64,000 nt of DNA from Yoonia ponticola (lineage in GTDB: Bacteria > Pseudomonadota > Alphaproteobacteria > Rhodobacterales > Rhodobacteraceae). The translations under genes were made by a program, and so were the position numbers. Each line of letters opens with the position of its first letter. Position 1 is the first letter of the stretch. Positions 1 to 64,000 of the stretch are shown piece after piece. Location: the NCBI RefSeq assembly GCF_014199395.1, contig NZ_JACIJM010000003.1, forward strand, positions 248,001-312,000, read 5' to 3'. The notes beneath the pieces were generated by a model. It made no database searches. It was given only the letters and a program-made list of their open reading frames with translations, and was not told the DNA's origin.

Positions 1-779
1 GCATCGGACAAATCCGCGACCTCTGCTGCCAAGCCGATGAACGCATCACGGTCCAACGACTTTGGCGGGATTTTGTGGAAATAGCTGTGGTTCAAGAACC
101 GCTCAACCACATCATCCGCGACATCCCCCTGCGCCGCCAAGGCCCCGCCTACATCACATGACAGACCCAGCCGTAGCTGCATCAGATCATTCAGCGGTGC
201 ATTTGCGGGTCCGGTATCAAACGCCAGCAACGCCCTATCGTCATTGGGTTTTTCTGCTGTAGGGTCAATCCACGTCAGATTACCGACACCACCAAGGTTC
301 AAAAACGCAATCGGCGCAACTGCCTTGATATATTTCGCCAAAGCAAAGTGGAAAAACGGGGCCAGCGGCGCACCTTCACCGCCCAAGCGCACGTCAGCAC
401 TGCGAAAATCCCACACGACAGGTTTGCCCAAAACTTCGGCCAGCACAGCACCGTCGCCGCATTGATGCGTGCCGCGCCCGTGTGGATCATGCGATAGCGT
501 CTGGCCGTGGAACCCCACGACCTCTGCATCCTTAAAATCATGCAATATCTGCGCATGTGTGGTCTCGATCAACTCGGGCAGATCGCCCAAGTCGTCTTCT
601 TGCCATTTGCCCAAACCACCGCGCAACACAGCACGCTCTTGATCAGAGTAAGCCCGATAAGCCGTTGGTCCGAATTCAAAAACCGACACACCGTCGGTCA
701 CAATTTCAGCGGCATCGACACCGTCTAACGATGTCCCTGACATCGCGCCCACGGCCCGAATCCGTCCTGTCTTCAACAT
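1..779 (-). CDS. anmK: Anhydro-N-acetylmuramic acid kinase, 3' part beyond the left edge
   Basis: Cytosolic peptidoglycan-recycling kinase that uses ATP to open and phosphorylate 1,6-anhydro-MurNAc to MurNAc-6-phosphate. The frame is open from an ATG (complement of 777-779) to the window edge, giving about 259 residues; the family is normally around 360-370, so the C-terminal third is missing only because of the edge. Seen: [10 protein letters not shown] at residues 13-22, GFHGQT at 89-94, the [18 protein letters not shown] block at 124-141 and NLGGVGNLT at 161-169. These are the family signature blocks. It is divergent from tyrS with a 62-bp gap, the usual Rhodobacterales arrangement as far as I recall. 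Confidence 0.93.
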
Positions 780-841
780 GTGCTTTCCCTAACCAGCCAC
801 GCGCCTTATAGGATGCACTGCACACTAGCCGGGAACAAGAT

Positions 842-2092
842 ATGACCTACCACCCCAAGTCCGAATTTATCGCAATCATGATGGAACGCGGCTTTTTAGC
901 CGATTGTACCGACTATCAGGGTCTTGATGATGCTTTTTCGCGTGGGGTTGTGCCTGCTTATATCGGCTATGACGCGACGGCAAAATCGCTGCACGTCGGG
1001 CATTTGATGAACATTATGATGCTGCGCTGGCTCCAGAAATGCGGCCACAAGCCGATCACCCTGATGGGCGGCGGCACAACAAAGGTCGGCGATCCGTCGT
1101 TCCGGTCCGATGAGCGTCCGTTGCTGGATGATGCGGCGATCCAGTCCAACATCGACGGTCTGGAAAAGGTCTTCGCGAAATACCTCAGCTACGGCGACGC
1201 GGATAACGACGCGATGATGCTGAACAACGCAGAATGGCTGGACGGGTTGAACTACCTATCCTTCCTGCGCGACATCGGGCGGCATTTCTCGATCAACCGC
1301 ATGTTGTCGTTTGAAAGCGTGAAATCACGGCTCGACCGCGAACAGTCGCTGTCTTTCCTCGAATTCAACTACATGATCTTGCAAGCCTACGACTTCCTTG
1401 AGCTGAACCGCCGCTACGGTTGTTTGCTGCAGATGGGCGGATCGGATCAATGGGGCAACATCGTCAACGGGATCGACCTGACGCGGCGCGTGCTGGACCA
1501 TGAAATTTACGGGCTGACGACGCCATTGTTGACCACGTCTGATGGCCGCAAAATGGGCAAATCCCAAGGCGGTGCGATCTGGTTGAACGACGAAATGCTG
1601 TCGTCCTATGAATTCTGGCAGTTCTGGCGCAACACAACGGACGCGGACACGGGCAAATTCCTGAAAATCTTCACGGAACTGCCTGTTGCTGAATGTGACC
1701 GCCTTGGCGCGTTGGAAGGGTCCGAGATCAACGCGGCGAAAATCATCCTCGCGAATGAGGTCACAACCCTGTTGCACGGCGCAGACGCGGCAGCAGCAGC
1801 CGAGGCCACAGCACGCGAAGTATTCGAGAGAGGCGGCATCGGTGACGACCTGCCAACGCTGACCCTATCGGCGGCAGACCTCGGCGACGGCATGTCCATC
1901 GTGCAAGTCATCGTCAAAGCCGGCCTTGCCGATTCCGGCAAAGCGGCGAAACGCTTGATCTCTGAAAACGGGGCAAAGCTGAATGACGAGCCACTGACTA
2001 ACGCGGGCCTGATGATCGACGCGGCAGCACTGGCCGCGCCAATCAAACTTAGCGCGGGTAAGAAACGTCATGCCTTGGTGCAATTGGGCTAG
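842..2092 (+). CDS. tyrS: Tyrosyl-tRNA synthetase
   Basis: Charges tRNA-Tyr with tyrosine in the cytosol. The 416-residue product has the usual length for a bacterial TyrRS. Class I signatures are visible: HVGH at residues 51-54 (HIGH motif) and KMGKS at 237-241 (KMSKS motif), plus the tyrosine-pocket region [14 protein letters not shown]. The C-terminal about 65 residues ([16 protein letters not shown]) form the S4 RNA-binding domain. The start ATG sits 62 bp from divergent anmK. The TAG stop overlaps the end of a small convergent reading frame on the minus strand by 3 bp. Confidence 0.97.
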
Positions 2093-2244
2093 GTCATCAG
2101 ATCGACCACGCACACTATAACGACAAACGGAATTGATATGGCCGTCGCAATCAATGCGGCGGCCAATTTCGTCGGGCGCGGACTAAGGGCGATCACGCCC
2201 GCGACACGATGCTGATTTATTTTTGCTTTCGCGGCATGTTTCAT
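2089..2244 (-). CDS. Possible small single-pass membrane protein (51 aa)
   Basis: Not recognised. An ATG-to-TAG frame of 51 residues begins at 2244 and converges on tyrS. The N-terminal half is basic ([18 protein letters not shown]) and the C-terminal half is one hydrophobic segment ([20 protein letters not shown], about residues 28-47), which looks like a membrane anchor with the positive side inside. No convincing Shine-Dalgarno sequence precedes it, so it may be chance; the clear charge/hydrophobic layout is the only support. Confidence 0.35.
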
Positions 2245-2291
2245 AGCAAGAGTTTACCAGTAATTAGGTTTCGATCTGTTTAACTCAGGCC

Positions 2292-3185
2292 ATGAAATTA
2301 GATCAAACGACATTTGTCGCACCGCCCTTCCAACCGTTGCAACAACACCCGCATTTCGGGCAGGCTTTGGCTGGCATGGGGCGGCCCATGACGTCATATG
2401 CCCTGCCAGCCGGCGGCACCGCACAAGTGTTCACCCGCCGCGTCTGGCCATTTCGGCGATCGCTCAAGATGATTTCGCGCGGTCCGTATTGGCCGGAACC
2501 ACCCAGCGAGAAACATCAATACGACGCGCTATGCATTCTGCGCGCTCAAAACGTGCGTCTGATCAATGCCGAAGACATGCCTGCGCATCTGCTAAAGGCG
2601 GCGGGCTACCGCCAAATCATGACCCCCGCCAGCATCGCCGTGATGGACCTGCGGCACGGGCCGGACGTGCGACGCGCCCTGATGTCGATCAAATGGCGCA
2701 ATGCGCTGCGCAAAGCCGAAACCGCCGATCTGCGCATTTCCATGCGCAGTTATCAGCACACCACAGACAAATGGCTACTGGACGAGGACGAAAAACAGCA
2801 ATCCGCGCGGGGATATCGCGCGCTGCCCAGTGCCGTGACACAAGCCTATTCCGTGATGAACAAGGGCCAAGCGATCATCGTCACTGCGTCGCGAGTTGCC
2901 GTGCCGATTGCCGCGATGATCTTTTTGCGGCACGGCGCGTCGGCTACATATCACATCGGCTGGACCTCACCCGAGGGCCGTGCGTGCAATGCCCACAACC
3001 TCTGCTTGGTGAAAGCAATGGATGCGCTGGAAAGCTTCGGCACACAGGTCTTGGACATGGGCACATTGGACACGGCCGCCTCACCAGGGGTCGCGCGATT
3101 CAAGCTCGGCTCTGGCGCACAGGCAAAAACGCTGGGCGGGACGTGGCTGCGACTAGCCTGCTTTCGCAAACAGCCATTCATCTGA
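2292..3185 (+). CDS. FemAB/GNAT-like acyltransferase domain protein
   Basis: A 297-residue cytosolic protein without signal peptide. The C-terminal half has a GNAT-like layout: a region rich in short strands (AIIVTASRVAVPIAAMIFL, about 196-214), then ATYHIGWTSPEGRACNAHNLCLVKAMDALE and a closing LDMGTLDTAASPGVARFKLGSGA. This resembles the BioF2/FemAB-type acetyltransferase fold (GNAT_6). Substrate unknown. It stands alone between tyrS and the PhzF gene; the intergenic distance to the PhzF start is 66 bp. Confidence 0.65.
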   Translation: MKLDQTTFVAPPFQPLQQHPHFGQALAGMGRPMTSYALPAGGTAQVFTRRVWPFRRSLKMISRGPYWPEPPSEKHQYDALCILRAQNVRLINAEDMPAHLLKAAGYRQIMTPASIAVMDLRHGPDVRRALMSIKWRNALRKAETADLRISMRSYQHTTDKWLLDEDEKQQSARGYRALPSAVTQAYSVMNKGQAIIVTASRVAVPIAAMIFLRHGASATYHIGWTSPEGRACNAHNLCLVKAMDALESFGTQVLDMGTLDTAASPGVARFKLGSGAQAKTLGGTWLRLACFRKQPFI

Positions 3186-3251
3186 GGTGACTTGCAAAAT
3201 CTGTCGTGGCTGATCATGCTTTTGAACAATATTGAACAGGGCGACAGACCA

Positions 3252-4103
3252 ATGACATCTTACCGAGTATACGACGTTTTCACCGACGCGGCCTTTGGCG
3301 GCAATCCATTGGCTGTATTTCCGGACGCTACTAACATCCCCGAAGCCAAGCTGCAAAAAATCGCCCGCGAATTTAACTTTTCGGAAACGACTTTTGTCTA
3401 TCCTGCAGTGGACCCTGCCCATACGGCCAAAGTCCGCATTTTCACCCCCACCCGCGAATTGCAATTTGCGGGGCATCCAACCATTGGCACCGCTGTATGC
3501 CTGTCTGACCTCGGCCATACGGGACCGATGGTGCTAGAACTTGGCGTCGGGCCGATCCCTTGCGACGTGTCGGGCCAAACCGCCAGTTTCACCACCAGCG
3601 CCCCGCTCGACATCATCGCGACGCCCGAACCAGAACTGGTCGCGGCGGCGATTGGATTGAAACCAGACGCAATTTCGAATGCAACCCATGTCCCGACCCA
3701 AGCGTCATTGGGGCTGGCCTTTGTGTTTGTCGAACTGAAAACCCGCGATGATCTGCGGGCCTGCCATCCTGTCGCAGAGGCGAGCAAAATCGGCGCAGCC
3801 CGTTATCCCGCAGGCATCGACTTTGCGGTTTTTACCTATGTGCGGAATGGCGACCACCTAGATGCGCGCATGTTTGCCCCGCTCGACAACATGCCCGAAG
3901 ACCCCGCGACCGGCAGCGCATGTGCGACGATCACCGCCCTGCTCAGCCAAATCGCAAGAAAACCGCTGGCATTTACCATTCATCAAGGCGACGATATGGG
4001 GCGCCCGTCGCGGATCAAAGCCGCCGCATTGGCGGGTGATCCGCACCCGATTAAGATCACCGGCGACGCTGTTTTGACAATGGAGGGACATTTTGTCGGT
4101 TAA
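3252..4103 (+). CDS. PhzF family isomerase-like protein
   Basis: Member of the PhzF/diaminopimelate-epimerase fold family; the best known member isomerises dihydro-3-hydroxyanthranilate, but most members have unknown substrates. The reading frame is open further upstream, but the start at 3252 gives the standard N-terminus MTSYRVYDVFTD and a normal length of 283 residues. Seen: NFSETTFV with the family's catalytic glutamate at E45, GHPTIG at 74-79 and the C-terminal EDPATGSACATI phosphate-like loop. Its stop overlaps the next gene start by 11 bp, which suggests translational coupling with the metal channel, although no functional link is known. Confidence 0.88.
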   Translation: MTSYRVYDVFTDAAFGGNPLAVFPDATNIPEAKLQKIAREFNFSETTFVYPAVDPAHTAKVRIFTPTRELQFAGHPTIGTAVCLSDLGHTGPMVLELGVGPIPCDVSGQTASFTTSAPLDIIATPEPELVAAAIGLKPDAISNATHVPTQASLGLAFVFVELKTRDDLRACHPVAEASKIGAARYPAGIDFAVFTYVRNGDHLDARMFAPLDNMPEDPATGSACATITALLSQIARKPLAFTIHQGDDMGRPSRIKAAALAGDPHPIKITGDAVLTMEGHFVG

Positions 4104-5055
4104 CCCCATCCCCGTATCCGTCATCGACATTTTCACCGACGGCACCGCCCAAGAAGCCAGTGATACAAACATCACGCCCTGCGATGGGGCTGCATTTCGG
4201 TGGTTGCATTTTGACCTGAACACGCCCGGCCTAGAGGATTGGTGCACCGCGCATCTGCCCCCCTTGGCATTTCGCACGCTGCTTGCGCTGCGCACCCGTC
4301 CCCGCGTCGATAGTCACGATGACGGGATTTTGCTGACACTGCGCGGCATCAACCTGAACGACGGCCAAGAGGTCGAAGACATGGTGTCGCTGCGCCTCTG
4401 GGCCACGCAAACTTTGGTTGTGACCGTCAGAAAACAAAGAATTTTCGCGCTCGACGAGGTCAAAGAACAAATCATCACAGGCGACGCGCCCGACACGCCC
4501 GCCCGTCTGATTGCGCGGATCACCGAACGGCTGGTGGACCGGATCGAGACTGTGTCCCTTGATCTAGAAGATCGCGCCGAGGAAATGGAAAATTCGGTCT
4601 ACGACGACAACGGCCCTGCGCCAGCCGACCTTGCCCCGTTGCGACGGTCCGTCATCACATTACGCCGCCATATCGGACCTTTGTCCGAGGCGCTCAACGA
4701 GTTGTCAAAGATCGACACGCACCTCATATCAAAGACATTTCGCAACCGACTGCGCCACACGGCCAACCGCGCAAGGCGCTCGGTTGACGAGGTCCACGAG
4801 GTCGGCGACCGCCTGACCGCACTCGCGGACCATGTGGAGTTGCAACAGGACGGGCGACTGGCGCAAAACAGCTATGTGCTGTCCGTCATTGCCGCGATCT
4901 TCTTGCCCTTGGGTTTTTTAACCGGATTGTTCGGCGTAAATGTCGGCGGCGTCCCGGGCACCACAAATCCGGACGCATTTCTCATCCTCTGCGGGGCTAT
5001 GGTCGTAATCGGCATCCTGCTTTATATCCTGCTGCGCTGGATCAAGTGGTTCTAA
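4093..5055 (+). CDS. zntB: CorA-family metal ion transporter, ZntB-like
   Basis: Inner-membrane pentameric channel/transporter of the CorA superfamily. The 320-residue protein has a long soluble N-terminal domain and two C-terminal membrane helices (about 259-280 and 296-316), with the loop motif GVNVGGVPG at 281-289. CorA magnesium channels carry GMN there; GVN with the following GGxPG is typical of the ZntB zinc branch. The start is a TTG: GGAGGG at 4082-4087 is correctly spaced, and the next in-frame codons give MSVNPIPVSVID. It is followed 57 bp later by a Fur-family regulator. Confidence 0.85.
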   Translation: MSVNPIPVSVIDIFTDGTAQEASDTNITPCDGAAFRWLHFDLNTPGLEDWCTAHLPPLAFRTLLALRTRPRVDSHDDGILLTLRGINLNDGQEVEDMVSLRLWATQTLVVTVRKQRIFALDEVKEQIITGDAPDTPARLIARITERLVDRIETVSLDLEDRAEEMENSVYDDNGPAPADLAPLRRSVITLRRHIGPLSEALNELSKIDTHLISKTFRNRLRHTANRARRSVDEVHEVGDRLTALADHVELQQDGRLAQNSYVLSVIAAIFLPLGFLTGLFGVNVGGVPGTTNPDAFLILCGAMVVIGILLYILLRWIKWF

Positions 5056-5112
5056 GACTAGCCAGCACCGCCCACACGGTCTAAAGCAGCGGCACGAACG
5101 AAAGAGGCACTC

Positions 5113-5526
5113 ATGAGCAGCGTAATATTGCAACTATGCGAAGCAAAAGGCCTGCGCATGACAGAGCAGCGCCGCACGATTGCCAACGTGTTGGAAGCGG
5201 CCGACGACCATCCCGACGTCGAAGAATTGTACAATCGCGCCGTGGCCGCTGACCCTAAAATCTCGCTGGCGACCGTGTACCGCACTGTCAAACTGCTCGA
5301 AGAATCGGGCATCTTGGAAAAGCACGAATTTGGCGATGGCCGCGCCCGCTATGAAACGGCAGATCGCAAACACCACGACCATTTGATCGACATGAACTCT
5401 GGCGAGGTCATTGAATTTGTCGATCCGGATATCGAAGCCCTGCAAGAAAAAATCGCCGCCAAACTCGGATACCGCCTGATGGGTCACCGTTTGGAGCTAT
5501 ACGGCGTTCCGGTTAAAGAAGACTAA
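5113..5526 (+). CDS. fur: Fur/Mur family metal-responsive regulator
   Basis: DNA-binding repressor of 137 residues. A winged helix covers about residues 8-80 (LATVYRTVKLLEESGIL is the recognition region). The metal motif HHDH is at 87-90, followed by LIDMNSGEVIEF. The CxxC structural zinc site seen in enterobacterial Fur just after this motif is absent (D-M-N-S instead), as in alphaproteobacterial Fur/Mur proteins that respond to iron or manganese. It is not Irr, which has a three-histidine motif here. It follows the ZntB-like gene in the same direction, so the two may be co-transcribed. Confidence 0.85.
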   Translation: MSSVILQLCEAKGLRMTEQRRTIANVLEAADDHPDVEELYNRAVAADPKISLATVYRTVKLLEESGILEKHEFGDGRARYETADRKHHDHLIDMNSGEVIEFVDPDIEALQEKIAAKLGYRLMGHRLELYGVPVKED

Positions 5527-5760
5527 ACAGTACGGGCTCTGCCGCGACCCGACTGGCAAGGGCCGTCATGGCTGCCCAACCCACCACAAATATACAAAAA
5601 CGCATTTTCAAATTCCCAGATGATGCTCAAATTCATGCTGCAAGAATTGAATGAATAAATAGTTACCACAATGCGGGAAAACCTGACCCTTTCCACTTGC
5701 GTCAAGGCAGGGTACGCCAAACCGACAGCCGTAGGGCCTGCATTTTAAAGGATCTCGAAA

Positions 5761-6645
5761 ATGGATAATGCACGCGGTGCGGCGCTGATGGTTTTGGCGA
5801 TGTTTGGCTTTGCGGTCGAGGACATGTTGATCAAACAAATGGCTGCGGGATTGCCCGTCGGTCAGGTCATCACAGTGCTGGGCATCGGCGGCGCGATCAT
5901 CTTTGGCTTTATCGCGCGATCCTATGGCGACCGCCTTTGGTCCCGCGATTCCTTGCACCCGAAACTGTTGTTGCGCAACGCTTGCGAAGTCTTTGGCACC
6001 TTGGGTTTTGTCGCGGCCATTGCCCTGACGCCGATCTCGACAGCCTCTGCGATCTTGCAAGCAACCCCGCTGGTTGTGACGCTGGGAGCCGCCGTTTTTC
6101 TTGGTGAAACAGTTGGTTGGCGGCGTTGGCTCGCGATTGCGATTGGCCTGTGCGGCGTTTTGTTAATCATCCGTCCCGGCATGGATGCGTTTGACCCTAA
6201 ATCTCTGCTGGCCGTGATGGGCGTCGTGGGACTTGCCGCGCGTGACCTTGCCACACGCAGTATCCCGCGCACGATTTCGTCGCGTGTCATCGCGTTTTAC
6301 GCCTTTGTCGTGTCGATCATCACCGGCTTTTTGCTGCTCGCCTTTGGCGTCACAGGCACGACGTGGCTCGTGCCTGACACCACCGATACGCTGCGCCTGA
6401 TTGCAGCTGTCGTCGTCGGCGTGTCCGCCTATTACGCTATCGTCGCGGCCACCCGGATCGGCGAAATGTCCATCGTCGCCCCCTTCCGCTATTCGCGGCT
6501 GGTCTTTGCGCTGGTCATTGGCGTGCTGGCCTTTGGTGAACGCCCTGACGCGCTGACGTTGCTGGGCGGTGTCATCATCGTCGCATCTGGCATTTACACA
6601 CTTTGGCGCGAAGCAAAACTGCGCCGCGCTTCCCCTTCACATTGA
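5761..6645 (+). CDS. EamA/DMT family transporter
   Basis: A 294-residue inner-membrane protein with ten predicted membrane helices arranged as two five-helix EamA repeats (first about 5-140, second about 150-285). Typical signatures are ALTPISTASAILQATPLVVTL-like text at the end of helix 3-4 and GEMSIVAPFRYSRLVFALV in the second repeat. Drug/metabolite exporters of this class carry amino acids, nucleobases or unknown solutes; the substrate cannot be read here. It is preceded by a 234-bp gap with no clear gene and followed by eno. Confidence 0.88.
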   Translation: MDNARGAALMVLAMFGFAVEDMLIKQMAAGLPVGQVITVLGIGGAIIFGFIARSYGDRLWSRDSLHPKLLLRNACEVFGTLGFVAAIALTPISTASAILQATPLVVTLGAAVFLGETVGWRRWLAIAIGLCGVLLIIRPGMDAFDPKSLLAVMGVVGLAARDLATRSIPRTISSRVIAFYAFVVSIITGFLLLAFGVTGTTWLVPDTTDTLRLIAAVVVGVSAYYAIVAATRIGEMSIVAPFRYSRLVFALVIGVLAFGERPDALTLLGGVIIVASGIYTLWREAKLRRASPSH

Positions 6646-6672
6646 ACCACGCTATAGTTTAGTTAACGCTAA

Positions 6673-8195
<1,523 letters not shown>

Positions 8196-8220
8196 TCTAT
8201 TATGTCGAGTAAAAAATAAT

Positions 8221-8640
8221 ATGACCGCCGACGACATCATCGCAAAACTCGACCTCGCCCCCCATCCCGAAGGCGGCTTTTACCGCCAAACATGGGTTGC
8301 CCAAAACGAAGGTCGCCCACTTGGCACCGCCATTTATTTCCTATTGAAAGACGGCGGCAGCAGCCATTGGCACACCGTTGACGCAACCGAAATCTGGTTC
8401 TATCACGCAGGCGCGCCGCTGATTTTATCTGTCTCTGCAACCGACGCGGGCCCCGCACGCGACACGCGCCTTGGCCCCGATGTCCTAGCAGGCGACGCAC
8501 CCCAAGGCATCGTGCCCGAAGGGCACTGGCAAGCCGCCCGCACCACTGGCGACTGGACGCTGGTCAGTTGTACCGTCTCACCGGGCTTTACTTTTGACGG
8601 CTTCCACCTCGCACCCCAAGGCTTTGATATCCCACGCTAA
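8221..8640 (+). CDS. Cupin, DUF985 family
   Basis: A 139-residue single-domain cupin. The sequence starts MTADDIIAKLDLAPHPEGGF and continues with YRQTW, SSHWHTVDATEIWFYHAG (metal-binding cupin motif 1, histidines at about 41-43) and a C-terminal LVSCTVSPGFTFDGFHLA. These are the DUF985 family blocks. Its biochemical role is unknown; relatives have been linked to sugar or oxalate-type cupin chemistry only by fold. The start at 8221 was chosen because the family begins here; the open frame upstream (from 8095) overlaps the small frame after eno. Confidence 0.8.
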   Translation: MTADDIIAKLDLAPHPEGGFYRQTWVAQNEGRPLGTAIYFLLKDGGSSHWHTVDATEIWFYHAGAPLILSVSATDAGPARDTRLGPDVLAGDAPQGIVPEGHWQAARTTGDWTLVSCTVSPGFTFDGFHLAPQGFDIPR

Positions 8641-8682
8641 TCACGCATGCCAACTCTGTGCTTCTTTGACTTTCTCTAAATC

Positions 8683-8724
8683 CCGGGGTCTGGGGTAGCG
8701 CCCCGGCAGAAAACGCAGTTTTCT
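8683..8724. terminator. Paired inverted repeats between convergent genes
   Basis: CCGGGG (8683-8688) pairs with CCCCGG (8701-8706); directly after it AGAAAAC (8708-8714), GCA, GTTTTCT (8718-8724). The structure sits between the cupin stop and the exonuclease stop, so it probably ends transcripts from both sides. No long T-run is present. Confidence 0.4.
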
Positions 8725-8725
8725 C

Positions 8726-10117
8726 TTAACTGCCGCCCTTCAAGATCCGCAAATGTTTGCCGGTCTCGTCCAGCAGCGCGCCATAGGTCGCGATCCCTCG
8801 CCCCTCAAGCGCTTGGATCATCGCGATCAGCGCTGCCGCCGTAGCCTTTGCGTCGCCCAGTGCCGTATGCCGCGCGGCGTCGGGGATCGTGATATTCAGA
8901 CGGTCGCAAATTGCGTCCAACGTATGCACCGCCGACCCGCCAAATACGGCGGCAGACAGCAGCACCGTGTCCACGACCGGATTGTCAAAAACCAAGCCCG
9001 CAGCCTCTGCTTCTTTCGTCAAAAACGCCATGTCGAACGGCGCATTATGCGCGACCAACACCGCGTCTTTGGCAAAGCTGTGGAACTGCGTGCAAACGGG
9101 CTGAAAACTGGGCGCGTCTTTCACCATACTGTCGTCGATCCGGTGCACATCCGTTGATCGCGCGGGGATCAAAACGCCCGGATTAACCAAGCTTTCGAAC
9201 ACTTCGCCTGCGACCACTTTGCCGTTCACGATCCGCACCGCTCCCAATTGCACAACCGCGTCCCGCGCAGGGTCCAGCCCTGTGGTTTCAGTGTCGAACA
9301 CCACAAAAACCAAGTCGCGCAGACGTGTCGCGCTTAACTCCGACGACGCAGTTGGCGTCAGCAAATCAAAATCATACGTCAGCGGGCGCGCCTCGCTAAG
9401 CAACGCGCGCGGCTCTAGCATCAGCGTATAGCCCTGCCCCGCACCAAACGTCCGAATGCGCCCAGAATACACATCACCACAATGCGCCTTTACCTTGATT
9501 TCGAGCCGGTTTTCCTGCGCCTCAGCCATCTGCGCGAGCGCCTTCAAAATTGGGGCCTCTTTCAGATAATTGAACACTGACGTCTTCAGCTTTGCCGTTC
9601 CCACACGTTCCATCATTGCCGCTGCTTGCCCGTCATAGAGCACGATCTGGTGCTCCGCGCTGACAAGGATCGTGGCGACGGGAATATCCGTCAGAATGGC
9701 GATTAACCGTTCGCTTTGCTGTGCTAGCTGCTTGATTTTAGGGTCATCTTCAACGCCACTGCGTTCGTCCATCGCAGCCTGCAACGCCGTCACGGCTGGT
9801 GCCAAATCACCCAAGTATTTCGCAGCTTTTGCATCCAGCGGCGCACCGCAATCGGTATGCGCCCGTACCCGCAAATTGGCTGCAATCGCTTCCACAGGTT
9901 TGCTGACGTGATCGTCAAACAGCAACCAAATCGCCGTCGTGACCCCCAGCATCCCAAAGCCTGCAACAATCCCGACGGTCATCAGCGCGGCCCAATCATC
10001 CGCATGGGTTAACTGCCGCGAACCAAACCAAAGTGCGACCAAAATCACAGCAAGGCTGCCAAGCCCGAACAGACAGAACACCAGAAAAACCCGTATGCGC
10101 AAACTGAGGTGGGTCAT
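8726..10117 (-). CDS. Membrane-anchored DnaQ-like 3'-5' exonuclease
   Basis: A 463-residue protein with two N-terminal membrane helices (about 8-32 and 44-66), a HAMP/PAS-like central part (ILTDIPVATILVSAEHQIVL, 141-160) and a C-terminal DEDDh exonuclease domain. All catalytic blocks are present: D275 and E277 in FDTETTGLDP, VAHNAPFD with D362, and H417/D422 in RHTALGDA. It is therefore an active-looking nuclease attached to the membrane and not a replicative epsilon subunit. It is the last gene of the short-chain-acid block; this pairing with a DUF294 protein and a VC_2705-type symporter recurs in other proteobacteria. Substrate unknown. Confidence 0.88.
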   Translation of the reverse strand: MTHLSLRIRVFLVFCLFGLGSLAVILVALWFGSRQLTHADDWAALMTVGIVAGFGMLGVTTAIWLLFDDHVSKPVEAIAANLRVRAHTDCGAPLDAKAAKYLGDLAPAVTALQAAMDERSGVEDDPKIKQLAQQSERLIAILTDIPVATILVSAEHQIVLYDGQAAAMMERVGTAKLKTSVFNYLKEAPILKALAQMAEAQENRLEIKVKAHCGDVYSGRIRTFGAGQGYTLMLEPRALLSEARPLTYDFDLLTPTASSELSATRLRDLVFVVFDTETTGLDPARDAVVQLGAVRIVNGKVVAGEVFESLVNPGVLIPARSTDVHRIDDSMVKDAPSFQPVCTQFHSFAKDAVLVAHNAPFDMAFLTKEAEAAGLVFDNPVVDTVLLSAAVFGGSAVHTLDAICDRLNITIPDAARHTALGDAKATAAALIAMIQALEGRGIATYGALLDETGKHLRILKGGS

Positions 10118-10118
10118 A

Positions 10119-10640
10119 TCACATCACGTTGCACGCAGTTGTCAGGATCGGCGCATCTGCATCCATCTGCAGCCAATCGGTATTCAGAATTTCACCATCA
10201 GCGCCAAATTCAGCGCCGTCTACCAGATCAGCACGGGCATTTTCGGCGCAATCAAACAGCGCTGGCACCTTTGCGATCTGTTGCCAGCGACCGTAAAAAA
10301 CGAGGTCCACAAGCCGTTGATCCGGCCTGTCAGGATGGATACGCAGACTGCCCTGATCTACCGCGACAAAGCGGCTCACATAGGGTTTTATATAGGTCCA
10401 AGGGCGGTAGACTTGTTTGTTCTCAATCGCTTCTGCCACCACAAATTGCCCCGGCATCGTGGCCGTCGTCCGGCTGAACCAGCTATATTCGCTGGTGATC
10501 GTGGCAAGCAGCATTGCCCCGCCACCCGCAACCGGCACCAACCACGACGGCAACCGCCCCTTCAGGACACGGTTCACCGCCCACATGAAAAGAGCTGCCG
10601 CAACGCCTGCGAAAATCGTGCCGATCAGTTCGTAAAACAT
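10119..10640 (-). CDS. Hypothetical membrane protein (173 aa)
   Basis: Not assigned to a family with confidence. Two membrane helices at about 5-21 and 33-49 are followed by a soluble domain of about 120 residues (WLQMDADAPILTTAC near the end). The start ATG at 10640 has AGGAG at proper spacing. Its stop lies one base before the exonuclease start, and it follows the DUF294 gene by 18 bp, so the three genes are almost certainly translated from one mRNA. A role with its neighbours at the membrane is inference only. Confidence 0.75.
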   Translation of the reverse strand: MFYELIGTIFAGVAAALFMWAVNRVLKGRLPSWLVPVAGGGAMLLATITSEYSWFSRTTATMPGQFVVAEAIENKQVYRPWTYIKPYVSRFVAVDQGSLRIHPDRPDQRLVDLVFYGRWQQIAKVPALFDCAENARADLVDGAEFGADGEILNTDWLQMDADAPILTTACNVM

Positions 10641-10658
10641 CGGGCTTCTCCTGTTAAT

Positions 10659-12485
10659 TTACGCAAGCACACCGCGCCCCTGCATCAATGCAGATTGCAT
10701 CGTTTTGATCACCACAAACGCATCGCGCAGATGGCTTCGCTCAAACCCCGACAGCGTCGCGGGGGGTAGAAAATTATCGGGCGCGAGGTCTTGTTTGATC
10801 AGGTTTGCTTGGTGTTGCAAGCGCGTTTGCGCTACCAAATCATACGCCGCCACCAGATCAAGCCCGCCGCTGTTGCTGATGATCCCACCGTCCAGCGCCG
10901 CTTTCAAGCGCGCACGGGTATTCAGCGCGGACAGTTGTCCCGCCAGCGCATACATGCGGCCCAGATCAACGACAGGAATAACGCCGTTCAGCTTCATATC
11001 AATCGTGTCGCGATGTTCGCCCGCGCGGATCGTAGACAAGCCGCGCAACAGCCCCAAAGGCGTGGCATGGGTCAGCGCATTTGTCGCCATATGTGCGGTG
11101 AAAATCGAATTACTGGCCGCCAGTCGCAAGGTTTCCGCCTGAAGATCGGCAAACAACGTCTCGTCCCCACCGATGGGCCGCAGGTCGAACATCACTGACG
11201 CCAACATCTGCGCTTCTTTGCTCGGGTTCGCGATCCAGCCTTTGAAATACGCGGTCCAAACTGACAAAGGCTGGCACCAACGCGGGTTCGTCGCCATCAT
11301 ATCGCCCGGACAATACACATAGCCGCAAGCGTCCAAACCATCGCTGACGAACTGCGCAAATGGGGCGAAATAGGCGGCATCCGCATCCGAAATCCCGTCT
11401 TCCAAGATCAAACAATTGTCCTGATCGGACACGCCCGTCTGCTCTTGCCGCCCTTGAGATCCACAGGCCAGCCACAGATACCGCGCGGGTGGTGTCCCGA
11501 ATTTATCCTCGGCCATGCGCAGCAACCGCCGCGTCACCACGTCCGCAATATCCGTAATTAACCGCGTCACGACATCGTGCCGATTACCTGTCGCCACCAG
11601 ACTGACCAGCAGTTTCGGAATGCGGGCCGTGATCGCAGCTAGCTCTTGCACGGTCGTTGCTTGGGCAGCTTCCGCCACGAAAGTCGACGCATGAGACGCC
11701 TGATACCGCGTCAAATCCGTCTGCGTCACAATCCCGACCAAACGCCCCGCCGAGATCACTGGCAAATGCCCTAGACGGTTTTCCATCATCAGATGCAGCA
11801 CGTCCGACCCAATCGCGGCAGGCGTCAAAACCCGTGGATTGTTGGTCATGATCGCGGCAATCGGTGTGGTCATCGGCAAGTCGTCAACCACGGCTTTATT
11901 CACAAAGTCACGCAGCGTGACGATGCCGCGCAATGCGTCACCATCAACGACACAGAGGCTCGAAATCTTCTTGTCCCGCATCATGCGGGCGGCGTCTTGG
12001 ATCGGGGTGTCTTCGGCGCAAACAACTGGGTTTGTCGACATCAGCGCATCGACCCGCACACGGGTCAGATCACCGGGTTTCGAGGCGACTTGCAGCTTGG
12101 CATTGCCAGAACGGCGATAAAACCGTCCGAACGGTTCGCAATCGACCAGCAGCCCTTGAAACAACGTGCTTGGGATCACCAACAGACGGCAGTCTTCTTG
12201 GGCTTTGGCATTCGTGGCGGCGCGTCCGTCGCGCAACAAGCCCCGTTCACCAAACGAATTTTCACGGCGTAGCAGCGAGATCGGCGCGGCATTTTCATCC
12301 GTCACAGCAACCTGCCCGCTTTCGATGATATACAGCCCTCTGAGCTGATCACCGATCACATAGATATCGCGGCCCTTGGCCACATCAATCTGTTCACATT
12401 GGTCTAAAATCTGTGCGCGTGTCACATCGGTCAACACGTCGTAGGGGTGCAAGTAGGACAGGATGGATGGGTTATCGATCGTCAC
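10659..12485 (-). CDS. DUF294 nucleotidyltransferase-like protein with cNMP-binding and CBS domains
   Basis: A 608-residue cytosolic sensor protein. Order of domains: cyclic-nucleotide-binding-like fold (about 12-128), two CBS motifs (about 145-265, adenine-nucleotide sensing in other families), a nucleotidyltransferase domain of GlnD type with GSQGRQEQTGVSDQDN at 342-357, and a helical DUF294 C-terminal domain (about 465-600). The GS-x10-DxD metal motif is intact, so transferase activity is plausible. The start codon is GTG with AAGGG upstream. It lies between the symporter and the exonuclease; in other bacteria the same neighbour set is found, which suggests regulation of solute uptake. Confidence 0.85.
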   Translation of the reverse strand: MTIDNPSILSYLHPYDVLTDVTRAQILDQCEQIDVAKGRDIYVIGDQLRGLYIIESGQVAVTDENAAPISLLRRENSFGERGLLRDGRAATNAKAQEDCRLLVIPSTLFQGLLVDCEPFGRFYRRSGNAKLQVASKPGDLTRVRVDALMSTNPVVCAEDTPIQDAARMMRDKKISSLCVVDGDALRGIVTLRDFVNKAVVDDLPMTTPIAAIMTNNPRVLTPAAIGSDVLHLMMENRLGHLPVISAGRLVGIVTQTDLTRYQASHASTFVAEAAQATTVQELAAITARIPKLLVSLVATGNRHDVVTRLITDIADVVTRRLLRMAEDKFGTPPARYLWLACGSQGRQEQTGVSDQDNCLILEDGISDADAAYFAPFAQFVSDGLDACGYVYCPGDMMATNPRWCQPLSVWTAYFKGWIANPSKEAQMLASVMFDLRPIGGDETLFADLQAETLRLAASNSIFTAHMATNALTHATPLGLLRGLSTIRAGEHRDTIDMKLNGVIPVVDLGRMYALAGQLSALNTRARLKAALDGGIISNSGGLDLVAAYDLVAQTRLQHQANLIKQDLAPDNFLPPATLSGFERSHLRDAFVVIKTMQSALMQGRGVLA

Positions 12486-12545
12486 TGGTGCAGGCCCTTA
12501 TGTGTGGTGGAACCGGCGACAGATGCGCCGCCGGTTCCGATGGTT

Positions 12546-14351
12546 TTAGTGATCAACCGCGCCGCCTGCACCCGCTGGAATGCGGACGCTTTCGACAAGG
12601 TCTTTGATCTCTTGTGGTGTGTCTTTGGTGGACAACGACACGATGTACGCCACCGCAAAGTTGATCGCCGCACCAACAGCACCAATCGCAGTGGACTGGA
12701 TACCCAGCATTGATCCTTCGACCGTATCAGGGAACGAGTTGGTGCCGTCGATGAACAACCAGCCTTTGTGCATAAAGATGTAGACCAGCGTAAAGCCGAG
12801 ACCAGCCAACATACCACATACAGCACCTACGTTGTTCACACGTGTCGAGAAGATCCCCATCATCAGAGCAGGGAAGATCGACGCCGCCGCCAGACCAAAG
12901 GCCAGCGCAACTGTTTGCGCCGCAAAGCCCGGTGGGTTCAGACCAAGGATCGTTGCCACCACAATCGCCACAGCCATCGCAACACGTGCTGACATCAGCT
13001 CTGCCTTTTCAGACATGTTTGGTGTCAATTGACCCTTGAGCAGATCGTGCGACACAGCAGACGAGATCGCCAGAAGCAAACCCGCCGCCGTTGACAAAGC
13101 CGCCGCAAGACCACCCGCCGCCATGAGACCGATGACCCAGCTTGGCAGGTTCGCGATTTCAGGGTTCGCCAAAACAAGGATGTCTTGGTTAAAGTTGGTC
13201 AACTCGTTGCCTACCCACCCGTTAGCCGCAGCACGTTCAGCCATTTCCGCGTTCTGATCGTTGTAGTACTGGATCATGCCGTCGCCGTTTTTGTCTTCCC
13301 ATCCAAGAAGACCGGTTGTCTGCCATGTTTTCATCCAGTCATACCGTGCGTCTTCTTCGATCATCTGTACAGATACCGCGTCACCTTGCGTGCCATTTGG
13401 CCACATCAGGTTTGTGATATTCAGACGTGCCATCGCACCAACAGCAGGGGCTGTGAGGTAGAGAAGTGCAATGAAAACAAGCGCCCAACCCGCAGACCAA
13501 CGCGCATCAGATACCTTTGGCACCGTAAAGAAGCGCATGATCACGTGCGGCAGGCCCGCTGTACCAATCATCAGTGACAGCGTGAACAAGACCATGTTCA
13601 GGTTGTCTTTGTGCTGGTCGGTGTAGCTTGCGAAACCCAATTCTGTGACGATTTGGTCCAGCTTTTGCAGCAGATACACGCTACCTTCGCCGCCCGATGC
13701 TTCTGGTGAGATGTGGCTAAACAGACCCAATGCAGGGATCGGCGTGCCAACCAGTTGCAACGAAATAAAGACCGCAGGAATTGTGAAGGCAAGGATCAAC
13801 ACAACGTATTGGGCCACTTGGGTGTAAGTCACACCTTTCATGCCGCCAAAAACCGCGTAAGCAAACACGACGCAAGCGCCGATCAGCAAGCCAGCTGTGT
13901 TTGAAATCTCGAGGAAGCGACCAAAGGCCACGCCTACGCCCGTCATCTGACCGATCACGTAAGTCGTTGATGCAACGATCAAACATACCACGGCAACCAT
14001 ACGTGCGGTTGGTGAATAGAAGCGATCACCGATGAATTCGGACACGGTGAATTTGCCGAACTTGCGCAGGTAAGGTGCGAGCAAAAGCGCCAACAAAACG
14101 TAGCCGCCTGTCCAGCCCATCAAGTAGGACGAGTTGTCGTAACCTGTGAACGCGATCAGACCCGCCATCGAGATAAACGACGCCGCAGACATCCAGTCCG
14201 CCGCAGTTGCCATCCCGTTGGTGACAGGGTGAACACCCCGACCCGCCGCGTAAAATTCTGACGTGGACCCGGCACGGGCCCAAATCGCGATGCCGATGTA
14301 GATCGCAAAGGACGCGCCTACAAACAGCAAGTTAATTACAAACTGACTCAT
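12546..14351 (-). CDS. Sodium/solute symporter, acetate-permease-like (VC_2705 type)
   Basis: Large inner-membrane subunit of a sodium:solute symporter, 601 residues and about 13 helices. Seen: GRGVHPVTNGMATAADWMSA near the N-terminus (SSS family signature region), WTGGYVLLALLLAPYLRKFG and FAGGMKGVTY-type text. A characteristic hydrophilic insertion (about 340-385, rich in D/N/E) separates helices, as in the VC_2705 subgroup that partners with a DUF4212 subunit. That subunit is encoded 4 bp upstream. Together with acs and prpE in the same block, uptake of acetate, propionate or similar acids is the most likely role; lactate or pyruvate is possible. Confidence 0.88.
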   Translation of the reverse strand: MSQFVINLLFVGASFAIYIGIAIWARAGSTSEFYAAGRGVHPVTNGMATAADWMSAASFISMAGLIAFTGYDNSSYLMGWTGGYVLLALLLAPYLRKFGKFTVSEFIGDRFYSPTARMVAVVCLIVASTTYVIGQMTGVGVAFGRFLEISNTAGLLIGACVVFAYAVFGGMKGVTYTQVAQYVVLILAFTIPAVFISLQLVGTPIPALGLFSHISPEASGGEGSVYLLQKLDQIVTELGFASYTDQHKDNLNMVLFTLSLMIGTAGLPHVIMRFFTVPKVSDARWSAGWALVFIALLYLTAPAVGAMARLNITNLMWPNGTQGDAVSVQMIEEDARYDWMKTWQTTGLLGWEDKNGDGMIQYYNDQNAEMAERAAANGWVGNELTNFNQDILVLANPEIANLPSWVIGLMAAGGLAAALSTAAGLLLAISSAVSHDLLKGQLTPNMSEKAELMSARVAMAVAIVVATILGLNPPGFAAQTVALAFGLAAASIFPALMMGIFSTRVNNVGAVCGMLAGLGFTLVYIFMHKGWLFIDGTNSFPDTVEGSMLGIQSTAIGAVGAAINFAVAYIVSLSTKDTPQEIKDLVESVRIPAGAGGAVDH

Positions 14352-14355
14352 TGTG

Positions 14356-14613
14356 TTATTCCTCTACGCCGAATTCACGATCCAGCTTGTTCATCCGCCA
14401 AGCGTAGAAAAAGATGATCGCGAGAAACACGAGGATGGACCCTTGCTGGGCCACCCAAAATCCGATGTCGACGCCACCGATCTGCACACCTTGCAGCAAG
14501 GGGCGCAGCAAAATGCCAAAGCCGAAAGGGACGATGGCCCAGATGACCAAACTCACCTTAATAATGCGCAAATTGGCTGCCCAATATGCGCCTGGTTCCG
14601 GTTTCTCACTCAT
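14356..14613 (-). CDS. Sodium/substrate symporter small subunit, DUF4212
   Basis: An 85-residue inner-membrane protein with two helices (about 20-42 and 50-74). Members of this family partner with VC_2705-type symporters. The final residues FYAWRMNKLDREFGVEE are typical. It overlaps the adk stop by 4 bp (ATGA) and is 4 bp from the symporter start, so stoichiometric translation is likely. Confidence 0.87.
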   Translation of the reverse strand: MSEKPEPGAYWAANLRIIKVSLVIWAIVPFGFGILLRPLLQGVQIGGVDIGFWVAQQGSILVFLAIIFFYAWRMNKLDREFGVEE

Positions 14614-15365
14614 TGTGTTTCCTCCAGTTGTGTTGTTTTTGCCTGCTTGTCAGTGCTTTGCACCCCGCGCACATCCATCACGATGGGACGGATGATCTGG
14701 CGTAAAGCATCGGTAATCGCGTCGATGTCGCCCATCGCGTCCAGCGTATGCAGCGATCCTTCGGCGTCGTAGAACGAGATCAGCGGTGCGGTCTCTTTGT
14801 GATACGCCTTCAAGCGGTGACGCACGGTGTCCGCATTATCATCCGCACGACGGCGGAACTTCGTGGCCCCACATTTGTCACAAGTGCCATCAACGACGGG
14901 ACGCTTAAACGTCTCGTGATAGCCCTCGCCGCAGCCTTCGCAGGTGTGGCGACCGGAAATCCGGACCACCATCGCCTCGTCAGCGACCTCTAGACTGATC
15001 GCCGCGTTCACCTTTGCGCCCTTCGCTGCAAGCAGCCCGGTTAATGCTTCGGCTTGCGGGATCGTGCGCGGGAAACCGTCAAGAATGACGCCCGCCGCAC
15101 AATCAGGATCACCCAAACGGTCGCTGAGGATATTCAGCACGATATCGTCGCTGACCAGACCGCCCGCTTCCATCACGGTTTTCGCGGCTTTGCCCGCATC
15201 GGTGCCAGCGGCGACCGCTTCGCGCAGCAGATCGCCAGTGGACAGTTGGACAAGACCGAACTTTTCCTCAAGCCGTTTGGCCTGCGTCCCCTTGCCCGCA
15301 CCCGGCGGCCCAAGCAGGATCAAGACCGGCATAGTGCTTTGCGGCATTTTGCTTGTGTCAGACAT
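14610..15365 (-). CDS. adk: Adenylate kinase, zinc-type lid
   Basis: Interconverts ATP + AMP and 2 ADP. The 251-residue protein has the P-loop GPPGAGKGT at 19-27, DGFPR at 96-100 and a long LID domain with four cysteines (C142, C145, C162, C165) that would bind zinc. The N-terminus is 7-11 residues longer than usual; an internal ATG at codon 12 would give MPVLILLGPPGAGKG, so the start is not certain. Its place between acs and the symporter is informative: Acs and PrpE release AMP, which adenylate kinase recycles. Housekeeping adk in many relatives sits in the ribosomal protein region, so this may be a second copy. Confidence 0.92.
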   Translation of the reverse strand: MSDTSKMPQSTMPVLILLGPPGAGKGTQAKRLEEKFGLVQLSTGDLLREAVAAGTDAGKAAKTVMEAGGLVSDDIVLNILSDRLGDPDCAAGVILDGFPRTIPQAEALTGLLAAKGAKVNAAISLEVADEAMVVRISGRHTCEGCGEGYHETFKRPVVDGTCDKCGATKFRRRADDNADTVRHRLKAYHKETAPLISFYDAEGSLHTLDAMGDIDAITDALRQIIRPIVMDVRGVQSTDKQAKTTQLEETQ

Positions 15366-15416
15366 GATTTCCCTCGTCTTTGAATGGTAGCAGCGCGGTA
15401 CGTTTTGCGTACAAAC

Positions 15417-17378
15417 TCACGCCTTACCCTTTCTATTTTCGATCAGCTCGTCGACGACCGACGGATCAGCCAGCGTGGACGTGTCGCCCAATGCGCCAAA
15501 GTCGTCCTCTGCGATTTTCCGCAAGATCCGGCGCATGATTTTGCCTGACCGTGTTTTCGGCAAACCCGGTGACCATTGGATCACATCCGGTGCAGCAATC
15601 GGGCCGATTTCGGTGCGCACCCATGTGCGCAACTCTTGGCGCAGCTCTTCGGATGGTTCTTGGTCGTTCATCAACGTGACGTAGCAATAGATGCCTTGGC
15701 CTTTGATTTCATGCGGATAACCAACCACAGCAGCTTCGGCGACTTTCGGGTGTGCAACCAAAGCGGATTCGACTTCTGCGGTCCCCATCCGGTGGCCGGA
15801 TACGTTGATCACGTCGTCGACGCGGCCTGTGATCCAGTAGTCGCCGTCTTCGTCGCGGCGGCAACCGTCACCTGTGAAGTAGTAGCCTTTGTAATCCGAG
15901 AAATAAGTCTTCTCGAAGCGGTCATGGTCGCCCCAAATGGTGCGCATTTGACCGGGCCAACTGCCTTTGAGGCACAGAACACCTTCGCAAGCGGTGTCGT
16001 GGATTTCGTCGCCTGATGTCGGCTCAAGAACCACAGGCTCGATCCCAAAGAACGGCTTCATCGCAGAGCCCGGTTTCAGCGCATGTGCGCCCGGCAATGG
16101 CGTCAACAAGTGACCGCCGGTTTCCGTCTGCCACCATGTATCGACGATGGGCAATTTGCCGCCGCCAACCACGTCGTTGTACCAGTTCCACGCTTCAGGG
16201 TTGATCGGCTCGCCGACTGTGCCCAGCACTTTGAGGCTGCTTAGATCACACTTTTCAACGAACTCAGGGCCTTTGGCCATCAACGCACGGATCGCTGTTG
16301 GCGCGGTGTAGAATTGGTTCACCTTATGCTTTTCGCAGACCTGCCAGAACCGGCTCGCGTCCGGATACGTCGGCACGCCTTCGAACATCACGGTTGTCGC
16401 ACCATTGGCCAGTGGGCCGTAGACGATATAGCTGTGGCCCGTGACCCAGCCCACGTCAGCGGTACACCAGTACACATCGCCTTCGTGGTAATCGAACACC
16501 AACTCTTGGGTCATCGCGGCGTAAACGAGATAGCCACCGGACGTATGCACAACACCTTTTGGCTGACCGGTTGAGCCGGATGTGTAGAGAATGAACAGCG
16601 GATCTTCGGCGCCGACTTCAACAGCTTCGCATGTCGGTGCAGCATCAGCAGCAAGCGCGCCGTAATCCAGATCGCGCCCCTCTACCCAAGTCGTCTGCCC
16701 GCCAGTCCGTTTCACCACCAGACATTTCACAGTGTCCTTGCAGTGCAGTAACGCGGCATCAGCATTGGACTTCAGCGGTGTCTGACGACCACCACGCGGG
16801 GCATAATCCGCTGTGATCAGTACCTTGGCGTCAGACCCGTTGACCCGTGCGGCCAATGCGTCTGGCGAAAAGCCCGCAAAAACAATCGAGTGGATCGCAC
16901 CAAGACGCGCACAGGCCAGCATGGCATAAGCGGCCTCTGGGATCATCGGCAGGTAAATCACAACGCGGTCGCCTTTGCCCACGCCTTGGTCTTTCAGCAC
17001 GTTCGCCATGCGGCACACGGATTCGTGCAACGCCTTGTAGGTGATGTGCTGCGCGTCTTCATCCGGATTGTCCGGCTCAAAGATGATCGCAGTTTGGTCG
17101 CCACGTGTCGCCAGATGACGGTCAACGCAGTTCGCAGAGACGTTCAGCGTCGCATCGGCGAACCAGTTGATATGCACGTTGCCCAAAGTGAAATCGACGT
17201 CGCGCACGCTGGAATAAGGTTTGATCCAGTCGATCCGCTTCCCCTGCTCGCCCCAAAACGCATCAGGATCAGCCAAAGAGGCCGCGTACATTTCGTCGTA
17301 TTTCGCCTCGGTGATATGTGCGTGCGCGATGGTCGCGGCGCTCGGGGCGTAGGTCTTTGCTTTGGTATCGGCGGACAT
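15417..17378 (-). CDS. acs: Acetyl-CoA synthetase
   Basis: Activates acetate to acetyl-CoA with ATP, releasing AMP and pyrophosphate. The 653 residues match the family. Seen: [20 protein letters not shown] (P-loop-like adenylation motif), [10 protein letters not shown], and [12 protein letters not shown] with the catalytic lysine K613 that is reversibly acetylated in well-studied enzymes. AAGGAA precedes the ATG. It lies 78 bp after prpE and 51 bp before adk on the same strand. Confidence 0.96.
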
Positions 17379-17456
17379 GGTGTATTCCTTTTATCGTGGG
17401 ACTTTGACGGCTTTGACGTAAACCGAACGTGGTCGCGGTAGAATTGGACGTAATGG

Positions 17457-19352
17457 CTAAGACAGCGTTTCGCCGATGCCCGCGATGCGGGCGGCGATAG
17501 CATCCAGTGTTGCAGGATCGTCAATCGTGGCTGGCAATTTCCAAGGTTTGCTGTCGGCAATCGATGCCATCGTCGCACGCAACACCTTGCCAGAACGGGT
17601 CTTGGGCAATGCGTCGATGACGATACAGCGTTTGAAAGCGGCGACTGGTCCGATTTCCTTGCGGACCAAAGCCACACATTCCTTGGCGATTTCTTCTTCG
17701 GATCGGTCGGTGCCATTGTTAAGGCAAACCAACCCAAGCGGGGCTTGGCCTTTCAGCGCATCCCCAATCCCGATGACCGCACATTCAGCGACATCGGGGT
17801 GGTTCGACAGAACTTCTTCCATCGCACCGGTGGATAGACGGTGGCCCGCGACGTTGATCACATCGTCGGTGCGGGCCATGATATACAGGTAGCCGTCGGC
17901 GTCTTTGATACCCGCGTCGCCGGTTTCGTAGTAGCCGGGAAAGGCGTTCAAATACGCGGATTTAAACCGCTCTTCGGCGTTCCACAACGTCGGCAACGCA
18001 CCGGGCGGCAACGGCAGTTTGATCGCAATCGCGCCCAATTCGCCCGCAGGCACCGGATGGCCGCCCTCGTCAAGAATTTCGATATCGTAGCCCGGCATCG
18101 GAACCGCGGGCGAGCCTAGCTTGACGGGCAGTTGTTCGATCCCAAGCGGGTTCGCGGCAATCGCCCAGCCCGTTTCGGTCTGCCACCAATGGTCGATCAC
18201 TGGTTTCTGCAGATGCTGTTGCGCCCATTTGATCGTGTCCGGATCAGCGCGTTCACCTGCGAGGAACAGGGCGTTAAACCCGCTCAGGTCGTATTTCTTA
18301 ACGTATTCAGCCTTGGGGTCTTCCCGCTTGATCGCACGCAAGGCGGTTGGCGCTGTGAACAGCGATTTGACGTTGTGATCTTGGATCACGCGCCAGTAGG
18401 TGCCTGCATCTGGGGTGCCAATCGGTTTGCCTTCGAACACGACCGTCGTGCAGCCAGCCAGCAGCGGACCGTAGCAAATATAGCTATGCCCCACGACCCA
18501 ACCGACATCAGACGCGGCCCAGAACACATCGCCTTGCGACACGTTGTAGATGTTCTTCATCGTCCAGTTCAGTGCAACCATATGGCCGCCATTGTGGCGC
18601 ACAACGCCCTTTGGCTGACCCGTCGTGCCAGAGGTATAGAGGATATAAAGCGGATCAGCACCGCCCACAGGCGTGCAGCCCACAGGTGTCGCACTTGCAA
18701 CTTCATCAGCCCAATCCAGATCATATCCGGAAACCATATCGGCCTGCGTTTGGGGCCGTTGCAGAACCACAGTAAAGTCGGGTTTATGCGTCGCCCGAGC
18801 GATCGCATCATCAAGCAACGGTTTGTAGGCGATGATCTTTTGACCTTCGATCCCGCAGGACGCGGCCAAAATCGCCTTGGGTGTCGCATCGTCGATCCGC
18901 ACCGCCAGTTCATGCGCCGCAAAGCCGCCAAACACCACCGAATGGATCGCACCGATCCGCGCGCAAGCCAGCATCGCGACCAATGCTTCGGGGGCCATCG
19001 GCATATAAATCACGACGCGGTCGCCCTTGACGACACCGCGGCTGGTCAGAACGCCTGCCAAACGGGAGACACGGTCTTGCAGGTCCGCAAAGGTGATTTT
19101 GGTCACGCTATCTGTCACTGGACTGTCGTGGATGATCGCAACCTGATCGCCGCGCCCTGCCTCGACATGACGATCAACGGCGTTGTAGCATGTGTTGCAA
19201 ACCCCATCCGGAAACCACGTCGTCATAGGTGCATTGCTGTTGTCCATCACAACGCTGGGTTTTTTCACCCAGTCAATGGCGGTCGCAGCTTCAGCCCAGA
19301 ACGCCTCTGGGTTGTTTTGCCAGCCTGCAAAGGTCTTTGCGTAAGTCGTCAA
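17457..19352 (-). CDS. prpE: Propionyl-CoA synthetase
   Basis: AMP-forming ligase of 631 residues that activates propionate (and often acetate or acrylate). Seen: [32 protein letters not shown], and [14 protein letters not shown] with catalytic K589. The sequence text (VARADDVINVAGHRLSTGAMEE-like) and the shorter N-terminus separate it from the neighbouring acs. The start is TTG, supported by a G-rich Shine-Dalgarno (GGGGGGGAGA) about 6 bases upstream; no ATG gives the family N-terminus MTTYAKTFAGWQ. First gene of the minus-strand block, divergent from a short-chain-acid regulator. Confidence 0.92.
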   Translation of the reverse strand: MTTYAKTFAGWQNNPEAFWAEAATAIDWVKKPSVVMDNSNAPMTTWFPDGVCNTCYNAVDRHVEAGRGDQVAIIHDSPVTDSVTKITFADLQDRVSRLAGVLTSRGVVKGDRVVIYMPMAPEALVAMLACARIGAIHSVVFGGFAAHELAVRIDDATPKAILAASCGIEGQKIIAYKPLLDDAIARATHKPDFTVVLQRPQTQADMVSGYDLDWADEVASATPVGCTPVGGADPLYILYTSGTTGQPKGVVRHNGGHMVALNWTMKNIYNVSQGDVFWAASDVGWVVGHSYICYGPLLAGCTTVVFEGKPIGTPDAGTYWRVIQDHNVKSLFTAPTALRAIKREDPKAEYVKKYDLSGFNALFLAGERADPDTIKWAQQHLQKPVIDHWWQTETGWAIAANPLGIEQLPVKLGSPAVPMPGYDIEILDEGGHPVPAGELGAIAIKLPLPPGALPTLWNAEERFKSAYLNAFPGYYETGDAGIKDADGYLYIMARTDDVINVAGHRLSTGAMEEVLSNHPDVAECAVIGIGDALKGQAPLGLVCLNNGTDRSEEEIAKECVALVRKEIGPVAAFKRCIVIDALPKTRSGKVLRATMASIADSKPWKLPATIDDPATLDAIAARIAGIGETLS

Positions 19353-19383
19353 TGAAAATCTCCCCCCCGAAATGGAGCGTCGA

Positions 19384-19392
19384 TTTTCGCAC
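19384..19392 (-). promoter_or_regulatory. Candidate regulator half-site upstream of prpE
   Basis: On the minus strand GTGCGAAAA lies 31 bp before the prpE start. A closely similar element precedes the divergent regulator gene. ScfR/RamB regulators are known to bind TTTGCAAA-like repeats, so this is a plausible but degenerate half-site. Confidence 0.3.
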
Positions 19393-19575
19393 GATGCGCG
19401 TGTTGACTTGGGGTTGAGTGAAAACCACCCCTGTCACACAAGAAAGAACACCGAACGGCGGCTCCCTCTCCCATGGAAGCTTGCGCATTCAAAAGGTATT
19501 CTTCCGGCACGCGTCGTTCAAAGAATCAACGTTCCGTCACGTCATTGTGTACTGAAAATCGACGGTACCAAAGAC

Positions 19576-19589
19576 CTTAACGTGTTAAG
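19576..19589. promoter_or_regulatory. 14-bp palindrome in the prpE/regulator intergenic region
   Basis: CTTAAC (19576-19581), GT, GTTAAG (19584-19589): perfect six-base arms. It lies 51 bp upstream of the regulator start. Possible operator; no family assigned. Confidence 0.3.
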
Positions 19590-19613
19590 ATGCAACAAAA
19601 TGATAGACGAAAC

Positions 19614-19630
19614 GTGCAAATTGCGAAAAA
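19614..19630 (+). promoter_or_regulatory. Candidate tandem operator before the regulator gene
   Basis: GTGCAAA immediately followed by TTGCGAAAAA, ending 10 bp before the regulator ATG. The two units resemble each other and the GTGCGAAAA upstream of prpE, as expected for an autoregulated ScfR/RamB-type regulator controlling both directions. Confidence 0.35.
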
Positions 19631-19640
19631 GTGTAATTCA

Positions 19641-21062
19641 ATGACCAACACAAGAAAAATCTTCGCCGGAGCCCGAATTCGCCTTTTGCGACAGAGTCAC
19701 AACTTGACGCAAGCTCTTTTTGCACAGCAGCTCTCGATCTCCACAAGCTACTTGAATCAAATAGAAAATAACCAGAGGGCGTTGTCAGGTTCAGTCATTC
19801 TCGCTCTGGTTGATACGTTCAACTTTGACCTGTCAGAATTGGCCTTGGATGGCGCGGGAAAGGTGTCCGTCGACCTTCAAGAAATCCTCAATGATCCGAT
19901 TTTCACCGAAAACAAGGTCCTGACCCAAGAAATAAAAATCGCAGCGACCAATGCCCCAAATATTTCAAAGGCGTTTTTGGACCTGTACCGCATGTTTCAG
20001 AAGTCCCGCGAGCAATTGGGCGAGGTCGATAACGCGCTGAAAGACCACGAAACGTCGCTTGCACCCCTGCCCTACGAAGAGGTCCGCGACTATTTTCACT
20101 ACACCGACAACTACATCGACGCGCTGGATCGCGCGGCCGAAGCCTTCGCGCTGTCGCTGCCTCGTTCGGATGCAGGCCGTCACGCGGATATGGTGGACTA
20201 TCTGCTGAAAACCCACGGCGTGAAAGTCGTGATGCGCAAGGACAAACCCGGCTCAAGCACCCTACGCGCCTATGACCCGACGACCAAAACCATCCACCTG
20301 AATGCAGCCTCGTCTATGGCCACGAATTTGTTTCAACTCGCCTATCAAGTTGGCCTGATCGAACAGAGCGACCTCATTGAACAACTACTGGACGACGCGG
20401 CCTTCCACACCGATGTCGCCCGCGATGTGTGCCGCATGACCTTTGCCAACTATTTTGCTGGCGCCGTCGTGCTGCCCTACTCTGAATTTGCGCAAGCCGC
20501 AAAAGAACAACGGCACGATCTGGAAAACCTTGCGTTCCAGTTTGATGCCAGCCTCGAACAAGTCTGCCACCGCCTGAGCAACCTGCAACGCCCCGGCGAA
20601 AAAGGCATTCCGTTCTATTTTGTCCGCATCGATCAGGCGGGCAACATCACGAAACGCCATTCAGCCACAACGCTGCAATTCACCCGCTTTGGCGGCGGCT
20701 GCCCGCTGTGGAACGTGCATCATGCGTTTCAATCCCCCGGTGAAATCCTGCGGCAACTGGCCGTGACGCCCGATGGCATTCAATACCTCTCGCTTGCCTT
20801 TGTGCAAACGAAACGGGTGTCGGGGTTCAAATCACCCGTGCGGAAATATGCAATTGGGTTGGGTTGTGAAATCAAACATGCGGGCCATGTGGTCTACGCT
20901 GATGATTTGGACGTCACTGAGGTCAAGAACTTTGACCCTATCGGCACGAGCTGCCGGATTTGCGAACGGATTGATTGCTTTCACCGCTCTGTGCCGCCGA
21001 TTGGCAAGCAGATCGTTGTGGATCACAACAAACGTGGCAGCGTGCCGTTCAAGATTTCCTGA
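19641..21062 (+). CDS. ScfR/RamB-type short-chain fatty acid regulator
   Basis: Transcription regulator of 473 residues. It has an XRE-type helix-turn-helix at about 5-65 (LTQALFAQQLSISTSYLNQI), an ImmA/IrrE-like central domain (about 180-300) and a C-terminal DUF2083-type domain ending in the cysteine cluster CRICERIDCFHRS. This architecture defines the short-chain fatty acyl-CoA regulators (RamB, PrpR, PccR and relatives), which sense acyl-CoA esters. An in-frame ATG 51 bp earlier exists, but the start at 19641 matches the family N-terminus. Divergent from prpE-acs, its likely target, and convergent with a TRAP transporter. Confidence 0.9.
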   Translation: MTNTRKIFAGARIRLLRQSHNLTQALFAQQLSISTSYLNQIENNQRALSGSVILALVDTFNFDLSELALDGAGKVSVDLQEILNDPIFTENKVLTQEIKIAATNAPNISKAFLDLYRMFQKSREQLGEVDNALKDHETSLAPLPYEEVRDYFHYTDNYIDALDRAAEAFALSLPRSDAGRHADMVDYLLKTHGVKVVMRKDKPGSSTLRAYDPTTKTIHLNAASSMATNLFQLAYQVGLIEQSDLIEQLLDDAAFHTDVARDVCRMTFANYFAGAVVLPYSEFAQAAKEQRHDLENLAFQFDASLEQVCHRLSNLQRPGEKGIPFYFVRIDQAGNITKRHSATTLQFTRFGGGCPLWNVHHAFQSPGEILRQLAVTPDGIQYLSLAFVQTKRVSGFKSPVRKYAIGLGCEIKHAGHVVYADDLDVTEVKNFDPIGTSCRICERIDCFHRSVPPIGKQIVVDHNKRGSVPFKIS

Positions 21063-21084
21063 CCCGGTTTTCGCCGGATCAGGA
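21057..21084. terminator. Bidirectional hairpin between regulator and dctM
   Basis: TCCTGA-C-CCGG, loop TTTTCG, CCGG-A-TCAGGA: an 11-bp stem with one mismatch. It overlaps the regulator stop codon and lies just before the dctM stop on the other strand. T-runs are short, so termination strength is uncertain. Confidence 0.5.
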
Positions 21085-21094
21085 TAGTGTTTGA

Positions 21095-22375
21095 TTAGCC
21101 CAGAAGCGACGGCAACCACAGCGACACGGCTGGCACGTAAGTGACCAAAATCAGCGCCACCAAAATCGCCAGATAGAACGGCCAGATTGATTTCAGCGCC
21201 TGTTCGATTTTGATCCGCCCGACAGCGCAGCCGACGAATAAACAGGTCCCGACAGGTGGCGTACACAGGCCCAGCCCGAGGTTCACCAACATCATGATGC
21301 CGAACTGTGTCGGGTCCATGCCGAGGCCCTTTGCGATTGGCAAAAAGATCGGCGTGCAGATCAGGATCAATGCGGCCATGTCCATAATCATGCCCAACAA
21401 GAGCAAGATCACGTTGATCATCATCAATATCACAATCGGGTTGTCAGAGATCGACACCAGCAAATCGCTGAGTTTCGTTGGGACTTGGTACAGCGCCAAA
21501 AGATAGGCGAATGACGACGCAAATGCGATCAGGATCATCACCATCGCCGTGGTCCGCACAGCCCCCGTGACGGCCAGAACAAAGGCATTCCACGTCAGCG
21601 AGCGGTAGTAGAATTTGGTCAGCAGCAGCGCATAAAGCGCCCCAAACGCACCGGATTCCGTTACAGTGAACACGCCCGACAATGTGCCGCCCACGATAAT
21701 CACCGCCGTGATAAAGCCGGGGATCGCGTCCATCGCCGTGCGGCCAACTTCGCGCCAACCGGGGAACGGCTCTGCGGGGTAGTTGTGCTTGATCGACAGG
21801 ATGTAGGCCGCAATCGCAAGGCTCACACACATCAAAATGCCCGGAATAACGCCTGCGAGAAACAGTTTCGAGATCGAAATCCCGCCGCCAGCCGCCACCG
21901 CAAAGATAATCATGTTATGGCTTGGCGGAATGACGATACCCGCAATCGACGAGGTCACAGTCACGTTCACCGCAAAATCAGGCCGGTAGCCGCGTTCTTT
22001 CATCACTGGGATCAACAACGACCCAAGTGCGGAGATATCAGCCACAGCAGAGCCGGAAATTCCACCGAACAGCATGGATGAGAAAATGTTCACCATCGCC
22101 AAACCACCCTTGAGGTGGCCGACCAAGGCCGCGGCGAGTTTTACCAGACGTTTGGCAATGCCGCCGTGCAGCATGATCTCGCCCGCAAAGACAAAGAACG
22201 GAATGGCGAGCAGTGAAAACACCGACACACCTGCCGTGGCCCGTTGAAAGGTAATCAACATCGGGAAGCCTTCGAACCAGAACGCAGAGGCCGCAGCGAT
22301 CCCCATGGCAAAAGCCACAGGCATCCCCACGACCACCAACAGGCCGAAGACGAGCATCAGAATGAGTAAGCCCAT
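21095..22375 (-). CDS. dctM: TRAP transporter large permease subunit
   Basis: Large membrane subunit of a tripartite ATP-independent periplasmic transporter, 426 residues and about 12 helices. Seen: the N-terminal MGLLILMLVFGLLVVVGMPV, FGGISGSAVADISALGSLLI and IPPSHNMIIFAVAAGGG, all typical of DctM proteins. It follows dctQ by 3 bp. The energy source is the sodium or proton gradient. Confidence 0.95.
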   Translation of the reverse strand: MGLLILMLVFGLLVVVGMPVAFAMGIAAASAFWFEGFPMLITFQRATAGVSVFSLLAIPFFVFAGEIMLHGGIAKRLVKLAAALVGHLKGGLAMVNIFSSMLFGGISGSAVADISALGSLLIPVMKERGYRPDFAVNVTVTSSIAGIVIPPSHNMIIFAVAAGGGISISKLFLAGVIPGILMCVSLAIAAYILSIKHNYPAEPFPGWREVGRTAMDAIPGFITAVIIVGGTLSGVFTVTESGAFGALYALLLTKFYYRSLTWNAFVLAVTGAVRTTAMVMILIAFASSFAYLLALYQVPTKLSDLLVSISDNPIVILMMINVILLLLGMIMDMAALILICTPIFLPIAKGLGMDPTQFGIMMLVNLGLGLCTPPVGTCLFVGCAVGRIKIEQALKSIWPFYLAILVALILVTYVPAVSLWLPSLLG

Positions 22376-22378
22376 AGA

Positions 22379-22909
22379 TCAGGATTCCAGTATGTCAGAG
22401 ACTGGCGACCAGTCGGAAAATGTCAGAATACGCAGAACGCCGCGCGTGCCTGCAAACAGAAAGATCAGCCCGCCGCAGGACGTAATCGCAAGGGTGCGGA
22501 AACTCTCGGGGATATCCAGCATCGGCAGCAGCGTATCCCAGCCGAACTGCATCAGCATGATACCGGCGATCAACATCACAGCGCCAAAGGCCGCCAATGT
22601 CAGATCAATCGCCACAATCAGCACCTTTTGAACAATGGTTGGCATCAGGTCACGGAACAGGTTCACGCCTAGGTGAAAGTTCTCTTTGATCCCTGCTGCA
22701 GCCCCAAGAAACGCAATGTAGCAGATCAACAGAAGGGCTAATTGTTCAACCCAAGTTGGCGTGACGTTCAGCACATAGCGGCCAAAAACCAGCCACCCGA
22801 ATGTCGCAACCAGCACCACCAGCGCAATAGATGCGCATAAAATGCAAGCAGCGCGGATCAGGTCCAATCCGGCTTCCAGTCTGACGTATTTTGATGATTG
22901 CTCGACCAT
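22379..22909 (-). CDS. dctQ: TRAP transporter small permease subunit
   Basis: A 176-residue membrane protein with four helices of the DctQ family, partner of DctM. Helices at about 17-38, 52-70, 92-120 and 140-160; the region WVEQLALLLICYIAFLGAAA is the family hallmark. Its start is 94 bp downstream of dctP, with a hairpin between them. Confidence 0.92.
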   Translation of the reverse strand: MVEQSSKYVRLEAGLDLIRAACILCASIALVVLVATFGWLVFGRYVLNVTPTWVEQLALLLICYIAFLGAAAGIKENFHLGVNLFRDLMPTIVQKVLIVAIDLTLAAFGAVMLIAGIMLMQFGWDTLLPMLDIPESFRTLAITSCGGLIFLFAGTRGVLRILTFSDWSPVSDILES

Positions 22910-22956
22910 CGTTTAGCCCCTCACTTTGGTGTCGCTATGTTTCAGGCGACCCGTGG

Positions 22957-22990
22957 AAAAAGGCCCGCCCAATTTTGGGCGAGCCTTCTT
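22957..22990 (-). terminator. Hairpin between dctP and dctQ
   Basis: Read on the minus strand: AAGGC-T-CGCCC, loop AAAATT, GGGCG-G-GCCTT followed by TTT. This terminator-like structure directly after dctP probably lowers expression of the permease genes relative to the binding protein, as seen in many ABC and TRAP operons. Confidence 0.7.
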
Positions 22991-23003
22991 AACGATGTGC
23001 GTC

Positions 23004-23996
23004 TTATTCCGCGTTGCGGATCAAGTTGACCAAGTCAGTGAGGTCAGGATTGTCAGCAAGGAACTTGTCATAGACTGGACCCATTGCCTCTTGGAACGGT
23101 GCTTTGTCTTCGATCGTGTTCACAGTCGTCCCGCCAGCAGCGATGGTTTCCATCGACGCCGCTTCACGTTCCTGCCACAGCTCGCGCTGAAGCAAAGCGG
23201 ATGTATGACCCGCTTCTTTCACGATCTCTTGCTGCTCAGGTGTCAGCTTTTCGTATGATTTCAGGCTCATGCACAGACATTCTGGAATGATCAGGTGCTC
23301 TGTCAGTGAATAGAACTGGGCCACTTCGTAGTGATTTGTGGATTCGTAGGATGGCGGGTTGTTTTCCGCACCGTCCACAACGCCAGTTTTGATCGACTGG
23401 TAGACTTCGCCAAACGCCATTGGTGTGGCGTTGCCGTCCATTGCTTCGACCATGCCAACAAACAGGTCGTTGGACATCACGCGAACCTTCAAGCCCTCGA
23501 CGTCCGCAGGTGTGTTGATCGGACGGACAGAGTTGTAGAACGACCGCGCACCAGCGTCATACCACCCCAGCGGCACGATACCTTTGGCAATCATGCCTTC
23601 GCCGATGGCTTCGCCAACTTCACCGTCCATCATTTCATACATGTCGGGGATCGACGGGAAAATGAACGGCAAGGACACAACGTTGGTTTCAGGAATAGAC
23701 TGACCCATCGGTCCAAGGCTGAATTCGCCAAAATCAATCACGCCAAGGCGGATTTGCTCGATCGCGTCAGGCTGGCTGCCAAGTACGCCGTTGTGAAATG
23801 TCTTTGCAGTGATCTCGCCATTTGTGCGTTCTGCAACTTCTGCTGCGAACGATTCCATCGCGATAGAAACTGGGTAATCTTCGACGTGAATGTTCCAGCC
23901 GCGCAATTCAACGGCTGTCGCAGCAGTGCCCGCAACAGCAATTGCGCCGCCAAGTGCTGCGGATGTCAAAGCTGTCCGGATATTAAAGTGTAGCAT
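23004..23996 (-). CDS. dctP: TRAP transporter substrate-binding protein
   Basis: Periplasmic solute-binding protein, 330 residues, with a Sec signal peptide (about 1-27, cleavage after ATA or AVA). Seen: VRVM with the conserved arginine that binds the substrate carboxylate, and VDGAENNPPSYESTNHYEVA typical of the DctP family subgroup for dicarboxylates or hexuronates. The exact ligand cannot be read. The Shine-Dalgarno GGGAGG lies between CGATC and GATCG arms (24001-24016), which could form a small hairpin that presents or hides it. First gene of dctP-dctQ-dctM. Confidence 0.92.
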   Translation of the reverse strand: MLHFNIRTALTSAALGGAIAVAGTAATAVELRGWNIHVEDYPVSIAMESFAAEVAERTNGEITAKTFHNGVLGSQPDAIEQIRLGVIDFGEFSLGPMGQSIPETNVVSLPFIFPSIPDMYEMMDGEVGEAIGEGMIAKGIVPLGWYDAGARSFYNSVRPINTPADVEGLKVRVMSNDLFVGMVEAMDGNATPMAFGEVYQSIKTGVVDGAENNPPSYESTNHYEVAQFYSLTEHLIIPECLCMSLKSYEKLTPEQQEIVKEAGHTSALLQRELWQEREAASMETIAAGGTTVNTIEDKAPFQEAMGPVYDKFLADNPDLTDLVNLIRNAE

Positions 23997-24487
23997 AATG
24001 CGATCCCTCCCGATCGTTTTTTAAATACCGCCGCACCGCCACTCCTCTGGCGATGAATTGGTCACGTTCTCAATGTGCTGCCCTGATTAAGTTTCACAAT
24101 CTTGGCGGCTCATTAATTGGTATACTAGTATTGATTGACGGAAACTCTGTCAATTCCATGCGTTCATTTTTGACATCGAAACGGCAAGTTGCAAGATGAA
24201 AAACATGTCGCAATAAACTGATTTTATTGGGTAAAATGCGAACCGAGCCGCCGCGTAAAAACCCACACCGTGGCGTGATGCGCGCATCTGCTACCGGTGT
24301 GTGGCCAAAATCCACGCTGTTTCGAAAACATTCGATATGAATACGCCCCGATTCTTAACACCATGCTAGGCATATTCCGGCTCACGACAACTCCCTAATC
24401 GAACTTGATGGTGCGCACGGAATAAGGCACCGTTACGGCGTGTGAAAAATTGGTTTTCGGCTGGACCGGGATAGGACTGTGGACGAA
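23997..24487. other. 490-bp gene-free region between dctP and the lytic transglycosylase gene
   Basis: Divergent promoters are expected here. I see the dctP promoter with an overlapping palindrome near 24122-24153 and nothing else of clear identity; no supported gene on either strand. The bases are more AT-rich than the flanking genes. Confidence 0.6.
24122..24153 (-). promoter_or_regulatory. Candidate dctP promoter with overlapping palindrome
   Basis: On the minus strand a perfect -35 TTGACA (24148-24153) is followed after 17 bp by TACTAG (24125-24130). The perfect palindrome ATACTAGTAT (24122-24131), flanked by GGT to give TGGTATAC, covers the -10 region. Repressors of the GntR type often bind such TGGTATAC-like operators over TRAP promoters; the identity is inference. 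Confidence 0.45.
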
Positions 24488-25627
24488 ATGAACTTGAATA
24501 GGCGACTTTTTATGGCAGGCGTAAGTGCGTTTAGTTTGACCGCTTGCTCTAGCACGGCGCAATCCACCCGCCCTACTGCGCGGGTGCTGGACGCGGATCT
24601 GCGCCCCGTGCAAACCCCCGCCTTTATGGAGTGGGTCGCAAGGTTCAAACCCCGCGCCACGAGTGCCGGCATCTCCAGCGGCACTTTCGATGCCGCCTTT
24701 GCCAATGCAGGCTATATCCCGCGCGTTGTGGACCGTGATCGCAACCAGATCCAGACCCGCCGCACGCTTGAAGATTACCTGTCGATTGCCGTCTCGGACG
24801 AGCGCATGACCAAGGGCCGCACCGCGATCAGACAGCACGCCAATACGCTGGCGTCGGTAGAACAGCGCTACGGCGTTGACCGCAACATCGTCGCGGCGAT
24901 TTGGGGCATGGAAAGCCTGTTTGGTGAACGACGTGGCGACATTCCTGTGGTGTCCGCCACCGCAACGCTGGCCTTTGACGGACGGCGCGGTGCGTTCTAC
25001 GAAAGCCAGCTGATTGCCGCGTTAAAAATCCTTGAACGTGGTGACACAACGCCCGATCAAATGATCGGCAGCTGGGCTGGTGCGATGGGTCACACGCAGT
25101 TTATTCCCACGTCTTATCAATCCTTTGCCGTCGATTTCACAGGCGACGGTCGCCGCGATATCTGGAGCGACGACCCCACGGATTCGCTTGCCTCGACAGC
25201 CGCATACCTGTCGCGCAACGGCTGGCAATCCGGCTTGAAATGGGGATCAGAAGAAGGCACAGGCGGCCCGTCGGGGCGCACCCTGCAACCCCAAGCAGGC
25301 GGGATCAAATTCACTGTAACGCGAAACTTTACCGCGCTGAAAACATACAACAATTCCGATTTCTACGCGATTGGCATCGGGCATCTGGCCGACCGTCTAG
25401 GCGGCGCTGGCCCCCTTCGCGGCAGCTTCCCACCCGACGAAAACGGATTGACCAAAACGGACCGTCAAACCGTGCAACGCGGCCTCGCGCGGCGCGGCTT
25501 TGACGTCGGCGCGGCAGACGGTGTGATCGGCGGCCAAACGATTGCGGCGATCACAGCATTCCAAGAACAACAAGGCATGGCTGTCACAGGTGTCGCGTCG
25601 CGTGACGTGCTTAATGCGTTACGTTAA
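24488..25627 (+). CDS. Lytic murein transglycosylase, MltB-like lipoprotein
   Basis: Outer-membrane or periplasmic enzyme that cleaves peptidoglycan glycan strands with formation of 1,6-anhydro ends (the substrate pathway of AnmK). The 379-residue precursor has a lipobox LTAC with C20, an SLT_2 catalytic domain (about 40-310) with E142 in IWGMESLFGERRGD, and a C-terminal PG_binding_1 repeat (about 318-378, RRGFDVGAADGVIGGQT). A GTG three codons earlier is also possible; AGGA at 24473-24476 is too close for it, so the ATG is preferred. Confidence 0.9.
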   Translation: MNLNRRLFMAGVSAFSLTACSSTAQSTRPTARVLDADLRPVQTPAFMEWVARFKPRATSAGISSGTFDAAFANAGYIPRVVDRDRNQIQTRRTLEDYLSIAVSDERMTKGRTAIRQHANTLASVEQRYGVDRNIVAAIWGMESLFGERRGDIPVVSATATLAFDGRRGAFYESQLIAALKILERGDTTPDQMIGSWAGAMGHTQFIPTSYQSFAVDFTGDGRRDIWSDDPTDSLASTAAYLSRNGWQSGLKWGSEEGTGGPSGRTLQPQAGGIKFTVTRNFTALKTYNNSDFYAIGIGHLADRLGGAGPLRGSFPPDENGLTKTDRQTVQRGLARRGFDVGAADGVIGGQTIAAITAFQEQQGMAVTGVASRDVLNALR

Positions 25628-25660
25628 GATCGCCGCGTAACACTATACTCTAAAACGAAA

Positions 25661-25696
25661 AAAGCCCCGCGCATCACTTGATACACGGGGCTTTCT
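25661..25696. terminator. Bidirectional terminator between the transglycosylase gene and icd
   Basis: AAAGCCCCG (25661-25669) pairs with CGGGGCTTT (25686-25694) around a 16-base loop; A-run on the left and TTTCTT on the right make it suitable for both strands. Convergent genes flank it. Confidence 0.8.
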
Positions 25697-25709
25697 TAGT
25701 GTAAACATC

Positions 25710-27899
25710 TTATCCGATGATCGCGTTCAACGTCGCGGATGGGCGCATCGCAGCTGCGGTTTTCGCCGCATCACCGTGGTAGTAGCCGCCCAGATCAACA
25801 GCAGGCCCTTGCGCCGCTGCGAGTTCCGATAGGATTGCCGCCTCGCCTGATGCAAGCGCCTCTGCGATTGGGGCAAAGTGTGCCGCCAAGTCTGCATCAT
25901 CCGATTGCGCGGCCAATGCTTCGGCCCAATAGCGCGCAAACCAGTAGTGGCTGTCGCGGTTGTCAGGCTCGCCAACTTTGCGCGATGGGGAATGGCCGTT
26001 GTCCAAGATCCCTTGGGTCGCGGCGTCCACTGCCTTGCCCAAAACGCGGGCTTTTTCGTTGCCTTTTGCGTCTGCCAGGAATTGCAGGCTTTCCCCTAAG
26101 GCACAGAATTCACCCAATGAATCCCACCGCAGGTGGTTTTCTTCGAGCAACTGCTGCACGTGCTTTGGCGCAGACCCACCAGCGCCCGTTTCAAACAAAC
26201 CGCCACCCTGCATAAGCTTCACGATGGACAACATTTTCGCAGATGTGGCCAGTTCCAAGATCGGGAACAGGTCGGTCAGATAATCGCGCAATACGTTGCC
26301 CGTGATCGCGATTGTGTCGTCGCCTTTGGTGATGGTTTCCAGCGATGCGCGGGTGGCTTCGCGTGGGGCCATGATTTCGAATTTGTCGGCCACGCCTTTG
26401 GCTTCAAGGATCGGCTTCACGTAAGCAATCAGTTCCGCGTCATGCGCACGATCCGCATCAAGCCAGAAAATCGCGCGTGTGCCTTCGGCCTTCTGGCGAT
26501 CAATCGCGAGGTTCACCCAGTCTTCAATCGGCGCCTGACGCGCAGATGCTGACCGCCAGATATCGCCTGCTTCAACCGCGTGCTGGTGCAGAACCGTGCC
26601 ATCGTCTAGAATCATTTTGACGGTGCCCGCCTCTGCGATCTCGAATGTGGTCGGGTGCGAGCCGTATTCTTCTGCTTTTTGCGCCATCAGACCGATGTTC
26701 TGGACTGTGCCGGCTGTGGCTGGGTTCAATTTGCCGTTTTCTTTGAAAAACTTAATGCTTTCGTCATAAATCGGCGCGTATGAATTGTCCGGGATCACGC
26801 AATTGGCGTCGGATTCCTTGCCGTCTGGCCCCCATCCCTTGCCGCCTGCGCGGATTAAGGCTGGCATCGACGCGTCAATGATCACATCGGAAGACACGTG
26901 CAGGTTGGTGATGCCCTTGTCGCTGTCGACCATATACATCGGCGGACGATCCGCCATGCATGCCTCGATGTCGGCAACGATTGCAGCGTTATCCTTAACG
27001 CGTCCCAACAAATCACCAAGGCCGGAATTCGGGTTCACGCCCAAATCGGCCATCGCAGCGCCGTGCTTTTCAAACACGGGCGCGAGGAATGCTTTGACCG
27101 CGTGGCCGAAGATGATCGGGTCGGAGACCTTCATCATCGTGGCTTTCATGTGCAGTGAAAACAGCGTGCCGTCTTCTTTGGTTTTTGCGATTTCGTCAGC
27201 CAAGAACGACTGCAAAGCGGCGGCGGACATGAATGTCGCGTCAACCACGGTGCCAGCTGGGTAGCTGATGCCGTCCTTCAAAACAGTCTCGCCACTGGCC
27301 GTTTCCAGCACGATTTTGGCTGTGACGTCTTTGGACAAAGTCGCCGACGTCTCGTTCGAGAAGAAATCGCCACCGGACATCGCGGACACATGTGTTTTGC
27401 TGTCAGCAGACCAGTCGCCCATCCGGTGCGGGTTGTTTTGTGCGAATGTTTTCACGGCCTTAGCCGCGCGGCGGTCAGAGTTGCCTTCACGCAGCACGGG
27501 GTTCACAGCAGAGCCTTTGATCCCGTCGTATTTCGCGCGGATTGCTTTTTCAGCGTCCGTGGAAGGGGATTCTGGGTAGTCAGGCAGCGCAAACCCTTGG
27601 GATTGCAGTTCTTTGACTGCGGCAACTAACTGCGGCACGGACGCCGAAATGTTCGGCAGTTTGATCACGTTGGCATCAGCAGTCTTAACCAAACGACCTA
27701 GTTCCGCCAGATCGTCAGATTGCTGCTGATCCGCGTTCAAATGCTCTGGGAACGTCGCCAGGATGCGGCCCGCGAGGCTGATGTCTTTGGTGCCAACAGA
27801 CACGCCAGCGGCGGCTGCGAATTTCTGGATAATCGGCAAGAACGACGCCGAGGCCAGTTCCGGTGCTTCGTCAACTTTGGTGTAGATGATATCTGTCAT
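25710..27899 (-). CDS. icd: Isocitrate dehydrogenase, NADP-dependent, monomeric type
   Basis: Citric acid cycle enzyme that oxidises isocitrate to 2-oxoglutarate with NADP. The 729-residue length and the text [39 protein letters not shown] and [20 protein letters not shown] identify the large monomeric IDH family, unrelated in length to the common 400-residue dimer. It is transcribed alone; the promoter region holds a TATACC/GGTATA palindrome. Downstream terminator present. Confidence 0.96.
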
Positions 27900-27960
27900 G
27901 ATTAACCCCTAGCTTTTCAATTTGCCTGTCCTTACCGGATGCAACCGGCGACGTCCATTG

Positions 27961-27974
27961 TATACCACGGTATA
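27961..27974 (-). promoter_or_regulatory. Palindrome upstream of icd
   Basis: TATACC-AC-GGTATA, perfect six-base arms, 61 bp before the icd start. Read on the minus strand the TATACA beginning inside it could also serve as the -10 element, with TTGGAT about 19 bp upstream. Operator or promoter cannot be separated by eye. Confidence 0.35.
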
Positions 27975-27999
27975 TCGAAATTAATCCAACAGAGACGGG

Positions 28000-28476
28000 T
28001 TATGCCCCCTCAAGGAATGCGTGCGCCTCTAGTATCGCTGCAGCCAATCCATCAAAAAACCCGGCCTTAGTTACGTCTACAAGACCCGCTTGGCCGTTTT
28101 GCGCAACGAATCCATCTGGGGCTTGGATCACGGTGAACATATTATTCTTGGACAGCCACAGATCGCGGTGACTGTTGCCCATACCGTGTTTCAACACGTT
28201 CACGGCCAGATAATAGCTGTAAATGCGATCCGCGAGATCAGCTTCGCCCGCCTCAAGCAGCTGCGCCTTAAGTTTGCGCGCAAATGGACCGCGCCGGAAA
28301 TGGTGTTGGGACCGCGCTTCAAAAGCTGCAAATGTGTCGATTGCGATTGCCTCAAGCGCAAGTGTGCCCGCCAAAACCTCTGCATCAGACGCACCCGCTG
28401 CGATCTGATCCTCAGCGGCTTTTGCGGTGACACGCGCGGTTTCGATCAACTCTGGGACGGTTTGAGGGGCTGACAT
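28000..28476 (-). CDS. Hypothetical alpha-helical protein (158 aa)
   Basis: Not recognised. The 158 residues are rich in alanine and predicted to be mostly helical, without signal peptide or membrane segment. The most distinctive stretch is DRIYSYYLAVNVLKHGMGNS followed by HRDLWLSKN (about 89-117), with two histidines that could be functional. It is transcribed in the direction of icd but separated from it by 100 bp that contain the icd palindrome, so it is probably its own unit, upstream of nrdJ's terminator in opposite order. Confidence 0.75.
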   Translation of the reverse strand: MSAPQTVPELIETARVTAKAAEDQIAAGASDAEVLAGTLALEAIAIDTFAAFEARSQHHFRRGPFARKLKAQLLEAGEADLADRIYSYYLAVNVLKHGMGNSHRDLWLSKNNMFTVIQAPDGFVAQNGQAGLVDVTKAGFFDGLAAAILEAHAFLEGA

Positions 28477-28552
28477 GGTAAATTCTCCGGTTTCTCACCC
28501 TCGTTTACGCGATGGACGGCAGAATGATAGTGGCCCTGCGTGAAATCGACAT

Positions 28553-28578
28553 AAAAAAGGGGCCCCCAAAGGGACCCC
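28553..28578 (-). terminator. Rho-independent terminator of nrdJ
   Basis: Minus strand: GGGGTCCC, loop TTTG, GGGGCCCC (eight pairs, one G-T), then TTTTTT. It is a textbook terminator, 145 bp after the nrdJ stop, leaving a long structured 3' untranslated region. Confidence 0.85.
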
Positions 28579-28590
28579 GTGAGTTTCGCT

Positions 28591-28669
28591 GATCGGGCTC
28601 GTGATTATACCGCTCAATGTTTTTTGCCTGTGGCCCGATCTGCGCCGGGGGTGAGCGCACCCACCCCGG
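28591..28669 (-). other. Structured 3' region of nrdJ
   Basis: Two hairpins precede the terminator: GATCGGGC (28591-28598) with GCCCGATC (28633-28640), and CCGGGGGTG (28645-28653) with CACCCACCCCGG (28658-28669). Together with the palindrome at 28685-28704 the 145-base region is unusually structured for a simple 3' end. Confidence 0.5.
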
Positions 28670-28684
28670 GTCTCGTTTTGGCGC

Positions 28685-28704
28685 CGAATTTTCTGGAAAA
28701 TTCG
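28685..28704. repeat. Palindromic element, TTTTC-N2-GAAAA type (copy 1)
   Basis: CGAATTTTC-TG-GAAAATTCG, perfect nine-base arms, 18 bp after the nrdJ stop. Two related palindromes occur between trpE and the deacetylase gene. Confidence 0.6.
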
Positions 28705-28722
28705 AAATGCGACGCCGATGTA

Positions 28723-31700
28723 TCAGCTACACCCAGACGTGCCGCCGCAGGTGTTGCACTTCATGCAGGTTCCGTTGCGGACCAATGTGTAGTTGCCACA
28801 TTCGCCGCAGGCTTCGCCTTCATAGCCCTGCATTTTCGCCTTATCGCGGGCATTCATGCTCGTGGCCACTGCGACGCTGGACGTCTCGGACACCACAGTT
28901 TCGACCGCGACAGCCGTGTTGCCCGCTGACGCCACCAATCCGGCCCCGCCGTTCAGCACGAACAATTCTTGCGGCATACGCTTGCGCAAATAACCGGTGG
29001 ACGAGATTTGTTTCAACACTTCCAATGACTTGGACGCTGCCACATCAGATGCAGCCCGCACATTGGACACGCCTTCCATCTCGCCGCGACCGATATCGTC
29101 GAACGACGCGCCTTCCGGTTTGACATGCGCAAGGTCCGTCCGGTCAAGGTAGGACACCGCCAATTCGCGGAAGATATAGTCGAGGATCGACGTCGCATTC
29201 TTGATGCTGTCGTTGCCCTGAACCATGCCCGCAGGCTCGAATTTCGTGAAGGTAAACGCGTCCACGAACTCTTCCAGCGGCACGCCGTACTGCAAGCCAA
29301 CAGACACGGCGATTGCAAAGTTGTTCATCATGGCGCGGAAACCGGCACCCTCTTTGTGCATATCAATAAAGATTTCACCAAGATTGCCGTCTTCGTATTC
29401 GCCCGTCCGCAAGTACACTTTGTGACCGCCAATAATCGCCTTTTGCGTGTATCCTTTACGGCGCTGCGGCATCTTTGTGCGTTCTTGTTCTTTGTAGATT
29501 TCCTTGATGATCACCTTTTCGACGATCTTTTCGGCCAGAACAGTCGCTTTTTCTTGCATGGAACCGCTGGCGAGCACGTCCATCGCCTCGTCGTCGTCCT
29601 CGACCAAGGCCGCAGCCAGAGGTTGTGACAACTTCGATCCGTCACGGTACAGCGCGTTGGCCTTCACACCCAACGACCATGACAATTCGTAAGCCTTTTG
29701 GCAGTCCACGATTGTCGCGTCGTTTGGCATGTTGATGGTCTTGGAAATCGCCCCAGAGATAAACGACTGTGCAGCGGCCATCATGTAGATGTGGCTGTCA
29801 ACGCTCAGATAACGCTTACCTTTTTTGCCGCATGGGTTTGCGCAATCGAACACGTTCAAGTGCTCTTCTCTCAAGAACGGCGCGCCTTCCAGCGTCATTG
29901 TCCCGCAAACATGGTCATTTGCCGCGTCGATGTCCGCCTTAGAATACCCAAGATGACGCAGCAGATCGAACGTCGGATCGTTCAGTTTTTCTTCTGGAAT
30001 GCCAAGTGTTTTGGTGCAGAAATCCGCGCCAAGCGTCCATTGGTTGAACACAAAACGGATGTCGAATGCGGCTTTCAGCGCGCCTTCAACCTTGTCCAAT
30101 TCCGCCTGACCAAAGCCGTGACCGATCAGCGAAGTATGGTTAATGGCAGGCGCCTGCCCGATTGAACCATGCCCCACCGCATAAGCGATGATTTCTTCGA
30201 TCTGGGCAGAGCCATAACCAAGCGTATCGAGGGCCGCTGGCACCGATTGGTTGATGATTTTAAAGTAACCACCGCCCGCGAGTTTCTTGAATTTCACCAG
30301 CGCAAAGTCAGGCTCGATCCCTGTTGTGTCGCAGTCCATCACCAGCCCGATGGTGCCAGTTGGCGCTATCACAGAAACCTGTGCGTTGCGATATCCGTGC
30401 TTTATTCCAAGGGCTAACGCCTCGTCCCATGTGCCTTCGGCAATCGCGATCAAGCGCTGATCTGGGCAGTTCGCTTGGTCCAGCGGCACTGGTTTTACAT
30501 CCAGTTTTTCGTAGCCATCCACATTGCCATAGGCGGCGTTGCGGTGGTTGCGAATGACCTTAAGCATGTGTTCTGCGTTTTTCTCGTACCCTGGAAATGC
30601 ACCCTGCTCGGACGCAATTTCAGCGGACGTCGCATAGGACACGCCAGTCATAATCGCGGTTAACGCAGCGCCCATCGCGCGACCTTCGTCGCTGTCATAG
30701 CCCAAGCCCATATTCATCAACAAACCGCCGATGTTCGCGTAGCCCAGCCCCAACGTGCGGAAGTCATATGACCGCTGCGCGATTTCCTTGGACGGGAATT
30801 GCGCCATCATCACCGAGATTTCCAGCGTCACAGTCCACAAACGCGAGGCGTGCATGTAGTCTTCGACTTGGAATTCGCCGGCTTTGTAGAATGTCAGCAG
30901 GTTCATCGACGCAAGGTTACAGGCCGTGTCGTCCAAAAACATGTATTCAGAACAAGGGTTTGACCCACGGATTGCGCCGTCTTCTGGGCAGGTGTGCCAT
31001 GCGTTAACCGTGTCGTGATACTGGATGCCCGGATCGGCGCAGGCCCATGCGGCGTGGCCGACTTGTTCCCACAAATCACGGGCGCGGATGGTCTTTTGTA
31101 CCTCGCCGTCGCGGCGATTTATCAGGTCCCAATCATCGTCGTTTTCGACGGCTTTGAGGAACGCATCAGTGACGCGGATCGAGTTGTTCGAATTCTGGCC
31201 GGACACGCTAGAGTAGGCTTCAGAATCCCAGTCGGTATCATATGTCGGGAATTCAATCGACGTGTGACCCTGCTTTGCATAATCCAACACGCGCTTGATA
31301 TAGGTCTCGGGGATTGCGACAGATTTTGCTTCACGAACAGCCTGTTGCAAGCCGTTGTTCACCTTGGGATCGTAGGCGTCTTGTTCTTTGCCGTCCCATG
31401 CTTTGATCGCAGCAAAGATCGCATTCAGGAACTTTTCGTGCATTTTAGAGCCAGCGACGATGGATGCCACTTTTTGCTCTTCAATCACCTTCCAGTTGAT
31501 GAAATCTTCGATATCAGGGTGGTCGGCGTCGACGATAACCATCTTAGCGGCGCGGCGTGTTGTGCCGCCTGATTTGATCGCACCAGCGGCGCGGTCACCG
31601 ATTTTCAAGAAACCCATCAGACCGGACGATTTACCGCCGCCAGACAACGCCTCGCCTTGGCCACGCAAGCTGGAAAAGTTGGTGCCCGTGCCAGAGCCAT

Positions 31701-32355
31701 ACTTGAAGAGACGCGCTTCACGGACCCAAAGGTCCATAATCCCGCCTTCGTTAACTAAATCGTCAGCAACTGATTGTATGAAACAAGCGTGCGGCTGCGG
31801 ATGCTCGTATGAGGAGGTCGATTTTGTCAGTTTCTTAGTTTTGTAATCAACATAATAATGGCCTTGGGCCGGACCATCGATACCATAAGCCCAGTGCAGG
31901 CCTGTGTTGAACCACTGCGGGCTGTTTGGGGCAGCGCGTTGGGTCGCCAGCATGTAGCGCATCTCGTCGAAATAGGCGCGTGCGTCTTCTTCAGTTGTGA
32001 AATAGCCGCCCTTCCAGCCCCAATAGGCCCAAGCACCCGCCAAACGGTCGAAAACCTGCTTTGCTGAGGTCTCGCCACCGAATGTCGCGTTGTCTGTTGG
32101 CACAGAGCGCCACAGGAACTCTGGTACGCCTTTTTCTTTGACCTTCTTCATCTCGGAAGGCACGCCCGCCTTGCGGAAATACTTCTGGGCGATGACGTCA
32201 GACGCAACCTGCGACCAGCCTTCGGGAATTTCACAATTGTCGAGCTTGAACACGATGGTGCCATCGGGGTTCCGGATTTCCGATGTCGTCGTGTTAAAAG
32301 CCAACGCACCATATGCGCCTGTGCCTGCCGTTGTGAAATTCCGTTCGATTCTCAT
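28723..32355 (-). CDS. nrdJ: Ribonucleotide reductase, adenosylcobalamin-dependent (class II)
   Basis: Reduces ribonucleotides to deoxyribonucleotides with B12 as radical source; works with or without oxygen. The 1210-residue length matches the long NrdJ form. Seen: [55 protein letters not shown] with the active-site cysteine/asparagine region, and [20 protein letters not shown]. The C-terminal tail ends with paired cysteines ([20 protein letters not shown]) that re-reduce the active site or bind zinc. The upstream 140-base leader and its boxes suggest NrdR control plus attenuation. Confidence 0.97.
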
Positions 32356-32397
32356 CGCGTCTGCCCCAATTCATTTGCCGTCTTTGCGGCTTGTCCC

Positions 32398-32420
32398 AAA
32401 AATAGCCCCACGAAGGGCTC
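32398..32420 (-). terminator. Terminator-like hairpin in the nrdJ leader
   Basis: Minus strand: AGCCC, loop TTCGTG, GGGCT, then ATTTTT, located 43-65 bases before the nrdJ ATG. Position inside the leader makes it a candidate attenuator. Confidence 0.45.
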
Positions 32421-32463
32421 ACATAATAAGTTGCTCTGGCGATGGGACGAGAGGATTTGCGCC

Positions 32464-32479
32464 GAAAACACGTGTTTTC
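32464..32479. repeat. 16-bp perfect palindrome in the nrdJ leader
   Basis: GAAAACACGTGTTTTC. It lies between the probable -10 and the leader hairpin; either a protein-binding site or an RNA hairpin. Confidence 0.6.
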
Positions 32480-32498
32480 AGCCCGCGCGTCTACAATG

Positions 32499-32504
32499 TG
32501 TATA
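32499..32504 (-). promoter_or_regulatory. Probable nrdJ -10 element
   Basis: TATACA on the minus strand; the -35 is weak, and an NrdR-like box occupies the bases just upstream (32529-32544). This layout predicts a leader of about 135 bases. Confidence 0.35.
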
Positions 32505-32528
32505 AACGTCTGCCCTGTCCCAGCACTA

Positions 32529-32544
32529 ACACCACATGTTGTGT
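32529..32544. promoter_or_regulatory. NrdR-like box, promoter-proximal
   Basis: ACACCACATGTTGTGT, a near-perfect 16-bp palindrome with one mismatched pair, resembling the NrdR consensus ACACWATATATWGTGT at both ends. Confidence 0.5.
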
Positions 32545-32604
32545 GATCGTTAGCAACTCGCACAATCTGGCGTATCCCCCCCGTGGCGGTCAACGAATTT
32601 TTTA

Positions 32605-32620
32605 CCACTATATGTAGATT
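32605..32620. promoter_or_regulatory. NrdR-like box, distal
   Basis: The core CTATATGTAG matches the NrdR core CWATATATWG with one difference. Centre-to-centre distance to the proximal box is 76 bp, longer than the usual 31-32 bp. Confidence 0.5.
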
Positions 32621-32870
32621 AAAGCGGTTGACGGCTTTGTGTGAAAACGGGCGGATCGTTGTCCTCCGATTCATCCTCAGAGTTCTCCACAGAACGTTAA
32701 CGCCGCCTGTGGAAAACCTAATCACAAAAAGAATAACCGCCACGTAGACTTACGCCGGAAGGCTCATCTTTTACGCTAACTTTGGATTTTCGAGGAATCG
32801 GTAGAATCACTTGGCTGCCCGATCGGCACAACATCTAGCGCGCTGACAAATTCGCAACGCATTAACTGCT

Positions 32871-32914
32871 AAAACAACAAACACCGGTCCGCCTTGCGGC
32901 GACCGGTTTGTTGT
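32871..32914 (-). terminator. Terminator after tRNA-Pro
   Basis: Minus strand: ACAAACCGGTCGCC, loop GCAA, GGCGGACCGGTGTTTGT with one internal mismatch and one bulged base, then TTTT. It lies 17 bases after the tRNA 3' end. Confidence 0.75.
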
Positions 32915-32930
32915 CACAATGTTAGTGAAG

Positions 32931-33007
32931 TGGTCGGGGCAGAGAGATTCGAACTCCCGACCCTCTGTTCCCAAAACAGATGCGCTACCAGACTGCGCTA
33001 TGCCCCG
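32931..33007 (-). tRNA. tRNA-Pro (anticodon UGG)
   Basis: A 77-base tRNA on the minus strand. Acceptor arm CGGGGCA pairs with TGCCCCG, the discriminator A is followed by an encoded CCA. The anticodon loop TTTGGGA between TCTGT and ACAGA gives anticodon TGG, reading CCA/CCN proline codons. D-arm GCGCAGTCTGGTAGCGC and T-arm GGGAGTTCGAATCTC are canonical. Confidence 0.97.
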
Positions 33008-33075
33008 ACTGAGGCTTGATTTAGTGCCTGTGGTCGGGATTGAAAACCCCTAAATTCCACTAAATCAAACATTTT

Positions 33076-33561
33076 TTAATTTGTGCAAGGAAGCACGGCA
33101 TCTGCACCAAAAGATGGGTGCTGAATCACAGCCCCTGCGGTGATTCCAAGCCGTGCAGACAACCCGCCGTTGATTTCCAACACCGCAAGCACGCCGTCAC
33201 CGCCGTCGATTGTGGTCTCATCTCCGGGAATCGCATTTTCATGGATTCGCAGCACCGTGCCATCAGGCGCGGCAAACAGCATATCCAAGGGAATCAGTGT
33301 GTTGCGCATCCAGAATGTCGCCCTGCGCGGCCCCTCGTAAACAAAAAGCATGCCCCCAAGCGTTGGCATGCTTTCCACGAACATCAGACCTTGGGCGCGT
33401 TCGGCGTCGTCATCAGCGATATCGACTTTGAAATTCGCTTGGCCAAAGTCGCCTACGACTCGCGCCACATCATCGGTACAGGTGGCAGCGATTGCCCCTG
33501 TCCCGCTCATCATCAGCAGCAATGCCGCCGCAATTGGTTTAATCAAGCTATACTGTCCCAA
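33076..33561 (-). CDS. DUF192 family secreted protein
   Basis: A 161-residue precursor with a Sec signal peptide (about 1-25, cleavage after AIA). The mature part has the DUF192 blocks: DDAERAQGLMFVESMPTLGG, MLFVYEG, FWMRNTLIPLDMLF and ALEINGGLSARLGI-like text. Function unknown; a small beta-barrel in solved relatives. Its start lies 19 bp inside the end of the cold-shock gene, so it is probably translated by coupling from the same mRNA. Confidence 0.9.
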   Translation of the reverse strand: MGQYSLIKPIAAALLLMMSGTGAIAATCTDDVARVVGDFGQANFKVDIADDDAERAQGLMFVESMPTLGGMLFVYEGPRRATFWMRNTLIPLDMLFAAPDGTVLRIHENAIPGDETTIDGGDGVLAVLEINGGLSARLGITAGAVIQHPSFGADAVLPCTN

Positions 33562-34058
33562 GTTACCACATCAATTGCCATCCGTCCGCGTTCACCATTG
33601 AACAGACGCACACCAATCGCTTCGCCGGCTTGAAGATTCGCCAGACCAGAGCGCCGCAGCACGTCTATATGGACAAACACATCTTCGGGGTCGCGGAACA
33701 CATTTGCAAACCCAAATCCTTTGGCTTTGTCGAACCACTTCACCCGCGCCGGTTCAACAGTAACCTTGGCGATATCTTCTGGGGATAGTTCTTCCATATC
33801 GCGCAATGGTGGAATCGTATCAGCCACGACAATGATATTAACGACACTCACAGCCTGCAGGCCGCGGTCCGTTTCTTGCACTTCAATCTCGATTGCGGCG
33901 CCGTCCGCGACAGAGCCTTGGCCGAAATTGCGTAAAACGTTGGCGTGCAGCAATACATCTTTGCCGCCGTCTTCGGGCACGATAAAACCGAACCCCTTGG
34001 TGGGGTCGAACCATTTAACATGGCCATGAATCGTGTGGGTCGTTGGGGTCGATGACAT
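33543..34058 (-). CDS. Double cold-shock-domain protein
   Basis: RNA/single-stranded-DNA-binding protein of 171 residues with two cold-shock domains: the first at about 9-72 (HVKWFDPTKGFGFI) and the second at about 106-168 (ARVKWFDKAKGFGFA), joined by an acidic linker. Both keep the RNP1-type KGFGF motif and aromatic residues. This two-domain form is common in alphaproteobacteria. A good promoter lies upstream, and the 5' untranslated region holds a small GC hairpin (34080-34094). Confidence 0.93.
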   Translation of the reverse strand: MSSTPTTHTIHGHVKWFDPTKGFGFIVPEDGGKDVLLHANVLRNFGQGSVADGAAIEIEVQETDRGLQAVSVVNIIVVADTIPPLRDMEELSPEDIAKVTVEPARVKWFDKAKGFGFANVFRDPEDVFVHIDVLRRSGLANLQAGEAIGVRLFNGERGRMAIDVVTWDSIA

Positions 34059-34105
34059 CTTTAGTACTCTTCACGCGTTGCGGCGATACGCCGCTTGATA
34101 ATTTA

Positions 34106-34134
34106 GGTATACGTTATATCCAACAGAAAACCAA
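34106..34134 (-). promoter_or_regulatory. Candidate promoter of the cold-shock gene
   Basis: On the minus strand -35 TTGGTT (34129-34134), 17-bp spacer, -10 TATACC (34106-34111). It predicts a leader of about 40 bases that contains GCGGCG-TAT-CGCCGC (34080-34094). Confidence 0.5.
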
Positions 34135-34172
34135 CACCATGACAAGCGCTTACCACTCGCGCTTCGTGGAAT

Positions 34173-34778
34173 TCACGGGTTCAAGCGCTGTATTTCCCAC
34201 TGTTCTGACGCGGTCTTGCGGGTCCACCGGAAACGGTCGTGCAACCTAAAGGCACCATCAGCCCAGAACTCTATCTCTATAGGTGTGATACGATATCCAC
34301 CCCAGTGCGGGGGGCGCGGCGGGGAAACCCCGAGAGTAGCCGTCAGTTTTGCAACCTTTGCCATTAATCGACCCCGCGAGACAAGTGGCCGCGATTGGTC
34401 AGAAGCCCATGCGCCCAAACGACTTTGAAGCGGCCTTGACGCATAGTAAGCATCCGACGCGGCCGCATCTTCGCGCTCAACCATGCCGCGTACCCGCAAC
34501 TGCCGTCCGCGCGTCTTTGAATACAAGACGAACGCCGCTTTGCCGGATGCTTCGATTTCTTGGCCCTTCTGACCGTCGTAATTGGTGTAAAAAATAAATG
34601 CCGATTCTGTGATTTCTTTTAGCAGAACCATCCGGACGTTCGGCATCCCGTCCGAATCAACCGTGCTCAGCGCAATCGCGTCGGGATAAGACGTTTCGGT
34701 CTCGACAACATCGGCGAGCCAACGTTGTGCAATTTCAAACGGATCATCACCCGCAAAAATACCATCGCGATCGCTCAT
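34173..34778 (-). CDS. pdxH: Pyridoxamine 5'-phosphate oxidase
   Basis: FMN enzyme that makes pyridoxal 5'-phosphate, 201 residues. The frame is open 20 codons further upstream, but [20 protein letters not shown] is the usual N-terminus. Seen: [20 protein letters not shown] (FMN-binding), [20 protein letters not shown] and the C-terminal [19 protein letters not shown] with the conserved arginine and closing RLxP. Divergent from fabI. Confidence 0.95.
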
Positions 34779-34914
34779 TTCTCTTATCCTCGTTGCCCTG
34801 CAAACCGTAGACGTAGGGCGTTCATGCCTATGTGACAACGTGCTTTACCTTGCTGCGCTTCCTTTGTTCGCATAAACCACTGCAGATGTGAGACTAATAT
34901 ATAGGGGCAGCCAC

Positions 34915-35721
34915 ATGAGTTCTGAACTGATGAAGGGCAAACGCGGTCTGATTATGGGCCTAGCGAACGACAAATCCATCGCTTGGGGCATCGCAAAGGC
35001 CTGCGCCGATGCTGGTGCCGAACTGGCGTATTCGTACCAAGGGGATGCCCTGCTGAAACGGGTTGGCCCACTGGCGGCACAAACCGGGTCCGACATCGTG
35101 CTGCCCTGTGACGTCAGCGACGAAGCGTCGATTGACGCTCTGTTTGACGAGCTGGAAAAGCGCTGGGGCAAACTTGATTTTGTCGTCCACGCGATTGGCT
35201 TCTCTGACAAAAACGAATTGCGCGGCCGCTACGTCGACACCAGCCGTCAGAACTTTCTGACGTCGATGGACATCTCGGTCTATTCCTTCACGGCGGTTGT
35301 GCAGCGTGCGGAAAAGATGATGAACGAAGGCGGCTCTTGCCTGACACTCTCTTACTACGGCGCGGAACGTGTGATGCCGCATTATAACGTCATGGGTCTG
35401 TGTAAAGCAGCGCTTGAGGCATCCGTGCGCTATCTGGCCGAAGACCTCGGCAAAGACGGCATTCGCGTAAATGCGATTTCTGCGGGTCCAATCAAAACGC
35501 TCGCGGCTTCCGGCATCGGCGATTTCCGCTACATCCTGAAATGGAACGAATATAACTCGCCGCTGCGCCGGACCGTGACAATCGAAGACGTGGGCAAATC
35601 CGCGCTTTACCTGTTGTCGGACCTCGGGTCAGGTACCACAGGCGAAGTCCTGCACGTCGACGCAGGCTATCACGTTGTTGGTATGAAGGCGGTTGATGCG
35701 CCCGATATCACCAAAGAATAG
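34915..35721 (+). CDS. fabI: Enoyl-ACP reductase (NADH)
   Basis: Last reduction step of fatty acid elongation. The 268-residue protein starts [20 protein letters not shown], the cofactor-binding region of FabI; the catalytic YxxxxxxK appears in [12 protein letters not shown], and [13 protein letters not shown] is the substrate loop. An earlier in-frame ATG exists, but GGGGCAG before 34915 and the family N-terminus support this start. Confidence 0.95.
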
Positions 35722-35786
35722 TTAACACGGGTGGCGGACGACAGCGTACCGCCCCCCAAACAACCACGAACGCTAAAGGATCTGCC

Positions 35787-36290
35787 ATGACCGACCGCCT
35801 GCCTCACGAAAAAGGCTTCCACATCAGCTGGGACCAAATCCACCGCGATAGTCGGGCACTTGCGTGGCGGCTCGACGGCAAAGGACCTGACGACGGCGCA
35901 TGGAAAGCAGTTGTGGCAATCACACGCGGCGGCATGGCACCTGCGATGATCGTGGCGCGCGAGTTGGACATCAGAACAGTCGACACAATCAGCATCAAAT
36001 CCTACGACAACCAAGCACAGTCCGAAGCGACAGTCCTCAAATATCCAGATGCGGACATGATGGGCGACGGCACCGGCATCCTGATCATCGACGATCTGGT
36101 GGATAGCGGCAAAACACTGGAAGTCGTGCGCAAACTCTACCCCAACGCCCATTGCGCAACGGTCTATGCCAAACCCAAAGGCGAGCCGATGGTGCAAACG
36201 TTTATCACGGGCGTTAGCCAAGACACATGGATTTTCTTCCCGTGGGACATGGCATTGCAATACGTCGAACCCTACCGCGGCAAAGACTAA
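35787..36290 (+). CDS. gpt: Xanthine(-guanine) phosphoribosyltransferase
   Basis: Purine salvage enzyme of 167 residues that joins xanthine or guanine to PRPP. The PRPP motif [13 protein letters not shown] is at about 97-109, with the typical [21 protein letters not shown] at 44-64 and FPWD near the C-terminus as in Gpt. A terminator follows 16 bp after the stop. Confidence 0.92.
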
Positions 36291-36306
36291 CGGCACGCCC
36301 GCGGCA

Positions 36307-36336
36307 CCTGCCGAAGCCTCCGGCGGGAGTTTTTTT
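36307..36336 (+). terminator. Rho-independent terminator of gpt
   Basis: CCTGCCG, loop AAGCCTC, CGGCGGG, then AG and seven T. Stem of seven pairs with one G-T. Confidence 0.8.
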
Positions 36337-36374
36337 GGCGAAATGAAGACGGGCCGGATCGCCTTCATTTCGCC
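36337..36374. repeat. Perfect 12-bp inverted repeat after the gpt terminator
   Basis: GGCGAAATGAAG (36337-36348), 14-base loop, CTTCATTTCGCC (36363-36374). It starts on the base after the terminator T-run. Confidence 0.65.
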
Positions 36375-36386
36375 GCAACAACTCTC

Positions 36387-36427
36387 TGCCCGAAGGGCAT
36401 TACGAAAAGAAATGCGGCGCAGCCGCA
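36387..36427. repeat. Two small hairpins before the aminotransferase gene
   Basis: TGCCC-GAA-GGGCA (36387-36399) and TGCGGC-GCA-GCCGCA (36413-36427). The second ends 15 bp before the chosen start codon, where it could affect translation. Confidence 0.55.
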
Positions 36428-36442
36428 CAATTGGATCAGACC

Positions 36443-37618
36443 ATGGGTATTTCGCGGACACAGGCTACTTTTTCTCCTCCGGTGATGGAAGCACGGCGCT
36501 GGTTGGACGGTGTTACGCACCCCGCTGACCGTCCGCTTTTGAACGTCAGTCAAGCCGCCCCAGTTGATCCGCCCCCCGCGCCCATGCGCGACGCGATGGC
36601 CGCGATTATTCGCGACGAACCCGAGGCGCATTTGTATGGGCCTGTGTTAGGGATGCCCGAATTGCGCGCGGAAATCGCTGCGCGTTGGACGACCGCTTAT
36701 GGTGGCGATGTGCGCCCAGATCAGGTTGCGATCACGTCCGGTTGCAATCAGGCTTTCGCCGCTGCGATTTCCGCGATCTGCACTGAGGCTGACGAGGTCA
36801 TCATTCCCGTCCCGTATTATTTTAATCATCGCATGTGGTTGGACATGGCGGGCGTCACAACCGTACCACTGATGGTGGGCGACGACATGATCCCCGATGT
36901 CAACGCTGCTGCCGCCTTGATCACCGACAAAACCCGTGCAATTGCTCTGGTAAGCCCCAATAATCCAGCGGGTGTTGAATATCCGTCCGAGACGCTCGCC
37001 GCGTTTTTCGCACTTGCCCGCGCCCGTGGCATCAAGCTGATCGTCGATGAAACCTACCGCGATTTTGACAGCCGCACCGGTGCCCCGCATGATCTGTTCA
37101 CCGACCCGCAGTGGGACGATACGCTGATCCAGCTTTATTCGTTTTCCAAGGCCTACCGTTTAACAGGCCACCGTGTTGGCGCGATGATCAGCAGCACCGA
37201 TCTGTTGGCTGAGGCCGAAAAGTTCCTTGATACAGTCACGATTTGCCCGAACCAATTGGGCCAGCGTGCCGCCCTATGGGGGATGCAGAATCTGGACGAT
37301 TGGCTCGCGGGTGAACGGCTAGAAATCCTTGACCGTCGCGCCGCGATCGAAGAAAACGCCCCGCGTATCGCGGCCAAAGGCTGGAAATTACTCGGCTGTG
37401 GCGCGTATTTCGCCTATTTCGCGCATCCCTTTGACATGCCGTCCGACGTGCTGGCGCAAAAACTGGTGCAAGAGGCCAGCATTCTGACCCTGCCCGGCAC
37501 CATGTTCATGCCCGCCGACAACCCGCAGGGTGCCCGCCAAATACGCATCGCTTTTGCGAATATCGACCGCGCAGGCATCCGCGTTTTGTTTGATCGGCTC
37601 GAAAACCTCGCCCTGTGA
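36443..37618 (+). CDS. Class I/II PLP-dependent aminotransferase
   Basis: A 391-residue cytosolic fold-type I aminotransferase. Seen: VSPNNPAGVEYP (cofactor/substrate region), IVDETYRDFD and the PLP-binding lysine in YSFSKAYRLTGHRVG. Substrate not readable; relatives act on aspartate, aromatic or branched amino acids. A TTG four codons earlier is an alternative start. It may be co-transcribed with ppiD, 60 bp downstream. Confidence 0.87.
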   Translation: MGISRTQATFSPPVMEARRWLDGVTHPADRPLLNVSQAAPVDPPPAPMRDAMAAIIRDEPEAHLYGPVLGMPELRAEIAARWTTAYGGDVRPDQVAITSGCNQAFAAAISAICTEADEVIIPVPYYFNHRMWLDMAGVTTVPLMVGDDMIPDVNAAAALITDKTRAIALVSPNNPAGVEYPSETLAAFFALARARGIKLIVDETYRDFDSRTGAPHDLFTDPQWDDTLIQLYSFSKAYRLTGHRVGAMISSTDLLAEAEKFLDTVTICPNQLGQRAALWGMQNLDDWLAGERLEILDRRAAIEENAPRIAAKGWKLLGCGAYFAYFAHPFDMPSDVLAQKLVQEASILTLPGTMFMPADNPQGARQIRIAFANIDRAGIRVLFDRLENLAL

Positions 37619-37678
37619 CCTTGCGGACCGCAAAGCTGCATCATATGCATCATCAACCAAGTTTGAGGGACGCGACCA

Positions 37679-39520
37679 ATGGCCAAAAGTAAAGCAAAAC
37701 AAACCGCTGCATGGGTCATCGTCGTCCTATTGCTCTTGGGCCTTTTGGGCTTTGGTGCGGGCGGTCTGTCCGGCACGATCCGCAGCATTGGCACCGTGGG
37801 CGATAAAACGATCCCCGTTGTGCAATACCAGCAAGCCGTGAGCGCGCAAATCGCAGCCCTAGAGGCGCAAGTCGGCTCGCCGATCAGCTTTGTGCAGGCG
37901 CAGTCCATTGGCATCGACCAGCAAGCCCTGAACGGTGTCATCGCCGAACGCACCCTTGATAACGAGGCCACGCGCCTTGGCCTGTCCGTGGGCGACGAAC
38001 GTGTGCGCGCCCGTGTGCTGCAAGTGCCTAGCTTTCGCGGCCTCGACGGCAGTTTTGACCGCGACGCCTATCGCCGCGTCCTGCAAAACCAAGGCATGAG
38101 CGACACCGAATTCGAAACCAGCATCCGCGAAGAAGAATCCCGTATTCTGCTGCAAGGCGCCGTCGTGGACGGTGTGCGTGCGCCCAGCACTTACGCCGAA
38201 ACCGTGGCCCGCTACATCGGCGAGCAACGTGCAATCACATGGGCCACGTTAACGGCTGACGACCTGACGACACCGGTTCCTGGCCCGACGGACGCCGACA
38301 TTCAGACGTTTTACGATGAAAACCCTGACATGTTCACCGCGCCCGAGACCCGCAAGATTACTTACGCATGGTTAACACCTGACATGATCCAAGAAGACGT
38401 GACCGTTGATGAAACAGCGATCCGTCAGCTTTACGAAGACCGGATCACCGACTTTGTCCGGCCAGAGCGCCGCTTGGTCGAACGTTTGGTCTATTTTAAT
38501 CAGGCCGAAGCAGATGCAGCCAAAGCAGCCTTTGACGCCGAAGAGACAACATTCGACGCGCTTGTCGAAGACCGCGGTTTGTCTCTGACAGACGTGGACA
38601 TGGGCGACGTGGACCAAGAGGCGCTTGGCGCTGCAGGTGAGGCCGTGTTTGACGCGATGCCCGGCGATGTTGTTGGCCCGTTCGCGACAGAATTCGGCCC
38701 GGCCTTGTTCCGCATGAACGCGATCCTTGCGGCAGACGAGACGCCATTTGAAGAAGCCGAAGCAGAGTTGCGCATCGAACTTGCCGCCGCGCGCGCCCGC
38801 CGCGTCATCGAGGATTCACGCGAAGGCATCAACGATCTACTCGCCGGTGGCGCACGTCTCGAAGATCTGGCGGAACAAACTGATCTGCGTCTTGGCACGA
38901 TTGAATGGTCCGAAGACGTCCAAGACGACATCGCAGCCTACGATTCGTTCCGCGCAGAAGCCGCTGTTGTTGAGCAGGGCGCGTTCCCGGACCTGTTCGA
39001 ACTCGAAGACGGTGGCATTTTCACCCTGCGTTTGGACGACATCGTAGCCCCTGCCCTGCGCCCGCTGATTGACGTCACTGACGCCGCTGCTAACGCATGG
39101 CAAACCGCTCGCACGCAGCAAGCCGTTCTTGAAGAAGCACAGGCTGTTGCCGCTGAATTGTCTCCGACAACAGGATTTGAGACCGTAGCACTTATCGCGA
39201 CCACTGAAGAAAATCTGACGCGCCGCAGCTTTGTTGACGGCACACCGCCGGGCTTTATCCAAGAGGTGTTCGCGCTGGAACTTGGCGAAGTCACAACAAT
39301 CGACGCGGGTGATTTCGTGGCGATTGTGCGCTTGGATCACCAGTCCGTGCCAGCTGTGGGCGACGAATCCTTGGACGCGGATATGGAAGTGTTCGGCAAC
39401 AATGCCTCTGTCGGCATCGCGCAGGATATCTTTGAAATCTTCAATGCCGAAATCCAGCGCAACACCGACGTGAAAATCAATCCAGCCGCTGTCACGGCGG
39501 TTCACACCTCTTTCCAATAA
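37679..39520 (+). CDS. ppiD: PpiD/SurA-type peptidyl-prolyl isomerase
   Basis: Periplasmic folding factor anchored in the inner membrane, 613 residues. A single N-terminal helix (about 11-33) is followed by a SurA_N-like chaperone region (about 40-180, YRRVLQNQGMSDTEFETSIR) and a degenerate parvulin domain (about 245-365; GDVVGPFATEFGPALFRMNAI). The remainder is acidic and helical. It precedes trpE by 38 bp in the same direction, which may be chance proximity. Confidence 0.9.
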   Translation: MAKSKAKQTAAWVIVVLLLLGLLGFGAGGLSGTIRSIGTVGDKTIPVVQYQQAVSAQIAALEAQVGSPISFVQAQSIGIDQQALNGVIAERTLDNEATRLGLSVGDERVRARVLQVPSFRGLDGSFDRDAYRRVLQNQGMSDTEFETSIREEESRILLQGAVVDGVRAPSTYAETVARYIGEQRAITWATLTADDLTTPVPGPTDADIQTFYDENPDMFTAPETRKITYAWLTPDMIQEDVTVDETAIRQLYEDRITDFVRPERRLVERLVYFNQAEADAAKAAFDAEETTFDALVEDRGLSLTDVDMGDVDQEALGAAGEAVFDAMPGDVVGPFATEFGPALFRMNAILAADETPFEEAEAELRIELAAARARRVIEDSREGINDLLAGGARLEDLAEQTDLRLGTIEWSEDVQDDIAAYDSFRAEAAVVEQGAFPDLFELEDGGIFTLRLDDIVAPALRPLIDVTDAAANAWQTARTQQAVLEEAQAVAAELSPTTGFETVALIATTEENLTRRSFVDGTPPGFIQEVFALELGEVTTIDAGDFVAIVRLDHQSVPAVGDESLDADMEVFGNNASVGIAQDIFEIFNAEIQRNTDVKINPAAVTAVHTSFQ

Positions 39521-39558
39521 GGGCAGCAACGCCCCGCTCAAGACGCGATAGGACGACC

Positions 39559-41070
39559 ATGGCCCTGCACCCCGACTACACCGATTTCGCCGCAGGCTAT
39601 GACGCGGGCAAGAACCAGGTCGTCTACACGCGCCTTGCAGCCGACCTCGACACGCCCGTGTCATTGATGCTGAAACTGAACGGTGCGGGCAAAAACGCCT
39701 TCATGCTGGAAAGCGTGACAGGCGGCGAAGTGCGTGGTCGTTATTCCATGATCGGCATGAACCCGGACTTGATCTGGGAATGTCGTGGAACGGGCTCGCG
39801 GATCAATCGCTCGGCCCGTTTCGACGACGACGCCTTTACGGATTGCGCGGACGATCCGCTGACAGCATTGCGTGGCATCATCGCGGAAAGCCGCATTGAC
39901 TTGCCCACCGACCTGCCCGGTGCGGCGGCTGGCTTGTTCGGATTCTTGGGCTACGACATGATCCGCCTGATCGAACATTTACCGGATGTGAACCCCGACC
40001 CGTTAGGCTTGCCTGACGCGGTGATGATCCGCCCATCGGTGATGGCCGTTCTGGACGGCGTCAAAGGCGACGTGATCCTTGTGGCCCCTGCGTGGACCGA
40101 CAGCGGCTTGTCCGCAAAGGCAGCCTATGCCCAAGCAGCCGAGCGTGTGATGGACGCGACCCGCGCCTTGGAACGCCCCGTCCCTGCGGAAAGCAGGCAG
40201 TTGGCTAACCCTGATCCAATCGCGCCAGAGCAGTCGAATTTCAGCCAAGCTGAATACGAAAATGTGGTCGAGAAAGCCAAAGAATATATTCGTGCGGGTG
40301 ACATTTTCCAAGTTGTCCCATCACAACGCTGGACCCAAGATTTCCGCGAGCCGCCTTTTGCGCTTTACCGCTCGCTGCGCCGCACAAACCCGTCGCCCTA
40401 CATGTTCTACTTCAACTTTGGCGGCTATCAGGTGGTTGGGGCATCGCCCGAAATCCTTGTTCAAGTGCTTGGTAAACAAGTCACAATCCGCCCGATCGCT
40501 GGCACACGTCCACGCGGTGCGACTGCAGCCGAAGACAAAGCGAACGAAGCCGATTTGATGGGCGATCAGAAAGAGCTGGCAGAGCATCTGATGCTGCTTG
40601 ATCTAGGCCGCAACGACACGGGCAAGGTCTCGAAAATCGGCACAGTGCGCCCGACTGAGCAATTTACCGTCGAATATTACAGCCACGTCATGCACATCGT
40701 GTCGAACGTTGTAGGCGAATTGGCCGACGACCAAGATGCGCTGTCTGCGTTCTTTGCGGGCATGCCAGCGGGCACTGTATCCGGCGCGCCCAAGGTCCGC
40801 GCTATGGAAATCATCGACGAGTTAGAGCCTGAAAAGCGCGGCGTTTACGGCGGTGGCTGCGGATATTTCAGTGCAAACGGTGACATGGACATGTGCATCG
40901 CCTTGCGCACAGCCGTGGTTCAGGACGAAAAACTGTACATCCAAGCAGGCGGCGGCGTGGTTTATGACAGCGATCCACACGCAGAATATATGGAAACCGT
41001 GCACAAATCCAACGCGATCCGTAAAGCCGCAGCAGATGCCGCCATGTTCAGAGGCGGTAGCAACAGCTAA
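39559..41070 (+). CDS. trpE: Anthranilate synthase component I
   Basis: Chorismate-using subunit of anthranilate synthase, first step of tryptophan synthesis; 503 residues. Seen: the feedback-inhibition region LMLKLNGAGKNAFMLESVTG (about 35-54), PIAGTRPRGAT, LDLGRNDTGKVSKIGTV and GAPKVRAMEIIDELEP. No leader peptide with tandem tryptophan codons was seen upstream. Its partner trpG lies 1.7 kb downstream beyond an opposite-strand gene. Confidence 0.97.
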   Translation: MALHPDYTDFAAGYDAGKNQVVYTRLAADLDTPVSLMLKLNGAGKNAFMLESVTGGEVRGRYSMIGMNPDLIWECRGTGSRINRSARFDDDAFTDCADDPLTALRGIIAESRIDLPTDLPGAAAGLFGFLGYDMIRLIEHLPDVNPDPLGLPDAVMIRPSVMAVLDGVKGDVILVAPAWTDSGLSAKAAYAQAAERVMDATRALERPVPAESRQLANPDPIAPEQSNFSQAEYENVVEKAKEYIRAGDIFQVVPSQRWTQDFREPPFALYRSLRRTNPSPYMFYFNFGGYQVVGASPEILVQVLGKQVTIRPIAGTRPRGATAAEDKANEADLMGDQKELAEHLMLLDLGRNDTGKVSKIGTVRPTEQFTVEYYSHVMHIVSNVVGELADDQDALSAFFAGMPAGTVSGAPKVRAMEIIDELEPEKRGVYGGGCGYFSANGDMDMCIALRTAVVQDEKLYIQAGGGVVYDSDPHAEYMETVHKSNAIRKAAADAAMFRGGSNS

Positions 41071-41078
41071 CGCCCCCG

Positions 41079-41094
41079 ATTTTTCTCGAAAAAT
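41079..41094. repeat. Palindromic element, TTTTC-N2-GAAAA type (copy 2)
   Basis: ATTTTTC-TC-GAAAAAT, perfect seven-base arms, just after the trpE stop. With copy 3 it is enclosed by an outer CCCGA/TCGGG pair (41075-41120). Confidence 0.55.
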
Positions 41095-41101
41095 TGATCG
41101 T

Positions 41102-41115
41102 ATTTTCTAGAAAAT
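41102..41115. repeat. Palindromic element, TTTTC-N2-GAAAA type (copy 3)
   Basis: ATTTTCTAGAAAAT, a perfect 14-bp palindrome, between the convergent ends of trpE and the deacetylase gene. It may act as a bidirectional terminator with copy 2. Confidence 0.55.
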
Positions 41116-41134
41116 TCGGGACCGCCACCAGCGG

Positions 41135-42691
41135 TCAGTCGACCATAAGAACCGTTGAAATCGGCACCATCGCCACTTGGCTCGCGCGGTTTGCAGCGCC
41201 CCATTGGATCAACGCTGAAATCGTCTCGCCGCGAATTTGTCCCAGCAGAACAACGCCGCTTTCCTGACGTGCACGGAATGCAGCTTGATCCATAAAGCGT
41301 CGGATCACACGTGCATCCTGATTTTCAGAATCCAGATTGCGGAAAATCAGGCTTGTTGGCACACCCTGTTCATCCGCCACACGCAACGCGGAATTCAACC
41401 CGCGCGGCACCGTGACCAGCCCGCGCCCGTCTTCGGACAATGCAGCGATGGTTTGGGAAATGACTTCTGGATCGGACTGTAATCCCGCCTCGCCCGCGTC
41501 CAAAACGGCTACGGTTTCTGGCAGCGTATTAAACGCCGCTTCAAAGAAAATTTCGACGTCTGTGGCGGTCGCAGAGGCAGGTAACGCCGCCAAAACGCCC
41601 ACTTCGATTCCCGCCGCGCGGTAGGCTTTCATCCGTTCCGTGGCGTTCGGCACCGATGGGTTCAGCATCACTGTGATCGGGAATGCCACGCCCGCAACTG
41701 CGGACACGGCCCCGTCAAAACTGCCATCATCCATCAACACAACCGACACTTCGGGACGGTTATCAGGGTTCGCAGCCTCCGCCGCATAGCGTTCCAGCGC
41801 TGGCATTCCGTCAGTATTTTCAACGTCATCCTCGACCGCGACTTCAGCCTCTTCCGCCGCAGTGTCGCCAGCCAAACGGTTCACACGCACAGCACCCGTG
41901 CCACCCGGCAAGGCAGACGTCGCGGGATCATCAATGATTGCGACGACAACAGGCTCTTCGTCGTCAGCGGCCGCATCATCGTCAATAACAATAGCCGCAG
42001 GCGCATCCGTGCCCGCGATTTCAGCCGTATCACCCGCCTCTGGCGCATCCAGAACATCGGGCGCTGTCGGGGCAATCGGCAAGGTTTCAGCAACCGCATC
42101 CACGTCAGGACTGTCCGCATCTTGCGGGGCCGCATCGGCCAAAACAGGCGCATCGTCAGCAATTTCAGGGGCTTCACCCGGCAAAGGCTCAGCTGTCATT
42201 GTGTCTACCGCAACGGGCGCTTCGACGTCCGGTGCAATCGGCACAACGGATTGCGGGTTCGGCAGCACGGGTACTTCGGCAGTGATATCAACACCAGTCA
42301 ACACACCCTCAGCAGGCACTTCGACTTCGGCCACAACATCGCTGGTTTCGGGCGGCAAGGCTGGCGCAGTATCGACCACAGCAACCTCCGCCGCATCATC
42401 CGGCGTCACAGCCAAAGGCGCGTCCGACTGTAAAACCGCGTCTGCGTCTACCTCTGCGCTTTGCGTCTCGGGACTTTCCGATTGGCTTGTGTCGCTTTGC
42501 ACATCAGGTGCGGCCACTTGTGGCACAGCTGGCGGGTCGTTCCGCGCGGGTTGTTCACCGACAAGCGACGCTCCGGCCACGGTCACACCGCCCAGAACCA
42601 AGCCCCAAATTCCACCACTTACAAATCCGCGCACGACGCGTTCTCCCAACTGCTCTAGTCTTCTGACACGCTCGCCTTGACGGCGCCCCAC
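41135..42691 (-). CDS. Divergent polysaccharide deacetylase family protein with long acidic linker
   Basis: A 518-residue membrane-anchored protein. A basic N-terminus and one helix (about 24-42) are followed by about 265 residues made almost only of A, D, E, P, V and T (about 45-310), then a divergent polysaccharide deacetylase domain (about 312-518; RPEVSVVLMDDGSFDGAV). The usual metal-binding histidines of active deacetylases are not apparent; ALAALPASATATDV-like text replaces the expected motif, so activity is doubtful. The linker could span the periplasm. It lies opposite to and between trpE and trpG. Confidence 0.78.
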   Translation of the reverse strand: MGRRQGERVRRLEQLGERVVRGFVSGGIWGLVLGGVTVAGASLVGEQPARNDPPAVPQVAAPDVQSDTSQSESPETQSAEVDADAVLQSDAPLAVTPDDAAEVAVVDTAPALPPETSDVVAEVEVPAEGVLTGVDITAEVPVLPNPQSVVPIAPDVEAPVAVDTMTAEPLPGEAPEIADDAPVLADAAPQDADSPDVDAVAETLPIAPTAPDVLDAPEAGDTAEIAGTDAPAAIVIDDDAAADDEEPVVVAIIDDPATSALPGGTGAVRVNRLAGDTAAEEAEVAVEDDVENTDGMPALERYAAEAANPDNRPEVSVVLMDDGSFDGAVSAVAGVAFPITVMLNPSVPNATERMKAYRAAGIEVGVLAALPASATATDVEIFFEAAFNTLPETVAVLDAGEAGLQSDPEVISQTIAALSEDGRGLVTVPRGLNSALRVADEQGVPTSLIFRNLDSENQDARVIRRFMDQAAFRARQESGVVLLGQIRGETISALIQWGAANRASQVAMVPISTVLMVD

Positions 42692-42770
42692 GTATCAGCC
42701 CATTTATACGTGACTATACCGTGACCAAGCCCTTGGGCGGTAGCCCCAAATTCCCGGAAAGCTGCTTACA

Positions 42771-43352
42771 ATGCTGCTATTGATCGATAATTACGACAGT
42801 TTCACCTATAACCTCGTGCATTACCTTGGCGAATTGGGTGCGGATGTTGTGGTCAAACGCAATGACGCGCTGGATGTGCAGGCGGCGATGGCCTTGAAAC
42901 CAGAGGCAATTTTGTTGTCACCCGGCCCTTGCGACCCTGCCCAAGCGGGTATTTGCTTGGCACTCACGGCGGCTGCGGCGGAAACGCGGACCCCGCTTTT
43001 GGGTGTGTGTTTGGGGCATCAAACAATCGGCGAGGCCTTTGGCGGCAAAGTCATTCGCTGCGACGAGATCGTCCATGGCAAAATGGGCACGATGCACCAC
43101 ACGGGCAAAGGTCTGTTCGCGGACCTGCCAACGCCATTCGCGGCGACGCGCTACCATTCGTTAATCGTGGAACGTGAAACCCTGCCCGATTGTCTCGAAA
43201 TCACAGCCGAGCTGGAAAACGGCACCATCATGGGGATGCAGCACAAAACGCTGCCGATCCATGGCGTGCAGTTCCACCCTGAATCAATAGCCTCCGAGCA
43301 TGGCCACAAAATGCTCGATAACTTCCTGAAAAATATGAAAGTTCCGGCATGA
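42771..43352 (+). CDS. trpG: Anthranilate synthase component II (glutamine amidotransferase)
   Basis: Supplies ammonia from glutamine to TrpE. The 193-residue class I amidotransferase has the catalytic triad C80 in LLGVCLGHQ and H169/E171 in FHPES. First gene of a coupled series; it overlaps trpD by 4 bp (ATGA). Confidence 0.97.
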
Positions 43353-44368
43353 GCGATCAAATGAAGCCCCTGATTTTTGCCGCCAGCGAAGGTCCATTGT
43401 CGCGGACCCAAGCCGAAATGGCCTTTGCGCTGTTGTTCGACGGCGAAGCCACACCATCGCAGATCGGCGGTCTTTTGATGGCAATGCGCGCGCGCGGCGA
43501 ATCTGTGTCCGAATATGCGGCGGCGGCGGCAGCCATGCGCGAGCGCTGCAATCCAGTTGTGGCCCCCGCGAATGCTATCGACATCGTCGGCACCGGCGGC
43601 GACGGCATGAAAACGCTCAATATTTCGACGGCAACCGCGTTTGTCGTGGCTGGCACTGGCGTACCTGTCGCGAAACACGGCAACAAGAACCTGTCGTCGC
43701 TGTCCGGCGCGGGCGATATCCTGACCGAGATGGGTATCAAGATCATGGTCGGCGCAGAGGTCGTTGAAAAGGCGTTAACAGAGGCCAACATTGGCTTCAT
43801 GATGGCCCCGATGCATCATCCTGCCGTGAAACATGTGATGCCAACGCGGCAGGAACTCGGATGCAAAACGATCTTTAACATCTTGGGACCATTAACAAAT
43901 CCGGCTGGCGTGAAGCGGCAATTGACAGGTGCCTTCGCCCCCGATTTGATTTTTCCAATGGCGGAAACCCTGCGTGAACTTGGCTCCGAAGCTGCATGGT
44001 TGGTCCACGGGTCCGACGGCACTGACGAGATCACAATCTGCGGAACAACGGCTGTTGCGGTGCTCGCCACGACTGGAAAAATTACCTCTCTTGAGGTCCA
44101 CCCAGAGGACGCGGGCCTACCCGTTCACCCGTTCAAAGACATTCTTGGCGGCACACCCGCTGACAACGCGGACGCATTCCGCGCGCTGCTGGACGGTGCC
44201 GAAAGCGCCTATCGTGACGCAGTTTTGCTGAACGCAGCGGCGGCTTGCGTCGTGGCGGAAACGGCCAGCGACTTGAAGCAAGGCGTTGAAATGGCACGCG
44301 AAAGCATCGACAGCGGCAAAGCCAAAGTTGCGGTTGAAACGCTCGCCCGCATCACATCTGCGGCATAA
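43349..44368 (+). CDS. trpD: Anthranilate phosphoribosyltransferase
   Basis: Second step of tryptophan synthesis, 339 residues. Seen: [20 protein letters not shown] (PRPP-binding GTGGD), [15 protein letters not shown] and [11 protein letters not shown]. The stop codon overlaps the ung start by one base (TAATG). Confidence 0.97.
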
Positions 44369-45015
44369 TGTTCGACACGTCCCGTCTTGGCGCATGGGCT
44401 GATCTGCCGTTTTTTACGGATGATCTACCCGCCATCGCAGACAAGCTGGACGGAACCGCGTTCCTGCCGCCGACCGCGCTGACGTTTAAAGCATTAGAGC
44501 GAACGCAACCCGACGCGGTCAAAGTCGTGATCCTCGGCCAAGACCCCTATCACACGGCTGGCAAAGCCGATGGTTTGGCGTTCTCGATCCCCGACGACTT
44601 TGGCGGTAAGCTGGACAGCTTAGGCAATATATTCAAAGAGTTGCACAGCGATCTTGACCTAGACCGCAGCAAAACATCTCTCGATGATTGGGCCGATCAG
44701 GGCGTTTTGCTGTTAAATACAGCGCTCACCGTGCCACTCGGACAAGCCAAAGCACATGCTAAAATTGGCTGGTCAAAACTTGTCACTCAGGTTCTGCAGA
44801 ACCTCGGCGCCAAACCGCGCGCATTCATCCTTTGGGGTGGCCCGGCCAAGGCCTACGCACTCCAAATCACAGGCCCACATCTGATCCACACCTCTGCGCA
44901 TCCATCGCCATTGTCATGCCATCGCGGATTTTTCGGTTCGCGACCATTTTCAACGGTGAACCAGTGGCTTATTGATAGTGGCAACACACCGATCAACTGG
45001 GCGGACCCGCTATGA
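44368..45015 (+). CDS. ung: Uracil-DNA glycosylase, family 1
   Basis: Base-excision repair enzyme that removes uracil from DNA; 215 residues, normal length. Seen: catalytic GQDPYH at 57-62, LLLNTALTV at 114-122 (uracil-binding N) and HPSPLS at 178-183. It is fully embedded in the trp series: TAATG overlap with trpD and ATGA overlap with trpC, so it is translated with them. No functional link with tryptophan synthesis is known. Confidence 0.95.
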
Positions 45016-45821
45016 CAGACACGATCCTCGACAAGATCAAGGCCTATAAACTCGACCACGTCGCGGCCTGTAAAAAAGCTGTGCCACTGGCCGAAATCGA
45101 AGCCCGCGCCCGCGACGCCAGCCCCGTGCGTGGCTTTGCCGACAGCTTGGCGCAAGCAACCCGCGAAGGGTACGGATTGATCGCTGAGATCAAAAAAGCC
45201 AGCCCGTCCAAAGGGTTGATCAGGGCAGACTTTAACCCATCCGAACTCGCCCGCGCCTATGAAGACGGCGGTGCCACCTGTTTATCTGTTTTAACCGATG
45301 AACCATCCTTTCAAGGAGCTGATGATTTTCTCGTCGAAGCGCGCGCTGCAGTAGAGCTACCAGCACTTCGTAAAGATTTCATGTACGACACCTACCAAGT
45401 CGCCGAAGCCCGCGCCCTGACCGCCGATTGCATCCTGATCATCATGGCAAGCGTCAGCGACACACAAGCGCAAGAGCTTGAAGACGCTGCCTTTTCTTGG
45501 GGCATGGACGTGTTGATCGAAGTCCACGATCAAGCAGAACTCGAACGCGCAACCCTGTTGAAATCCCCGTTGATGGGCATCAACAACCGCAACCTCAAAA
45601 CCTTTGAAACAACGCTCGACACCACACGCACGCTGTCAAAGTTGGTCCCTGCAGACCGCCAAATCGTCGCAGAGAGCGGGCTTTCCGGTCCCGAAGATCT
45701 GGCCGACCTCGCCCGCTACGGTGCGCGTACATTCTTGATCGGCGAAAGCCTGATGCGCCAAGACGACGTCGCCACGGCTACCCGCACCCTGCTTGCTAAC
45801 CCGTTGATGTCAGGTCGTTAA
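45012..45821 (+). CDS. trpC: Indole-3-glycerol-phosphate synthase
   Basis: Fourth step of tryptophan synthesis, 269 residues, a single-function TIM barrel. Seen: [19 protein letters not shown] (the family signature), [22 protein letters not shown] and [11 protein letters not shown]. The next gene moaC starts directly after the stop. Confidence 0.97.
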
Positions 45822-46298
45822 ATGTCAAATCTCAGCCACTTTGATGCCGACGGTCAGGCCCATATGGTCGACGTGTCCGGCAAAGCCATCACCGACCGGA
45901 TAGCGACCGCGCAAAGCTGGATTAAGATGACGCCACAAACCCTTGATCTTATTAAACAAGGCACGGCCAAAAAAGGCGACGTTCTGGGCATTGCGCGGCT
46001 TGCCGGTATCATGGCCGCCAAAAAAACATCCGACTTGATCCCGCTCTGCCACCCGCTGCCAATCACCAAAGTCACCGTCGATTTAACGCCCGACGACGCA
46101 TTGCCCGGTGTACAAATCACCGCGACGGTCAAAACATCCGGTCAAACTGGTGTCGAAATGGAGGCGTTAACAGCTGCTTCTACTACCGCGTTAACCGTCT
46201 ATGACATGGTGAAAGCCGTCCAAAAAGACATGGAAATCGGTGGGTTACGCGTCACATTAAAAGACGGTGGAAAATCAGGATTGTTTGAAAACCCATGA
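45822..46298 (+). CDS. moaC: Cyclic pyranopterin monophosphate synthase
   Basis: Molybdenum cofactor synthesis, converts the MoaA product to cPMP; 158 residues. Seen: [27 protein letters not shown] with the conserved histidine, and [19 protein letters not shown]. Overlaps moeA by 4 bp. Confidence 0.97.
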
Positions 46299-47479
46299 TC
46301 ACCGTCGATCAGGCTCAAACGCTTTGCCTTGCTGGGCTCGGAATCCTAGGCACCGAGGACGTCCCAATCACGCAAGCCGCTGGTCGCACGCTGATCACGC
46401 CTGCCCGCGCGACACGTCCACAACCGCCCTTTGCCGCGTCCAGCATGGACGGATATGCCGTCGCCAATGACGCCGTTATGCCCGCCACCGCGTTCAAGGT
46501 CGTGGGTGAAGCGGCAGCGGGTCACGCTTGGGATGGCACCGTGCAAACAGGCGAAGCGTTAAGGATTTTCACCGGCGCACCAATGCCCCACGGCACCGAC
46601 CGTGTGGTGATCCAAGAAGACGTCACCCGCGACGGCGACACCATCACATTGAACATAGACCTCGACCAAAGTCGGTATATTCGTCCCGTCGGCGTTGATT
46701 TTCCTGCAGATTTCATTTTACCAAGCCCGCGTTTGTTAACCCCATCTGACATCGCCCTCTTGGCCGCGATGAATAGCGCAACCGTTACCGTCTCCCGCAA
46801 ACCACGTGTCGCGCTGATCGCCACTGGCGACGAATTGGTCATGCCGGGTGGCGATCCGCGACCTGATCAGATCATCGCATCCAACATCTTCGGCCTCAAA
46901 GCGTTAATCGAACAACACGGCGGCGAAGCCAATATTTTACCAATCACAGCCGACACTAAAGATGCCCTGCATGCGACGTTTACGACCGCGATCGAGGCTG
47001 ATTTGATCGTAACGATCGGCGGCGCGTCGGTGGGGGATCATGATTTAGTCGGCAAAGTCGCGCAAGAATTTGGTCTTGATCGCGCCTTTTATAAAATCGC
47101 GATGCGCCCTGGAAAGCCATTGATGTCAGGGACAATGCACGGGAAACCGTTCCTTGGGCTGCCTGGCAACCCTGTTTCTGCAATGGTCTGTGGTCATCTG
47201 TTTTTGCTCCCTATGCTGCGGAAAATGTCTGGCTTGGCGCAAGTATTACCGACAATCGTTTCAGCGACGTTAACGCACGATCTTTCCGCGAATGGCGCGC
47301 GCGCTCACTACATGCGCGCGCAGATCACCGAGACTGAAAACGGCCGTGAAATCATAGCCTTCGACCGTCAGGATAGTGCTTTGTTAACCGTATTATCGGA
47401 CGCTAACGCACTCATCGTTAGGCCGATTGCCGATTCTGCGCTGAAAGCAGGAACATTAGTGCAATCGATACAACTTTAA
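46295..47479 (+). CDS. moeA: Molybdopterin molybdotransferase
   Basis: Inserts molybdenum into adenylylated molybdopterin; 394 residues in the usual MoeA_N, MoCF-binding and MoeA_C order. Seen: [42 protein letters not shown] (cofactor-binding GGxS/GxxD) and [12 protein letters not shown]. Last gene of the trpG-moeA series; lexA follows after 87 bp with its own promoter. Confidence 0.97.
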
Positions 47480-47488
47480 CGGACTAAC

Positions 47489-47517
47489 TTGACACAAAAC
47501 GAGAACATCGATAGAAC
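47489..47517 (+). promoter_or_regulatory. lexA promoter with SOS box
   Basis: TTGACA (47489-47494), 17-bp spacer, TAGAAC (47512-47517). The element GAAC-N7-GAAC at 47503-47517 reads GTTC-N7-GTTC on the other strand, the alphaproteobacterial LexA site, and covers the -10 region. This indicates autoregulation by LexA. Confidence 0.85.
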
Positions 47518-47566
47518 AATACCCAAACAGGTCGGAAACATGGCTTGAGACACAGGGAAATCGGTG

Positions 47567-48271
47567 ATGCTAACGAAAAAACAACTCGACTTACTTGAAT
47601 TCATCCATGTGCGCGTGCAGCGCGATGGCGTTCCGCCGTCTTTCGATGAGATGAAAGAAGCGTTGGATTTACGGTCTAAATCCGGCATCCACCGCTTGAT
47701 CACAGCGCTTGAGGAACGTGGGTTTATCCGGCGTTTAGCGCATCGTGCGCGTGCTTTGGAAATCCTGAAGATGCCTGATGCATTATCGCAAAAACTTGAG
47801 AAAAAAGCGAAAGGTTTCACGCCACGTATAGTTGATGGTGGGCGACCCGATCAAACGTCTCCGGCTGCCATGCCTGTCGAATCCGAAGGGATCGTGAACC
47901 TGCCGATGATGGGCCAAATCGCGGCTGGTGTTCCGATCGAAGCGATCGCGCATGCGTCCCGTAATGTTGCCGTCCCCTACACGATGCTGGGCAAAGGCGA
48001 ACACTACGCCCTTGAAGTTAAAGGCGATTCGATGATCGATGCTGGGATCAATGACGGCGACGTTGTGATTATTCGCGAGACGACGACCGCTGAAAATGGC
48101 GATATCGTCGTAGCCTTGGTCGAAGATCAAGAAGCAACGCTCAAGAAACTCCGCCGCTCGAATGGCGCAATTGCGCTTGAGGCCGCCAACCCTGCCTACG
48201 AGACTCGCGTGTTCCGCGATGATCAGGTCAAGGTTCAAGGGCGGCTGGTCGGTCTGATCCGTACTTATTAA
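47567..48271 (+). CDS. lexA: LexA repressor
   Basis: SOS-response repressor of 234 residues. Winged helix at about 1-68 ([17 protein letters not shown] recognition region); an alphaproteobacterial-type linker; self-cleavage site A120-G121 in [11 protein letters not shown]; catalytic S155 in KGDSMIDAG and a lysine at about 193. A GTG precedes the ATG directly; the ATG start is preferred. The 3' end overlaps the comEC stop by 4 bp in convergent orientation. Confidence 0.97.
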
Positions 48272-50433
48272 TCTATTTGCGCCAATTCTGGCCCATTTTG
48301 ATCCATAACAAATGACAAAGCGATGGTGTTATCGTCGCTTTGTGGCGTCCAAGGGCGCGGTCCTGTCACTGCGTTCGCGGCGTTAACTCGCAGACCACCT
48401 GTGTCGGTGAGGGATAATCCTAATGCGCCTGTCAGGCGTAGTCGTTCGATGTCGAAGACCTCGCATGGGCGGGTGATTTCATCGCTTTGGTTGCTGATGA
48501 GAACATCTGCCCCGTCACATCCGGTTATCTCTGCCAGTGCTGTTTTTCCAGAGACCTGTAGCACGGTCCACGCTCCAAAATCGACCTGGTACCGCCGCAA
48601 TCCGCGCGTGATTCCATCGCGTGCACCTGCGATCTCTTGAGTAATTGGTGCCCCGTCATTTTCCAACCAAACGCCTGTCACGAACCCGTCGCCGCGTGGT
48701 TTACTCAACGCCCGTCCCTGTTCCGTCATACGTCCGATCATCCCGCCGCTATCTGCGATCAGAATGTCGGGACGTGTGGCCTGCGACCAGATGAAAAATG
48801 CTAATCCTGCGGCGAGCACACCTGCGATTTTGGCGCGTCCTTGCCATAACACCATCCAGAGCAATCCTGCTGCGAGTATTGGTAGTACAAACCATTGCGG
48901 AGATATCACATGCCCCACTGCGCCATCTTGGTTTGCGACCAAATTGGCGACCCATAATATCCATTTCAGCCCTAAGCCCATGATAAACAAGCCGATCCAC
49001 GCTAGTCCGAATGGTGCGAGGCAGGCCGCGAGGACCGCGGCGGGCATAATAAGCGCGCCCATGAGAGGTACGCTGAGTAAGTTTGCGATCAATCCGTAGT
49101 GCGCGATTTGGTTAAAATGGGCTGCGGCGAAAGGGGCTGTCGCGATGCCTGCGATGAAGGACGAGATGACCACGGATAGCACGTTACGCGTCCATTTTGG
49201 CCAGTGTTGCCAGTTCGCGTGGCGTAGATATTTGAACACAAAGACCAGCGCTGTGGTGGCGGAGAATGACATTTGGAAACCCGGTCCGGTCAAGGATTCT
49301 GGCTGTAATATCAAGATGATAATCGCCGCCATGGCCACAGCACGCAAGGTCAACGCGGGCCGCCCGAGTAGGATCGCGACCAGCATCACGGCAACCATGG
49401 TAAATGCCCGTTCGGTGGCGACGTTGCCGCCTGATAGTGCCAGATAACCGCCCGCTGCGATTAATGCCCCGACAGCTGCGATTTTCTTGGTTGGTAGGCG
49501 TAGGCCAGCGCCCGGAATGAGCACGAGTATCGTGCGCAGGACTGCGAAGACAAAGCCTGTCAAAAGCCCCATGTGGAGGCCTGAGATTGCGAGTAAATGC
49601 GCCAGATTGGACGCCCTGAGATTCGACAACGTGACCTGCGACATGCCTGACCTGTCGCCGCTCATGATGGCAGCCGCGAACGCCCCCGCTTCGCCCGGTA
49701 AGGTGGCTTGCACGGCTCGCGAGACGGCCATGCGTGCCTCGAAGACGAGCAATCCAAAGCCGCCGCGTTCCGCAGGTGCCAATCGTAACAAGGGGTTACG
49801 GGTGTAGCCGACGGCCCCCAGTTGCGTGAACCAAGCGTGACGTTGGAAATCGAATCCGCCCGGCTCTGCGGGGCCTGAGGGCGGCGATAAATGCCCCGTT
49901 GTCGCGAGACGTTGCCCCGGTCTGACGGGGACTGCGGGCATGTCGCCGTGGATAGAGATTCGCACCTTTTTGGGAATGCGGTCGGGGGATAAACGGTTTA
50001 GAAATACCTCGTCCAACGTGATCCGCAGCGCGTCGCTGGCTGATCTGTCGATGCCCACAACGCGGCCTTCGATTGGGCCATAATAGCGGAACGATAACAC
50101 AGGTGCCGCGACCGATTCTGTGCGCCATTTAGCAAGACCCGCCCCTGCCCCGATCAGCGCCAAAGCCAGCAAAATCGGACTGCACGACACGTGCACAATG
50201 CGTGCACAACCCGTGCACAGCAGTGACACCGCCAGCACTGTCATCATGAATGGCCACGATGGTTCAAATCGGATCGCGAAATACCAGCCGATACCGCATG
50301 CCAAAAACAGCGGCACCCAGCCAATCAAATGGCCCCGCTGCGCGAGGAGCGCATCTATCAATCTGACGTGCAGGCGCACTTGTCCTCCGTCGGTTTGCTG
50401 CGTATTCCGCAGGTCAATTCCCACCATCGCCAT
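48268..50433 (-). CDS. comEC: ComEC/Rec2 DNA-uptake channel, without nuclease motif
   Basis: Inner-membrane channel for single-stranded DNA in natural transformation, 721 residues. DUF4131 region at about 40-210, Competence domain with about seven helices at about 230-510 ([20 protein letters not shown] is the family core). The C-terminal region (about 545-721) has the position of the metallo-beta-lactamase domain but no HxHxDH motif, as in other alphaproteobacterial ComEC proteins I recall. In Rhodobacter, ComEC is needed by GTA recipients. Its start is only 27 bp from divergent gltX; a start a few codons later is possible. Confidence 0.88.
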
Positions 50434-50460
50434 TCATGGTGAACGAAAGGTTAAAATCCG

Positions 50461-51864
50461 ATGTCCGATAAACCAGTTGTCACCCGTTTCGCCCCGTCTC
50501 CTACCGGTGCTTTGCATATTGGCGGTGCCCGCACTGCGCTGTTTAACTGGCTCTATGCCCGTGGTCGCGACGGCAAATTTGTACTGCGGATCGAAGACAC
50601 CGACAAAGCGCGATCCACTGATGAGAACACCCAAGCGATCTTGGATGGTTTGACGTGGTTGGGTCTGGATTGGGACGGCGAACCTGTGTCGCAAGCGTCG
50701 CGCGTGGATCGTCATGTGGAAGTTGCACAGCAAATGCTGGCCGATGGCACGGCGTTCAAATGCTTTGCCACGCAAGAAGAAATCGAAGCCTTCCGTGAAG
50801 ATGCCCGCGAGAATAAAACCTCGACGTTGTACCGCTCGCCTTGGCGCAATGTGGCCGAGACCGACCACCCTGACCTGCCGTTTGCCGTGCGTGTAAAGGC
50901 CCCGCGTGATGGATCAACGACGCTGCATGACGAGGTTCAAGGCGATGTGACGTGGTCGAATGACCAGTTGGACGACATGATTATTCTGCGGTCTGACGGC
51001 ACGCCTGTCTATATGTTGGCAGTTGTTGTGGACGATCACGATATGGGCGTGACCCATGTTATTCGCGGCGACGATCACCTTGCCAATGCGTTCCGTCAGA
51101 ACATGATTTACGACGCGATGGGCTGGGACAAACCTGTTCTTGCGCATATCCCGCTGATTTTCGGCCCTGACGGCAAAAAATTGTCAAAACGCCACGGTGC
51201 GACGGGTGCCGCTGAATATCAAGCGATGGGCTATCCTGCCGCCGGTATGCGCAACTATCTGGCGCGTTTGGGTTGGAGCCATGGCGACGATGAATTCTTT
51301 AGCGACGCACAAGCGCAAGACTGGTTCGATCTGAGCGGAATCGGCAAATCGCCGTCGCGTTTCGACTTTAAAAAGCTGGAAAATATATGTGGTCAACACA
51401 ATGCTGTCACCGACGATGCTGCACTGCTGCACGAAATTCAGGCGTTCCTTGCGGCGACTGACGCGACCCCGCTGAATGAACAGCAAAGTGATGGGCTACT
51501 TGCCGCCATGCCAAGCCTGAAGGAACGGGCGAAAACGTTCCCTGAACTACTTGAAAAGGCTCACTTTGTTCTCACATCCCGCCCGATTGTGCCGGACGAG
51601 AAAGCGGCGAAATCGCTGGATGATGTACACAAAGGTATACTGCGTGAATTGACGCCGCAGTTGCAAAATGCTACTTGGACCCGAGATGACTTGGAGGGTG
51701 TTGTTTCATCCGTGGCCGCTGCCAATGAGACGAAACTTGGCAAGCTCGCGGGACCGCTACGTGCGGTTTTTGCTGGACGGGCCGTTTCTCCGAGTGTGTT
51801 TGATATGATGCTTGTTTTAGGCAAGGACGAAACGGTGGCACGCTTAAAAGACGCCACAGGTTGA
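50461..51864 (+). CDS. gltX: Glutamyl-tRNA synthetase
   Basis: Charges tRNA-Glu (and possibly tRNA-Gln, if a GatCAB pathway is present); 467 residues. Class I motifs: [15 protein letters not shown] (HIGG at 19-22) and [11 protein letters not shown] (about 239-249). Alphaproteobacteria often have two gltX paralogues; this one lies beside gltA. Confidence 0.95.
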
Positions 51865-51871
51865 AACCTTT

Positions 51872-51892
51872 TCGTTACGTTTTATCGTTACG
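51872..51892 (+). promoter_or_regulatory. Direct repeats upstream of gltA
   Basis: TCGTTACG occurs at 51872-51879 and again at 51885-51892 (13-bp period), 66 bp before the gltA start. Possible activator site; no family assigned. Confidence 0.3.
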
Positions 51893-51957
51893 GGTACTAA
51901 AACAACGCCACCACGCCGCGCAGGCCAGAACGGCATGCGCTTCAGAAGGGGACTACA

Positions 51958-53253
51958 ATGACTGAATCCAAGAAGACCGCGACGCTCACGATTGATGGGC
52001 AAAGCTACGAGTTGCCGATCCATTCCCCGACTGCTGGTCCTGACGTGATCGACATCCGCAAGCTCTACGCCCAAGCTGGTGTTTTCACATATGACCCAGG
52101 TTTTACGTCGACTGCGGCCTGTGACAGTACGATTACGTTCATCGACGGTGACAAAGGCGAATTGCTGCACCGTGGCTATCCAATCGACCAACTGGCCGCT
52201 GAATCGCACTACCTAGAAGTGTGCTATGCGCTGCTGTATGGTGATCTGCCGGACGCCGACACGCTGGATAAGTTCGAGAAGCTGATCACGAACCACACGA
52301 TGATCCACGAGCAGATGCACAACTTCTTCCGTGGTTTCCGCCGCGATGCGCATCCGATGGCGACAATGGTTGGTGTTGTGGGCGCGATGTCCGCATTCTA
52401 CCACGACAGCACCGATATCGACGACGCGCATCAACGTGAGGTTGCATCGATCCGTCTGATCGCGAAAATGCCGACGATTGCTGCGATGGCCTATAAATAC
52501 TCCATCGGTCAGCCGTTCGTGTATCCGCGCAATGATCTGGATTACGCGTCCAACTTCTTGAACATGTGTTTCTCGGTCCCTGCTGAAGAGTACAAAGTTG
52601 ACCCTGTTCTTGCCAAAGCAATGGACCGCATCTTTACGTTGCACGCCGATCACGAGCAGAACGCGTCTACGTCCACAGTGCGTTTGGCGTCATCATCCGG
52701 TGCGAACCCGTTTGCCTGTATCGCGGCTGGTATTGCATGCCTCTGGGGCCCTGCCCACGGTGGTGCGAACCAAGCATGTCTCGAAATGTTGAAAGAAATC
52801 GGGTCTGTAGACCGGATTCCTGAATTCATCGCCCGTGCGAAAGACAAGAACGACAGCTACCGCCTGATGGGCTTTGGCCACCGCGTTTACAAAAACTTCG
52901 ACCCACGGGCGACCGTGATGAAGGAATCTGCGGACGAAGTTCTGGAACTGCTGGGCGTCGAAGACAACCCGCTGTTGCAGGTCGCAATGGAGCTTGAAAA
53001 ACAAGCGCTGGCCGATCCGTATTTCGCAGAAAAGAAACTGTTCCCGAACGTCGATTTCTATTCCGGGATCATCCTCGAAGCGATGGGTTTCCCAACGTCG
53101 ATGTTCACGCCGATCTTTGCGATGGCGCGAACAGTTGGCTGGATTTCCCAATGGAAAGAGCAGCTTGACGATCCACAATTGAAAATCGGTCGCCCGCGTC
53201 AGTTGTACATGGGTGAAACCGCCCGCGACTACGTTGCACCTGACAAACGCTAA
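51958..53253 (+). CDS. gltA: Citrate synthase, type II
   Basis: Condenses acetyl-CoA and oxaloacetate to start the citric acid cycle; 431 residues, the hexameric, NADH-sensitive class by length. Seen: the N-terminal beta domain ([12 protein letters not shown]), [33 protein letters not shown] with active-site histidine, and [22 protein letters not shown] precedes the ATG. A terminator follows 22 bp after the stop. Confidence 0.97.
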
Positions 53254-53275
53254 AATCTTGGGCGCTAAGAATTCA

Positions 53276-53298
53276 GGGTCGCCTTCGGGCGGCCCTTT
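53276..53298 (+). terminator. Terminator of gltA
   Basis: GGGTCGCC, loop TTCG, GGCGGCCC, TTTT. A stable UUCG-type tetraloop stem of eight positions, one mismatch. It ends 5 bp before the next start codon. Confidence 0.8.
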
Positions 53299-53302
53299 TC
53301 AC

Positions 53303-53794
53303 ATGCGGACGACAAAACGCCTTATCCTGCGCGGCGCGCGCCAAGATGATCTAATGGATCTGTTCGCGATCTATAGCGATCCGCGCGCGATGCAGTTTTG
53401 GTCAACGCCGCCGCATGACAGCCCTGATATCACCCAAGAGAAGCTTGACCGGATGCTCGCTGCGGTTGAACCGTTGGTGTTTTTCATCATTGAAACGGAT
53501 GGTCGTGCGATTGGCACAGCGGGGATGCACCGCGACAACGAGGTCGGGTTTCTGCTGCATCCCGACTATTGGCGGCAGGGCATTGTGACCGAAGCAATGC
53601 AGGCAATCATACCGCATATCTGGGCTGTGAGCGATGTGGCTGAGGTCTTTGCGGACGTCGATCCAAAGCATGTAGCGTCGATTGGATTGCTTAAAAACCT
53701 TGGATTCACCATCAGCCACACTGCCAAAAATACGTTTTGTATCAATGGCGTGTGGTCCGATAGCGTTTATCTGAAACTTTACCGGCCTTCGTAG
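53303..53794 (+). CDS. GNAT family N-acetyltransferase
   Basis: A 163-residue acetyltransferase of the RimJ/RimL type. It starts MRTTKRLILRGARQDDLMDL; the acetyl-CoA region is FLLHPDYWRQGIVTEAMQAI (about 84-103), and SIGLLKNLGF marks the C-terminal part. Substrate unknown. The start overlaps the end of the gltA terminator, so it has no room for its own Shine-Dalgarno outside the hairpin; the frame is open upstream into gltA, leaving the start somewhat open. Confidence 0.85.
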   Translation: MRTTKRLILRGARQDDLMDLFAIYSDPRAMQFWSTPPHDSPDITQEKLDRMLAAVEPLVFFIIETDGRAIGTAGMHRDNEVGFLLHPDYWRQGIVTEAMQAIIPHIWAVSDVAEVFADVDPKHVASIGLLKNLGFTISHTAKNTFCINGVWSDSVYLKLYRPS

Positions 53795-54555
53795 ACTGGT
53801 GCTCGTTTTTGCAGGAACGACACAACGCCTTCTTGGAAATCGCGTGTTTGGCCGCATTTGCCCTGCAGCTTTGCCTCTAACGCCAATTGCTGCTCGAAGG
53901 TGTTGTCGCTGGACCCACGCAATGCAGTTTTCACGTGCTGGTAAGCAACTGTCGGGCCGCTGGCGAGCTTGGTCGCACGCGCCATCCAATGCGCATCAAA
54001 GTCAGCGGCAGGGATAGATTCGTAAATCATGCCCCAATCAGCGGCCTGCGTGGCGCTGATTTTATCCGCGAAGAGTGCGGCCCCCATCGCCCGTGCCGAC
54101 CCTATTTGACGCGGCAGGAAATGCGTACCGCCTGCGTCGGGGATCAACCCGATGCGGGTGAATGCCTGGACAAAATAGGCCGCGTCGCTCGCGATCACCA
54201 CGTCAAACGCCAGCGCAAGGTTCGCGCCAGCCCCTGCCGCTGGACCGTTTACAGCCGCTATTGTCGGGATTTTACAGTCCACGATGGCCCGCAACATCGG
54301 CACATATTCGTCGCGTAAGGTGCGTTCCAGATCAAGCGATGCCGCGTTGCCGCCGTCGCCCAAATCTTGGCCGGAACAGAACGCTTTGCCTTCGCCCGTC
54401 AATACAACCACACGCGCCTCGGCCTCTGCCGCTTTGACCGCGTGGGTGATTTCCGCCCGCATTTGTGTGTTTAACGCGTTCATCACGTCTGGACGGGACA
54501 TCGTGATCACTGCCACGCCGTTGTCGATTTCAAGTTTGATTGCCCGATAGTCCAT
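53779..54555 (-). CDS. Enoyl-CoA hydratase/isomerase family protein, PaaG-like
   Basis: Crotonase-fold enzyme of 258 residues. Start chosen at MDYRAIKLEIDNGVAVITMS, with GGAGGA 6-7 bases upstream, although the frame is open further. Seen: oxyanion-hole strands GKAFCSGQDL and NGPAAGAGANLALAFDVVIA, and GLIPDAGGTHFLPRQIG, which resembles PaaG (ring-opening isomerase of phenylacetate degradation). No other paa gene is nearby, so the substrate remains open. It is downstream of ccmH on the same strand. Confidence 0.85.
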   Translation of the reverse strand: MDYRAIKLEIDNGVAVITMSRPDVMNALNTQMRAEITHAVKAAEAEARVVVLTGEGKAFCSGQDLGDGGNAASLDLERTLRDEYVPMLRAIVDCKIPTIAAVNGPAAGAGANLALAFDVVIASDAAYFVQAFTRIGLIPDAGGTHFLPRQIGSARAMGAALFADKISATQAADWGMIYESIPAADFDAHWMARATKLASGPTVAYQHVKTALRGSSDNTFEQQLALEAKLQGKCGQTRDFQEGVVSFLQKRAPVYEGR

Positions 54556-54640
54556 GATCACGTCCTCCATGCCCCGACCAAATCGGCGGCTTTGGCAGCA
54601 CCCTAAAGGCCGTGTTATTTTAGAAAAGAGGAACGGTGCG

Positions 54641-55084
54641 TTACGAGCGTAAAATCTTATCCAGCGCCGCCTGTTCGTCGTCAGACAGCGTCGGATCAGT
54701 CGCCTCTGGTTTGCGCCGAATTGTCGTCCAGCCCACACCAAGGGCCACGATCAAAAGACCGGGGGCCGCCAACCACAGAATCCAGTTGGCCCCAGTGACG
54801 GTGGGCGTCAGCAGGATATATTCGCCATAGCGTGCCACAAGATAATTAATAATGTCTTGATCACTGTCACCCGCGACAAGCCGTTCACGCACAATGATCC
54901 GCAGCTCTTTTGACAGCGAGGCGTTGGATTCGTCGATGCTTTCATTCTGGCAAATCGGGCAGCGCAGACCAGCGGACAGGTCACGCGCACGTTTTTCCAG
55001 CACTGGATCAGCCAGCATTTCGCTGGGTTCAACGGCCCATAAAGGCGCGGCAATCAGGGCAAAGATGAGGGCAAGACGCTTCAT
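54641..55084 (-). CDS. ccmH: Cytochrome c maturation protein CcmH
   Basis: Periplasmic thiol oxidoreductase anchored in the membrane that prepares apocytochrome c for heme attachment; 147 residues. Signal peptide at about 1-17, redox motif LRCPICQ with C42 and C45, and a C-terminal helix (about 101-121). It is the short form, so the CcmI part must be encoded elsewhere. The start overlaps the ccmF stop by 4 bp; the longer open frame upstream was rejected. Confidence 0.95.
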   Translation of the reverse strand: MKRLALIFALIAAPLWAVEPSEMLADPVLEKRARDLSAGLRCPICQNESIDESNASLSKELRIIVRERLVAGDSDQDIINYLVARYGEYILLTPTVTGANWILWLAAPGLLIVALGVGWTTIRRKPEATDPTLSDDEQAALDKILRS

Positions 55085-57057
55085 TCTGCTGGCACCGCTT
55101 TGACGGGTTTCGGCTTGGACGCCCCTGCCCCAACCCGCAATCTGCGATCGGTCAGCGACACCAGCGCACCCAGCGCCATCAGCATACAGCCGCCCCAAAT
55201 CCAGTTTGCGAATGGCTGGATATAGACCCGCATTGCATAGCCGCCGTTGGCTTGTGGTTCGCCGATTACGACGTAGATGTCGCGCAGGATTCCGTTGCGG
55301 ATCGCGGCCTCTGTCGTCGGCATTTGTGCCACGGGGTAGAACCGTTTTTCAGGGTAAAGCGTGCCGATATCGCGCCCGCCCTTTGTCACGTCGATGGTCG
55401 CCATTGTGGTGACGTAGTTTGGCCCTTCGGCGCGAACGACTTCGTCGATTGCAAAGGTGTAGCGGCCCACGTCGTAACTGTCACCGATGTTAACCACCCG
55501 GATGTCTTCGATCTGCCACGCGAGGATCGCCGCGACCCCGAATGTCGTGACGCCAACGCCGATATGCGCGATGGATTTGCCCCAATCGGCACGCGGCAAA
55601 CGTCTGATCCGGCGCAAGCGACCAGCAAGGTTTTCACGCCCGCCACGCAGCCAGAGATCAAGCAGCGCACCGCCTACGACCCAAACACCAAGTGCGACGC
55701 CAACGGGGCCTAGTGCCGACCGTCCGCTCTGCAGTGCATAGGCCAATGCGCCCATGGAAATCGCGAGTAACGCCCAGCCCCACAACGGTTTTTTCGCTCT
55801 TGTCAGTGTGCCGCGTTTCCATGCCAACAATGACCCGATGGGCAAAACAAGAGCGAGTAGCACCATGAATGGCGTGAACGCCGCGTTGAAAAACGGCGGG
55901 CCAACCGATAGCGTGCGGCCCCAAACCATCTCCGCGACTAAGGGCCAGATCGTGCCGATGAAAACGACAAAACAGCTGACCGCGAGTAGGATGTTGTTGA
56001 GGACCAATGCGCTTTCGCGGCTGACGGTTCCGAAGACCCCGTTTGCTGCCAAAACCCGTGCGCGGGCCGCGTAAAGTGTTAATGATCCGCCGACGAAGAA
56101 CGCGAGAATGGCGAGAATAAACATGCCGCGTTGCGGGTCGTTGGCAAAGGCATGCACGGACGTCAGCAGGCCTGACCGAACGATGAATGTGCCGAGCAGC
56201 GAGAAACCGAACGCGAGGATCGCAAGCAGGATTGTCCAGCTTTTCAGCGCCTCGCGTTTCTCGACAACGATGGCGGAATGGAGCAATGCAGCGGCGATCA
56301 GCCACGGCATAAAGGATGCGTTTTCGACCGGATCCCAGAACCAGAAACCGCCCCATCCGAGTTCGTAATAGGCCCACCAAGAGCCAAGTGCGATGCCGAT
56401 GGTCAGGAACATCCACGCGGCCAACGTCCACGGGCGGACCCAGCGGCCCCATGCGGCGTCGACGCGGCCTTCGATCAGGGCTGCGACGGCGAATGAGAAC
56501 GCCATGCTCAGCCCGACATAGCCGAGGTAGAGGAATGGAGGGTGGAACGCGAGGCCCGGATCTTGAAGCAACGGGTTCAAGTCTTGGCCGTCAAATGGTG
56601 GTACGGCAAGGCGGTCAAACGGGTTCGACGTGAACAAGATGAACGCATAAAACGCAACAGAAACAGAGGATTGCACGGCTAGAACACGGGCGCGCAGTGT
56701 CTCGGGCAAGCCACCGTCGAACCATGCCGCACAGCCGCCGAACAGCGTCAGGATCAGCAACCAAAGCAGCATCGACCCTTCATGATTGCCCCAAACGCCG
56801 CTGATTTTATAGAGCATCGGCTTTAAGCTATGCGAGTTTTCGGTGACGACGCGCAGCGAGAAATCAGAGGTCACAAAGCCCCACGTCAGCGCCACAAAGG
56901 CAAAGCCCACGAGGATAAATTGCGAGGTCGCGGCGGGTTGCGCCATGGCCATCCACCCGCGCCACCCTTTGTGCGCGCCGATCAACGGCATGACGGTCTG
57001 TGCGATCGCCACGACGAAAGCGAGGATCAGGGCGAAATGGGCAAGTTCATTTATCAT
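55081..57057 (-). CDS. ccmF: Cytochrome c heme lyase subunit CcmF
   Basis: Large inner-membrane heme-handling protein, 658 residues and about 15 helices. The WWD heme domain WGGFWFWDPVENASFMPWL is at about 235-253, and HEGSMLLW-type text (NHEGSMLLWLLI) at about 92. Works with CcmH to attach heme delivered by CcmE. The gap of 83 bp upstream to the lysis cassette suggests read-through or a separate promoter. Confidence 0.97.
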   Translation of the reverse strand: MINELAHFALILAFVVAIAQTVMPLIGAHKGWRGWMAMAQPAATSQFILVGFAFVALTWGFVTSDFSLRVVTENSHSLKPMLYKISGVWGNHEGSMLLWLLILTLFGGCAAWFDGGLPETLRARVLAVQSSVSVAFYAFILFTSNPFDRLAVPPFDGQDLNPLLQDPGLAFHPPFLYLGYVGLSMAFSFAVAALIEGRVDAAWGRWVRPWTLAAWMFLTIGIALGSWWAYYELGWGGFWFWDPVENASFMPWLIAAALLHSAIVVEKREALKSWTILLAILAFGFSLLGTFIVRSGLLTSVHAFANDPQRGMFILAILAFFVGGSLTLYAARARVLAANGVFGTVSRESALVLNNILLAVSCFVVFIGTIWPLVAEMVWGRTLSVGPPFFNAAFTPFMVLLALVLPIGSLLAWKRGTLTRAKKPLWGWALLAISMGALAYALQSGRSALGPVGVALGVWVVGGALLDLWLRGGRENLAGRLRRIRRLPRADWGKSIAHIGVGVTTFGVAAILAWQIEDIRVVNIGDSYDVGRYTFAIDEVVRAEGPNYVTTMATIDVTKGGRDIGTLYPEKRFYPVAQMPTTEAAIRNGILRDIYVVIGEPQANGGYAMRVYIQPFANWIWGGCMLMALGALVSLTDRRLRVGAGASKPKPVKAVPAE

Positions 57058-57140
57058 GCCGCAGACATAGCACTGCGCCGCGCCCCCGAACAGACTGAAG
57101 TCAGGGACGGATTGTCACATTTCAGAGGGTGGAAGGTTTG

Positions 57141-57344
57141 CTACAGCGCCAGACCGCCTTGCAGGACGAATGCAACCGCAGACATCAGTAACCCGCCGAT
57201 GACCAAGCGGACCAACCACTTGAGCGCGTCTTCGATATGGCCCAGCCTGTCAGCCACGTTGGCGCGGTGGACCTCATCCACCGCGCTACGTGTTTCAATG
57301 GCGTTCAACCGTTGTTCGACCCGTGCCACCCACGCGCTATCCAT
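57141..57344 (-). CDS. Small XhlA-like membrane protein of the lysis cassette
   Basis: A 67-residue protein with a coiled-coil-like amphipathic N-terminal half (VARVEQRLNAIETR) and one C-terminal helix (LVRLVIGGLLMSAVAFVLQG, about 44-63). This is the layout of XhlA-type phage holin partners. It overlaps the holin gene by 8 bp. Assignment rests on layout and context. Confidence 0.65.
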   Translation of the reverse strand: MDSAWVARVEQRLNAIETRSAVDEVHRANVADRLGHIEDALKWLVRLVIGGLLMSAVAFVLQGGLAL

Positions 57345-57885
57345 GCTTGCCCTGCCAGTCTAAAAGAGCCGCGTTTTCAGTGGGTAAGATGGCGGATTTG
57401 GTCAGCGTCGGCGCGTCGGGGGCTAGCCCTTTGATCGCTTGGATGTTGCGTGTCACCTGACCCGTGCGGGCCATCGTATCGGTGACGGATTGTTGAAATT
57501 CTTGCCCCTTTGCTTGATGCCGCGCCCCGAAATAAAAGCTGACAATCGCGCCCATCAGCCACCAAAGCGGCTCTGGCACGAGGGCAAGCCCCTGCATCCT
57601 AGAGGCGAACCAGATCGGGTCCGCCATCGACGCCCCGATCAAAGCGAGCGTGCCAAGCGCCATCATCGGGCGCGGCAAGCGATTCATGCCGTCGATCATG
57701 ACGTCAAACCAGCTTCGGCGCGGGTGGCTAAATTCGGTGGCAAATTGGCGGAGGGCTTCGGTTTGTATGTCGCTCGCACGTGCGCTGGCGTTCTCGGCGT
57801 TCTCGCGAAACACCTGCGCCGTTTCGATTAAGACGTTGCGATTGTTGCCGAAAAGCAAGCCCATGATGTTTGTGATTAACCCCAT
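57337..57885 (-). CDS. Holin of the gene-transfer-agent release type
   Basis: A 182-residue membrane protein with two clear helices (about 74-92 and 105-121) plus an amphipathic N-terminus (MGLITNIMGLLFGNN), matching the three-helix holin family linked to gene-transfer-agent release (GTA holin). It would open the inner membrane so that the endolysin can reach peptidoglycan. It overlaps the endolysin gene by 10 bp. In Rhodobacter capsulatus a similar endolysin-holin pair lies away from the GTA structural cluster. Confidence 0.85.
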   Translation of the reverse strand: MGLITNIMGLLFGNNRNVLIETAQVFRENAENASARASDIQTEALRQFATEFSHPRRSWFDVMIDGMNRLPRPMMALGTLALIGASMADPIWFASRMQGLALVPEPLWWLMGAIVSFYFGARHQAKGQEFQQSVTDTMARTGQVTRNIQAIKGLAPDAPTLTKSAILPTENAALLDWQGKHG

Positions 57886-58487
57886 GACGCGGTCCTTTCA
57901 GCATGTTGCGCGGCAGTCAGGTGGAAGCGTGGCGAGATGAATTCTTCGGCGCGTGTGATCCATCCGCCTTTGCCACCATCGAGGCGTTTGGCGTATTTTC
58001 GACTGGCCACGCGGGCGTCCGCGAGGGCGTAATAGTAGTTGCGCCGCGCAATGCCGTAGGCGTCTGCGATATGGTTCGGCGCGGCTGCGACTGCCTGTTG
58101 GGCGGCGGCGATTGTTTGCGGGCCTATCAGACCATCTACTGCAACAACGATCCTCATCTCATTGAAAAGGCGTTGTAAAATCTTGACGGCATGAGAACCT
58201 GCGTTGACGTACATATCAAAAATGCTAGCGTGCAAGACCTGCGGTAGCGCGTGGATTTTGGGTTCCTCGAAGTAATGTTCGATGAAAATTGCTTCGGCAT
58301 GGTCGCGGGTCAAGCGGCGCACATCGTCGGTGTCCACCACCCCGTCGCCGTCCAAATCCAGCCCCAAACGGCGCATTGTGTGAATCGTGACCCCGAAATT
58401 TGTCGCCCCGCCGGGATCATCGGGATCATTCACATAGCCACCCTCGCGGGCGACAATTTCGCGGGCAATGTCTTGGATCGATTGCAT
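57876..58487 (-). CDS. Endolysin, glycoside hydrolase 108 family
   Basis: Peptidoglycan-cleaving enzyme of 203 residues. N-terminal GH108 domain with REGGYVNDPDDPGGATNFGV (E15 as catalytic glutamate) and a C-terminal PG_binding_3 region (about 110-180, VDGLIGPQTIAAAQ). There is no signal peptide, which fits a holin-dependent endolysin. Unusual: an EF-hand-like acidic loop D44-x-D46-x-D48-G lies between the domains' first helices. It is situated between ccmE and ccmF, 45 bp from the ccmE stop, with a palindrome in the gap. Confidence 0.9.
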   Translation of the reverse strand: MQSIQDIAREIVAREGGYVNDPDDPGGATNFGVTIHTMRRLGLDLDGDGVVDTDDVRRLTRDHAEAIFIEHYFEEPKIHALPQVLHASIFDMYVNAGSHAVKILQRLFNEMRIVVAVDGLIGPQTIAAAQQAVAAAPNHIADAYGIARRNYYYALADARVASRKYAKRLDGGKGGWITRAEEFISPRFHLTAAQHAERTASWG

Positions 58488-58496
58488 AAACTCTGT

Positions 58497-58526
58497 CCTC
58501 TGCCATGATATGGCGAAGGTCAGAGG
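58497..58526 (-). promoter_or_regulatory. Nested inverted repeat before the endolysin gene
   Basis: CCTCTG (58497-58502) and CAGAGG (58521-58526) enclose GCCAT-GAT-ATGGC (58502-58514). The structure lies 9-39 bases before the endolysin start, suitable for an operator or for an RNA hairpin over the ribosome-binding region. Confidence 0.4.
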
Positions 58527-58532
58527 AAATGG

Positions 58533-59000
58533 TTAATTCGTTGCGTTAGCACCGTCCGGTGCCACGTAGTTGCCCTGTTCTTTCAGCGCGTCGATGACTT
58601 CTTTTGGCATATAGGTTTCGTCATGTCTGGCAAGGATTTCAACGGCTTCGAAGGTGCCGTTAATGTAGCGGCCCTGCCCGACCATGCCTTGACCATCGCC
58701 AAACAGATCCGGCAAAATGCCTGTGTAGACGACCGGAATAGTTGCCCCGCCATCGGTGACATTAAATCGCACGGTTTCGCCCGAATTCGATTCGATTGAG
58801 CCTGCTACGATCAAGCCACCGATGCGAAACAACTCGTTTGGCGGCGGCGGTGCGTCAGCGATCTCGGACGGCGAGCGGAAGAACTGGAACGATTCTTCGG
58901 GCAACATCGCGAGGATAAACAAGATCGCCACAACGCAAGCCCCAGCCAAGCCAATGACTTGGATGCGGCGCGTTTTCTTGAGGCTTTTTAAACCACTCAT
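58533..59000 (-). CDS. ccmE: Heme chaperone CcmE
   Basis: Membrane-anchored periplasmic protein that binds heme covalently and passes it to CcmF; 155 residues. One N-terminal helix (about 13-33), beta-barrel domain, and the heme-binding motif HDETY with H126 and Y130. The start overlaps the argC stop by 4 bp. Confidence 0.96.
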
Positions 59001-60025
59001 GGGAACACAGGCGCCATGGTTAATCCTGCGGATTCATCGAGACCCAGCATCAGGTTCGCATTTTGCACCGCTTGGCCAGACGAGCCTTTGCATAGGTTAT
59101 CCAGCACGCAAGTCACCAGCGCACGGCCCGAAATCCGGTCTGTGCTGACGCCGATATGGCAGTAATTCGAACCTGCGACGTGGCCCGTGCCCGGCTGTTG
59201 GCCGTAGGGCAGCACGATGATGAACGGCTCGTCTTTGTAAGCATCGACGAGCGTCTGATATACCGTTTCGGCGTTGCCTTTGAGGTAGCAGGTCGCCAGA
59301 ATGCCGCGGCTCATTGGCACCAGATGCGGTGTGAATTGAATTTCAACTTTGCGGCCTGCAATCTCGGTAAACTCTTGATCAAATTCACCTAAATGACGGT
59401 GCTTGCCGCCGTGCGCATAACCTTGGACATCTGTTGCACGCTCAGTGAACAGCATGTTTTCTTTGAGCGCACGCCCCGCACCGGAAATCCCGTTTTTCAG
59501 ATCGCAGATGATGTCGTCCAGATCGATCACATCGGCTGCAATCAACGGGCGCAGCGCGAATTGCACGGTCGCGGCGTTGCAGCCAGTGCCAGCCACTAGC
59601 CGTGCGTTTTTGATATCTTCGCGGTAAAATTCAGTCAGGCCGTAGACCGCCGTTTTTTGCAGCTCGACCGCGACATGGGGTGCGCCGTACCATTTTTCAT
59701 AGGCCGCAGGATCGCGCAGCCGGAAATCCGCGCCGAGATCCACAACCTTGACGTGTTCAGGCAGATCGCGGACCAACGCTTGGGATAGTCCGTGCGGCAA
59801 GGCGGCGAAGACCAGATCGACGTTAGCAAAATCGATTTCGTCCAGCTTGACCAGTGGCGGCAGATCAAGGTGGCGCAGGTGTGGGAATACATCGGCCATT
59901 TGCTGGCCGGCTTTGCGTTCAGCGGACAGCGCCACGATTTCAAACGACGGATGCGTCGCGATAATGCGGACAAGTTCAGCCCCAGTGTAACCAGAAGCCC
60001 CAAGAATTGCGATTTTTTGTGTCAC
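58997..60025 (-). CDS. argC: N-acetyl-gamma-glutamyl-phosphate reductase
   Basis: Third step of arginine synthesis; 342 residues. NADP-binding start [15 protein letters not shown], catalytic C149 in [14 protein letters not shown], and a conserved histidine in the [14 protein letters not shown] region. First gene of the minus-strand block that contains the ccm genes and the lysis cassette. Confidence 0.96.
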
Positions 60026-60096
60026 CGGTCTGCCCTATTTCTGCGTCACCCTTTATGTGGCGCGAGACAGGCGCGGATGCAAGGCGTGCGGACGTA

Positions 60097-60708
60097 TCAG
60101 GCCGCGACTAAGCCGCCCTTGCGACCACGTAACGCGGCAAATCCTGCTAAAGCCGCCAAAAGCATCAGACCAGCGGCCGGAATTGGGACAGGCGAAGGCG
60201 CGATTGCGTTGCCGGGTGCGTTCACACCAAAGGACACTGCGCCCGACGAGCCATGCGTCACGTTAACCGCGAAAAACAATGGCGATCCGGTATAAGTGTC
60301 GTCCAAATTAAACGACAACGTCTGTGACACCACCGCAGAAGCCAAGTTGCCAGGATTGAAGACGAGATCGAAATCAGTCCGCGTCCCCTCTTCGGCAGAG
60401 TATTGGAAAGGTGTTTCTTTCATGCGCACATAACCGCCCGCATTCTGGTAGGATGTCAGCGCGGCAGGCAATTGAAACGTCAAGCTAACCGTTTGGGCCC
60501 CTGATGCCAAATTCGCAAAATTAAAGATATTGTAGGTGCCTGACGAAAGCGTCCCGGCGACATCGTCAAACCCAAATGCAATTTCCGTCGGCGTCGTATA
60601 GTCGCTGCTGAGGCCCCCCGCGATATTGTTCACGTTCAAGGTTGCCGCTTGCACAGTCGATGTGAGCCCTAAAATAAAGGCCGCTGAGATCATCAAAATA
60701 CGCATCAT
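60097..60708 (-). CDS. VPLPA-CTERM sorting domain protein
   Basis: A secreted or surface protein of 203 residues. Sec signal peptide at about 1-21 (VQAA). The mature domain is a beta-rich, low-cysteine fold of unknown function. The C-terminus has V174PIPA, a hydrophobic helix (GLMLLAALAGFAALRG) and RGRKGG: a VPLPA-CTERM signal that is processed by an exosortase (XrtD type), whose gene is not in this window. A perfect TTAA-N7-TTAA site lies 20-34 bases upstream. Confidence 0.85.
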   Translation of the reverse strand: MMRILMISAAFILGLTSTVQAATLNVNNIAGGLSSDYTTPTEIAFGFDDVAGTLSSGTYNIFNFANLASGAQTVSLTFQLPAALTSYQNAGGYVRMKETPFQYSAEEGTRTDFDLVFNPGNLASAVVSQTLSFNLDDTYTGSPLFFAVNVTHGSSGAVSFGVNAPGNAIAPSPVPIPAAGLMLLAALAGFAALRGRKGGLVAA

Positions 60709-60719
60709 TCAAATCCAAT

Positions 60720-60750
60720 TTAGAGCATTAACATTTTGTTAACGCTCTAA
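60720..60750. promoter_or_regulatory. CtrA-type site inside a 13-bp inverted repeat
   Basis: TTAGAGCATTAAC (60720-60732) and GTTAACGCTCTAA (60738-60750), one mismatch, five-base centre. The inner part 60728-60742 reads TTAA-CATTTTG-TTAA, the full CtrA consensus. It could also be read as the end hairpin of murI mRNA, but no T-run follows. Confidence 0.5.
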
Positions 60751-60793
60751 CTGGACTTTATTTGGGCGCGATTACGGCGTTTGGTGGGCTGCT

Positions 60794-61612
60794 TTATGGA
60801 AAGGCTGCCGTAAACGTAATCTCTTTGCGCAGGAATTGTGTGGCGTTGCGCGACACCCGTTTTGGGTCGCCCGTGGTCAGGAACAGCGGCTCGGTCCCTG
60901 CCCCGATCATCTCGGGACGGCGTGTTAAATAGTCGGCGAGGCTTTCTGCGACGAGGTTCGCCTGGCTAAAGACCTTTACATCTGCGCCCAATGCGTCTTG
61001 GAACGCCTCGGCCATCAACGGGTAGTGCGTGCAGCCCAAAATCGCTGCATCAGGGCTTGGCATTTTGCGGGTCAGCGCATCGACGTGGCTGCGCACGAGC
61101 GCTTCGGCCAAGATCAGATCGCCGTCTTCGATTGCATCGACGACACCGCCGCAGGCTTGGGCCTCGACATCCACGCCAATCGCGCGGAACGCCAGTTCAC
61201 GTTGGAATGCGCGGCTGCGCACCGTGGCGGGCGTCGCAAAAAGCGCCACATGTTTTACGCCAACTTCGCGGGGTGGCGAATTATCGCCCCATTGCCGTTC
61301 GGTCAGCGCCTCGATCAACGGCACGAACACGCCCAAGACGCGCTTGTCGGTCGGAATCCAGCTTTCCTGCATCCGACGTAGCGCCGCCGCAGAGGCCGTG
61401 TTGCACGCCAAGATCACCAGATCACAGCCCGCATCCCAGAGCCGTTCGACGGCCTTGGTTGTTAAATTGTAAATATCGTCGTCCGTGCGGACCCCGTAAG
61501 GCGCGTGGGCGTGGTCACCAAAGTACACAAACGGCACGTCCGGCAACCGCTTTTGCACCGCGTCCAGAACCGTTAAACCACCGACACCGCTATCAAATAT
61601 TCCGACCGCCAT
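60794..61612 (-). CDS. murI: Glutamate racemase
   Basis: Makes D-glutamate for peptidoglycan; 272 residues. The start [18 protein letters not shown] matches the family; a longer open frame upstream was rejected. Both catalytic cysteines are present: C70 in LACNTASA and C194 in GCTHYPL. Confidence 0.96.
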
Positions 61613-61760
61613 TGGTCCGCCCCTTATGTTTTGCCTCGCATGCGCGGCCCAATCTGTTTGTGTCGATTGGGTCCTGAGACAAAGCATACGTGGCCTGACG
61701 CAAGAAATCCATCATGCGCTTTGCTTCTTTTTAAGAGGCGTCAATTTCGTGCCGAAGCGT

Positions 61761-61810
61761 CGCGGTGCCGTGTGTGTTTCAGAGACAACTCTGATGTACG
61801 CGGCACCGCG
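61761..61810 (-). terminator. Long hairpin after the indolepyruvate oxidoreductase gene
   Basis: CGCGGTGCCG (61761-61770) pairs with CGGCACCGCG (61801-61810). Six further pairs, mainly G-T, and TCAGAG/CTCTGA (61779-61794) around an ACAA loop extend it to about 22 pairs with a TT bulge. It begins 7 bases after the gene's stop on the minus strand. No T-run follows. Confidence 0.5.
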
Positions 61811-61817
61811 AAACTGG

Positions 61818-64000
61818 TTATTCGGCGGCGATAGGCACTGGCGTTGCCTTCATGTCAGCCAGCAGTGTCTCGCGACGTTTCGCGGCTTTGCGGGCGTTGG
61901 CTTCTTTGACGGGACCAAAGCCGCGAATGTCGAGCGGCAACCGCGCCAACGCAATCGCTGCGTCGCGTGTTTCGGGTCGGATCGCGGGGATGATCTGCGC
62001 CATATCCGCCTCGTATTCCGCGATCAAGGCGCGTTCCATCCGGCGTTCTGCAGTGCGCCCAAAGGGGTCAAACCATGTCCCGCGCAGGGCCTTGAACCGC
62101 GCCAGAAGCGGGAACATCTTGCCCATTCCCGCACCAAATTCACGTTTCACCGGACGTCCGTTGGCACCTATTTTCGACAAGAACGGCGGGGCAAGATGAT
62201 ACGTCAGTTTCAGATCGCCATCGAATTCGGCTGCTGCCTTTTCTTTGGTGTCCTGCAAGAGCCGCGCGACCTCGTATTCGTCCTTATAAGACAATAGCTT
62301 ATGATAACCTTCAGCCACAGCGCCCTTGAGGTCAGGATCGGTGATACCGTCGAGCATTTTCAGGTAACGTTTTTTCAACCCTTTGCCCTGATAAGAGGTC
62401 AGATGATCAGCACGATATGCAATTTTCTCGTCCAAAGTTTTAGGCTTTGCCGTCACATTTGGCGCCAAAACACGCGCCGCTTGGTCAGGGTGCAGGTACG
62501 CCCAGCGACCCAGATCAAAAGCGCGCAAGTTCTGCTCGATCGCAGCCCCGTTCAGCGTCACCGCCTCGCGGATTGCAGCACCGGACAGAGGAATGCCGCC
62601 CATTTGCCAGACCGCCCCGAAGATCATCATGTTGGAGAAAATGCTGTCGCCCATCAACGCCTTGGCCAGATCAGACGCATCAAACAACGCCAAACGGTCT
62701 TGCAAACGCGCCTCAAGCGACAGTTTCAACTGGTCCGTTGGCAGCTTAAAGCCCGTGTCACGCGTGAAATCGCCGGTGATGATCTCGTGAGAGTTCACAA
62801 CGCCCATCGCGCGGCCCTGCTTCATCAGGCCCAGCGTTTTCGCGCCAGCAGAAACCACCAAATCGCCGCCGATCAGCGTGTCCGCCTCGCCAACAGCAAC
62901 ACGGATCGCGTTGATATCAGACGGTTTTTCGGCCAAACGACAGTGGATATGCACGGCACCGCCCTTTTGCGCGAGGCCTGCCATTTCCATCATGCCAGCG
63001 CCTTTGCCATCCAGATGAGCGGCCATCGCCATCACGGCACCGATGGTCACAACGCCAGTGCCGCCGACGCCTGTAATCACCACGTTATGTGTACCGTTTA
63101 TGGTCGGCAAAACCGGATCAGGCATGTCAGGCAAATCGATGCTGGTGGTTGCGGATTTACGGATTTTCGCACCTTCGACGGTGACAAACGACGGACAAAA
63201 GCCGTTGACGCAGGAAAAATCTTTGTTGCAGGACGATTGATCAATTGCGCGTTTGCGGCCCAATTCGGTTTCCGCAGGGACAATAGATACGCAGTTCGAT
63301 TGCACGCCGCAATCGCCGCAACCTTCGCAAACGTCGGTGTTAATGAACACGCGTTTGTCAGGATCAGGGAATTGCCCACGTTTGCGCCGCCGCCGTTTTT
63401 CCGCCGCACAGGTCTGGATGTAGACAATCGCAGACACGCCTTTGACCTTGCTTAACCGATCTTGGACAGCGGGTAATTCTGCGCGTTCGGAAATGGTAAG
63501 GCCTTTGGGATAAAGCGCAAAATCGATATCCTCTTTCTCGTCGTAAACGATTTCGAGGTTCTGCACACCCATCGCTACCAATTCGCGGCAAATCTGATCG
63601 GCGGTCAAATCACCGTCGTTCCCCTGCCCGCCGGTCATGGCAACCGCGTCGTTATACAGGATTTTATAGGTGATATTTGTGCCCGCAAGCAGCGCAAAGC
63701 GGATCGCTTGCACGCCAGAATGGTTGTAAGTGCCGTCGCCCAAATTTTGGAACACATGATCGCGTGTCGAAAACGGTGCTTCGCCTACCCAGTTCGCGCC
63801 CTCGCCGCCCATTTGCGTAAAGCCGACAGTGTCGCGGTCCATCCACTGCACCATATAATGGCAGCCAATACCTGCGTAGGCGCGTGATCCTTCGGGGACT
63901 TTGGTGGAAGAATTGTGCGGACAACCGGAACAGAAATACGGCAAACGCGCCGCGATTTCGGGCTGGTTGTCAGCTTTGCGGGCCTCAGAGATTTGCGCGA
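61818..64000 (-). CDS. Indolepyruvate ferredoxin oxidoreductase fusion protein, 5' part beyond the right edge
   Basis: Large cytosolic enzyme that oxidises arylpyruvates (or related 2-oxoacids) to acyl-CoA with ferredoxin as acceptor. About 727 C-terminal residues are visible; the full family protein has about 1130-1160. Order seen: TPP-binding domain (FCSGCPHNSST, GIGCHYM), a cysteine-rich FeS segment (CEGCGDCGVQSNC), the gamma domain (ITGVGGTGVVTIGAVMAMA) and a C-terminal DUF6537-like part. The frame is open through position 64000, so the apparent internal start near 63944 is not the true start. Confidence 0.93.
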   Translation of the reverse strand, partial: AQISEARKADNQPEIAARLPYFCSGCPHNSSTKVPEGSRAYAGIGCHYMVQWMDRDTVGFTQMGGEGANWVGEAPFSTRDHVFQNLGDGTYNHSGVQAIRFALLAGTNITYKILYNDAVAMTGGQGNDGDLTADQICRELVAMGVQNLEIVYDEKEDIDFALYPKGLTISERAELPAVQDRLSKVKGVSAIVYIQTCAAEKRRRRKRGQFPDPDKRVFINTDVCEGCGDCGVQSNCVSIVPAETELGRKRAIDQSSCNKDFSCVNGFCPSFVTVEGAKIRKSATTSIDLPDMPDPVLPTINGTHNVVITGVGGTGVVTIGAVMAMAAHLDGKGAGMMEMAGLAQKGGAVHIHCRLAEKPSDINAIRVAVGEADTLIGGDLVVSAGAKTLGLMKQGRAMGVVNSHEIITGDFTRDTGFKLPTDQLKLSLEARLQDRLALFDASDLAKALMGDSIFSNMMIFGAVWQMGGIPLSGAAIREAVTLNGAAIEQNLRAFDLGRWAYLHPDQAARVLAPNVTAKPKTLDEKIAYRADHLTSYQGKGLKKRYLKMLDGITDPDLKGAVAEGYHKLLSYKDEYEVARLLQDTKEKAAAEFDGDLKLTYHLAPPFLSKIGANGRPVKREFGAGMGKMFPLLARFKALRGTWFDPFGRTAERRMERALIAEYEADMAQIIPAIRPETRDAAIALARLPLDIRGFGPVKEANARKAAKRRETLLADMKATPVPIAAE

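Follow-up and report, generated by a model that had tools for sequence, protein, structure and literature searches.

The DUF294-type nucleotidyltransferase and the DEDDh exonuclease encoded downstream of a sodium:solute symporter (SSS) in Yoonia ponticola recur as a pair in many bacterial genomes, and this pair follows transporters rather than acetate, which is a new observation. We tentatively propose, with slightly less than even confidence, that the two proteins constitute a dedicated module for the post-translational control of the neighboring sodium-coupled symporter.

Gene Cluster of the Window

The window, i.e., the whole stretch of 64,000 nucleotides analyzed here, contains five minus-strand reading frames at 8726–14613 that are separated by gaps of 1 to 60 bp. 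A preliminary description had listed a symporter, its DUF4212 subunit, a DUF294 protein, a two-helix protein (tm2) and an exonuclease in this region, and the coordinates together with Pfam and NCBIfam matches bear out this gene set and its order (Table 1). The genes likely belong to a single minus-strand operon, in which an acyl-CoA ligase gene (the first, up to 19352), acs and adk are followed by DUF4212-SSS-DUF294-tm2-exonuclease. The symporter matches Pfam SSF, and TIGR03648 and TIGR03647 both exceed their cut-offs in adjacent genes, which identifies a VC_2705-type symporter with its DUF4212 subunit. No kinase match was obtained among the operon genes with Pfam or NCBIfam.

Table 1. Features of the operon and its surroundings in the window.
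Feature	Position	Strand	Basis
Predicted membrane-anchored exonuclease, 463 aa: two N-terminal helices, linker, PAS-like, DEDDh (DnaQ-like)	8726..10117	-	Pfam RNase_T 3e-36
Exonuclease, two long N-terminal helices (residues ~6-87), predicted transmembrane + linker	9857..10102	-	AF2; hydrophobic stretches by eye
Exonuclease, PAS-like domain (residues ~126-236)	9410..9742	-	AF2 element order; sub-cut-off PAS in long homologues
Exonuclease, DEDDh domain (residues 272-429); D275, E277, D362, H417, D422	8831..9304	-	Pfam, alignment
Two-helix protein tm2, 173 aa, C-terminal beta-rich domain, probably periplasmic	10119..10640	-	AF2
cNMP-CBS-CBS-DUF294-DUF294_C protein, 608 aa, GlnD-type nucleotidyltransferase	10659..12485	-	Pfam, alignment
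DUF294 protein, cNMP-binding-like domain (residues 35-113)	12147..12383	-	PF00027 3e-14
DUF294 protein, CBS pair (residues ~145-261); GxxT/SxxD at 187-193, 251-257	11703..12053	-	PF00571 2e-27
DUF294 nucleotidyltransferase domain (residues 288-423); G342 S343 ... D354 Q355 D356	11217..11624	-	PF03445 1e-48
DUF294_C domain (residues 461-600)	10686..11105	-	PF10335 8e-40
Sodium:solute symporter (SSS), VC_2705 family, 601 aa	12546..14351	-	TIGR03648 807.7 bits, cut-off 320.75
DUF4212 small symporter subunit, 85 aa	14356..14613	-	PF13937 4e-31, TIGR03647 7e-31
Adenylate kinase (adk)	14610..15365	-	Pfam/NCBIfam; one of two genome copies above Pfam cut-off
Acetyl-CoA synthetase (acs)	15417..17378	-	TIGR02188 999 bits, cut-off 725
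Second acetate/propionate-type acyl-CoA ligase	17457..19352	-	NCBIfam, below equivalog cut-offs
RamB/ScfR-type regulator, divergent	19590..21062	+	PF09856 3e-63; NF038139 438 bits, below cut-off 700

Transferase and Exonuclease

With 164.7 bits for PF03445 and 136.4 bits for PF10335 (cut-offs 21 and 22.5), the transferase is a member of the DUF294 family. Its catalytic GS...DxD signature is nearly invariant in an alignment of 121 loci, with G342, S343, R346 and Q355 conserved in 121/121 and D354 and D356 in 120/121 each. In a PDB sequence search, the best 60 of 70 matches all fell on the cNMP or CBS part. In CBS pairs, a G-h-x-T/S-x-x-D motif denotes the binding of adenosine ligands; the corresponding residues are widely retained (G187 121/121, T190 120/121, D193 116/121, D257 102/121), and by this motif the CBS pair qualifies as a candidate adenosine-ligand site. 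The CRP-like cAMP-binding domain is characterized by a phosphate-binding cassette FGE...R, which is present in the window protein, while the cassette Glu (residue 80) occurs in just 37 of 113 family rows; a search of the genome for class III cyclases (PF00211), the only class covered, gave no match. In GlnD and GlnE, the modification is removed by domains on the same chain, namely an HD domain in the former and a second transferase domain in the latter. Pfam (E 0.01) finds cNMP, CBS, DUF294 and DUF294_C alone on the present chain; since an opposing removal activity is thus absent from it, the protein is not assigned to GlnD or GlnE, and on our reading this activity would reside on the separate membrane-bound DEDDh exonuclease. 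In other respects the protein resembles these enzymes of PII uridylylation and glutamine synthetase adenylylation, as it shares the GS...DxD site, ligand-sensing domains on the same chain and a clan-related C-terminal domain: according to the available part of PMC3710099, DUF294_C, the helical substrate-binding domain matched here by PF10335, belongs to the same Pfam clan (CL0291) as GlnD_UR_UTase and is found fused to a GlnD/E-like nucleotidyltransferase.

The AF2 model of the exonuclease (mean pLDDT 86) matches DnaQ/epsilon/PolC exonucleases in Foldseek, and the D-E-D-D-h residues on an RNase H-like fold place the window protein in the DEDDh (RNase_T) family. A homologue is present in 115 of the 121 DUF294 loci; among these, D275, E277 and H417 are invariant (115/115), D422 is found in 114/115, and residue 362 is Asp in 75 and Glu in 40. 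The fold and catalytic residues are those of DnaQ/epsilon, ExoX and RNase T, whereas the Glu variant of the third acid, the two N-terminal helices, by which the protein is predicted to be anchored in the membrane, and a PAS-like middle domain set the family apart. In the window protein, Pfam does not recognize this middle domain; we read the succession of strands and helices in its AF2 model as that of PAS, and all five long homologues scanned gave PAS matches below the Pfam cut-offs. Long relatives also differ from the classical exonucleases by a kinase-like core, usually with a response-regulator gene nearby (alongside 23 of 30 long exonucleases, vs 0 of 165 shorter ones).

Conservation of the Pair and Its Association with Transporters

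In a survey of 398 genomes, 121 DUF294 loci were fetched with up to 19.5 kb each, of which 84 lie outside the window's family. In 109/121, DUF294 is followed on its own strand by an exonuclease gene that starts at most 1.5 kb further downstream, and in all 80 named alphaproteobacterial loci the exonuclease likewise lies downstream of DUF294; six loci have no exonuclease, and six more have one elsewhere or on the opposite strand. Pairing on this scale exceeds chance; the two genes are passed on jointly, and their active sites are conserved. Gene fusion, sought as further evidence, was not seen, as no open reading frame in the 121 loci matched both; a long open frame in genome G006 was rejected as an overlapping-frame effect. 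Cases of the pair also exist in Bacteroidota and Bacillota.

DUF294_C is present in 96 of 122 genomes with a TIGR03648 symporter above cut-off vs 49 of the 276 others, which leaves 26 symporter-bearing genomes without it. At the level of loci, an SSS or BCCT transporter is present in 99/121 and in 62/84 outside the window's family. Chance or purely historical clustering without a functional tie to the transporter could be invoked for the 22/121 loci with neither match, but it is very improbable, given counts far above expectation and the repeated association with different transporter families: of the 40 loci that lack an SSS match, for example, 15 contain BCCT, vs about 0.7 expected by our own arithmetic from the measured BCCT density. 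The transporters next to the pair comprise SSS of the DUF4212 and ActP types, BCCT carriers and, within a galactose operon, a sodium/sugar symporter. The DUF294 sequences cluster by transporter type, including one 19-row clade with 17 members adjoining BCCT, and genomes G257, G389, G384, G469, G393 and G376 each carry one copy by a DUF4212-type SSS and another by a BCCT. Annotated loci with a transporter include those of Ruegeria TM1040, Paracoccus denitrificans PD1222, Methylocella tundrae (ActP), Salinivibrio kushneri (the galactose operon with its sodium/sugar symporter) and Vibrio penaeicida (SSS); in the annotated regions of Vibrio tritonius, Vibrio pelagius, Hymenobacter and Cytobacillus, no SSS or BCCT was in view. 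The operon usually includes acs and adk in the window's family, and the preliminary description had suggested a sensing of adenylate charge by CBS. Such sensing tied to acetate does not hold in general, because the module is also located in the galactose operon and in alginate clusters, though the CBS residues are conserved.

Two-Helix Protein and Candidate Targets

The AF2 model of tm2 is confident (mean pLDDT 91.7), and C131 and C170 are invariant in alignments of 24 and 40 rows. No match was obtained in Pfam, NCBIfam or a PDB sequence search, and Foldseek gave weak matches only, the best being Haemophilus protein E (E 8e-3, TM ~0.2–0.4). Judging from the charge pattern, the sequence and the invariant cysteines, the domain probably lies outside the cytoplasm. 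The protein occurs in 33 of the 398 genomes, all 33 with a TIGR03648 symporter and 32 with the gene within 5 kb of it. It follows the symporter rather than the transferase/exonuclease pair. As a general target it was rejected, in view of its presence in 33/398 genomes vs 145 with DUF294_C (E < 1e-20) and of the placement of its domain.

The DUF4212 small subunit, which had also been suggested as a target, was likewise rejected as a general one, since a DUF4212 match is missing from all 15 BCCT-labelled loci and, at one ActP-type symporter beside the pair, DUF485 takes its place. A comparison of 64 SSS and 64 DUF4212 sequences linked to DUF294 with 11 of each from DUF294-less genomes revealed differences in seven columns of SSS and three of DUF4212, but no convincing target residue among them. 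Near DUF294, a conserved symporter tail with a terminal His is found in 62/69 DUF4212-type and 15/15 ActP-like proteins. Only 6 of 20 TIGR03648 symporters from genomes without DUF294_C have it, but similar tails with His end E. coli ActP and all 21 readable ActP-type symporters from DUF294-less genomes (23 matches, 59–89% identity). The tail was consequently rejected as a module-specific site and must predate the association. As SSS and BCCT belong to separate Pfam families, a target site common to both must be structural, convergent or located on a third protein.

Published Genetics

Related pairs have been described in pseudomonads, as far as the available parts of PMC9927547 and PMC5715377 report. 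In Pseudomonas putida, one operon likewise encodes a protein with CBS domains together with one of RNase_T type (PP_0354/PP_0353); it lies near glcB and not adjacent to actP-I, while the corresponding operon of P. aeruginosa adjoins actP and yjcH (PMC9927547). From these descriptions and from our locus L155, which has a malate synthase G gene nearby, we infer that PP_0353/PP_0354 are homologous to the window pair. The annotation of Pflu5625 of P. fluorescens lists cAMP-binding, CBS and nucleotidyltransferase domains (PMC5715377). These proteins, which are targets of MxtR/ErdR or CrbS/R, are known through mutant growth on carbon sources. Deletion of pp_0353, the exonuclease gene, impairs growth on pyruvate like deletion of actP-I, whereas deletion of pp_0354 leaves it unimpaired, and neither affects growth with 20 mM acetate or succinate (PMC9927547). 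Citing Rand et al., the same source states that both actP-I and pp_0353 are important for fitness when 5 mM acetate is supplied. In P. fluorescens, deleting pflu5625 and actP had a negligible effect on growth on acetate (PMC5715377). The P. putida phenotypes would fit an inhibitory writer opposed by an exonuclease as eraser, so that published single-mutant phenotypes already agree with the model.

The system had been considered functionally undescribed. This stands insofar as the available part of PMC9927547 reports no activity for the pair, but the P. putida genes had been deleted and growth measured. Open-licence literature gave no description of DUF4212, of the name PF10335 or of the DUF4212/VC_2705 phrases; DUF294 with symporter matched only a study on GlnR in Bacilli, the combination of CBS domain, nucleotidyltransferase, DnaQ and symporter returned nothing, and BCCT with CBS domain, exonuclease and nucleotidyltransferase nothing relevant by title.

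Proposed Mechanism and Alternatives

In the proposed mechanism, the GlnD-type DUF294 domain, gated by the CBS pair, would add an NMP to the symporter or a close partner, whereupon transport would fall. The membrane-tied DEDDh domain, gated by PAS, would hydrolyze the phosphodiester, releasing 5'-NMP and restoring transport; in the long forms, the kinase-like core and the response regulator would take over this gating. tm2 would serve the symporter as an accessory protein, its domain probably exposed to the periplasm, and stand outside the chemistry. What conservation shows is that the two enzymes stay together, keep their active sites and travel with SSS and BCCT transporters; the nucleotidylation step itself is inferred. 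The DnaQ epsilon subunit hydrolyzes p-nitrophenyl-5'-TMP, which, like tyrosyl-NMP, is an aryl ester of a nucleotide. That DUF294 enzymes generally shut SSS and BCCT symporters by nucleotidylation and DEDDh exonucleases, some of them membrane sensors equipped with PAS, a kinase-like core and a response regulator, reopen them is possible, if on the doubtful side. The putative nucleotidylation/de-nucleotidylation pair originally envisaged for the symporter finds partial support in the pairing, the conserved active sites, the tie to the symporter and the P. putida pattern, while the small subunit as a general target and a sensing generally tied to acetate do not.

Control at the level of RNA is unlikely: DUF294 would extend and the exonuclease trim an RNA governing the transporter, e.g., its mRNA, or the exonuclease alone would degrade mRNAs. 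The exonuclease domain resembles nucleic-acid exonucleases in sequence and fold, Henriquez et al. speculate on mRNA degradation by the exonuclease, and the silent pp_0354 deletion is compatible with an exonuclease acting alone (PMC9927547, available part). An exonuclease by itself would, however, leave the steady pairing with the transferase unexplained, and the predicted membrane anchor, the PAS-like or kinase-like parts and the separate copies per transporter in one genome suggest a local protein partner. The known substrates of GlnD_UR_UTase are proteins. Its clan relationship to DUF294_C (PMC3710099, available part) speaks in the same direction.

It is distinctly unlikely that there is no opposed chemistry, with one protein serving as a binding regulator or the pair acting on a shared enzyme such as Acs, and with co-location reflecting a common regulon. 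The frequent presence of acs and adk in the operon of the window's family and the shared MxtR/ErdR control of acs, actP and pp_0354 (PMC9927547, available part) would agree with this explanation; the conservation of both active sites (121 and 115 sequences) and the occurrence of the pair with BCCT and in galactose and alginate clusters argue against it. Also improbable is a second messenger, i.e., a small nucleotide signal made by DUF294 that acts on the transporter or its expression and is degraded by the exonuclease. The encoding of a transferase next to a hydrolase, along with CBS and cNMP-like domains of a ligand-binding type, would suit such a signal, as would the ability of oligoribonuclease-type DEDDh enzymes to cut dinucleotides. 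Nevertheless, GlnD and GlnE modify proteins, and a diffusible signal would cause cross-talk between separate SSS and BCCT copies in one genome.

Significance and Related Signaling Systems

A DnaQ-type fold that erases protein nucleotidylation would, to our knowledge, be a first, and we know of no description of a switch by which sodium-coupled import is generally controlled after translation. If the control module exists as proposed, it would provide such a switch for carriers of organic acids and galactose and for members of the betaine/choline carrier family, and a role for the large DUF294 family, for which the available literature gives a predicted activity only. CrbS/MxtR-type symporter-histidine kinases likewise join a sodium symporter domain to signaling, but their output is transcriptional and runs via a response regulator (PMC9927547, available part), unlike the window operon with its lack of a kinase match. 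Paracoccus versutus encodes a kinase whose match to SSF is weak; its gene has DUF294 on one side and a response regulator together with the exonuclease on the other.

Constancy of the Pairing

The DUF294 protein and the PAS-like DEDDh exonuclease of the window were followed in genomes sampled from the order (101) and the phylum (398), and kinship among genomes softens all counts given here. Loci of at most 19.5 kb each were fetched around 120 DUF294_C matches, picked from the listed matches to span genera with neighbours not known beforehand; 36 of them belong to the window's own family, and the window brings the set to 121. An exonuclease homologue was found in 115 of these loci. In 109 it starts within 1.5 kb downstream of DUF294 on the same strand, in six it lies elsewhere or on the opposite strand, and in a further six the homologue search of loci up to 19.5 kb found none. 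A second set of 80 named alphaproteobacterial loci, kept from 576 confirmed matches of a DUF294 alignment, contains the exonuclease downstream of DUF294 and the two-helix protein in 80/80, and an SSS symporter in 79/80. With 109/121 fetched and 80/80 named loci, the pairing of DUF294 and exonuclease exceeds chance.

The loci without a detected exonuclease are L099, L138, L145, L150, L163, L170, and L318. L099 (by match) and L318 of Skermanella (by annotation) keep DUF4212 and SSS, with a small protein after DUF294. At L263, in a genome without DUF294_C, a DnaQ-like exonuclease gene and a DUF4212–SSS pair lie ~1.5 kb apart.

Transporters Beside the Pair

Transporters, not acetate, are what the pair accompanies. 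With the window's symporter as query, SSS proteins were detected in 81 of the 121 loci and labelled by similarity as DUF4212-type (66) or ActP-like (15), while the remaining 40 loci include 15 with a BCCT carrier and three with a more distant SSS. Altogether, SSS or BCCT occurs in 99/121 loci (62/84 outside the window's family) and neither in 22, where other transporters may be missed, the Pfam scan having covered 20 neighbours of such loci. The BCCT background, 52 matches in ~59 Mb (14 genomes of BCCT loci), corresponds by our own arithmetic to a chance expectation of ~0.7 of 40 loci versus the 15 observed. On a DUF294 tree of 99 of the 121 sequences (22 from the window's own family omitted), transporter labels cluster, with 23 changes versus a shuffled mean of 48.8. 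The BCCT-linked proteins form one clade of 19 rows: 15 carry the BCCT label, two have a BCCT as well as an ActP label assigned by distance, and two have neither. Six genomes (G257, G389, G384, G469, G393, and G376) have separate copies, one next to a DUF4212-type SSS and one next to a BCCT.

In the phylum sample, the TIGR03648 symporter scores above cut-off in 122/398 genomes. DUF294_C is present at E < 1e-20 in 96 of these 122 versus 49 of the 276 others (Fisher 2e-31, an overstated p, the genomes being related), and 59/126 symporter matches lie within 12 kb of DUF294_C, counted against the stronger DUF294_C matches that were listed.

Annotated plasmid regions were taken from PLSDB, whose gene tables are incomplete and leave three regions without annotation. 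Six support the transporter link. Ruegeria TM1040 (DUF4212, SSS, DUF294, hypothetical, exonuclease) and Paracoccus denitrificans PD1222 (the same row with a response regulator before the exonuclease) are joined by Methylocella tundrae (DUF485, cation acetate symporter, DUF294, exonuclease) and Salinivibrio kushneri (galactose genes, sodium/sugar symporter, DUF294, exonuclease). In Vibrio penaeicida, an SSS lies ~2 kb past the exonuclease with a DMT transporter in between, and in Vibrio cyclitrophicus the pair sits inside an alginate/uronate cluster with an SSS ~5 kb off. Not supporting are Vibrio tritonius and V. pelagius (neither SSS nor BCCT within the 14 kb viewed), Hymenobacter (pair in reversed order, with glycosidases and an MFS gene close by), Cytobacillus (near proline genes), Paracoccus versutus (next to an MFS gene and a kinase), and Skermanella (DUF4212, SSS, and DUF294 present, exonuclease absent in the region viewed).

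No convincing target site emerged when symporters beside DUF294 were set against those of genomes lacking it. The symporter C-terminal tail was ruled out as a module-specific site, as it is also present in genomes without DUF294. Across the window symporter, L060–L179, and L260–L310, this conserved tail, mostly ending in His, is common to DUF4212-type and ActP-type symporters, including those of DUF294-less genomes such as E. coli.

Domains and Active Sites

The DUF294 protein comprises cNMP-like, two CBS, DUF294, and DUF294_C domains (Pfam). G342, S343, R346, and Q355 are invariant in 121 aligned homologues, of which 120 retain D354 and 120 retain D356; the three positions of the first CBS motif GxxTxxD are conserved in 121, 120, and 116. 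Of the 113 rows possessing a cNMP domain, only 37 retain the cassette Glu, and the window's genome has no PF00211 cyclase; for both reasons, an adenosine ligand of the CBS pair appears a better guess than cAMP.

The exonuclease starts with two helices, continues with a domain whose elements follow a PAS-like order, and ends in a DnaQ-like domain (AF2 mean pLDDT 86; Foldseek). D275, E277, and H417 are conserved in 115/115 exonucleases and D422 in 114/115. The third catalytic acid (column of D362) is Asp in 75/115 and Glu in 40/115, a variant of the DEDDh set found in 15/15 exonucleases of BCCT-labelled loci.

Proposed Function of the Pair

One genetic study describes the Pseudomonas putida genes pp_0354 (CBS protein) and pp_0353 (RNase_T) as one operon. 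Growth on 20 mM pyruvate is impaired by deletion of pp_0353 or of actP-I and not by deletion of pp_0354; on 20 mM acetate or succinate, loss of pp_0353 or of pp_0354 is without effect. Its authors proposed mRNA degradation and left other mechanisms possible (PMC9927547). If DUF294 were an inhibitory nucleotide writer and the exonuclease the eraser, the asymmetry between pp_0353 and pp_0354 would be predicted, and a double mutant should be rescued. To hydrolyse a protein-O-NMP diester, a DEDDh exonuclease would carry out its own reaction, the leaving group being an oxygen of the protein. There is precedent in epsilon, which acts on p-nitrophenyl-TMP. As far as the literature searched shows, three points are new: the eraser role proposed for the exonuclease, the occurrence of the pair beside BCCT and further carriers, and the putative sensor forms of the exonuclease.

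Possible Sensor-Type Exonucleases

Over 201 loci, 195 exonucleases were counted, 30 as ORFs of at least 600 aa and 165 shorter. A CheY-like response-regulator gene stands beside 23/30 long forms versus 0/165 shorter ones. The kinase-like core of the L069 protein is matched by 23/30 long exonucleases; beside those of the core-bearing L066, L068, L070, L083, and L125 no response regulator was found, and L139 and L146, without core, appear long only since the ORF start extends upstream over DUF294. Five long proteins scanned with Pfam all matched RNase_T and, below cut-off, PAS, with a best E of 0.13 for the core against HisKA. In core sequences inspected by eye, a phospho-acceptor His is absent from the usual place; the single invariant His of 23 aligned cores is H438 of L069, near the C-terminal end. 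The window's 463-aa exonuclease has neither core nor regulator, which may have been lost together. In Paracoccus versutus L324, the row of DUF294, small gene, kinase (HisKA, HATPase, weak SSF match), response regulator, and PAS-exonuclease suggests a possible phosphorelay into the exonuclease.

The Two-Helix Protein

The two-helix protein matches no Pfam family, but its structure is modelled with confidence (mean pLDDT 91.7), and two Cys are invariant in its alignments. Its domain is probably periplasmic, judging from the positive charges between the two helices. It occurs in 33/398 genomes, all with the TIGR03648 symporter; in 32 of them the two genes are no more than 5 kb apart (exception G297). 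In five (G150, G173, G237, G253, and G283) it lies beside the symporter without DUF294_C within 12 kb among the matches listed. It looks like a symporter accessory.

Genomic Setting

The reading frames confirmed the gene list and coordinates first described for 8726–14613. On contig C3 of the 3.73-Mb genome, the minus-strand row comprises a second acyl-CoA ligase, acs, adk, DUF4212, a VC_2705-family SSS, DUF294, the two-helix protein, and the exonuclease. Neighbouring genes overlap by 4 bp at the closest and stand 78 bp apart at the widest, and a RamB/ScfR-type regulator gene is divergent. Among named loci, the closest match found comes from an uncultured Rhodobacteraceae isolate and is 98% identical across DUF294. 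The operon adk is one of two genomic copies above the Pfam cut-off, and as a second adenylate kinase beside an AMP-forming acs it probably serves AMP recycling.

Coordinates of the features discussed
Feature	Locus	Position	Strand
Exonuclease (463 aa)	window	8726–10117	−
Two-helix protein (173 aa)	window	10119–10640	−
DUF294 protein (608 aa)	window	10659–12485	−
SSS symporter	window	12546–14351	−
DUF4212 subunit	window	14356–14613	−
adk	window	14610–15365	−
acs	window	15417–17378	−
DnaQ-like exonuclease gene	L263	8941–9555	
DUF294 to PAS-exonuclease row	L324	6037–12893	
Contig start in acs	L194, L204, L218, L222, L229, L241, L244, L249, L253	1	

Fifteen of the 80 named loci were checked for contig starts because a contig ends nearby. 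In nine, the first position of the draft contig falls in the terminal part of acs, shortly before adk, as if a near-identical acs repeat lay elsewhere in those genomes.
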